DNA from: a virus
Virus record (IMG/VR): IMGVR_UViG_3300031569_000028
Location: 1 to 29,811 of that record
Reading direction: 5' to 3' (one strand)
Length of the DNA: 29,811 nucleotides
Of the stretch, positions 1 to 29,811 are shown piece by piece (position 1 is the first letter of the stretch; the number at the start of each line of letters is the position of its first letter). The notes beneath the pieces were generated by a model. It ran no database searches. It was given only the letters and a program-made list of their open reading frames with translations, and was not told the origin of the DNA. Made by a program: the position numbers and the translations under genes.

Positions 1-255
1 CGTCCATTACTAGAGTCATTCATAGCTGCCAATAAAAGAGCAGAGATTACCCGCTGTCATAGTACGCATGGAGATACAGACTATCGTTACTCTATTACCA
101 GCACTGGTTACGGGTTAGCCGATATCATCTGCCATTCAAGACACGTTTCGTTGGGAGATGGCGAGGGATTCACCACATATTGGAAAGAAATATTCTCTGG
201 AAGTCTAAATGAATTCATCATGAGCAATATCGATGCTGCGGAGGCTCTAGCATGA
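1..255 (+). CDS. Partial hypothetical protein, 3' end only
   Basis: The reading frame is open from the first base and ends at a TGA at 253-255, giving the last 84 residues of a protein whose start lies left of the window. The visible part is soluble, with no membrane segment or motif I recognise; it has a cluster of His and Cys residues (RCHSTHG, ICHSRH) that could bind metal, but this is only a suggestion. The stop overlaps the next start in an ATGA arrangement, so it is translated together with the following small genes. Function unknown. Confidence 0.6.
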   Translation, partial: RPLLESFIAANKRAEITRCHSTHGDTDYRYSITSTGYGLADIICHSRHVSLGDGEGFTTYWKEIFSGSLNEFIMSNIDAAEALA

Positions 256-434
256 AGCCTCTATTAATCACCTTATTTTTACTAGGCTCAATTCTACTGG
301 TATCAGCCAATGATTCAGAGCTAGAGCGGGATGCAGATCAGAACTATTGCGAGATGGTTAATCTTCACAAGCAATCAAATGGCGATATAGGATGGCCTGA
401 CTATAAAAATACCTATGAAAAGGGGTGCAAATAA
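252..434 (+). CDS. Small exported protein with signal peptide
   Basis: This 60-residue protein starts with Met-Lys followed by a hydrophobic stretch (about residues 4-18) ending in VSAND, which reads as a cleavable signal peptide; no lipobox Cys follows, so it is not a lipoprotein. The mature part carries two Cys residues (YCEMV and the C-terminal GCK) that could form a disulphide in the periplasm, and the motif GWPDYKNTYEKGC, which I recall from small uncharacterised proteins of many siphoviruses. The start overlaps the previous stop by four bases (ATGA). Its role is unknown; a periplasmic function is inferred from the leader only. Confidence 0.7.
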   Translation: MKPLLITLFLLGSILLVSANDSELERDADQNYCEMVNLHKQSNGDIGWPDYKNTYEKGCK

Positions 435-435
435 G

Positions 436-585
436 ATGACAAAATACCAGCTATTCTACAACGAACATGGGTGTTACCCGCTCTGCGATACAAAAGAAGA
501 GGCTGAACGATTTAAGCAAAAATCAGAAGAGAAATGGCCTGAAATGAAGGTGGAAATAAAGCAGATTGAGGAGCAAGACCAATGA
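436..585 (+). CDS. Small hypothetical protein (49 aa)
   Basis: An ATG one base after the preceding TAA opens a 49-residue frame ending in a TGA that overlaps the next ATG. The protein begins MTKYQLFYNEHGCYPLCD and continues with a charged helical part (EEAERFKQKSEEKWPEM), resembling small proteins that pair a short beta segment with one amphipathic helix. The C-terminal residues EQDQ and the underlying DNA are repeated exactly at the end of the next gene. Spacing, overlap and codon pattern support it as real; function is unknown. Confidence 0.55.
   Translation: MTKYQLFYNEHGCYPLCDTKEEAERFKQKSEEKWPEMKVEIKQIEEQDQ
570..585 (+). repeat. Junction repeat, copy 1
   Basis: GGAGCAAGACCAATGA: supplies a Shine-Dalgarno GGAG, the last codons (EQDQ) of one gene, its stop and the start of the next. 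An identical 16-base copy lies at 737-752. Confidence 0.8.
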
Positions 586-752
586 AGACAATGAACAGCC
601 TGAATATTCACGACATTAAAGAAGTAGAAATCACTACTGAAGTTCTTGAGGCGGTCGGCAGACCATTTACAGTTACAAAATATAGGTTTACAGACGATAA
701 AGGAAATGTTTTTACCGTAAATTCTTTTTTAAAAGGGGAGCAAGACCAATGA
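582..752 (+). CDS. Small hypothetical protein (56 aa)
   Basis: The frame starts at an ATG overlapping the previous stop (ATGA) and ends at a TGA overlapping the next start, so it is embedded in a translationally coupled chain. The protein appears to be mixed beta, with the segment TVTKYRFTDDKGNVFTVNSF looking like a strand-turn-strand unit. The end encodes EQDQ from the same 16 bases as the end of the preceding gene, while the bodies of the two proteins are not alike. A downstream in-frame ATG (residue 4) is an alternative start. Function unknown. Confidence 0.5.
   Translation: MKTMNSLNIHDIKEVEITTEVLEAVGRPFTVTKYRFTDDKGNVFTVNSFLKGEQDQ
737..752 (+). repeat. Junction repeat, copy 2
   Basis: Second exact copy of GGAGCAAGACCAATGA, placed in the same way at the next gene junction, where it overlaps the ATG at 749. 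Confidence 0.8.
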
Positions 753-1063
753 GCGCAGAAATAACTAAGATATTGCTTGATAATATGCCAGAGCTAATTA
801 AAGACGAGAAGGTTGAACCAACTGCCTTAATATTAGATATGGTTTGGAAACATCTTAAAACGATTCAACCCGATTTATTGGAGGTAGCTATAGGAGATGA
901 TATTGGTACGCTTGACCATTATATGTTTAATCTTGCTGAAAATAACTGGATAACTACAGCAGCGGCCATGCAAATGTTTATTCTAAGAAAGCTCAGAGCA
1001 GTGTCCTATGAGACTATCATGGGATATGAATCCTCAATCTTAGACGCTCACCACTGCTTATGA
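749..1063 (+). CDS. Hypothetical protein (104 aa)
   Basis: A 104-residue, apparently mostly helical, soluble acidic protein preceded by a good GGAG ribosome site inside the junction repeat. It ends in HHCL and its stop overlaps the start of the SleB-like hydrolase by four bases, so the two are probably co-translated. I recognise no family. Co-translation with a lysis-type enzyme does not by itself assign it a lysis role. Confidence 0.6.
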   Translation: MSAEITKILLDNMPELIKDEKVEPTALILDMVWKHLKTIQPDLLEVAIGDDIGTLDHYMFNLAENNWITTAAAMQMFILRKLRAVSYETIMGYESSILDAHHCL

Positions 1064-1461
1064 TTGCTTCACTAACTTGTCTAGCTATGGCTGTCTACTT
1101 TGAGGCTCGGTCTGAGCCCTTAGAAGGGCAGCTTGCGGTAGCTAATACGATTATCAATAGAGTTGAGTCTGACAAGTTCCCTTCAACCTCCTGCGAAGTT
1201 ACAAAGCAAGCAAGGTATATCGGTGATCATCCCATCAGGAACCAATGCCATTTCAGCTATTGGTGCGATGGTAAACTAGAGACGATTAATGACCAAGAGG
1301 CTTATAGCGTGGCCTTATCAATCGCTATGTTGGCTAGTATTAGATTGTTTGATGTTACAGATGGGGCAGTATTCTATCATCGTGATGATGTACAACCGTA
1401 TTGGTCAGCAGGGCTAGATGTTACGCGCAAGATAGGTAGACACATATTCTATTCAAACTAA
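1060..1461 (+). CDS. SleB-like cell wall hydrolase
   Basis: The 133-residue protein matches the Hydrolase_2/SleB lytic transglycosylase-type family, which cleaves peptidoglycan glycan strands. The diagnostic N-terminal block AVYFEARSEPLEGQLAVANT (residues 11-30) contains the expected catalytic Glu (E15, in YFEARSE), followed by INRV, and the C-terminal half keeps the GAVFYH motif. Four Cys residues (C7, C45, C63, C69) could give disulphides. It consists of the catalytic domain alone, without signal peptide or binding module. It overlaps the preceding gene (ATGA) and lies upstream of the packaging genes, far from the holin/GH24 cassette at 22.2-23.0 kb, so it may serve in lysis as a second enzyme or in virion entry. 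Confidence 0.85.
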   Translation: MIASLTCLAMAVYFEARSEPLEGQLAVANTIINRVESDKFPSTSCEVTKQARYIGDHPIRNQCHFSYWCDGKLETINDQEAYSVALSIAMLASIRLFDVTDGAVFYHRDDVQPYWSAGLDVTRKIGRHIFYSN

Positions 1462-1473
1462 AGGGTAATAATT

Positions 1474-1839
1474 ATGAGCAAGCCAGAAGGGAAGTGGACA
1501 CAAGAAAATTTTAAGATATATCATTTTGACAATCCAAAAATTTATGAAATGTTTGAACACTTTGCTTTACAAATAGCGAGTAAAAAATCCTATTTTTCAG
1601 CTAAATGTATTTTTCATAGAATTCGCTGGGAGACAGCAATGACGGGTACAGATGATGATTACAAGATAGATGATGGGTGGATTTCACACTATGCTCGGTT
1701 GTTTATGGAGAGACATCCAGAACATAAAAGTTTCTTTCAGACTAGAACTAGAAGAAAATCCTATCATAATCAGACACAAGAGTTGCCTGTCGATGATGTC
1801 TCTAAATACCTCGATTTTTTTAAAAGCCAATATCACTAG
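1474..1839 (+). CDS. Conserved phage hypothetical protein (121 aa)
   Basis: A soluble 121-residue protein with AGGG upstream of the ATG. The arrangement 'IYEMFEHFALQ...IFHRIRWET...YKIDDGWISHYARLFMERHPEH..FFQTR' matches a small family that I recall from many phages and prophages, typically with F-K-I-N-N and Y-A-R-x-F motifs, but whose function I do not know. The C-terminal 25 residues are polar. It is the last gene before the 72-base gap that carries the hairpin at 1870-1909. Confidence 0.7.
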   Translation: MSKPEGKWTQENFKIYHFDNPKIYEMFEHFALQIASKKSYFSAKCIFHRIRWETAMTGTDDDYKIDDGWISHYARLFMERHPEHKSFFQTRTRRKSYHNQTQELPVDDVSKYLDFFKSQYH

Positions 1840-1869
1840 GATAGTATTCTAAAATCAACATTGGTACAC

Positions 1870-1909
1870 TCACCCCTAGCCAGAGGCTAAACCAGATCAC
1901 TAGGGGTGA
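1870..1909 (+). promoter_or_regulatory. Hairpin covering the ribosome binding site of the ParB-like gene
   Basis: TCACCCCTAG (1870-1879) and CTAGGGGTGA (1900-1909) are perfect 10-base reverse complements separated by 20 bases. The right arm contains AGGGG, the Shine-Dalgarno for the ATG at 1912. A second, mutually exclusive hairpin TAGCC-AGA-GGCTA (1877-1889) shares bases with the left arm. No T-run follows, so it is not an ordinary terminator; translational control of the ParB-like gene is the simplest reading. Confidence 0.65.
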
Positions 1910-1911
1910 TT

Positions 1912-2478
1912 ATGTTAGAGATACAATACATTGCTACGGACAATCTAATTCCGTATATCAACAATTCGCGCACTCATTCAGAGGCGCAGATTCATCAAAT
2001 CACAGCATCTATAGTTGAATTCGGCTTCACTAACCCTGTCTTAATTGATGAAAAGGGCATGATTATAGCTGGTCACGGGCGTACTGAAGCTGCCAAAATT
2101 CTAGGTATAGATGAAGTCCCTACTATTACTCTCAAAGGCTTAACAGAAATTCAAAGGCAGGCTTATATTATAGCCGATAACCAACTAGCACTAAATGCTG
2201 CATGGAACGAAAATATGTTAAAGCAGGAGATAGAAACCCTGCAAATGCTAGATTTTGATATAAGTTTGATAGGATTTAATGTTGATGAATTGGCCTATAT
2301 GCTTAACAGTGATGATGACCTTGATATAGATATTACAGAGGAAACATACAAAGAAAATCAAAACTTTTTAATTAAATGCGAAACTATTGAGGAAATGGAG
2401 CAACTTCAGGGCTTTTTGCGTTTACAAAAAAACGAAATTTTCTATAAAGACTTTGAAAAACTAATGGTTAAGAGATGA
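1912..2478 (+). CDS. ParB/Srx-fold nuclease-like protein
   Basis: The protein has a ParB N-terminal (ParB/sulfiredoxin) domain over about residues 3-95: NNSRTHS (17-23), a strand ending NPVLID, and the signature IIAGHGRTEAAKILG (51-65), where GHGR is the nucleotide-binding or catalytic box. The following IADNQLALNAAWN segment is typical of phage ParB-like proteins, often fused or adjacent to DNA methyltransferases; here no methyltransferase domain follows. I chose the ATG at 1912 because AGGGG lies 5 bases upstream; an in-frame GTG at 1906 would lie inside that site. The stop overlaps the next gene (ATGA). Role may be DNA nicking, an ATP-dependent step in DNA modification, or partition-like binding; the first two fit the context better. 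Confidence 0.8.
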   Translation: MLEIQYIATDNLIPYINNSRTHSEAQIHQITASIVEFGFTNPVLIDEKGMIIAGHGRTEAAKILGIDEVPTITLKGLTEIQRQAYIIADNQLALNAAWNENMLKQEIETLQMLDFDISLIGFNVDELAYMLNSDDDLDIDITEETYKENQNFLIKCETIEEMEQLQGFLRLQKNEIFYKDFEKLMVKR

Positions 2479-3416
2479 GAATTTTTTGTCAAATACCACA
2501 TCCTACGGGAAATACCATATCTGCTTATATAAAAAACGCTATATGGATTAATAAAGTCTTAGAAGACAAAGGACATAAAGTTGATATTTTTTACTCTAAT
2601 ACTCAAGAAAGAATCAATCCTAGCGTTAAGTATGACCTTTTAGTATCACATTACGGCTCTGCTTTTTTTAGACCTCATAAAAAATTAAAAGCATTGTTTT
2701 TTAACAATAATTCACCTTATATATGGATTGCCAACGAATACGATGTAGTTCCAAACTCTTTTTTTAATAATCAATTAAAGGAAAGACCTTCTTATATTTT
2801 AGCCAATTATGATTTTATTAATAAATTTAAATCTGTCAAAAACAAGGTAACAAAAAATTTAAATCTTATACTTTTCAATGAGTTTCAAACTGTTAAGGAA
2901 AAAAAGTATGACCATATTTACTTTGGGACTCATAGACCAGATAGGAAAAAATATCATGGTATATATTTAAAAAAGAATATTTATCTTTCTTGTAAGAATA
3001 AAAACTCTATTGAATTTAAAAAAGATGGCAGTACTTCACCGTTAATCAAAGAATTGGACATTAGCAGAGGTGATTTAAGTCTTTTTAGATTTAGCTTATA
3101 TATTGAGGATGTTTCAACTCATACAAGATTTAATAATTTATCAAATAGATTCTACGAAAATATTGGAAGTAATGTAGTAACTCTGTTTGACATAAACTGT
3201 TTGTCAAATATAAAAAAGGCAGGCCTTATTGGCTATGAACCTTTTATTGTTTCTTGTAATGAGGATTTAAACAATTATTCTGCTGATAACTATGAAGAAT
3301 TGATGAGTTTGCAAATGAAGTGGAAAATTGACGCTATAAACCAAACATTAAATCTTGAAAAAGATATAGTTTTATTTTTTGAGAATGCTTGCGAAAGCAA
3401 TAAGGATAGTCAATGA
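2475..3416 (+). CDS. Putative GT-B-like glycosyltransferase
   Basis: This 313-residue protein begins MRIFCQIPHPTGNT, then alternates short strands and helices as in a Rossmann-type N-domain (KVDIFYS, YDLLVSHYG, YIWIANEYD, SYILANYDF), with a second half containing YFGTHRPDRKKY (149-160) and NRFYENIGSNVV (224-235) followed by a C-terminal helix. The NRFxEN-type segment resembles the donor-binding region of GT-B glycosyltransferases, but no catalytic residue can be fixed. Base composition is sharply different: 2821-2880 has 11 G/C of 60, whereas 4081-4140 in the terminase has 28 of 60. It overlaps ParB-like and small terminase genes by 4 bases each. DNA glycosylation is possible; modification of another target or a different function is not excluded. 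Confidence 0.45.
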   Translation: MRIFCQIPHPTGNTISAYIKNAIWINKVLEDKGHKVDIFYSNTQERINPSVKYDLLVSHYGSAFFRPHKKLKALFFNNNSPYIWIANEYDVVPNSFFNNQLKERPSYILANYDFINKFKSVKNKVTKNLNLILFNEFQTVKEKKYDHIYFGTHRPDRKKYHGIYLKKNIYLSCKNKNSIEFKKDGSTSPLIKELDISRGDLSLFRFSLYIEDVSTHTRFNNLSNRFYENIGSNVVTLFDINCLSNIKKAGLIGYEPFIVSCNEDLNNYSADNYEELMSLQMKWKIDAINQTLNLEKDIVLFFENACESNKDSQ

Positions 3417-3787
3417 AAGTGGGCAATCAAGGTGAAGGCGGCGGCAGACCTATAGTTGAGTTTGATAAAGATCAAATTATTATGGTTGGAAAACTTGCAT
3501 CAGTTTTAACTAAAGCTCAGTTATCTGATTACTTTGGAATATCTGAGACTACCTTTCGAGCTATTGAAGAAAGACAGTCAGAGGTTTCTGACGCTTATAA
3601 AAAAGGAAAAAGCAAGGCTATTGCTAGTGTTGCGGGTAATCTGGTCAATCAAGCACAAAATGGTAATACAACTGCGGCAATATTCTATCTAAAGACTCAG
3701 GCAGGATGGAAAGAGCAAGATACAACGACCATATCTACAACGACAGATAACGTAATACAGATCATTCGTGCTGTTAAGCCTGACTGA
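3413..3787 (+). CDS. terS: Terminase small subunit
   Basis: The 124-residue protein has a helix-turn-helix around residues 33-53 (LTKAQLSDYFGISETTFRAI), a central helical oligomerisation region, and the near-diagnostic FYLKTQAGWKE (91-101) found in many phage TerS proteins, followed by a polar tail. TerS recognises the packaging site on phage DNA and assembles as a ring that passes the DNA to TerL. It directly precedes TerL and overlaps it by 20 bases. Its ATG overlaps the glycosyltransferase-like stop by four bases. Confidence 0.9.
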   Translation: MKVGNQGEGGGRPIVEFDKDQIIMVGKLASVLTKAQLSDYFGISETTFRAIEERQSEVSDAYKKGKSKAIASVAGNLVNQAQNGNTTAAIFYLKTQAGWKEQDTTTISTTTDNVIQIIRAVKPD

Positions 3788-5012
3788 ACCCCAAGAAGAG
3801 TTTGTATGCTCTGAATCTAAATACCCTGCTCTAGTTGGTGGACTTGGTAGCGGTAAGACTATGGCTGGCATTTATAGATTACTATGCCTGATGATGTCTG
3901 ACCCAAGCATCAATGGCGCATACTATATGCCTACCTATGACCTTCTCAGATTACGCGCACTGTCAGGAGTTGAAGAAGAATTAGAAAAACTAGGTATAGG
4001 CTATAAAACTAACCGCTCTGAATACACTGTAGAGATTCAAGGCTATGGGACAATGATACTTAGATCATACGATAGACCTGAACGAATTGTGGCCTATGAG
4101 GTAGCGCACTCGATAGTTGATGAGCTGGATACACTTCCTAAAGATAAGGCTGCATTAGTTTGGAGAAAGATTAGTGAAAGAAACCGACAGAAGTGTACTA
4201 ACCCTGCTGGGAATACTATCGGCTGTGTGACTACGCCAGACCAAGGATATAGCGGGTTTGTATATCAGAAATGGGTCAAGTCATTACAAGATGGCTATAC
4301 TGTAATAAAATCCCCTACAGAATCTAATCCTTTCTTGCCAGAAGGTTATATTCAACAGATAAGAGATAACTACGACCCAGTTCTAGCCGATCTATTCTTA
4401 AAAGGGGAGTTCGTTAGCTTATCCGTTAACAAGGTCTATCACTTCTTTGCTAGAGAGAAACACCACACAGACCGCATACTTACTGACAATGATAGATATG
4501 TATACGTTGGTATTGATTTCAATATTGGCGGCTGCTGTTCGATAGTTAGTGTAATAGACGGCAAGAATCCAATTACAGTTGACGAGTTTATTAGCCACGA
4601 CACTAGAGACTTTTGTTCAAGACTTTCTAAGTATGAGAGGGCAGGCAGGAAAATAATAGTTTATCCTGACGCTAGTGGGAAGTCTGGTAGCACTAACGCT
4701 ACTGGTTCAGATATTGATATAATACGCGCTCACGGTTATTCTGTTGACTGTCCTAATGCTAATCCAATGGTCAGAGACCGGATTAATGCAGTTAACGGAT
4801 TGCTATCGCACGATAGATGGCTAATTAATACGGATACCTGCCCACACTTAACTGATGCGCTAGAATCGCAAGGTTATATGAAGGGCGTACCCGAAAAGTT
4901 CAGTGAACATCCTGCAATAGATGACTGGGTCGATGCGGCGGGTTATTTTATCAACCGCAAATGGTCGCTGGGCAGACCTGTCGTGGTTACGAATATAGGT
5001 ATGTCGCTATGA
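3768..5012 (+). CDS. terL: Terminase large subunit
   Basis: The packaging motor ATPase-nuclease, 414 residues. Walker A is GGLGSGKT (24-31), Walker B with the catalytic Glu is SIVDE (115-119), and a coupling-type motif TTP is at 155-157. The RNase-H-like nuclease half shows the acidic residues of the active site: D250 in VGIDFN, D301 in YPDASG and the DDWVD group at 385-389. It starts at a GTG inside the terS gene; there is no convincing Shine-Dalgarno, so translation coupling to terS is likely. The length is at the short end for TerL but all domains are present. The stop overlaps the portal start (ATGA). Confidence 0.95.
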   Translation: MLLSLTEPQEEFVCSESKYPALVGGLGSGKTMAGIYRLLCLMMSDPSINGAYYMPTYDLLRLRALSGVEEELEKLGIGYKTNRSEYTVEIQGYGTMILRSYDRPERIVAYEVAHSIVDELDTLPKDKAALVWRKISERNRQKCTNPAGNTIGCVTTPDQGYSGFVYQKWVKSLQDGYTVIKSPTESNPFLPEGYIQQIRDNYDPVLADLFLKGEFVSLSVNKVYHFFAREKHHTDRILTDNDRYVYVGIDFNIGGCCSIVSVIDGKNPITVDEFISHDTRDFCSRLSKYERAGRKIIVYPDASGKSGSTNATGSDIDIIRAHGYSVDCPNANPMVRDRINAVNGLLSHDRWLINTDTCPHLTDALESQGYMKGVPEKFSEHPAIDDWVDAAGYFINRKWSLGRPVVVTNIGMSL

Positions 5013-6412
5013 TTAACTTCGAACACCCCAAATATAAATTGAATATCCCAAAATGGCAGCTTGTAGATGACATCTGCGAAGCCAAGAATCTCTCAAAATA
5101 TCTAGTCAAAATAAACCCGCATGATGCCTCGATGTCTGCTGTTCAGCGCAGGAAGCAATTCTTTCATAGAAGTGTTTTTTATGCGATTGCTGGGTATACA
5201 GCACAAGGGTTTCTGGGAAAGGCTTTTAGTGAGCCAGCCAAGTGTATAGTCCCAGATGATTTAGATTACATCAGATACGATATTGATGGAGCAGGAATAT
5301 CTATCTATCAACAGGCTCAAGAAGTATTCAAGGATGTTGTAAGGGTTGGAAGAGCAGGATTATTAATAGACTTCCCAAGCGTTGATGGCGATGTCTCAAG
5401 ACAAGAGATGGTTAATAACGAGACTGCCGCAACGGTTACGCGGTTCTCAGCAGAGCAGATAGTGAACTGGCAGGTTAGGAAGATAGGCTCAAAAATCAAG
5501 CCTGTACTAATTGTTTTGTCTTCAGTAGAACAAGAATTACATGAAGACGGCTTTGGTTTTAATGAAGTCCCTATATTCATTGAGCTGCGATTAGAGAATG
5601 ACGGTTATTTCCAGAGAGAATGGCGGCTAAACAAAGACACAGATAAATATTATATTTATAGCGAAGCTGTACCGCTCGATAGTAAAGGTCAAAGACTGAC
5701 AAGCATTCCTTTCGTATTTGTTGGCTCAGAGGCTAATACTGCGCGAGTTGATTTTGCTCCTATGTACGACCTAGCTAAGATTAACGTGGGACATTACAAC
5801 AACTCAGCAATCTATGAAGATTCAGTATTCGTTATAGGCCAAGTCCAACCGTGGATGTCAGGCATATCTGGCGATACTCTTGAAGACCTTAGAAACAATG
5901 GTCAGTTTATTGGCTCTGGTACATTAATGGGTGTTCCATCTGGCGAGAAGTTTGACTTTGCTCAAGCTAAACCGAATAGCCTTGCAAGAGAGGCAATGAT
6001 GGACAAAGTTCACATGATGATTGGTCTAGGGGCTATGTTTCTATCTCCAGCGGGTCAAGCCAAGACAGCAACTCAAGTAGATGGCGAGTTAATGGCGCAG
6101 CATAGTGTTCTAAGTCTAATATCGTCCAATGTCTCAGAGGCTTATAATCAAGCACTAGGCTATGTACAACTGTTTATGGGCGGGGATGAAGAAGCCACAC
6201 TTCTTATCAACAGAGAGTTTATTCGTCCTAATGCTACCTCCCAAGATATTACGGCAATGGTTGCCTCGTTCTTACAAGGTGCGCTTCCTTTGAGTGATCT
6301 ATTGAACTGGCAGCAAAGACATGGCCTAGTCGATAGAGATAAAACACTGGAAGAATACTCTGAAGAGATAGGCGTACAAGACGCAATGGTTGACCTTGAC
6401 GAAGAAATCTAA
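5009..6412 (+). CDS. Portal protein (DUF4055-like)
   Basis: The portal forms the dodecameric ring at the head vertex through which DNA passes. This 467-residue protein lies directly after terL, and contains blocks I associate with the DUF4055 portal family: AGLLIDFPS (GLLVDYP-type), TRFSAEQIVNWQVRKIG, and the acidic tail. I chose the ATG at 5009, overlapping the TerL stop as ATGA; an in-frame ATG at 4961 would add 16 residues encoded inside terL and is less likely. The following MuF-type gene starts on its stop codon (TAATG). Confidence 0.85.
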   Translation: MINFEHPKYKLNIPKWQLVDDICEAKNLSKYLVKINPHDASMSAVQRRKQFFHRSVFYAIAGYTAQGFLGKAFSEPAKCIVPDDLDYIRYDIDGAGISIYQQAQEVFKDVVRVGRAGLLIDFPSVDGDVSRQEMVNNETAATVTRFSAEQIVNWQVRKIGSKIKPVLIVLSSVEQELHEDGFGFNEVPIFIELRLENDGYFQREWRLNKDTDKYYIYSEAVPLDSKGQRLTSIPFVFVGSEANTARVDFAPMYDLAKINVGHYNNSAIYEDSVFVIGQVQPWMSGISGDTLEDLRNNGQFIGSGTLMGVPSGEKFDFAQAKPNSLAREAMMDKVHMMIGLGAMFLSPAGQAKTATQVDGELMAQHSVLSLISSNVSEAYNQALGYVQLFMGGDEEATLLINREFIRPNATSQDITAMVASFLQGALPLSDLLNWQQRHGLVDRDKTLEEYSEEIGVQDAMVDLDEEI

Positions 6413-7542
6413 TGCCTCAAACACCACAAGAGCTTTCAGATATTGCTGTTAGACATCAGGTTTATCTTGAAGGCTTGAAGACGCATGAGGTTAAAAAGAA
6501 TCAAATATTCTTAAAAGATATTGATAAGATTGTCAGCAAAAAGTTGATGAATAAAGATATTAGCGGATATACAAAGAATAAGCTCAACAAGTTATTGACC
6601 TCAGTTAAGCAGGATTTAAAAGTAATCTCTGATGATTTCTCCAAGATGGTTTCTGGGGAATCTGTTGATATTGCAAAAAATTCAAGGGACTTTGAAATTA
6701 AAACTTTAAAGACTGTTGCTCCAATCGAATATTCTGTTCCTTCTGAGGCTCAATTAGCCGCTGCTGTTTTTGCAAATCCTCTAACAATGAAAGGTGCGGA
6801 TACTGGCAAACTGTTAAAACCTTTTTTAAAAGACACAAGTAGAAAAGCTGTTGAGCAGATAGATGGAATAATTAGAGCTGGCTATTATATGGGGCAAACC
6901 ACGCCAGAGATTGTTAGAACAATTAGAGGAACCAAAGCAGCCTTGTTTAAAGACGGGGCTATGCACAGGATTAATCGCGCACTTAACACAGCAACTAGAA
7001 CAGCAGTACAACACGCATCAGCTCAAGCTAGAAATCAAGTTTGGAAAGATAATGAAGATATTGTTGAAAGGGTAAAATGGGTTTCAGTGCTAGATGGCAG
7101 AACTTCTGCTGTTTGCAGATCACTGGATGGTCAAGTTTTCAATAATAGACCGCCAGAAGGTCCAAGACCGCCTATTCATCTTAACTGTAGAAGCACGACA
7201 GTAGCAGTATTGGATAGCCGATTTGATTCTTTAGATGAGGGCAGAACAAGAGTTGCCAGACAATACGATTCAAAAGGAAAACAAATAAAAGGAAAGGGAG
7301 CTGTTAAGTCCATTCCAGCTAATGAGACCTATTATGATTGGCTAAAAAGACAACCCAACAAATTTCAGGCTTCAGTAATTGGAGAAAACAGAGCTAAGTT
7401 ATTAAGAGATGGCGGCTTGTCCTCAGAAAAATTTGCCAAACTTCAATTATCAAAAGACTTTAAAGAGCTGACTTTGAAGGATATGAATAGATTACAACCT
7501 TTGGCATTTGAAAAGGCAGATGTAACCGAGTTTATTGATTAA
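6412..7542 (+). CDS. Head morphogenesis protein, SPP1 gp7 / MuF type
   Basis: Minor head protein of the MuF family, usually bound to the portal inside the procapsid. The C-terminal MuF core spans about residues 185-266: VKWVSVLDGRTSAVC, LDGQVF, and GPRPPIHLNCRSTTV; D228, C235, H256 and C259 are the conserved polar set, possibly metal-binding. The first 110 residues are charged and helical. After the core comes a C-terminal extension of about 100 residues rich in Lys, without an obvious toxin or enzymatic domain. The start shares the A of the portal stop. A 129-base gap follows. Confidence 0.9.
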   Translation: MPQTPQELSDIAVRHQVYLEGLKTHEVKKNQIFLKDIDKIVSKKLMNKDISGYTKNKLNKLLTSVKQDLKVISDDFSKMVSGESVDIAKNSRDFEIKTLKTVAPIEYSVPSEAQLAAAVFANPLTMKGADTGKLLKPFLKDTSRKAVEQIDGIIRAGYYMGQTTPEIVRTIRGTKAALFKDGAMHRINRALNTATRTAVQHASAQARNQVWKDNEDIVERVKWVSVLDGRTSAVCRSLDGQVFNNRPPEGPRPPIHLNCRSTTVAVLDSRFDSLDEGRTRVARQYDSKGKQIKGKGAVKSIPANETYYDWLKRQPNKFQASVIGENRAKLLRDGGLSSEKFAKLQLSKDFKELTLKDMNRLQPLAFEKADVTEFID

Positions 7543-7551
7543 GGTTCCGTA

Positions 7552-7590
7552 AGTGGGTTAGGTAACCCAAATTAGTGGGTTAGGTAACCC
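7552..7590. repeat. Tandem near-palindromic 17-bp repeats
   Basis: AGTGGGTTAGGTAACCC occurs at 7552-7568 and exactly again at 7574-7590, with start-to-start spacing of 22 bp. Each copy contains the inverted pair GGGTTA-GG-TAACCC, and the two copies can also pair with each other through TAACCCA (7563-7569) and TGGGTTA (7576-7582). A further GGGTTAG lies at 7645-7651. The arrangement suits a dimeric DNA-binding protein or an mRNA structure ahead of the scaffold/coat genes. Confidence 0.8.
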
Positions 7591-7671
7591 GCTATGGGGT
7601 AGACAAACATTAACACGGACATTAGACTGTCGAAGTCGCTAACTGGGTTAGCAAATATCTCGGAGAGATTT

Positions 7672-8388
7672 ATGATAGATTTTAAAGTTGAGAGTGTTGA
7701 AGATTTGCCAGAATCCATTCAAGAGCTGTATGAGCAAAAGGATGACGGGTTTGAACTTAAAATCTCAGGACTGCCAGAACAGGATGAATCTAATCTCTCT
7801 GGGTTAAAAAAGAAAGTAGAAGAATTATTGACCGAAAGCAAAACCGCCAAGAAAAAGGCTAGGGAAGCTATATCTGCGGCAGAGCAAGCCCAAATGGAAT
7901 CGGCCAAGAAAGGTAATGATACAGAGGCTTTGCATAAGAGCTGGGAAGAGAAATTTAATTCCCGTGAAAATGAGATGCAAGACCATATAGGAGAGCTAAC
8001 GAAAACTATCGTCAAGCTAACCAGTGGTCAAGCTGCATCACAAATTGCTTCTGAGATTGCCGTTCAAGGTTCGGCTAATGTTTTATTGCCGCATATTGAA
8101 AGAAGGCTCTCTACAGAAAATAGAGATGGGGTTCCTAATATCATTGTATTAGATAATGACGGACAGCCATCAGCTATGACAGTTGCAGAATTAAAGAAAG
8201 AGTTTCAAAATAGTGCGAGTTTTGCTCCGCTAATAGTAGGAACAAAAGCCAATGGCGCGGGGCGTACAGGAGGCAAGGATAGTGGCGGTGCTACTTCTCA
8301 GCAAATAACCAGAGCAGATTTTGACGGGTTAAGTCAATTTGAACGCTCTAAATACGCCAAAAGCGGCGGCACAATTACTGATGATTAA
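7672..8388 (+). CDS. Capsid scaffolding protein
   Basis: Internal scaffold that directs coat assembly and then leaves the procapsid. The 238-residue acidic protein precedes the coat gene, has a long charged coiled coil (about residues 40-125, starting GLKKKVEELLTESKTAKKKA), and ends with a block common in phage scaffolds, AMTVAELKKEFQ followed by FAPLIVGTKANGAG. The Gly/Ser-rich tail and ITRADFDGLSQFERSKY region probably contact coat protein. GGAGAG sits 5-10 bases before the ATG. No protease motif was seen. Confidence 0.85.
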   Translation: MIDFKVESVEDLPESIQELYEQKDDGFELKISGLPEQDESNLSGLKKKVEELLTESKTAKKKAREAISAAEQAQMESAKKGNDTEALHKSWEEKFNSRENEMQDHIGELTKTIVKLTSGQAASQIASEIAVQGSANVLLPHIERRLSTENRDGVPNIIVLDNDGQPSAMTVAELKKEFQNSASFAPLIVGTKANGAGRTGGKDSGGATSQQITRADFDGLSQFERSKYAKSGGTITDD

Positions 8389-8399
8389 GGTGAATACAA

Positions 8400-9563
8400 A
8401 TGGCTAATGTTCTAACTGATTTAGCGGCAGACATATATACAGCAGCAGACACGGTAGGTCGTGAACTTGTTGGTGTAATTCCTTCGGTAACAATTAACAC
8501 TAATGCGACAGAAGTAGCAGCTCAAGGCGAAGTAATTCGTGCTGCCTTCACACAAGAGCAAGCGGTAACTACCGTGACCCCTTCAATGACTATCCCAGAA
8601 GGTGCTGACCAGACTGTAGATAATAAGACGATGACTCTTAGCTCTACGGCTTCGGTTAAAATACCTTGGACGGGTGAAAACATTAAGTTTGTAAACAATG
8701 GCGCGGGTTTTGACACTATTTACGGTGATCAAATCAAGCAAGCCATGAGAGCAATCACTAATCAGATTGAAACAGAAGTTGCTCTTGATATTGCTGATCG
8801 CGCTTCACGCGCAGTTGGTACGGCAGGTACGACTCCTTTCGCGTCAGATTTTAATACTGTTGCAGAAGTTCGTCAGATTCTAGTTGATAACGGAATGCCT
8901 TCAAATGATCGACAGGCAACTCTTGTCATTAACTCTGCGGCTGGTACTAAGTTGCGAAACCTTGCTCAACTCAATCAGGTTGATTCTTCTGGTAACGATG
9001 ATATGTTGCGAAGAGGCACTTTGCTTGATCTTCAAGGTCTTATGATGAAGGAAAGCGCAGGTCTTAATAATCACACGGCAGGAACTGGGTCTAGTGCAAC
9101 TACTGACGATGCTGGTTATGCTGTTGGCGCAACTACGATCACTTTAGCTTCTGCTGGAACTGGAACTATCCTAGCTGGTGACGTTGTTACTTTTGCTGGT
9201 GATACTAATCAGTATGTTGTAACAACAGGTGATGGCGATGTATCTGGAGGCGGCACTATCATTCTAGGTGCAAATGGTCTGCAAGTAGCGATAGCTGCTT
9301 CAACTACAGCCATTACAGTAGTAGCTTCTTCAGTCAAGAACGTAGCATTTCATCGTGCTGCTGTTGAGATTGGTATCCGAGGCATGGCTCAACCAATGGG
9401 TGGCGATGCTGCTGTTGATCGTATGACAGTGCAAGACCCAATGTCTGGCATTATCTACAACATAGCTGCCTATAAAGGCTATAACAAAGCGATGTTTGAT
9501 ATCTCTTGTCTCTATGGCTATAAAGTCTGGAAGCCAGAGTTCACCGCTGTACTGTTAGGCTAA
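8400..9563 (+). CDS. Major capsid protein, P22 gp5-like
   Basis: The 387-residue coat protein follows the scaffold gene after 11 bases (GGTGAATACAA, weak ribosome site). The N-terminus (NVLTDLAADIYTAADTVGREL) and the C-terminal block from VAFHRAAVEIGIRGMAQP to the YNIAAYKGYNKAMFDIS segment match the P22-coat family, which has an HK97 fold. Residues about 235-305, with GATTITLASAGTGTILAGD and Gly/Asp/Thr-rich strands, look like the inserted I-domain of P22 gp5. Such coats are usually not proteolysed. A terminator-like hairpin follows the gene directly. Confidence 0.85.
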   Translation: MANVLTDLAADIYTAADTVGRELVGVIPSVTINTNATEVAAQGEVIRAAFTQEQAVTTVTPSMTIPEGADQTVDNKTMTLSSTASVKIPWTGENIKFVNNGAGFDTIYGDQIKQAMRAITNQIETEVALDIADRASRAVGTAGTTPFASDFNTVAEVRQILVDNGMPSNDRQATLVINSAAGTKLRNLAQLNQVDSSGNDDMLRRGTLLDLQGLMMKESAGLNNHTAGTGSSATTDDAGYAVGATTITLASAGTGTILAGDVVTFAGDTNQYVVTTGDGDVSGGGTIILGANGLQVAIAASTTAITVVASSVKNVAFHRAAVEIGIRGMAQPMGGDAAVDRMTVQDPMSGIIYNIAAYKGYNKAMFDISCLYGYKVWKPEFTAVLLG

Positions 9564-9572
9564 ATAGAATGA

Positions 9573-9603
9573 GGGGTGGCTTCTGCTGCCCCTTTTCTTT
9601 TTT
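9573..9603 (+). terminator. Intrinsic terminator after the coat gene
   Basis: GGGGTGGC (9573-9580), a TTCT loop, then GCTGCCCC (9585-9592) forms an 8-bp stem including two G-U pairs, followed by TTTTCTTTTTT. It is typical in form but its wobble pairs may make it leaky, so that some transcripts continue into the connector and tail genes. Confidence 0.75.
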
Positions 9604-9612
9604 GGAGTTCAA

Positions 9613-9894
9613 ATGCCAAAAGATTCAAGACTCACTCGATTAGGCTTGGATAAATTCAATCAAGCTAAACGCACCCCGAAGCATCCAACCAAATCCCATG
9701 TCGTTGTTGCCAAAGTAGGCGATAAAATAAAGACTATTCGATTTGGTCAGCAAGGAGTATCCGGTTCACCTCCTAGAGCAAACGAATCAAAGGCTGACGC
9801 TGCTAGAAGGGCATCTTTCAAGGCAAGACACGCTGAAAATATAAAGAAAGGCAGGATGTCTGCGGCTTACTGGTCGAATAAGGAGAAGTGGTAA
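9613..9894 (+). CDS. Small basic conserved phage protein
   Basis: A 93-residue, strongly basic protein with GGAG upstream. It consists of blocks I recall from a widespread family of small proteins in phages and other mobile elements: LTRLGLDKFNQAKRTPKHPT, KVGDKIKTIRFGQQGVSGSP, and RASFKARHAENIKKGRMSAAYW. The function is not known to me; the charge and its position beside the coat gene suggest nucleic-acid or capsid contact. It ends on a TAATG junction with a 12-codon mini-gene. Confidence 0.75.
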   Translation: MPKDSRLTRLGLDKFNQAKRTPKHPTKSHVVVAKVGDKIKTIRFGQQGVSGSPPRANESKADAARRASFKARHAENIKKGRMSAAYWSNKEKW

Positions 9895-9932
9895 TGTATA
9901 AAGGCAAAAAGAAGAAGCCCAAGGGAAGGTAA
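9894..9932 (+). CDS. Putative 12-residue basic mini-gene
   Basis: ATG at 9894 shares the A of the preceding TAA and opens the frame MYKGKKKKPKGR, closed by a TAA that abuts the next ATG. AAGGAG lies about 10 bases upstream. Eight of the twelve residues are Lys or Arg. Both neighbours use the same tight stop-start style, which favours translation, but a peptide this short could also be a translation relay between the flanking genes. Confidence 0.4.
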   Translation: MYKGKKKKPKGR

Positions 9933-10442
9933 ATGACAACTATCGTAATTGAAGATGGAAGTGTTGTTGCTGGAGCTAATAGCTATGTCTCGATGGCAGA
10001 GTACATAGCTTATGCTGCCACCCTCAACATTACCGTTACTGACAGTCAGATATTCCAAACTCAGATTATTGAGGCTGGTCAATTTATTGACGGTTTAGAA
10101 AACGTCTTAAAAGGCGAGACCACAACCAAGACTCAGCCAATGGCTTATCCCAGAAACAATCTAACGGATATAGCTAACTGGTCTTGGGCTAGTAATGAGA
10201 TTCCTACGCAAGTAAAAGAAGCGCAGATGTCTTTAGCTATTGATATACAGTCAGGCGAGGACTTGTGGAATGTATCGCAAAGCGGAGCCACAGGAATTAA
10301 GAAAGAAGAAGTTGTCGGAGCGGTAGTCGTAGAATACGCCGTTTCAGACGCTGTTAAGTCTGCAAGAAGAAGCAGAAGCGGCAATTTATTGTCTTTGCTA
10401 ATGAAATTTAATGGTCTAGGTATACCTCTGGCGATGTCGTAA
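9933..10442 (+). CDS. Head-tail adaptor (DnaT-like domain family)
   Basis: The 169-residue protein starts TIVIEDGSVVAGANSYVSMAEYIAYAA, the pattern of the phage 'DnaT-like ssDNA-binding' family whose position in many siphoviruses points to a head-tail adaptor (SPP1 gp15-like) role. QIIEAGQFIDGL and QPMAYPRNN continue that family pattern. The C-terminal 25 residues are polar and helical. In gene order it takes the adaptor position between coat and head-closure proteins. The stop overlaps the next start by one base (TAATG). Confidence 0.7.
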   Translation: MTTIVIEDGSVVAGANSYVSMAEYIAYAATLNITVTDSQIFQTQIIEAGQFIDGLENVLKGETTTKTQPMAYPRNNLTDIANWSWASNEIPTQVKEAQMSLAIDIQSGEDLWNVSQSGATGIKKEEVVGAVVVEYAVSDAVKSARRSRSGNLLSLLMKFNGLGIPLAMS

Positions 10443-10801
10443 TGAGCGCAACCTTTTACACAAGCATGGCGGCAACTGCATCAAGGTTGCTCAAAAAGTT
10501 TGGCATGACAATTACTATTAAAAGAACTACAGGCGGTAGTATTAGCCCTGTTACTGGTGCTGTCGTGGCTGGAAGTACCGCAACCTATACTCCGCAGGGT
10601 TTGGTTCAGCGTTACAGAGATGAACAAATAGACGGAACAAGAATTCTATCTTCTGACAGATTAGTTATTGTAGATAATACGGTTGAGCCATTAACTACGG
10701 ACAAAATTACTTTGTCATCTCAGGATTGGTCAATAATAGATGTGAAAGAATCAAAGCCTTCCACTATTGGGATTGTGTATTTTATACAGGCGAGAAGATA
10801 A
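10442..10801 (+). CDS. Head closure / stopper protein
   Basis: A 119-residue protein with a beta-rich body: GMTITIKRTTGGSISPVTGA, then DRLVIVDN and KITLSSQDWSIIDVKE. This matches small head-completion proteins (SPP1 gp16 / lambda FII-like order), which close the portal channel after packaging. The assignment rests on the TITIKR...TGA start, on length and on position between adaptor and tail-completion genes. It abuts the next gene. Confidence 0.6.
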   Translation: MSATFYTSMAATASRLLKKFGMTITIKRTTGGSISPVTGAVVAGSTATYTPQGLVQRYRDEQIDGTRILSSDRLVIVDNTVEPLTTDKITLSSQDWSIIDVKESKPSTIGIVYFIQARR

Positions 10802-11167
10802 ATGGCTACTGTAAACATCTCAGCATGGGCAAAGAAAACTAACACAACCCTAGATGAAGCGGCTAGAGGTATAACCATTAATTTGTTTTCTTCTATTATT
10901 GAGAATACCAGAGCCGATACTGGTCGAATGAAAGGTAATTGGCAAGCAAGTATTGGAATCCCAATTACAAGAGAAACAACAAGAACTGATATAAATGGGC
11001 GGGAAACTATCAGACAAATGAAAGGTGTAGTTAAATCTGGCGTAGTCAATATAATTACAAACAATGTCCCTTATGCTCCATATTGGGAACAACAAGACGC
11101 AATGGTTGCCAAGAATATGGCTAGGATTGAACGGAACATTAAAGCAGAAGTAAGGAAAGCCCAGTGA
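10802..11167 (+). CDS. Tail completion / neck protein, HK97 gp10-like
   Basis: The 121-residue protein has an N-terminal helix (WAKKTNTTLDEAARGITINLFSSII), the block TRADTGRMKGNWQASIG and the C-terminal NNVPYAPYWEQQDAM followed by a helix. The 'TPVDTGRLRxSW ... NxxPYAxxxExG' layout is characteristic of HK97 gp10-like neck or minor tail proteins. Starts directly after the previous TAA and overlaps the tail terminator gene by 4 bases (GTGA). Confidence 0.7.
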   Translation: MATVNISAWAKKTNTTLDEAARGITINLFSSIIENTRADTGRMKGNWQASIGIPITRETTRTDINGRETIRQMKGVVKSGVVNIITNNVPYAPYWEQQDAMVAKNMARIERNIKAEVRKAQ

Positions 11168-11565
11168 GCATTAAGATAGATCAGGCTTTTATTCAGAGCT
11201 TCATTGATGGTGCTTATGGGCTAGAAACGGCCTATCAAAATCAACCCTATACGCCTACGGCTGGGACTCCTTACGCTGAATTGCTAAATATTCCTAATGA
11301 CATTACAGCTTTAGATTTAAAATCTACCAATGAAACAGATGGTTTGTTTCGTATAATCTTGAGGTATCCTGTTGATTCAGGTGCTTTTGCAGCAAAGAAC
11401 CAAGCAGAAACGATCATGGCAGACTACTCCATTGGGAGCAGTGTTTCATATTCAGGTCAATCTGCTAGAATAACCGCAGTAAACCGCCAGCAGGGTGTAG
11501 TTGAAGAAAGCTGGTATGTAACCCTAATCACAATATCATATAGAGCATTTATACCGAGGAATTAA
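11164..11565 (+). CDS. Tail terminator protein (DUF4128-like)
   Basis: A 133-residue alpha/beta protein: an N-terminal helix with YQNQPYTPTAGTPYAELLN, then strands DGLFRIILRYPVDSG, an AAKNQAETIMADY helix and a final SWYVTLITISYRAF strand. This is the typical tail-terminator (lambda U / DUF4128) pattern that caps the finished tail tube and joins it to the head. The start is a GTG (11164) overlapping the previous TGA by four bases. It lies directly before the tail tube gene. Confidence 0.75.
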   Translation: MSIKIDQAFIQSFIDGAYGLETAYQNQPYTPTAGTPYAELLNIPNDITALDLKSTNETDGLFRIILRYPVDSGAFAAKNQAETIMADYSIGSSVSYSGQSARITAVNRQQGVVEESWYVTLITISYRAFIPRN

Positions 11566-11568
11566 GTT

Positions 11569-12024
11569 ATGCCAACTTCAGCGCAGACATTAGTAGAATC
11601 CGTAATTGCAATTTCAGCAACACTACCTACAACATTTGATTCAGATGCCACTACTGGCTATCCGTCTTCAACTTATACAACAGTTGGACAGGTCACTGAT
11701 TGGTCGGCTGGAGGACAAACTTTTAACGTAGTTACCTCTAACCCTATCAACCAGCGGTCTACCGATAAGTACAAAGGCACTTATAACAATGATGCTGACT
11801 CTATTACCGTCAACCGTGACGATGATGATGCGGGTCAAGTTATTGTATTGGCTGCCTTACAAGCCGAGGTCGACTATGCTTTCAAGGTAACTTATCAGGA
11901 TGGTACTGATGATTATTGGACGGGCAAAGTCGTTTCTTTTAATACTGTCGCTGGAGGCGCAGACTCTTTGGTTCAGAGAACCATACAGGTTGAGCGCACT
12001 AGGTCAGTAGTAGTTACCACATAA
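11569..12024 (+). CDS. Major tail (tube) protein
   Basis: The 151-residue protein contains YTTVGQVTDWSAGGQTFNVV near the start and NQRSTDKYKGTYN, then a C-terminal DYWTGKVVSFNTVAGGADSL and RTIQVERT; this strand-rich 'QVTDxSGxG ... DxxxxG ... FxGxVxxF' pattern is that of siphovirus tail tube proteins. It follows the tail terminator and precedes the frameshifted chaperone, as expected. Multiple copies would form the tube around the tape measure. Confidence 0.8.
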   Translation: MPTSAQTLVESVIAISATLPTTFDSDATTGYPSSTYTTVGQVTDWSAGGQTFNVVTSNPINQRSTDKYKGTYNNDADSITVNRDDDDAGQVIVLAALQAEVDYAFKVTYQDGTDDYWTGKVVSFNTVAGGADSLVQRTIQVERTRSVVVTT

Positions 12025-12034
12025 GGTACAGACT

Positions 12035-12436
12035 ATGGATTTAAGTAAGATTGACCTAACAGCAGCGGCAGACAAGGGCATTACAACTGAACTTGCCAAT
12101 CCCGTAACTGGAGAGCCTTTAGAAGATGAGGGCGGTAAAAGAATTACCATTAAAGTCTTGGGAAGAGACAGTAAAAAATGGCAACAAATAATGCGAAAAT
12201 TGGAGCAAAGGAATGCAGCCAAATATCGTAATAAGCCAGTGCCAACCTCCGTTACTGAAAATAATGTGAGAGAGGCACTTGCTGAATGCACGATCAGTTG
12301 GCAAAACATTGATTATGATGGCGAGAAGTTAGTTTGTAATAAAGAAAACGCCTTAATGATGTACACCCAACGCAGTTGGATTACAGAACAAGTAATCGAA
12401 GATGCTGTTGATCGGAGTAAATACGACACAAAGTAG
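12035..12436 (+). CDS. Tail assembly chaperone, short form (gpG-like)
   Basis: The 133-residue protein lies in the usual gpG slot between tube and tape measure genes. It begins MDLSKIDLTAAADKG and contains a strand-rich part (ITIKVLGRDSKKWQQIMRKL) and helical C-terminus. By analogy with lambda gpG it should coat the tape measure while the tail is built. Its TAG stop at 12434-12436 is directly preceded by ACA AAG, and an open coding frame starts in the -1 register 13 bases before the stop. A longer fusion protein is therefore expected. Confidence 0.75.
   Translation: MDLSKIDLTAAADKGITTELANPVTGEPLEDEGGKRITIKVLGRDSKKWQQIMRKLEQRNAAKYRNKPVPTSVTENNVREALAECTISWQNIDYDGEKLVCNKENALMMYTQRSWITEQVIEDAVDRSKYDTK
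12427..12436 (+). promoter_or_regulatory. Probable -1 ribosomal frameshift site
   Basis: The -1 frame is closed by TAA at 12418-12420, so the shift must occur between 12421 and the 0-frame TAG at 12434. Within this window C ACA AAG TAG offers an A-AAG tetramer: a Lys tRNA on AAG can re-pair with AAA while a stop codon occupies the A site. It is not a canonical X-XXY-YYZ heptamer. An 8-bp stem (12454-12473, arms UACGUCCA and UGGGCGUG) lies 20 bases downstream. Confidence 0.6.
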
Positions 12437-12810
12437 AAAAGCAATTAGAGGAATACGTCCAGTATTGGGCGTGGCTGACTACAGCTAGTAAAGGTTCGAC
12501 AAAGGCTAGGATTGAATCATTAGTTGATGTCCAAATGCCTGACATCGAACCTTTTCATTACATGATTTCTTTAATTGCAGAAATAGGACTGAACGGTGTT
12601 ACATGGAGTGAGATATATCACTGGATGGAACTTACCGGAGTGCAGCTTAGATTATGGGAAATCAAACAGATAAAGAAGCTGTCTGCGATGTACCGGAACT
12701 ATTCACAGCAATACGAAGGTGGCAGTGTTCCCTCGCCATATAGAGATTATGACGCTCCGCAAGGAATTTCATTAAGCACTCGTGATCAAATACGCAATGA
12801 CAGGCGATAA
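12433..12810 (+). CDS. Tail assembly chaperone, frameshift extension (gpT-like)
   Basis: From GTA at 12433 the -1 frame encodes VEKQLEEYVQYWAWLTTASK and continues through MPDIEPFHYMISLIAEIGLN to a TAA at 12808-12810, about 125 residues. There is no ATG, GTG or TTG in frame before 12535, and the ATG there lacks a Shine-Dalgarno and lies well inside a segment that already reads as protein. Fusion to the 133-residue upstream protein would give about 258 residues, normal for a gpGT-type chaperone. The C-terminal part (YRNYSQQYEGGSVPSPYRDY) would bind tail tube protein or tape measure during assembly. Confidence 0.7.
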   Translation, partial: VEKQLEEYVQYWAWLTTASKGSTKARIESLVDVQMPDIEPFHYMISLIAEIGLNGVTWSEIYHWMELTGVQLRLWEIKQIKKLSAMYRNYSQQYEGGSVPSPYRDYDAPQGISLSTRDQIRNDRR

Positions 12811-12813
12811 TTC

Positions 12814-15800
12814 ATGGACGTAGCAAACCTAGATGTCAGGGTAAATTCAACTTCAGTTAAGGCAGCATCCGCAAACATTGCAGGCATGGGTGCGGCTTCT
12901 AAAAGTGCTATGTCCAAGGTTAAATTACTCAGCGGTGCTTTAGTTGCTATGGGCGCAGGTAGAGTATTATCTAAAGTAATCAGCGATACCAATCAATTCA
13001 CTAAATCTATTAGTGAGCTTTCTGCTATCACAGGAGCCACTGGTAAGGATTTAGCATTCTACGAAGAACAAGCCGCGCAAATTGGTAAAACAACCACACT
13101 GTCAGCTAGTCAAGCTGCAACAGCATTCAAGTTGATAGCGAGTGCAAAACCTGACCTTCTTCAATCAAAAGAAGCATTAGCAGCCGTTACAAAAGAAGCC
13201 GTCACATTAGCAGAAGCTGCTGGAGTTGATTTAGCATCCGCAGCCTCAACTGTTGGTGTTTCTTTAAATCAATTTGGAGCAGAGGCTGATCAAGCGTCTC
13301 GTTTCGTAAATGTATTGGCTGCTGGCGCAAAGGAGGGTTCTTCATCTATCACTGATACATCAGCGGCAATGAAGAATGCTGGTGTTGCGGCTAAATTGGC
13401 TGGCCTAAGTTTTGAAGAGGCGAATGTTGGTGTTCAGTTGTTAGCAAAAGGTGGATTATTTGCTGCTGAAGCAGGAACAGGATTTAGGCAGGTCTTATTA
13501 AAACTAGAAAATGAAGCTGAAGATAAATTTAAGCCTTCTATAGTTGGTCTTGCTGGAGCTTTAGAAAATCTAGCGGCAGAAAATATGAGCCTTACTGAGC
13601 TTACTGGTTTATTTGGCGCAGAAGCCATGAAATCGGCAGCGGTAATGATATCGGGAGCTGGAGACGCAAGGACTTTAGAAGCAGCTATAACAGGAACAAG
13701 TATAGCAAGCGAGATGGCAGCTACAAATTTTGACAACATGGAAGGCGATATGTTGTCTTTAAATTCAGCAAATGAAGGTTTGGCAATTACCTTTGGCAAA
13801 ATGTTAGAGCCAGCAATTAGAAAAAGTCTTCAAGCTGCTACTGATTTTTCCAGAAAAGTTGATGATTTTGTAAAGTCAGATAAGTTTGATGATTTTATTA
13901 AAATACTAACCATATCATTACAAACTTTGTCAGTAATATTATTCACTAAGGTTATTGTCAGTCTTGTCTCAACTAGCACTGCATTTTTAACTACCGCAAG
14001 CTCTGCGGGGATACTAAAAGTTGGATTATCTGCTTTAGGTGGTCCTATTGGCGTTACTGTTGCTGCATTATTTGGGCTGTACAAAATATTAGAAAATGTT
14101 TTTGGAATAGATTATGAAACCTATATTGTCTATTTTAAAGCGATAGCAATTGTAACTGGCAATGCTCTAAAAGAAATTAAAGTTAAATGGGATGACTTTG
14201 CTGACTTGGTTTCTTCAAAAGTACAAAGTTTGTTTAAGTATTTAGCGGATTTATTTGCTCCATTAATAGATTTTTATGCTTCAGCTATAAATACGTTAGT
14301 GGGTTTCTATTCAGGTCTTTTTAACTTTATATCAACAAATGCAAAAATTGCGGCAACAAATTTTGTTGATGTTTTTAAAAATGCTTTTATGAATGTTAAG
14401 AACTCCATCGCTAACCTTAGTACAAATATTTCAAGTTTTTACGCGACTATGAAAGTAAAAGCCCAATCTCTTTATGATAGCGAAGCAGTAACTGCTGCAA
14501 AGATGAAAGTTATTAATGATAAGAAATTAGCTTCAATTAATAGCATTAGTAGTGCATTTGAAGCGCAAAGATTAAAGCAGATTGACGTAAAAGAAGAGAC
14601 TGGTTTTTTAAGTAATGTTTACACTTCATTCACTACAACTGTAAATAATGTTGGTGGAGCCTTTAAGGATTTTGGTACTGATATTGTTAATACTGCGACA
14701 ACATTACAAAATGCGTCAGCAAATCAAATCAAATCAGCGTCTGATTCAATAGGGGTATTAAAAACTGAATTTCATAAAACAACTGAAAACGTAAACCTTT
14801 TAGGCAAAGCAATTACTGTAAATACCGGACAAGATGGTTCTTTTAGGGTTGTAAACGGAGTCATGGCAGCTCTTGCCACAAATACTGGAGCCGTTGCCTC
14901 CGCAGCAGATACTACAGCAACAAATATTGAAGCAGTTGGTTCTTCATCTTCGGCAGCGACTCCTGCCGTTACCGCTCTTACTGTTGAGCAGCAAACATTC
15001 GCAACAGCGGTAGTGAACACTCAAACGGCTTTTGCTACATTGATAAAAGACACTATTATTTCTGGAAAGTTGGATTTCAAGAGCTTCTTTTCTTCAGTGA
15101 AAGAAGGCTGGAAAACAATGGTCTCAGAGTTTGCCTCTAAGAAAATAATGGATATAATTTTTGGAGAAGGCGGGATAACTGGGTTTCTTGGCTCATTGTC
15201 TGGCGGTATGAATGGAATAATAGCCACAATAACAAACGGAGCCAAATCAATGTTTGCCTCTATAACTGGCAGCGCGGTTTCTGGTGCTACTGGTAGCACT
15301 GCTGCTAGTGTGGCTACTAATGCTGCTGGTGGAGCTACTGGTGGAGCTGCTGCTGGCGCGGCTGGTGGTGCTACTTTAGGCGGTGTGGTTGCTGGTGCAG
15401 GTCAATTCATAGCTGGAATGACAGGTAGTGCAACTGGTATTGCTGCGGGAACTATGGGTCCACCTACAGCGGCGGCTATGGCAGGCTCTGGTGTAACAGC
15501 AGGACTACAAGCTGGTGGAGCTAAACTTCTTGCCCTTGCTACTAACCCTGTGACTATAGCTATTGCTGTTGCGGCGGTTGCTGCGAAGCTATTAGACAAA
15601 AGTGGAACTATGTCTGCTAATGCGGGAATGTTAACCCAAAATCTTGCTGGTGTTGATGCTAGTAGAAAATTTGCTATCCCCAAGTTTGCTTCAGGAGCCC
15701 AATTTTATGGCTTCAAGCGAAGGGAAGAACAAAGCACAGCTAGTGCCGTTGTAGATTCTTTCGCTACTCTTGATTCGGCATTAACAGAAGCGGCATTAGC

Positions 15801-16302
15801 AGTAGGCATTACACCTAATTTATTAGCGAAGAATTTTACTGGTAGTGATGAAAGAGGCCGGAATTTTGGAAAAGGAGCCTTTTTGGGTTCTGCTAGTGAA
15901 GATGGCAATAATAAAAGCGTAAGCCTTCAAGATCAGTTAGACAGCTATGCTACTCAATGGATAAACATGGTTGGAAGTGCAAATGGCGTAGACCCATCCG
16001 TTATCGCTGATGTTATTGGCGGTGGTACAGCGGCTGGAATTCTTAATAGAACCAAGCCTGATGGCTCTTTAGCAAGCGGTATAGAAAGAATTCCTTTTGA
16101 TGGGTTTAGGGCAGAATTGCATGAAGGCGAAAGAGTACAGAGCGTAGCGGAAGTTAAAAGAGCTGATCTTATGGCTTCTGAGATGAATAGTCTGAGAGGT
16201 AATTTAAATGATCTTATGTTGGTAGTTGCAAAAGCAGTAAGCAAAACGGCTAGAATAGAGTCTCGTTGGGACATAAACGGACTGCCACCAACTAGGACTT
16301 AA
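12814..16302 (+). CDS. Tape measure protein
   Basis: The longest structural gene between the tail chaperone and distal tail genes, 1162 residues. The N-terminal 330 residues carry the phage tape-measure domain (GMGAASKSAMSKVKLLSGAL, KSISELSAITGATGKDL, DTSAAMKNAGVAAKLAG). Hydrophobic segments follow near residues 365-430, then helical coiled regions, and a Gly/Ala-rich hydrophobic zone at about 822-930 written in GCT/GGT triplets, possibly membrane-inserting during DNA entry. At roughly 1.5 angstroms per helical residue the tail would be about 170 nm long. The ending WDINGLPPTRT follows a short helix. No peptidase or lysozyme domain was recognised. Confidence 0.9.
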   Translation: MDVANLDVRVNSTSVKAASANIAGMGAASKSAMSKVKLLSGALVAMGAGRVLSKVISDTNQFTKSISELSAITGATGKDLAFYEEQAAQIGKTTTLSASQAATAFKLIASAKPDLLQSKEALAAVTKEAVTLAEAAGVDLASAASTVGVSLNQFGAEADQASRFVNVLAAGAKEGSSSITDTSAAMKNAGVAAKLAGLSFEEANVGVQLLAKGGLFAAEAGTGFRQVLLKLENEAEDKFKPSIVGLAGALENLAAENMSLTELTGLFGAEAMKSAAVMISGAGDARTLEAAITGTSIASEMAATNFDNMEGDMLSLNSANEGLAITFGKMLEPAIRKSLQAATDFSRKVDDFVKSDKFDDFIKILTISLQTLSVILFTKVIVSLVSTSTAFLTTASSAGILKVGLSALGGPIGVTVAALFGLYKILENVFGIDYETYIVYFKAIAIVTGNALKEIKVKWDDFADLVSSKVQSLFKYLADLFAPLIDFYASAINTLVGFYSGLFNFISTNAKIAATNFVDVFKNAFMNVKNSIANLSTNISSFYATMKVKAQSLYDSEAVTAAKMKVINDKKLASINSISSAFEAQRLKQIDVKEETGFLSNVYTSFTTTVNNVGGAFKDFGTDIVNTATTLQNASANQIKSASDSIGVLKTEFHKTTENVNLLGKAITVNTGQDGSFRVVNGVMAALATNTGAVASAADTTATNIEAVGSSSSAATPAVTALTVEQQTFATAVVNTQTAFATLIKDTIISGKLDFKSFFSSVKEGWKTMVSEFASKKIMDIIFGEGGITGFLGSLSGGMNGIIATITNGAKSMFASITGSAVSGATGSTAASVATNAAGGATGGAAAGAAGGATLGGVVAGAGQFIAGMTGSATGIAAGTMGPPTAAAMAGSGVTAGLQAGGAKLLALATNPVTIAIAVAAVAAKLLDKSGTMSANAGMLTQNLAGVDASRKFAIPKFASGAQFYGFKRREEQSTASAVVDSFATLDSALTEAALAVGITPNLLAKNFTGSDERGRNFGKGAFLGSASEDGNNKSVSLQDQLDSYATQWINMVGSANGVDPSVIADVIGGGTAAGILNRTKPDGSLASGIERIPFDGFRAELHEGERVQSVAEVKRADLMASEMNSLRGNLNDLMLVVAKAVSKTARIESRWDINGLPPTRT

Positions 16303-16304
16303 TC

Positions 16305-17225
16305 ATGCAAATTATTACCGCTCAAACATTAACCAATAGCACTCTGACATCTTCTTCTGTTCCTGAAAATGATACTACTGAGTGGACTTCTGGCGGCAGC
16401 TTTGCGATTAATGCGACCTGCATGGTTACCACTACGGCTAACGGTGCTGCTGTAGCAACTCATCTTATTTACAAGTCTGTTGCAGGGTCAAATAGCGGTA
16501 ATGACCCAACGGCTTCAACTGGACTAACCTACTGGACTCCTTTAAACAGCACTAATCGCTGGAAGATGTTTAATCAGACGGTTCAGCAGCAGACAGTTAA
16601 AACAGGAGGCTTTAATGTTGTCATAACTCCAGCGGCAATAGTTTCTGGTATATCAGTATTAAATGCAGATTGTGAATCAATTACTATACTGATGGTTGAC
16701 CCGTCTGAGGGAACAGTGTTTAACCAGACATTTTCAATGGTTTCAAATTCAGGAATCACTAGCTGGTATGCCTATTTTTTCACGCCAATAACCAGAGATA
16801 GCGACTTGGCTGTTCTTGGATTACCTCCTTACGCTAATGCCGTGATTACTGTTACATTCAATTCTACTGGTGATGCTAAATGTGGAGCTTTGGTCTTTGG
16901 GACTACACAAACAATTGGTATATCTCAATATGGCGCGTCTTTTGGTATACAAGACTATTCAACAAAAACCACTGATGCCGCTGGAAATGTTACTATTCAA
17001 GCTGGCAGCTTTAGCGATATAGCCGATGTGGATGTTTTAATAGAGACATCTCAGTTTGCAGAAATAAAGAAAATCCTTACAGATGCTCGATCTGTTCCTA
17101 GCGTTTGGGTGGTGGAGCCAAATGTTCAAGGATTAATTATTTACGGATATTTTAGGGAATTTAATATTTTAATGACTAATCCCAATGTATCTTTGACCAC
17201 GTTATCAATTGAGGGTTTAAATTAA
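16305..17225 (+). CDS. Distal tail / baseplate-type protein with carbohydrate-binding-like N-terminus
   Basis: A 306-residue beta-rich protein immediately after the tape measure. The N-terminal segment 'TYWTPLNSTNRWKMFNQTV' preceded by LIYKSVAGSNSGNDPTAST resembles the aromatic-rich carbohydrate-binding repeats of phage tail proteins, and the C-terminal half contains FREFNILMTNPNVSLTTLSI, typical of a distal tail or baseplate hub arm. Position suggests it sits at the tail tip and links the tube to the large fibre protein downstream. Exact hub role is not shown by sequence. Confidence 0.55.
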   Translation: MQIITAQTLTNSTLTSSSVPENDTTEWTSGGSFAINATCMVTTTANGAAVATHLIYKSVAGSNSGNDPTASTGLTYWTPLNSTNRWKMFNQTVQQQTVKTGGFNVVITPAAIVSGISVLNADCESITILMVDPSEGTVFNQTFSMVSNSGITSWYAYFFTPITRDSDLAVLGLPPYANAVITVTFNSTGDAKCGALVFGTTQTIGISQYGASFGIQDYSTKTTDAAGNVTIQAGSFSDIADVDVLIETSQFAEIKKILTDARSVPSVWVVEPNVQGLIIYGYFREFNILMTNPNVSLTTLSIEGLN

Positions 17226-20200
17226 ATGACCATTCCAACTATTACCGTCTTGCCTACAGCTCCAGCGAGAACTGATGCTCCAGCAGTCTTCAATACTAGG
17301 GCTGATGCTTTTCTAGGTGCGTTATACAGCCCTTTTTCTACGCAGATGAATACTTCAATCGGTGCAATGAATGTTGATATTGCTGGAGTAAATGCGGATG
17401 CAGTTGCTGCTGCTGGTTCTGCTAGTGCTGCTGCCGCTTCTGCTGCTGCTGCGGCTGGTGCTGCTGGCGTTACTGAATGGGTTAGTGGAACCACTTACGC
17501 TGAAGGCGATGCAACATGGTCTCCGATAACATATCAAACCTATCGTAGAAAAACTAATGGCGCAGGAACTACAGACCCAAGTGCTGACGCTACAAACTGG
17601 GAGAAGATATCATCTGTATTGCCCAATCAAGCAGGAAACTCTGGCAGGTTCTTACAGACTGATGGAACTTCAGCGACTTGGGCGGCGGCTGCTGCTGCGG
17701 CTGGCGAGATTCAAGCTGTGGCATCAGAAGCTATTACTGCTGGTCAAAGTCTTATTTTAAAAGCAAACGGCCAAGCTGCTCGTGTATCAGGAACTCAGCT
17801 TGCTGGTTATGAAACTTCATACGTTAATGCTGCTGGACCATCAGCGGTTATTAGAACCGCATTTGATGAGGCGAACAAGAAAATAATAATTGCACAATCC
17901 AGCAATATTGCTCCAGTAGGTCTTAATGTGCGGGTCGGTGTGGTTACTTCGGGAGGCATTGTTTTTGGCACTGCTGCGGTGACTTATGCAGCTCATAGCT
18001 GGGCGTTCGATGTTGGTTATGATGAGTCAGCAGAAAGAGTGATTGTCGCATACAAAGGTGCTTCTAATTACGGTTATGTAGTCATTGGTCAAATAATAGG
18101 GTCAAATATTTCTTTTGGAACTCCGGTTCAATTTACTACCACGCAGCCATATACCATTTCTCTCAGCAAGGATACGGCAAACAATAAGTGGACTATGGCA
18201 TGGTCTAACAACGGAACTGCTCTATACGGCTCGATAATAACAATCAGCAATATAACACCGTCAATTACTACTCCAGCAAATCTTTCTGTTGGTGCTACTC
18301 ATGTTAGCTCTATGTACGATGCAGTAAATGCTCGAACGGTTATCGCGGCTGCTTACGGAACTGGTGGGGTTAGAGCGGTAGCCTTTACTTCTAATGGAAG
18401 CGTATTAACAAAAGTAGGAACAGGGGCTAACCCAGAAATAACGGTATCTATATTTGGAGCTGACCAGAGAAACCAATGTATTGTTTATAACTCACAAGAA
18501 GATGTTTATGTTGTCTCATGTGAAGACAGTGCTAGGAAGGCGTATGCTTTTGCATGGAAAATAAATGCGATATCAACTACAACATTAGCGGTTACGGTGG
18601 CTGACGCAGGGTCTGGGAATAAATATTATATAGATGGCGTTCTACAAGCGAGTCTCCAATTAACCGAAGGTAATACTTATATATTTGATCAGTCTGCATC
18701 AACTAATACAGGTCATCCATTAGTTTTATCTACAACATCTGACGGAACTCATGGCGGCGGTACTGCTTATACAACTGGGGTAACTACTGTAGGAACTGCT
18801 GGAAGCGCAGGAGCTTACACGCAGATAGTCGTGGCGACATCTGCACCAACTTTATATTATTACTGCTCTGCTCATTCAGGAATGGGAGGTACTGCTAGCA
18901 CACCTGTTTTTGCTACTTATTCTGCTGGCACACCTATCAAATTAAACAACAACGCAATAAATGATTCCAATGATTACAGTACCCAAACCGCAGTATATAT
19001 GACTGCAATTAATACGACTTATATAAGAACAAATACAGTAGGCAGCGGGCAGCAAAAATATAATGAAATAACAGTTTCAGGAACAACTATTTCTGAAAAC
19101 GGGAAATCAAGAACAATAGACCCGAGATATTTTGGAAACTCTGTACAAGACACTGCTGTTAGTTCAGCGATTTATGCAAGCTCGATAAATGCTATTTGTG
19201 TTGTTTCTGCTAATAGCGCGGGAGACCCAGACGGAACTTTCGCAAAAGTAATTTCTGTCGGATATGAAACTACAAATGCCGCCGATTATATCGGCTTGGC
19301 TGCTGAAGATATTGCCTCTGGAGCAACTGGTAGGATAAACATAATTAGTGCAACAAATAACAGCGTATCTGGTCTATCAACAAACACTGAATATTGGTTG
19401 GCTTATGATGGTTCTTTTTCTAGCACTGAAACAACTTTTTCTAAAATTGGCCTTGCTAGAAGCTCGACAAGTATACTGCTAACTGCAAACTCACTGAATG
19501 CTACTTTTCCTGCTTACACTTCAAGAAGAGCTTACGAAGTAAATGGCGGGGTTTCCTCTGGCGATTTGTTATTTGTTGATAGTTCTGGATTACCAGCACC
19601 AATAGAAAAAAGATTTACTGTTGCGACTGAAAAAGCAAACCCAATGAATAATTACAGTGGGGCCTCACCAAGTGTCCTCGCAACTTTTACTCAAGGTTAT
19701 TTTGCTAATCTTCCCACTCCTGATGGTGGCGGGCTAATGGTTATGCTAGGCACAAGCAACTATCCCTATGTAATTCCGTACGTTAACAATGGTGGAACTA
19801 TAACTTTTGGGTATGCTTATAATATTAATAACGGTTATGGAGTTTCAAATACTCCAGCAATGTATTTTGATGCCGTCTGGGATGACGCTGTGGGGCAGTG
19901 GGTTTTTATCATTCAGCATTCTACAAGTTATTACGTCTATATGTTCTACGCGAGGAAAAAAAATAATGACGTTATAATGGAGTCTAGTCACAATGGCGGG
20001 AACAGTATAACAAAAGACTACCTTGGAGCTTATGGAGGAAACAATTGGGGCGTTCAGCTAGGCCTTTTCCCACAAACTGGTGACTATGTAGCCATGATGC
20101 AAAATGCTAGTGGTGGCAGCTACGCGAATATTCAATTCAGAAGACACGCTCCAACCACAGGCAAATCAACTCTAGTTGGTGCTGCTTTTTCTGGGGGACT

Positions 20201-21029
20201 TCCGGTTACGCTGGCCTGGGGGTGGGGATGGAATAGCCGAGATAATATTTATTATATGAATAAAAAGTATTCTGCTCAATATTATTTTGATGGGTATATT
20301 TATAATGCGGCAAGTGATGTATATCAAACTTCTGGCACTGGCGCGTTTGCGAACTTTTATATAGCTGGAACCTCGTTTCCTAGTCATTCCAATTCGACTT
20401 ATGCGGTAGGTATTCCTTCAGTTTATGACCCTGCTTCGCAGAAGATGCTGTTTATGCATATAGGTGCTAGTGGCTACTATATGAATATTACTGCTCTGAC
20501 TATTTCAGCCACGACTCCATACTTAGCTGTGGTTGCAGGCTCAACATGGACAGACTCTTATAATACTTATAATACATATTCAAAACCAAGATGGCAGGTA
20601 GCTGGTGAATCAGGAATTTGTATTATAGGCACTGGCGGGAGGGTGCGCTCATATATGTTTGATGGGACAGTTATATATAGAGTCGGTTCGCAAAATGCTT
20701 CGACATACAATTCAAATGGGGTTTACTATCAGCCTCAAACTGACACTATATATCAGAGCTGGAGAACCGCTACTACCACTGGTTATTATAGTTATGCATT
20801 CAGCAGTTTTAGTTCTAACTCTACGTCATTTTTTGGTATTGCTAACTCAAACACAGCTCTTGGATTAAATGCTGAAGTTGATTTGATAGGGGGAATAAAC
20901 ACTTCTCAATCAGGGCTTCTTGGAGGTAGTACCTATTATGCTGGAGCAGATGGGGTTTTAACAACCAGCTCTAATACCAGCCGAGTTGGGTTGGCTATCA
21001 ATGCTACTAATATGTACATCAAAGGATAA
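17226..21029 (+). CDS. Large multidomain tail tip / receptor-binding protein
   Basis: A 1267-residue tail protein. Residues 1-45 (ARTDAPAVFNTRADAFLGAL) match the N-terminal virion-attachment motif of many tail fibres; an Ala-rich linker follows (60-81); residues 84-128 (EWVSGTTYAEGDATW...YRRKTN) look like a chitinase-type carbohydrate-binding module. Residues about 170-445 contain repeated 'D-x-V-I-V-A-Y ... Y-G-x-V-I-G-x-x-x-G-x-x-I-S-F-G' units, consistent with a beta-propeller. Residues 453-563 form a cupredoxin-like domain with H497, C547, H550 and M553. After that come two 'SGLSTNTEYWLAYDG'-type tip repeats (about 680-760 and at the C-terminus). It is the likely host-recognition protein; target unknown. 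Confidence 0.75.
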   Translation: MTIPTITVLPTAPARTDAPAVFNTRADAFLGALYSPFSTQMNTSIGAMNVDIAGVNADAVAAAGSASAAAASAAAAAGAAGVTEWVSGTTYAEGDATWSPITYQTYRRKTNGAGTTDPSADATNWEKISSVLPNQAGNSGRFLQTDGTSATWAAAAAAAGEIQAVASEAITAGQSLILKANGQAARVSGTQLAGYETSYVNAAGPSAVIRTAFDEANKKIIIAQSSNIAPVGLNVRVGVVTSGGIVFGTAAVTYAAHSWAFDVGYDESAERVIVAYKGASNYGYVVIGQIIGSNISFGTPVQFTTTQPYTISLSKDTANNKWTMAWSNNGTALYGSIITISNITPSITTPANLSVGATHVSSMYDAVNARTVIAAAYGTGGVRAVAFTSNGSVLTKVGTGANPEITVSIFGADQRNQCIVYNSQEDVYVVSCEDSARKAYAFAWKINAISTTTLAVTVADAGSGNKYYIDGVLQASLQLTEGNTYIFDQSASTNTGHPLVLSTTSDGTHGGGTAYTTGVTTVGTAGSAGAYTQIVVATSAPTLYYYCSAHSGMGGTASTPVFATYSAGTPIKLNNNAINDSNDYSTQTAVYMTAINTTYIRTNTVGSGQQKYNEITVSGTTISENGKSRTIDPRYFGNSVQDTAVSSAIYASSINAICVVSANSAGDPDGTFAKVISVGYETTNAADYIGLAAEDIASGATGRINIISATNNSVSGLSTNTEYWLAYDGSFSSTETTFSKIGLARSSTSILLTANSLNATFPAYTSRRAYEVNGGVSSGDLLFVDSSGLPAPIEKRFTVATEKANPMNNYSGASPSVLATFTQGYFANLPTPDGGGLMVMLGTSNYPYVIPYVNNGGTITFGYAYNINNGYGVSNTPAMYFDAVWDDAVGQWVFIIQHSTSYYVYMFYARKKNNDVIMESSHNGGNSITKDYLGAYGGNNWGVQLGLFPQTGDYVAMMQNASGGSYANIQFRRHAPTTGKSTLVGAAFSGGLPVTLAWGWGWNSRDNIYYMNKKYSAQYYFDGYIYNAASDVYQTSGTGAFANFYIAGTSFPSHSNSTYAVGIPSVYDPASQKMLFMHIGASGYYMNITALTISATTPYLAVVAGSTWTDSYNTYNTYSKPRWQVAGESGICIIGTGGRVRSYMFDGTVIYRVGSQNASTYNSNGVYYQPQTDTIYQSWRTATTTGYYSYAFSSFSSNSTSFFGIANSNTALGLNAEVDLIGGINTSQSGLLGGSTYYAGADGVLTTSSNTSRVGLAINATNMYIKG

Positions 21030-21031
21030 GT

Positions 21032-21343
21032 ATGAATATTTTAGTTAACAATGAAGATAATTGGGTGATTGCTAGTTTTGATGAAGATGTATCCCTTGAA
21101 TATACGCCTACTCTATGCGCTCACGCTCCAATTAATGCTTTTTATAGTGGGTATGATAATGATAATTCAAAAATTGTTGAAGAGGTAACTCTGCCAGACG
21201 ATTATGTTGATCTTAAATATTGCTATGATTCAGAGTCTGAGACTTGGTCTGAAAATGAGACTTATGCTTCTTGGGAAGAAACTCCAGAAGTTGGAGAACA
21301 TGACCCTAATCCGGTAGATGCAGAAGAGTTACTTAATAGGTAG
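21032..21343 (+). CDS. Small acidic protein after the tail fibre gene
   Basis: A 103-residue very acidic protein (starting MNILVNNEDNWVIASFDEDV) three bases downstream of the large tail gene. The acidic C-terminus (WSENETYASWEETPEVGEHD) and the position suggest a tail-fibre assembly chaperone or an accessory tail protein, but it lacks a family signature that I can name. No signal peptide or membrane segment. The following gene starts nine bases after the stop. Confidence 0.55.
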   Translation: MNILVNNEDNWVIASFDEDVSLEYTPTLCAHAPINAFYSGYDNDNSKIVEEVTLPDDYVDLKYCYDSESETWSENETYASWEETPEVGEHDPNPVDAEELLNR

Positions 21344-21352
21344 ATAATAGTT

Positions 21353-21598
21353 ATGACTAAAGACGAGATGGCAAAACTGGTGGAGCAGTCCGCAGAACTT
21401 GGAGCCAGAAAAGCCTTGAGAGATATTGGTCTTAGCGATGATGATGCTCTGTCCGATGTGTCTGAGCTTCGGGGACTGCTTGAGTCTTGGCGTTCTGCAA
21501 AGCGAACAGTTGGGAAAACAGTCTTACAAGCACTAACTACTTTATTATTGTCCGCTTTTATTGCTGGCTCTTATCTTAATTTCTTCAATAAGCAATGA
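21353..21598 (+). CDS. Small membrane protein, DUF6127-like
   Basis: An 81-residue protein with an N-terminal soluble part (ALRDIGLSDDDALSDVSELRGL, followed by LESWRSAKRTVGKT) and one C-terminal membrane segment (LQALTTLLLSAFIAGSYLNF). The 'DxxxLRxLLxxWRxAKR' arrangement plus one membrane helix resembles DUF6127-type proteins in lysis regions of proteobacterial phages. It is the first of four membrane proteins before the endolysin and could be an accessory holin; that function is inference from position. Confidence 0.65.
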   Translation: MTKDEMAKLVEQSAELGARKALRDIGLSDDDALSDVSELRGLLESWRSAKRTVGKTVLQALTTLLLSAFIAGSYLNFFNKQ

Positions 21599-21601
21599 TA
21601 A

Positions 21602-22084
21602 ATGATAGGCGAAATAGCTCTACTCATAAAAGGACTCGATACAGCCTGCAAACTGGTTAGAACAGGTCTTGACCGCAAGAAAGACATCGAGGCAATGGGT
21701 AGTGAGATTTCTTCGTTCTTTGCTTCTAAGGAAGAGATTGAAGCCAAGATTGAAGAAGTAAAAAGAAACCAAGGCGGCTATGCAGGCTCTGCCCTAGAAG
21801 AAGCCATCCAGATAGAGCAGCAAGCTCAAAAGATAAATGACATGATGTCCCGAATTGGGAAAGAGTACAGTCGGCAAGGCAAGTCACACAAATGGGCTAA
21901 AGTAAAAAAAGACGCAGCAAATATTCAAAAGAATCGAGATTTCAATTTGGCTCAAGCTAATAGAAGAAAAATACTTAAAGATAAAAGAGATGAAGATTTT
22001 TATCTCATTGTAAAACTGGTTGTTGGTCTAGTTATATTAATGATTGGAGTTGCAGGATTAGTTTTTACACTCGCTATTAACTGA
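21602..22084 (+). CDS. Coiled-coil membrane-anchored protein
   Basis: A 160-residue protein with a long basic coiled coil (about 35-125, e.g. SKEEIEAKIEEVKRNQGGYA) and a single C-terminal membrane segment (LIVKLVVGLVILMIGVAGLV). I recall similar 'helical domain plus tail anchor' proteins beside lysis genes of aquatic phages, without known function. It starts three bases after the preceding stop. It may act as an envelope-spanning or holin-associated factor; neither a lipobox nor a spanin pair is visible. Confidence 0.6.
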   Translation: MIGEIALLIKGLDTACKLVRTGLDRKKDIEAMGSEISSFFASKEEIEAKIEEVKRNQGGYAGSALEEAIQIEQQAQKINDMMSRIGKEYSRQGKSHKWAKVKKDAANIQKNRDFNLAQANRRKILKDKRDEDFYLIVKLVVGLVILMIGVAGLVFTLAIN

Positions 22085-22094
22085 GGATTTTAAA

Positions 22095-22229
22095 ATGGAA
22101 ATGATAAAAAACGCATTAGCCAAAGTTGGCAGTCCAGTGTCTCAGATTATTGATGATACAGAGCATCATATTCTAGGCGGTATCATCGTAGCACTGTTAC
22201 TGGGCGTTGCTCTCTGGATATTTATCTAA
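22095..22229 (+). CDS. Very small membrane protein (44 aa)
   Basis: Starting at ATG 22095, with GAGGA 8-12 bases upstream, this frame encodes an amphipathic start (EMIKNALAKVGSPVSQIIDD), then a single membrane segment (ILGGIIVALLLGVALWIFI) to the end. The stop directly abuts the ATG of the holin gene at 22230. Good ribosome site and spacing support it. It could be a pinholin- or antiholin-like partner of the downstream holin; that is inference. Confidence 0.6.
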   Translation: MEMIKNALAKVGSPVSQIIDDTEHHILGGIIVALLLGVALWIFI

Positions 22230-22604
22230 ATGCTTGCCTCGCTTACTGCTTTGATTGGCCCAGCCATGACAATTCTGGAGAAGGCAATTCCAGACAAAGA
22301 CCTGCGCGAGAAGCTATCGCATGAGCTGGCAGTGCTTGCAGATAAGCAGATGACCGCTCAGATAGAGGTCAATAAGGTTGAAGCAAGTCATCCTAGCCTC
22401 TTTGTATCGGGATGGCGTCCGGCTTGCGGATGGGTCTGTATCTCTGCTCTCGCATACTCAACAATCATTTCTCCAATTCTAGGCATCTGGGTTGTTGTCC
22501 CAGAGGTAGACGTTTCATTGCTCACTACAGTCCTAATGGGTATGCTTGGCCTCGGTGCTATGCGCTCATTTGAGAAAACTAAAGGCGTGAGCAGGGAGAA
22601 GTAA
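22230..22604 (+). CDS. Holin, superfamily III / GTA-type
   Basis: A 124-residue protein in the pattern of the 3-TMS holin family: a soluble helical N-part (LEKAIPDKDLREKLSHELAV), the characteristic NKVEASHPSLFVSGWRPACG (residues 47-66), then membrane segments around 66-82, 83-99 and a shorter C-terminal hydrophobic helix with LLTTVLMGMLGLGAMRSFEK. Such holins permeabilise the inner membrane at the end of infection to release or activate endolysin. Abuts the endolysin gene, whose start lies directly after its stop. Confidence 0.85.
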   Translation: MLASLTALIGPAMTILEKAIPDKDLREKLSHELAVLADKQMTAQIEVNKVEASHPSLFVSGWRPACGWVCISALAYSTIISPILGIWVVVPEVDVSLLTTVLMGMLGLGAMRSFEKTKGVSREK

Positions 22605-23042
22605 ATGCTGAACTTAATCGAGATGCTAAAAAGGCATGAGGGTGAGGTCGTTACTAATGGCCGTCATCTAATATATAAATGCTCTGCTGGTCATTGGACA
22701 ATAGGAATAGGCAGGAATGTTGATGTAAACGGCGGGCTAGGTCTTTCAGAAAAAGAGGTAGACTTTTTACTTGAGCAAGACATTGAGCGCGTAATTAAAG
22801 AACTGAGTACAGAATACGCGTGGTTCAACCATTTGGATGACGTTCGTAAAGACGCAATGATAGATATCAGCTTTAATCTCGGTGCTACTAAATTGCGTAA
22901 ATTCCTATTAGCACTAGATGCGATGGCAATAGCAGATTATCAAACTGCTTCAGAGGAATTCCTAGACTCTGACTGGAGTAGAACCGTTAAGGGTCGCTCT
23001 GTTGAGCTGGCAGCTATGATAGAAACTGGCGAGTATCAATAA
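22605..23042 (+). CDS. Endolysin, GH24 (T4-lysozyme type) muramidase
   Basis: A 145-residue lysozyme-fold enzyme cleaving the MurNAc-GlcNAc bond. The active site block is RHEGEV with the catalytic Glu E12, and IYKCSAGHWTIGIGRNVD with T32. The T4 lysozyme motif E-D-T is kept except that C26 occupies the Asp20-equivalent position, at the same six-residue distance to Thr. DVRKDAMIDISFNLGATKL and SDWSRTVKGRSVELAAMI are the usual C-terminal helices. No signal or anchor sequence is visible, so export depends on the holin just upstream. Confidence 0.9.
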   Translation: MLNLIEMLKRHEGEVVTNGRHLIYKCSAGHWTIGIGRNVDVNGGLGLSEKEVDFLLEQDIERVIKELSTEYAWFNHLDDVRKDAMIDISFNLGATKLRKFLLALDAMAIADYQTASEEFLDSDWSRTVKGRSVELAAMIETGEYQ

Positions 23043-23059
23043 CTGAAAAGGAAAAAATT

Positions 23060-23374
23060 ATGTCAGACATAAAATATACAGATGAGATGACAGATGAGAT
23101 GGCAGAAGAAATTATAAAAGAGATTCCAGAAGTTATAGACGAAGCTCCAAAAAAAGTTAAGACTCTAAAGAAAGCCAACCAAAAGTTTGCGGCTCCCTAT
23201 GGCTCTGAAAAATCGGTTGGCAAGAATGTTGATGTGAAGTGTTCTAGCAGCAACAGAAAGGCTAGTTATGACTCAAATGCTCAACAGCTAACAATTACCC
23301 AGAACGGTATAACGATAATGGTTAGCCCCTGTAAAACAGAGAGGCAAGCTATAAGACTAGCTGCTAAGTTCTAA
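23060..23374 (+). CDS. Hypothetical protein (104 aa)
   Basis: A 104-residue protein with AAGGA before the ATG. The N-terminus has the short tandem unit TDEMTDEM, from a 12-base direct repeat (about 23080-23103), an acidic region, a Lys-rich linker (APKKVKTLKKANQKFAAPYG) and a strand-rich C-terminal domain (QLTITQNGITIMVSPCKTE). It is the last plus-strand gene of the late region and overlaps the end of the converging minus-strand gene by 11 bases. I recognise no family. Confidence 0.6.
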   Translation: MSDIKYTDEMTDEMAEEIIKEIPEVIDEAPKKVKTLKKANQKFAAPYGSEKSVGKNVDVKCSSSNRKASYDSNAQQLTITQNGITIMVSPCKTERQAIRLAAKF

Positions 23375-23771
23375 AGCCATGACCCCTGTATGGATTTTTA
23401 TCAGAGACATCAAATTCTAAAGGTCTCTGATAAATTTTGTACGATTGAAGAAGGTATTCTGTTTTTCCAATTGCCATGCGTTTGATAGTAGAACCTTTTC
23501 TTAAAAAAATGCGCTGACGTAATCCATGCCCGTCCTCTTGGGCAATAATAGCCAGCCTGTAGAATGGACCAGACATAATGTCACCAAGTACCGGCTTGTA
23601 ATTGTAAACCTTCTCACCCTTTACAATTGTATGCGGTACACATTCTTTTGAATAAAAGCTCCAAAAGTTTTTCTTTGTTGTATTAGAATCAACTCTAAGA
23701 TTAGTCAAATCTATCCCAGCGACCAACTGACCGCCACGAGAATTAGTAGTAGCTTGTGCGAATCCACTCAT
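23364..23771 (-). CDS. Hypothetical phage protein (135 aa)
   Basis: A soluble 135-residue protein ending the minus-strand operon, its TAG stop lying inside the end of the converging plus-strand gene. It is beta-rich (VKGEKVYNYKPVLGDIMSG, YRLAIIAQEDG, RIFLRKGSTIKRMAIGKTEY), resembling a small DNA- or protein-binding domain, without a recognised signature. It starts directly after the NinG stop, so it is expressed with recombination genes. It might be an accessory replication or recombination factor, by context only. Confidence 0.6.
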   Translation of the reverse strand: MSGFAQATTNSRGGQLVAGIDLTNLRVDSNTTKKNFWSFYSKECVPHTIVKGEKVYNYKPVLGDIMSGPFYRLAIIAQEDGHGLRQRIFLRKGSTIKRMAIGKTEYLLQSYKIYQRPLEFDVSDKNPYRGHGFRT

Positions 23772-24173
23772 TTAGCCTCCTATTCGTTCGTAATGGTGCT
23801 TAATTAATACTTTAAATTCTTTGTACATATCCTCGTAATCTTTTTTATAGAATTTTATAGAATTTTTACGACTGTCTAGCATATCTTGCACGTATTCATT
23901 CCCGTACATATTTTGCATCCATAAAGTATATTCTTGCGCTGCTGCTCCGTGTTTCATACCGAACACGTTACAGCCATAGCATTGCGGGTGAACATTCTCG
24001 ATTTCTAACGCCCAGTAAGAACTAATACCTTTAGCTATAAAATGACCGCCTTGCATTCCGTCTCTGTAATGCTTAATGATTCCGCAGGATACACACTGTA
24101 CATAACCCTCATCATCAGCGGCAGATAGCCTAGATAACAACTGTATAGCTTCAAGACATTTTTTTCTGTTCAT
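23772..24173 (-). CDS. ninG: NinG-like recombination protein
   Basis: The 133-residue protein matches the core of lambda NinG (Rap), a structure-specific DNA-binding nuclease acting in recombination. It has C27-x2-C30 (YVQCVSCG), GMQGGHFIAKG with H44, and VHPQCYGCN (C65-x2-C68), followed by MKHGAAAQEYTLWM; these make up an HNH-like metal site. It is shorter than NinG (about 200 residues), lacking the N-terminal extension with extra Cys residues. An in-frame TGA lies five codons before the chosen ATG, so no longer form is encoded. AAAGG is the ribosome site. NinB-like and SSB genes lie nearby in the same operon. Confidence 0.85.
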   Translation of the reverse strand: MNRKKCLEAIQLLSRLSAADDEGYVQCVSCGIIKHYRDGMQGGHFIAKGISSYWALEIENVHPQCYGCNVFGMKHGAAAQEYTLWMQNMYGNEYVQDMLDSRKNSIKFYKKDYEDMYKEFKVLIKHHYERIGG

Positions 24174-24294
24174 CGCAAAGCCTTTTCAATTCTTTTATTT
24201 CTGCTCTCATTTCTTCAAAGCAAGATGTTAGCTCACGAACTAATTCCAACATTTCTTCCGCATCTTCTTCATTAAATTCAATATTTATTTTCAT
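24151..24294 (-). CDS. Small acidic coiled-coil protein
   Basis: The 47-residue protein MKINIEFNEEDAEEMLELVR... is a short strand followed by one long charged helix (ELTSCFEEMRAEIKELKRLC). I chose the ATG at 24294 because the residues before it (from 24342) read as hydrophobic out-of-character sequence overlapping the upstream gene. It overlaps NinG by 23 bases and the NinB-like gene by 17. Function unknown; the form suggests a small dimerising accessory factor. Confidence 0.5.
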   Translation of the reverse strand: MKINIEFNEEDAEEMLELVRELTSCFEEMRAEIKELKRLCDEQKKMS

Positions 24295-24706
24295 AATTAT
24301 CTCTGGATGGAAAAGGTACGCTGAAGCCATACTTATCAGCAAAGTGTCTATTTAGAACATCATAGACTTTGGAATACTCATTAGTGTTGGCTTTCGTGGT
24401 TGATTTCTTTTGAATCATTGCTTTCTGCAATGGCTTCCACAAATGTTCCCGAACCAACTCTCCAGTCCAAGGTATGTCATATTCTGCCTTGAGAACCTTT
24501 TTCATATCTAGTCCTCGATCACAAAATGCTTCAGCCAACTGTTTACAGTAGACCTGTAAGGCATTGTTCTGAGCATTGGTGCGCTTCTTACCTATACTCC
24601 ACTCAACTGTTACAGATTGATTGATTTTCCATTCTTCAATTATTACCTGAACAAATTCTTCAAGGTTTTCTTTAGAATTTATATCAAACCTTTTTACTGA
24701 GGTCAT
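24278..24706 (-). CDS. NinB-like (Orf-family) recombination mediator
   Basis: A 142-residue protein with the pattern GKKRTNAQNNALQVYCKQLA (39-58), GLDMKKVLKAEYDIPWTGEL (65-84), VREHLWKPLQKAM and VLNRHFADKYGFSVPFPS. The 'R-T-x-x-Q-N' start and the helical core agree with phage NinB/Orf-like proteins, which help load the recombinase on SSB-coated DNA. The block with IPWT...KEHLWRPIQKA is one I recall from a phage family next to NinG rather than from lambda NinB itself, so the exact family is less certain than its link to recombination. Confidence 0.6.
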   Translation of the reverse strand: MTSVKRFDINSKENLEEFVQVIIEEWKINQSVTVEWSIGKKRTNAQNNALQVYCKQLAEAFCDRGLDMKKVLKAEYDIPWTGELVREHLWKPLQKAMIQKKSTTKANTNEYSKVYDVLNRHFADKYGFSVPFPSRDNYENKY

Positions 24707-24881
24707 GTTTTTCTCTTTCTCGCCTTTTCAATTCTTTCCCACTCCAATCAAATTGTTTAGTGTTAGAGAATTCTTGTGAGTTAAGTTTCTGAATTTTACC
24801 GCCCCTGCTTAAATACAGACGAATCTGTTGTGCGATTATTTCTCGTTCAGCATCTTTCTCTTTAGATAGAGAATCAGACAT
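24684..24881 (-). CDS. Small basic protein, possible regulator
   Basis: A 65-residue basic protein starting on the stop of the HTH gene (TAATG) and overlapping the NinB-like gene by 23 bases. It contains IIAQQIRLYLSRGGKIQKLN; the 'I-x-x-[FY]-[IL]-x-R-G-G-K-I' pattern occurs in short phage regulators and sometimes at the end of HTH domains. The rest is Lys/Arg/Glu-rich. Nucleic-acid binding is plausible but unproven. Confidence 0.55.
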   Translation of the reverse strand: MSDSLSKEKDAEREIIAQQIRLYLSRGGKIQKLNSQEFSNTKQFDWSGKELKRREREKHDLSKKV

Positions 24882-25249
24882 TAACGCCTCTGCGCCAATT
24901 CTTTTGCCATATTTGCATAATGTTTTAAATCCACATCGCTAAGTTTGATGCCTCGCCTGATTTTATCTTTGGCGATAACCATGAATTCCGAATCAGGTAC
25001 TTCAATTTCTCGTGGAGATGTAGTTACTGTGACCTCTACACCTTCGTGACCTAGACTTATAAATTGATCTACTGACATTCCAAATATTTCAGCTAATTGC
25101 TGAACCTTATGGATTGAAGCAGATACATTCCTGCGCGTGTAGTACACTGCCTGCCTAGACTCACCAAGCCTTTCAGCTAGAGTAGCTGTAGATATTCTGG
25201 TTAAGTGCTGTGCTTCTTTCATGCTTGCGCCAATATTTGCTGTTTTCAT
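24881..25249 (-). CDS. XRE/Cro-type helix-turn-helix regulator
   Basis: The 122-residue protein has an HTH_XRE-type domain in residues about 20-64: STATLAERLGESRQAVYYTR then ASIHKVQQLAEIFGMSVDQF. The C-terminal half is a strand (GVEVTVTTSPREIEV) and a charged helix, but no LexA-type peptidase residues, so it is more like a Cro- or Arc-sized regulator than CI. AAGGA lies eight bases before its ATG. It sits in the middle of the recombination operon, with a hairpin just upstream. Target unknown; the 14-bp palindrome at 28232 and the phased repeats are candidate operators. Confidence 0.75.
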   Translation of the reverse strand: MKTANIGASMKEAQHLTRISTATLAERLGESRQAVYYTRRNVSASIHKVQQLAEIFGMSVDQFISLGHEGVEVTVTTSPREIEVPDSEFMVIAKDKIRRGIKLSDVDLKHYANMAKELAQRR

Positions 25250-25305
25250 CTTAAATTCCTTGTGGTATGTTTTGTTTGGGATTGATTTCTCTTTGAGTAA
25301 AGACT

Positions 25306-25344
25306 ACCCGACTAGGTTTACCCCTTTCCTAGTCGGGTTTTTTT
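25306..25344 (+). terminator. Strong intrinsic terminator, plus-strand orientation
   Basis: ACCCGACTAGG (25306-25316) and CCTAGTCGGGT (25328-25338) are perfect 11-bp reverse complements with an 11-base loop, followed on the plus strand by seven T (25338-25344). Read on the minus strand the hairpin is followed only by TAGTCTTTAC, so termination there would be weaker. All neighbouring genes are on the minus strand. Confidence 0.8.
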
Positions 25345-25345
25345 A

Positions 25346-25750
25346 TTAGAAAGGAATGTCATCGTTAAAATCATCACCAAATTGGCTATTTGATTGCGCT
25401 TTTTGCCTTGGCTCTGAATCTTTAGGCTTAGAGTCTAGGAACTGCATAGAGTTAGCGATTATCTCTGTGCTGTAACGCTTCTCACCATTCTTTTCATAAG
25501 TGCTAGTGGTTATCTTGCCTTCGATATAAATTTTAGAGCCTTTTTTAACGTACTGATTTGCCAGTTCCGCAAGTTTGTTAAACATAGCTACACGATGCCA
25601 TTCTGTTTTCTCTTGCTTCGCACCCTGCTTGTCTGTCCACTTCTCATTGGTAGCCAAAGTTAAGCTAACAACGGCAGTACCTGTAGCTGTAGTTCTATAT
25701 TCTGGGTCAACGCCCACATTACCTATAAGCATTACTTTATTGAGTGACAT
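25346..25750 (-). CDS. ssb: Single-stranded DNA-binding protein
   Basis: A 134-residue SSB with a complete OB fold: MSLNKVMLIGNVGVDPEYRT, VVSLTLATNEKW, EWHRVAMFNKLAELANQYVK, GSKIYIEGKITTSTYEKNG. The disordered linker is Gln/Ser-rich and the end is the classical acidic tip DDIPF, which binds partner enzymes. It protects ssDNA during replication and recombination. It overlaps the exonuclease gene by 14 bases in the same operon. The terminator-like hairpin lies directly beyond its stop. Confidence 0.95.
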   Translation of the reverse strand: MSLNKVMLIGNVGVDPEYRTTATGTAVVSLTLATNEKWTDKQGAKQEKTEWHRVAMFNKLAELANQYVKKGSKIYIEGKITTSTYEKNGEKRYSTEIIANSMQFLDSKPKDSEPRQKAQSNSQFGDDFNDDIPF

Positions 25751-26426
25751 CTTTTTCTCCTTTTTTAAATTTAGCGATACATTCGCTGATATGGTCTGTT
25801 GCTCTTTCTAAATGGTCTTTGAGTAAACCAATAAATTTTTCATCCCTTTCTACAGTAACCATTAGCTGCTCACCAAAATCAGGGTGATAGCTATAGAAAT
25901 GCCAAACATCTCTTTCAGTTACTAATAAACTGCCTTGGACTTGTTGGATATACTTTGTCGGTAGTACACCGCCTCTAAGATAAGCCAAATGGTTATGACC
26001 CAGAGGACACTTGATCTCTAGCCCTGCATCAGTACCAATCAGCCCGTCTGGACTGCAACCAGCTCCGATATTATTATTAATATAGAAACCAATTTGATAC
26101 ACCTCGCAATCGTGAATGAATTCAAAATTGCTTCTTGCTTGAGGTTCTAAATCAATACCTCTCTGCATAGCGTCAGAAGTAAAGCCATTAGATGATCTCT
26201 GGCCTGTAATGACTTCAGCGGCAAGCTCATTAATATAAGCATCTGCTTGAGCAGACCATTTGCCAGTAGTTGTACAGATTCGACTAAAGTTACTGGCACT
26301 AGGTATACCCATTCTTGCTTTGAACCACTCATCTGAGCCTTGCTCACAATCAACAATATCCATAATTTTATCGCTCAAAGTATCCACATTAACTCCCAAG
26401 AATTTATTTCTGCCGTCAATAATCAC
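25737..26426 (-). CDS. YqaJ-like / lambda-exonuclease-type nuclease
   Basis: A 229-residue 5'-3' exonuclease of the PD-(D/E)XK YqaJ viral recombinase family. Motifs: GSDEWFKARMGIPSASNFSR (30-49), E94 in RGIDLEPQAR, D127 in GCSPDGLIG, E137 and K139 in LEIKCP, and YIQQVQGSLLVTERDVWHF. It would resect double-stranded ends to feed the neighbouring annealing protein. The start is GTG at 26426, overlapping the Erf stop, with AGGTGAG upstream; an alternative ATG at 26363 has a poorer ribosome site. Confidence 0.9.
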   Translation of the reverse strand: MIIDGRNKFLGVNVDTLSDKIMDIVDCEQGSDEWFKARMGIPSASNFSRICTTTGKWSAQADAYINELAAEVITGQRSSNGFTSDAMQRGIDLEPQARSNFEFIHDCEVYQIGFYINNNIGAGCSPDGLIGTDAGLEIKCPLGHNHLAYLRGGVLPTKYIQQVQGSLLVTERDVWHFYSYHPDFGEQLMVTVERDEKFIGLLKDHLERATDHISECIAKFKKGEKDVTQ

Positions 26427-27034
26427 GTATTCTCACCTGCTGTACGTTCCATATTTTGCAGCTTGCCATAAATAGATAAATATTGAGATTTAGGTACATC
26501 GGATAAAGAGGTCACTCCTGTGGCCGCTAGGACGCGCATCTCAAGGTCTGCGTTGCCAGCTAGTATATCTACTAGGGTTTTCAGTTGCGTCTTTGAGATA
26601 GGCTGTACGGGCTTCTGAGAGGGGTTATCTAACTTGTTCGTGTCTATTAACCCCATTGCCTGATTACCATCATCATCGGTTGTCGGGATTCCCAGAATAG
26701 AGCCGTAACAATAGCGTTTTGTATAAGTAATCGCAGAGCCGTAGGCATGGGTATCGTGCTTTGAAGGCGGCACACCAAAATCATGTTCCATCCACTGACC
26801 GCTAGAATGCATTAAGCGATTAATAATGCCGACATGACCAGCGTCATTAAAAGGAAATTGAACAATGGATAATCCATGCTCACCTAAATGCGGCTTTGCC
26901 ATTTCAATAAATTCAATGAATTCTGCATAGCTGCTGTTGTGAACACCTTTTGCTTTCTTTAATACTGGAGTGAATTGACTCTGTGCTTTAGACAGAGCTG
27001 CTGCCAACTCATTTATTTCATTACTTGTTTTCAT
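26423..27034 (-). CDS. erf: Erf-family single-strand annealing protein
   Basis: A 203-residue annealing recombinase. The diagnostic block is AYGSAITYTKRYCYGSILGI (97-116) followed by DDDGN (120-124); the N-terminal part (IEMAKPHLGEHGLSIVQFPF) has the typical helix and strand. The C-terminal third (SKTQLKTLVDILAGNADLEM) is a helical domain as found in some ERF and RecT-like proteins. Together with the exonuclease and SSB it makes a complete recombination set. AGGGA precedes its ATG, and a sigma-70-like promoter lies 31-59 bases upstream. Confidence 0.9.
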   Translation of the reverse strand: MKTSNEINELAAALSKAQSQFTPVLKKAKGVHNSSYAEFIEFIEMAKPHLGEHGLSIVQFPFNDAGHVGIINRLMHSSGQWMEHDFGVPPSKHDTHAYGSAITYTKRYCYGSILGIPTTDDDGNQAMGLIDTNKLDNPSQKPVQPISKTQLKTLVDILAGNADLEMRVLAATGVTSLSDVPKSQYLSIYGKLQNMERTAGENT

Positions 27035-27064
27035 TTGATTTCCCTTTTTTTAAATATCCAATAA

Positions 27065-27093
27065 ATTATATTATAAGTTTTTAAAAATGTAAA
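27065..27093 (-). promoter_or_regulatory. Sigma-70-like promoter for the erf operon
   Basis: On the minus strand TTTACA (27088-27093) and TATAAT (27065-27070) are separated by 17 bases; a second overlapping TATAAT lies at 27070-27075. The -10 box is 31 bases upstream of the erf ATG. All bases between the array of repeats at 27106-27235 and the gene are AT-rich. Confidence 0.7.
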
Positions 27094-27105
27094 TATATTT
27101 AACTA

Positions 27106-27235
27106 ATAGAGGGCTAATAAGGAAAGATAGAGGGAAATTGCAATAGAAGAACTCAAGAGAACTCAAGAGAACTCGAAAGAACTTTCTAAGAACCTTCTAC
27201 CAAAAACTAAGTTCTAACCCTTAAAAACTAAGTTC
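27106..27235. repeat. Helically phased repeat array upstream of the erf promoter
   Basis: ATAGAGGG occurs at 27106 and 27127 (21 bp apart); GAACT begins 10-bp units at 27149, 27159, 27169 and 27179 (the first two are exact, GAACTCAAGA); AAAAACTAAGTTC occurs at 27202 and 27223 (21 bp apart) and carries the inverse, AGTTC. All sit immediately upstream of the -35 box. Spacings of one or two helical turns suggest bound protein on one DNA face. Confidence 0.75.
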
Positions 27236-27241
27236 CAAAAC

Positions 27242-27652
27242 TTATAAGCCTAGATTCTTCTTCATCTCAGCTATTCGCCTCCTCGCCTCATCTTTGCTTA
27301 ATACATTATCTTGCTTCTCAAGAGCGAATATCTTGTGAGACTTGTGGCTTTTAGTTAATCGGCATAACTGTCTGAAGTTAGGTAAATCCATAAATGCGGT
27401 ATGATCTTGTGCTGCTTTTATCCCATTCATGTATTCTTCTTCGCTAAAGTCTTTTGTCAGACTTCTATGCCAGACAGTCATTTCAGTTGACCCTACCTCG
27501 TGATGGGTCTTTCCCATTGCTTGTAATATCCTCCATCCCTTCGCCATCGTCTCCGATGAGATATTGCCTGAGTGCGCTGTCTGACTTTTCTGACTTTGTG
27601 AGTTGCTGTTGTTGATAAGTGTTGAGACTGATTTCATCGTCGAATCGTTCAT
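27242..27652 (-). CDS. Possible replicative helicase loader-like protein
   Basis: The 136-residue frame encodes ETMAKGWRILQAMGKTHHEV (35-54), VWHRSLTKDFSEEEYMNGIK and FMDLPNFRQLCRLTK, then a basic C-terminal helix. The 'W-x3-L ... E-x3-G-I ... LPNFRQLC' spacing recalls lambda P-like and DnaT-like loader proteins, but similarity is not strong enough for a firm name. The ATG at 27652 has GAGAGG 11 bases upstream and implies a 170-base out-of-frame overlap with the preceding gene; the in-frame ATG codons at residues 36 and 45 are possible shorter starts. Adjacent to the replication-type gene. Confidence 0.55.
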   Translation of the reverse strand: MNDSTMKSVSTLINNSNSQSQKSQTAHSGNISSETMAKGWRILQAMGKTHHEVGSTEMTVWHRSLTKDFSEEEYMNGIKAAQDHTAFMDLPNFRQLCRLTKSHKSHKIFALEKQDNVLSKDEARRRIAEMKKNLGL

Positions 27653-27890
27653 TGTTTAGATACCTCTCTACGTGTTGGAAGTTGGCTGAAAATTCACCAC
27701 GAATTCGTTGTAATTCTTTAGCCATACGTTGTTGCGTATAGTTTTCAATAATGAATTCAACATCATCGGAATCAATCTCCATTTTTATAAATACTTCTAA
27801 TGCCTTTATCTTGCTACCCTTTTCACCGTAATCAGTATCAAAAGATTTCCATAATCTTTCAAAAGATTCGGGATATTTTCTTCGTTTCAT
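27483..27890 (-). CDS. Putative phage replication protein
   Basis: A 135-residue protein, first gene of the minus-strand operon, with AGGGG before the ATG. The layout YPESFERLWKSF...GSKIKALEVF, IIENYTQQRMAKELQR and GEFSANFQHVERYLNNERFDD matches the helical 'F-x3-W ... K-x2-A-x3-F ... F-K-H-x2-R-W-L-N-x2-R-W' block seen in C-terminal regions of phage replication initiators and primosomal proteins. No N-terminal HTH domain is present, so it may be an accessory or a split initiator. The last 50 residues are polar and lie over the next gene in another frame. Confidence 0.6.
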   Translation of the reverse strand: MKRRKYPESFERLWKSFDTDYGEKGSKIKALEVFIKMEIDSDDVEFIIENYTQQRMAKELQRIRGEFSANFQHVERYLNNERFDDEISLNTYQQQQLTKSEKSDSALRQYLIGDDGEGMEDITSNGKDPSRGRVN

Positions 27891-27963
27891 ATAAACCCCT
27901 TAAATTTTAGACACAGTTACCTTAAAGGCGCTTCACGCCCTTTCGGAATTTTCTATCGCGCTA

Positions 27964-28093
27964 ACTCAGTCCAGTGTATCGAATATGGTATCTATTCAAC
28001 TGCATTAAGCATTAGCAGTTAAGGCTCTTTCGCTCACAGGTATCGCCGTCTCGTGGGTTTAAATATTCCCACGCCTAAGCCCACTGGCTGAGT
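27964..28093 (-). ncRNA. Candidate structured RNA element
   Basis: ACTCAGTCCAGTG (27964-27976) pairs with CACTGGCTGAGT (28082-28093) over 12 bp with a single bulged T. Enclosed are GAATA/TATTC (27981-27985, 27993-27997), AACTGC/GCAGTT (27998-28003, 28015-28020) directly adjacent, and CGTGGG/CCCACG (28052-28057, 28068-28073). The stem could form on either strand; the minus strand is favoured because it would be the leader of the replication operon starting at 27890. No known riboswitch consensus was recognised. Confidence 0.4.
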
Positions 28094-28231
28094 GTCGATA
28101 GGTGGATTGCTGAAGATATAGGGGAGGTGATAGGATTACCCTGTCGGGTGTCCAAAATACTGCCTCTCTCAAATATCGGACTTTAGGCGCGCCAACGCCA
28201 CCGACTCACTTATTAAATACTGACCCATCTC

Positions 28232-28245
28232 AAATGTATACATTT
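28232..28245. promoter_or_regulatory. 14-bp perfect palindrome, candidate operator
   Basis: AAATGTATACATTT is its own reverse complement and lies next to the second copy of the imperfect direct repeat. A dimeric helix-turn-helix regulator, such as the one encoded at 24881-25249, would be a suitable binder. Confidence 0.5.
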
Positions 28246-28397
28246 TTGATCGTTTTCTACCTACGCGATTTTAACTTCTTATTAGACATAGACTAAGACT
28301 AGCCTTTAAAACGCTATGGTGACGTTCTAAGACGTTCCTAGCGTATCTATACAGCATCTCTAGCACCTCTCTCTATATCTCTATATATACCTATATA

Positions 28398-28429
28398 TAG
28401 CTCTAAATAGCTCTAATTTAGCTCTAATT
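28398..28429. repeat. AT-rich TAGCTCTAA iteron-like repeats
   Basis: TAGCTCTAAA (28398-28407), TAGCTCTAATT (28408-28418) and TAGCTCTAATT (28419-28429) are tandem units of 10-11 bp, preceded by related CTCTATAT stretches from 28371. They lie at the start of the most AT-rich part of the gap, the usual setting of an unwinding element. Confidence 0.7.
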
Positions 28430-28514
28430 TACATTTATTCTTAATTAAAATATTTAATAGAATCAATACGTTATGCAATTATTAAAAATAAGTGCTATAT
28501 ATGTATAAATAATC

Positions 28515-28543
28515 TTTACTCTATATAAGAAAGCTAATAAGAT
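28515..28543 (+). promoter_or_regulatory. Weak candidate promoter for the small plus-strand genes
   Basis: TTTACT (28515-28520) and TAAGAT (28538-28543) are separated by 17 bases, each matching the sigma-70 consensus at four positions of six, 37 bases before the ATG at 28580. The surrounding AT-richness makes chance matches likely. Confidence 0.3.
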
Positions 28544-28579
28544 GGCATCTCTTACTTATATAAATAAAAGGGTTGATAT

Positions 28580-29092
28580 ATGAAAAACGTAAATGATATG
28601 AATCTTAAAACGATAGATGGTCTTACTCATGCGAGTATTCATCTTCTCGATCAAATTGATGAGCAAGACGAAATCATAATTGCTCTTTTAGATCAGCACA
28701 GCAAAGAAGACTTACTTTTAGCAGCAGAAGAAATGACTCGAATAATTGAAAATATGCTAGATGGTAAAACCACTGAAGATTATATAGAACAGCATGGTGA
28801 ACCTAAATTTACAGAAATAGACGGGTCAGCCTATCAAAACGCTGTTAATGCTCAGAGAGCATTTATAAATACTTATGATCATTGTGATCTGATGGTTATA
28901 GATCAAGATGCTAATTATGTTCTTGTTGAGAAAGGCGAGAAATTAGTCAGCCCCGCAGGATTCCATCCAAGTCAGCGCGTTTTCATCAAGACCCGCACAG
29001 CTCTATCCGTAAACAAACTCCCGCAGCACAGCAATCTAATCGCTTATAAATTAGAACCAGCTGATCCATTTCTACAAATACTCTCACGCTAA
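28580..29092 (+). CDS. Hypothetical protein (170 aa), first gene of the early plus-strand set
   Basis: A 170-residue acidic soluble protein. The N-terminal 70 residues are helical (IHLLDQIDEQDEIIIALLDQ, then EEMTRIIENML); the C-terminal half is more mixed, with LMVIDQDANYVLVEKGEKLV and a polar end. AGGG lies eight bases before the ATG at 28580. It lies first after the divergent control region and reads in the opposite direction to the replication operon. No family is recognised; early host-takeover or regulatory roles are possible by position only. A GCCCC-TTCG-GGGGC hairpin follows. Confidence 0.65.
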   Translation: MKNVNDMNLKTIDGLTHASIHLLDQIDEQDEIIIALLDQHSKEDLLLAAEEMTRIIENMLDGKTTEDYIEQHGEPKFTEIDGSAYQNAVNAQRAFINTYDHCDLMVIDQDANYVLVEKGEKLVSPAGFHPSQRVFIKTRTALSVNKLPQHSNLIAYKLEPADPFLQILSR

Positions 29093-29100
29093 ATCAATTA

Positions 29101-29114
29101 GCCCCTTCGGGGGC
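29101..29114 (+). terminator. UUCG-loop hairpin, weak terminator or processing site
   Basis: GCCCC-TTCG-GGGGC forms a stable 5-bp stem with a TTCG tetraloop just after the stop of the preceding gene. It is followed by ATTACTT rather than a clear T-run, so partial termination or transcript protection is more likely than full termination. Confidence 0.5.
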
Positions 29115-29136
29115 ATTACTTAAAAGGGAAAACAAA

Positions 29137-29319
29137 ATGTATATAGCAAAACACGATATAGAAATTATCAATCTCGAAGACCTAGCAGTCATTGTTTCTG
29201 GATTAGTCAAAGAAGGTGTTACATTTGAAGTTGAGACTAAAGATATTTCTGATCTTGAGAAGCATTCAGAGATTAAAAGCGCAGTCAAATATGTTGTTAC
29301 ATTAACAGGGGGTTATTAG
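29137..29319 (+). CDS. Small acidic hypothetical protein (60 aa)
   Basis: A 60-residue protein (YIAKHDIEIINLEDLAVIVS...) with AGGG about 10 bases upstream. It reads as a strand-helix-strand fold with the segments VSGLVKEGVTFEVETKD and SAVKYVVTLTGGY. The stop directly abuts the next ATG. Function unknown; the size and arrangement are typical of early phage genes encoding host inhibitors, without direct proof. Confidence 0.55.
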   Translation: MYIAKHDIEIINLEDLAVIVSGLVKEGVTFEVETKDISDLEKHSEIKSAVKYVVTLTGGY

Positions 29320-29508
29320 ATGAAGATAATATCAAAAAAAGAATTAGAAAAATTGCGAGATGGTCTTTGTGATTATGAAAAAGACTACCACCAAATTCCA
29401 ATACAGGTATTAGACGAATCTGAATGGTCTGATTTCAAAGCAAAAAGAATAGCATTTGAAGATAAATTATTCGAAAGACTTTATGACGAAGAAGGGGCAG
29501 CAGAATGA
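29320..29508 (+). CDS. Small charged hypothetical protein (62 aa)
   Basis: A 62-residue mostly helical protein (MKIISKKELEKLRDGLCDYE, later SEWSDFKAKRIAFEDKLFER) starting immediately after the previous stop and overlapping the next gene by four bases (ATGA). It has no signal or membrane segment. I do not recognise it. Confidence 0.55.
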   Translation: MKIISKKELEKLRDGLCDYEKDYHQIPIQVLDESEWSDFKAKRIAFEDKLFERLYDEEGAAE

Positions 29509-29811
29509 TAGCAACTAAAAACGGCATGGCAAGCCATTCAACTCAAGAGCTAATCGACTATGTTGAGAAAACTAATAAGAAGGTTAAAACAGTTCCGGCT
29601 TTTATAAGACGCACCAGTTTTTCTCGCTGGAATTCCAACAGCGCAGCAATTTGCGCTGAAATACAGAAAAGACAAGGAGAAAGCAAAATGCATACCGCAA
29701 ACACACTGTTGAGCATCGTCAAATTTTGGGGAGAGGACATCACTCCAGAACAAGAAGTTTGGTTATCTATCGAGGCAGATAACTTGCCAGAGACAGAAAA
29801 AGGAAAGTTCT
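29505..29811 (+). CDS. Partial hypothetical protein, 5' end only
   Basis: ATG at 29505 overlaps the previous TGA and the frame stays open to the window end, at least 102 codons. The first part is basic (IDYVEKTNKKVKTVPAFIRR, FSRWNSNSAAICAEIQKRQG), the second more acidic (ILSIVKFWGED-like, TPEQEVWLSIEADNLPET). An internal in-frame ATG at 29688 is preceded by AAGGAG, so a shorter product starting MHTANTLLSIVKFW may also be made. Function unknown. Confidence 0.55.
   Translation, partial: MIATKNGMASHSTQELIDYVEKTNKKVKTVPAFIRRTSFSRWNSNSAAICAEIQKRQGESKMHTANTLLSIVKFWGEDITPEQEVWLSIEADNLPETEKGKF

Follow-up and report, generated by a model that had tools for sequence, protein, structure and literature searches.

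A conserved noncoding stretch directly ahead of the replication genes of a virus raises the question of which RNA is encoded there, on which strand and over what length, and what it might do. The DNA analyzed, here called the window, covers 29,811 nucleotides (positions 1 to 29,811 of IMG/VR record IMGVR_UViG_3300031569_000028). A sequence-only reading had pointed to a multi-helix RNA candidate at 27964-28093, and the 12-bp stem described there, with a single bulged base and 105 bases inside, was recovered between ACUCAGCCAGUG (28093-28082, minus strand) and CACUGGACUGAGU (27976-27964). The inner helices were present as well, namely P6/P7 (CGUGGG/CCCACG), P8 (AACUGC/GCAGUU) and a third hairpin (GAAUA/UAUUC) that is small and weak, and the distance of 74 bases between the stem element and the gene start at 27890 had been given correctly. 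The element is real, but it had been reported too short, as it reaches 28205 upstream and a Shine-Dalgarno sequence downstream.

When 27964-28093 was folded against 150 dinucleotide shuffles, a control proposed with that reading, z-scores of -3.7 for the minus strand and -3.6 for the plus strand were obtained; as these are nearly equal, energy alone cannot pick the strand. In the homologue alignment, 25 G-U cells versus 10 A-C cells were counted on the minus strand, an excess that favours this strand, to which the features below belong unless stated otherwise. Covariation, another check proposed there, was scored for helices P1-P8 in 12 aligned sequences, where the 50 pairs are formed in 94.5% of cells. 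Compensatory, two-sided changes were found at 19 of the 50 pairs, compared with 6.8 in shuffles (0 of 500 reached 19) and 2-5 in slid versions. Within the reported element, hereafter domain 2 (27964-28093), such changes occur at five of the 12 pairs of the closing stem P5, one of five in P6 (28077-28081 with 28023-28027), three of six in P7 (28068-28073 with 28052-28057) and six of eight in P8 (28015-28022 with 27996-28003, spanning 27996-28022), the loop of which, UAAUGCUUAA, is nearly invariant. The P5 stem of the divergent locus L116 is rebuilt from other letters (ACAGUUUUGGUG/CACCAAAAACUGU versus ACUCAGCCAGUG/CACUGGACUGAGU in the window). Domain 2 also contains unpaired segments of good conservation; for P4 the alignment is poor and the support partial. 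Searches against Rfam 15 with the window, its homologues and the group B sequences described below gave nothing at the gathering cut-off, the best hits lying far below it, and at relaxed thresholds the same set also remained empty, with the ROOL/GOLLD models unmatched. The covariation and the lack of an Rfam match support the earlier claim of a conserved structured RNA, without known family, in the replication-operon leader. Two outcomes that would have spoken against that claim, a fold no more stable than shuffles and homologues lacking covarying pairs, were thus not obtained. No tRNA or tmRNA was found in the window, DNA searches gave no credible similarity to named phages or plasmids, and none of the GTDB genomes was matched by the RNA pattern (a single strict pattern) or by the O-like alignment.

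The whole leader or origin RNA corresponds to a conserved noncoding block of ~310 nt (27896-28205) that runs from the promoter to the Shine-Dalgarno sequence in 10 close and two divergent homologues; its predicted +1 lies at ~28205, and it would continue into the mRNA of the O-like gene. This start lies 6 nt past a sigma70-like -10 box, and the end is the Shine-Dalgarno of that gene. This sense promoter (28212-28240) consists of the -35 hexamer TATACA (28235-28240), a 17-bp spacer and the -10 hexamer TTTAAT (28212-28217), 6 nt before GUCGG, and in each of the 38 distinct loci scored the -10 and GTCGG are 5-7 nt apart. The promoter scores 7.5 in the window and up to 12.4 in relatives, the strongest of which read TTGAAA-17-TATCAT. 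Elsewhere in the window, a strong sigma70-like promoter (TTTACA-17-TATAAT, 11/12) lies upstream of ERF at 27065-27093 (minus strand), and its -35 is of the type seen in the RNA promoter of the relatives. Toward the 3' end, a terminal hairpin, P10, is formed by AAAGGGCG-UGAAG-CGCCUUU (27924-27943); its stem letters vary with pairing kept in L003, L010, L017 and L079, as read by eye. Intrinsic attenuation at P10 was considered and rejected, since there are too few U residues and, in group B, UAAAA follows the corresponding element. No terminator was found at the 3' end of the RNA in the window, and conservation runs on into the Shine-Dalgarno AAGGGG (27896-27901), which is conserved ahead of differing first genes. 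Open reading frames and homologue comparison revealed no conserved ORF in the leader RNA, and thus no translated leader peptide of the IncI type.

Upstream of domain 2, the first 63 nt (+1 to +63; 28143-28205) form a 5' module, for which folds and covariation indicate a three-way junction of S0 (GUCGG at 28201-28205 with CCGAC at 28143-28147), P2 (28186-28199) and S2 (GUCC at 28178-28181 with GGAC at 28150-28153). Across loci, the folds place this junction in the first 56-70 nt. The first S2 pair is formed in all 37 loci compared, as G-C in 11, A-U in six and U-A in 20, a result reached in none of 5000 shuffles, where the S2 and S0 counts treat related loci as independent and changes at group level are few. 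The pair flanking S0 was equalled in 22 and the third S2 pair in 31 of 5000 shuffles; neither the second flank nor the two other S2 pairs gave added support. The S2 loop, GAUAU (28173-28177), is predicted to pair with AUAUC (28115-28119) as a pseudoknot, P3 (28115-28177), which in the alignment comprises 5 bp in the window and is predicted to reach 12 bp in relatives with differing sequences. The mean P3 helix score was 7.2 with a locus's own sequence, 4.8 with the downstream regions of other loci and 3.9 with shuffled sequence; for the window and L003, the best-match script favoured a different 7-bp match over the aligned P3. An alternative to S0 is P1, in which GUCGGU (28200-28205) pairs with AUCGAC (28094-28099), spanning 28094-28205 and paired in 98.6% of cells. 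Changes in P1 (GUCGGU/ACCGAC) are one-sided only and its 5' strand is contested by S0, so P1 is less certain than S0.

The 5' module proved to be the most widely shared part of the RNA. Searching with the protein encoded by the O-like gene (27483-27890) gave three relatives, scans with DNA patterns gave further loci, and an O-like protein profile contributed the divergent L116 and L117 together with L119, a partial locus that has a 3' part of its own. A pattern built from the 5' end only retrieved ~30 more phage loci, termed group B, in which the 5' module is shared, the 3' part is different and longer, and the RNA measures ~490-510 nt. The group B 3'-domain pattern in turn retrieved 47 further loci, most of which are expected to be real given the length of the pattern; 23-24 are distinct with a recognizable 5' module, while 22 (within L182-L228) have no recognized module within 420 nt, either because the module is more divergent or because the contig is truncated. 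In total, the 5' module recurs in >60 loci of uncultivated phages, a figure that comes from mostly fragmentary records and counts related sequences with no correction by a tree. L120 may be a further member of very high divergence. At L154 (5761-6150), a group B 5' module is fused to an unrelated 3' domain, an arrangement that suggests domain swapping in the RNA.

A second promoter-like site faces the sense promoter from within the RNA. It lies on the plus strand at a conserved position (28107-28136) and consists of TTGCTG (28107-28112), an 18-bp spacer and TAGGAT (28131-28136). The predicted antisense RNA would begin with GUCGGG, and its first 63 nt (28143-28205, plus strand) would be complementary to the 5' module. 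The CCCGAC closing S0 is invariant and reads GTCGGG on the opposite strand, and the antisense -10 ends 6-8 nt ahead of this GTCGGG in 38 of 38 loci; the site recurs with differing hexamers and near-fixed spacing. Compared with other positions on the same strand, its median percentile was 0.0009, with 35 of the 38 loci below 0.05 and 31 below 0.01; the site of the window alone is weak (p=0.034), and the antisense part of the argument for the window is carried by a position conserved in relatives, not by a strong site. Because the site had been seen on these 38 loci before scoring, it was tested on loci fetched independently of the region, and 21 of 24 obtained with a 3' pattern excluding the antisense region had it at p<0.01. 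Of the 20 group B loci with sufficient upstream sequence, 17, L130, L144 and L159 among them, have an intrinsic terminator for the antisense transcript (a GC hairpin with a T-run) situated 33-46 nt upstream of +1. Such a terminator is present in only five of the 24 loci fetched by the 3' pattern and was found in none of group A, the window included. In L130 and L144 the upstream NinG is oriented in the sense direction, and the antisense terminator therefore serves no adjacent gene. The antisense RNA of group B would be ~100-150 nt long. The leader of the ERF mRNA is a less likely source of such a transcript, since most of the loci checked show a leftward promoter-like site specific to ERF, and phages of the L130 type have no ERF there.

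The genes around the RNA were compared next. The RNA is flanked on one side by a block with ERF or NinG and on the other by replication genes, which in every context examined follow on the same strand: O/P-like genes in group A and L119, and in group B an SF2 helicase, alone or together with primase. The first gene varies, being O-like in the window and other small ORFs in L003, L010, L011 and L015-L017, which argues that the RNA is not a gene-specific leader. In the window, the first gene (27483-27890) encodes a replication protein that matches positions 172-277 of 383 in phrog_270 and 174-267 of 288 in phrog_9474. Phages with RepL match phrog_270, a replication initiation family, at positions 46-114, and the window protein is thus the C-terminal part only. 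Lambda O carries a DNA-binding half; judged from the profile positions, the O-like protein of the window appears to be without a DNA-binding domain. Its AlphaFold model is all-helical with low confidence (pLDDT 52), and no sequence relative was found in the PDB. The second gene of the operon (27242-27652) gave no family match and is, by position only, probably similar to the helicase loader lambda P. Vibrio phage 1.233.A and Pseudoalteromonas phages HS1 and HS5 have RepL or a replication protein at the place of the RNA, followed by the same helicase and primase. A domain search detected RepL in 1.233.A and HS1; in Vibrio 1.115.A it is annotated, yet it had no score in the Pfam search. RepL was absent from all RNA-bearing records searched, few of which are complete and many fragments, and no initiator protein was found in the group B modules scanned (G001 and G003). 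The RNA may stand in for the missing replication initiator protein. GC skew tracks gene strand and, where the genes all point the same way, passes the RNA without a switch; it is therefore uninformative as a test for an origin.

Several repeats and one additional gene were observed near these modules. Three direct repeats of 11-12 bp (TAGCTCTAA type) with AT-rich palindromes adjoin the RNA promoter at 28381-28430 of the window and could be iterons or operators. Short direct repeats of the GAACTCAAGA type lie between the ERF and P-like genes (27147-27200), and in L120 an array of ~30-bp repeats (AGACAACCA..CGAGTCA; ~2640-2990) immediately upstream of the O-like gene possibly represents iterons or a CRISPR-like array. 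A 135-aa protein encoded after NinG in the window (23364-23771, minus strand), at the position of lambdoid Q, had no Pfam or PHROG match.

Plasmid countertranscript control is known from ColE1 RNA I/RNA II and from the Inc RNA of IncI-type plasmids. In ColE1-type replication, an RNA-DNA hybrid cut by RNase H primes Pol I, and no initiator protein from the plasmid is needed. The phage RNA resembles RNA II in being a structured RNA upstream of replication, with a predicted antisense RNA facing its 5' end, in a length comparable to that of group B (~500 nt) and in group B modules where the scan found no initiator protein; it differs in that no sequence relation was found, that replication genes follow the RNA and that group A retains O-like and possibly P-like genes. 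In the RepZ leader of IncI-type plasmids (ColIb-P9), the loop of a stem-loop is the target of the Inc antisense and forms a pseudoknot with a distal strand. A loop-to-distal-strand pseudoknot overlapping the antisense target is also predicted here, as P3 (5 bp in the window), whereas neither leader peptide nor RepZ was seen and size and sequence differ. Among phages, RNA-based origins are described for mycobacteriophage prophages, most extrachromosomal ones of which have no repA and need a noncoding RNA region (Wetzel 2020, PMC7157519). These have ~400-500 bp of noncoding RNA where relatives use a protein initiator; unlike the present loci, they belong to different phages, adjoin parABS rather than ERF or a helicase and serve prophage maintenance (PMC7157519), and they are not known to have an antisense partner. 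In lambda, the convergent promoters pR and pO near the O gene influence replication (PMC3985674), and convergent promoter-like sites near an O-like gene are found here too; the OOP RNA made from pO differs in overlapping cII and in not being a large structured leader.

The earlier reading had offered a cis leader, a primer RNA and a small RNA without choosing among them, and had missed the larger RNA, its strand, the promoter, the 5' module and the antisense partner. Our results favour a countertranscript-type RNA that acts as leader or origin and governs phage replication, an explanation we regard as somewhat probable. What the computation shows is how the RNA folds and where it lies, the two promoter-like sites and, for many relatives, a terminator on the antisense strand; transcription, antisense action and the replication output are what we infer. 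The structured RNA would be made at the head of the replication operon from a promoter of its own, and its first ~60 nt would fold into the three-way junction, after which the S2 loop would pair with the downstream strand (P3) and organize the remaining RNA. The face-to-face promoter would give an antisense RNA complementary to exactly the 5' module; with this bound, neither P3 nor the downstream folds would form and replication would be held back. The productive fold would either prime or activate the origin in place of a DNA-binding initiator or let the replication genes be expressed. A stronger form holds that the RNA, built of a conserved 5' control module and 3' domains that can be exchanged, is itself the replication initiator (primer or origin activator) under antisense copy control, and that in many tailed phages it has taken the place of a DNA-binding initiator, either RepL or the N-terminal half of O; this form is tentative and rather doubtful.

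Other explanations account for parts of these observations. A cis-acting antitermination leader like HK022 put, where the nascent RNA would bind host RNA polymerase and read through early-operon terminators without a phage protein, is consistent with a conserved RNA that begins at the transcription start of a phage operon and shares its 5' module most widely, and with the absence of a recognized N- or Q-like gene in the modules scanned. The put RNA binds RNA polymerase through the beta' zinc-binding domain, and putL lies just downstream of PL (PMC9378689). However, put RNAs are antiterminators of ~70 nt with two stem-loops, compared with a three-way junction within 300-500 nt here, the operon strand of the window has no strong terminator, and the antisense promoter and terminator would be left unexplained; this explanation is improbable. 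It was an early guess, as was a simple hairpin leader, and both fell behind when the antisense site appeared. We give an equally low likelihood to a free, trans-acting RNA of the ROOL/GOLLD kind that is promoter-proximal to replication genes by happenstance. Those RNAs are likewise large and structured, occur in phages and measure several hundred nt (PMC12286853), and the size, elaborate fold and modular 3' domains found here would fit, whereas ROOL and GOLLD usually lie near tRNAs and are not promoter-proximal replication leaders. The absence of a nearby tRNA, of an Rfam match and of a 3' terminator in the window, conservation that enters the Shine-Dalgarno, and the constant position upstream of same-strand replication genes where context was examined all argue against it.

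A riboswitch-like or protein-autoregulated mRNA leader, with the antisense site as a by-product of conserved sequence, would agree with a long 5' UTR reaching the Shine-Dalgarno and with the conserved unpaired segments of domain 2. Its conservation ahead of different first genes speaks against this, as does an antisense site that recurs with varied hexamers at near-fixed spacing, often with its own terminator, and we consider it a poor candidate. That the block is a DNA element, such as a replication origin or recombination site with an incidental strand fold, matches its place at the replication module and is very improbable in view of the compensatory changes, the G-U excess on one strand and the fixed position relative to the promoter.

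Judged from the sequences, many aquatic phages would carry this RNA right where their DNA-replication genes begin, apparently paired with an antisense RNA. It would constitute a new RNA family absent from Rfam, with >60 loci in uncultivated phages and replication genes adjacent in each context examined, and as a countertranscript-controlled leader or origin RNA it would link large phage RNAs with plasmid-type antisense control of replication. With its common 5' module and swapped 3' domains, it would let modular RNA evolution and RNA folding switches be studied as a natural experiment. The finding also raises the testable question of whether the lytic replication of some tailed phages is begun by an RNA and not by a DNA-binding initiator.
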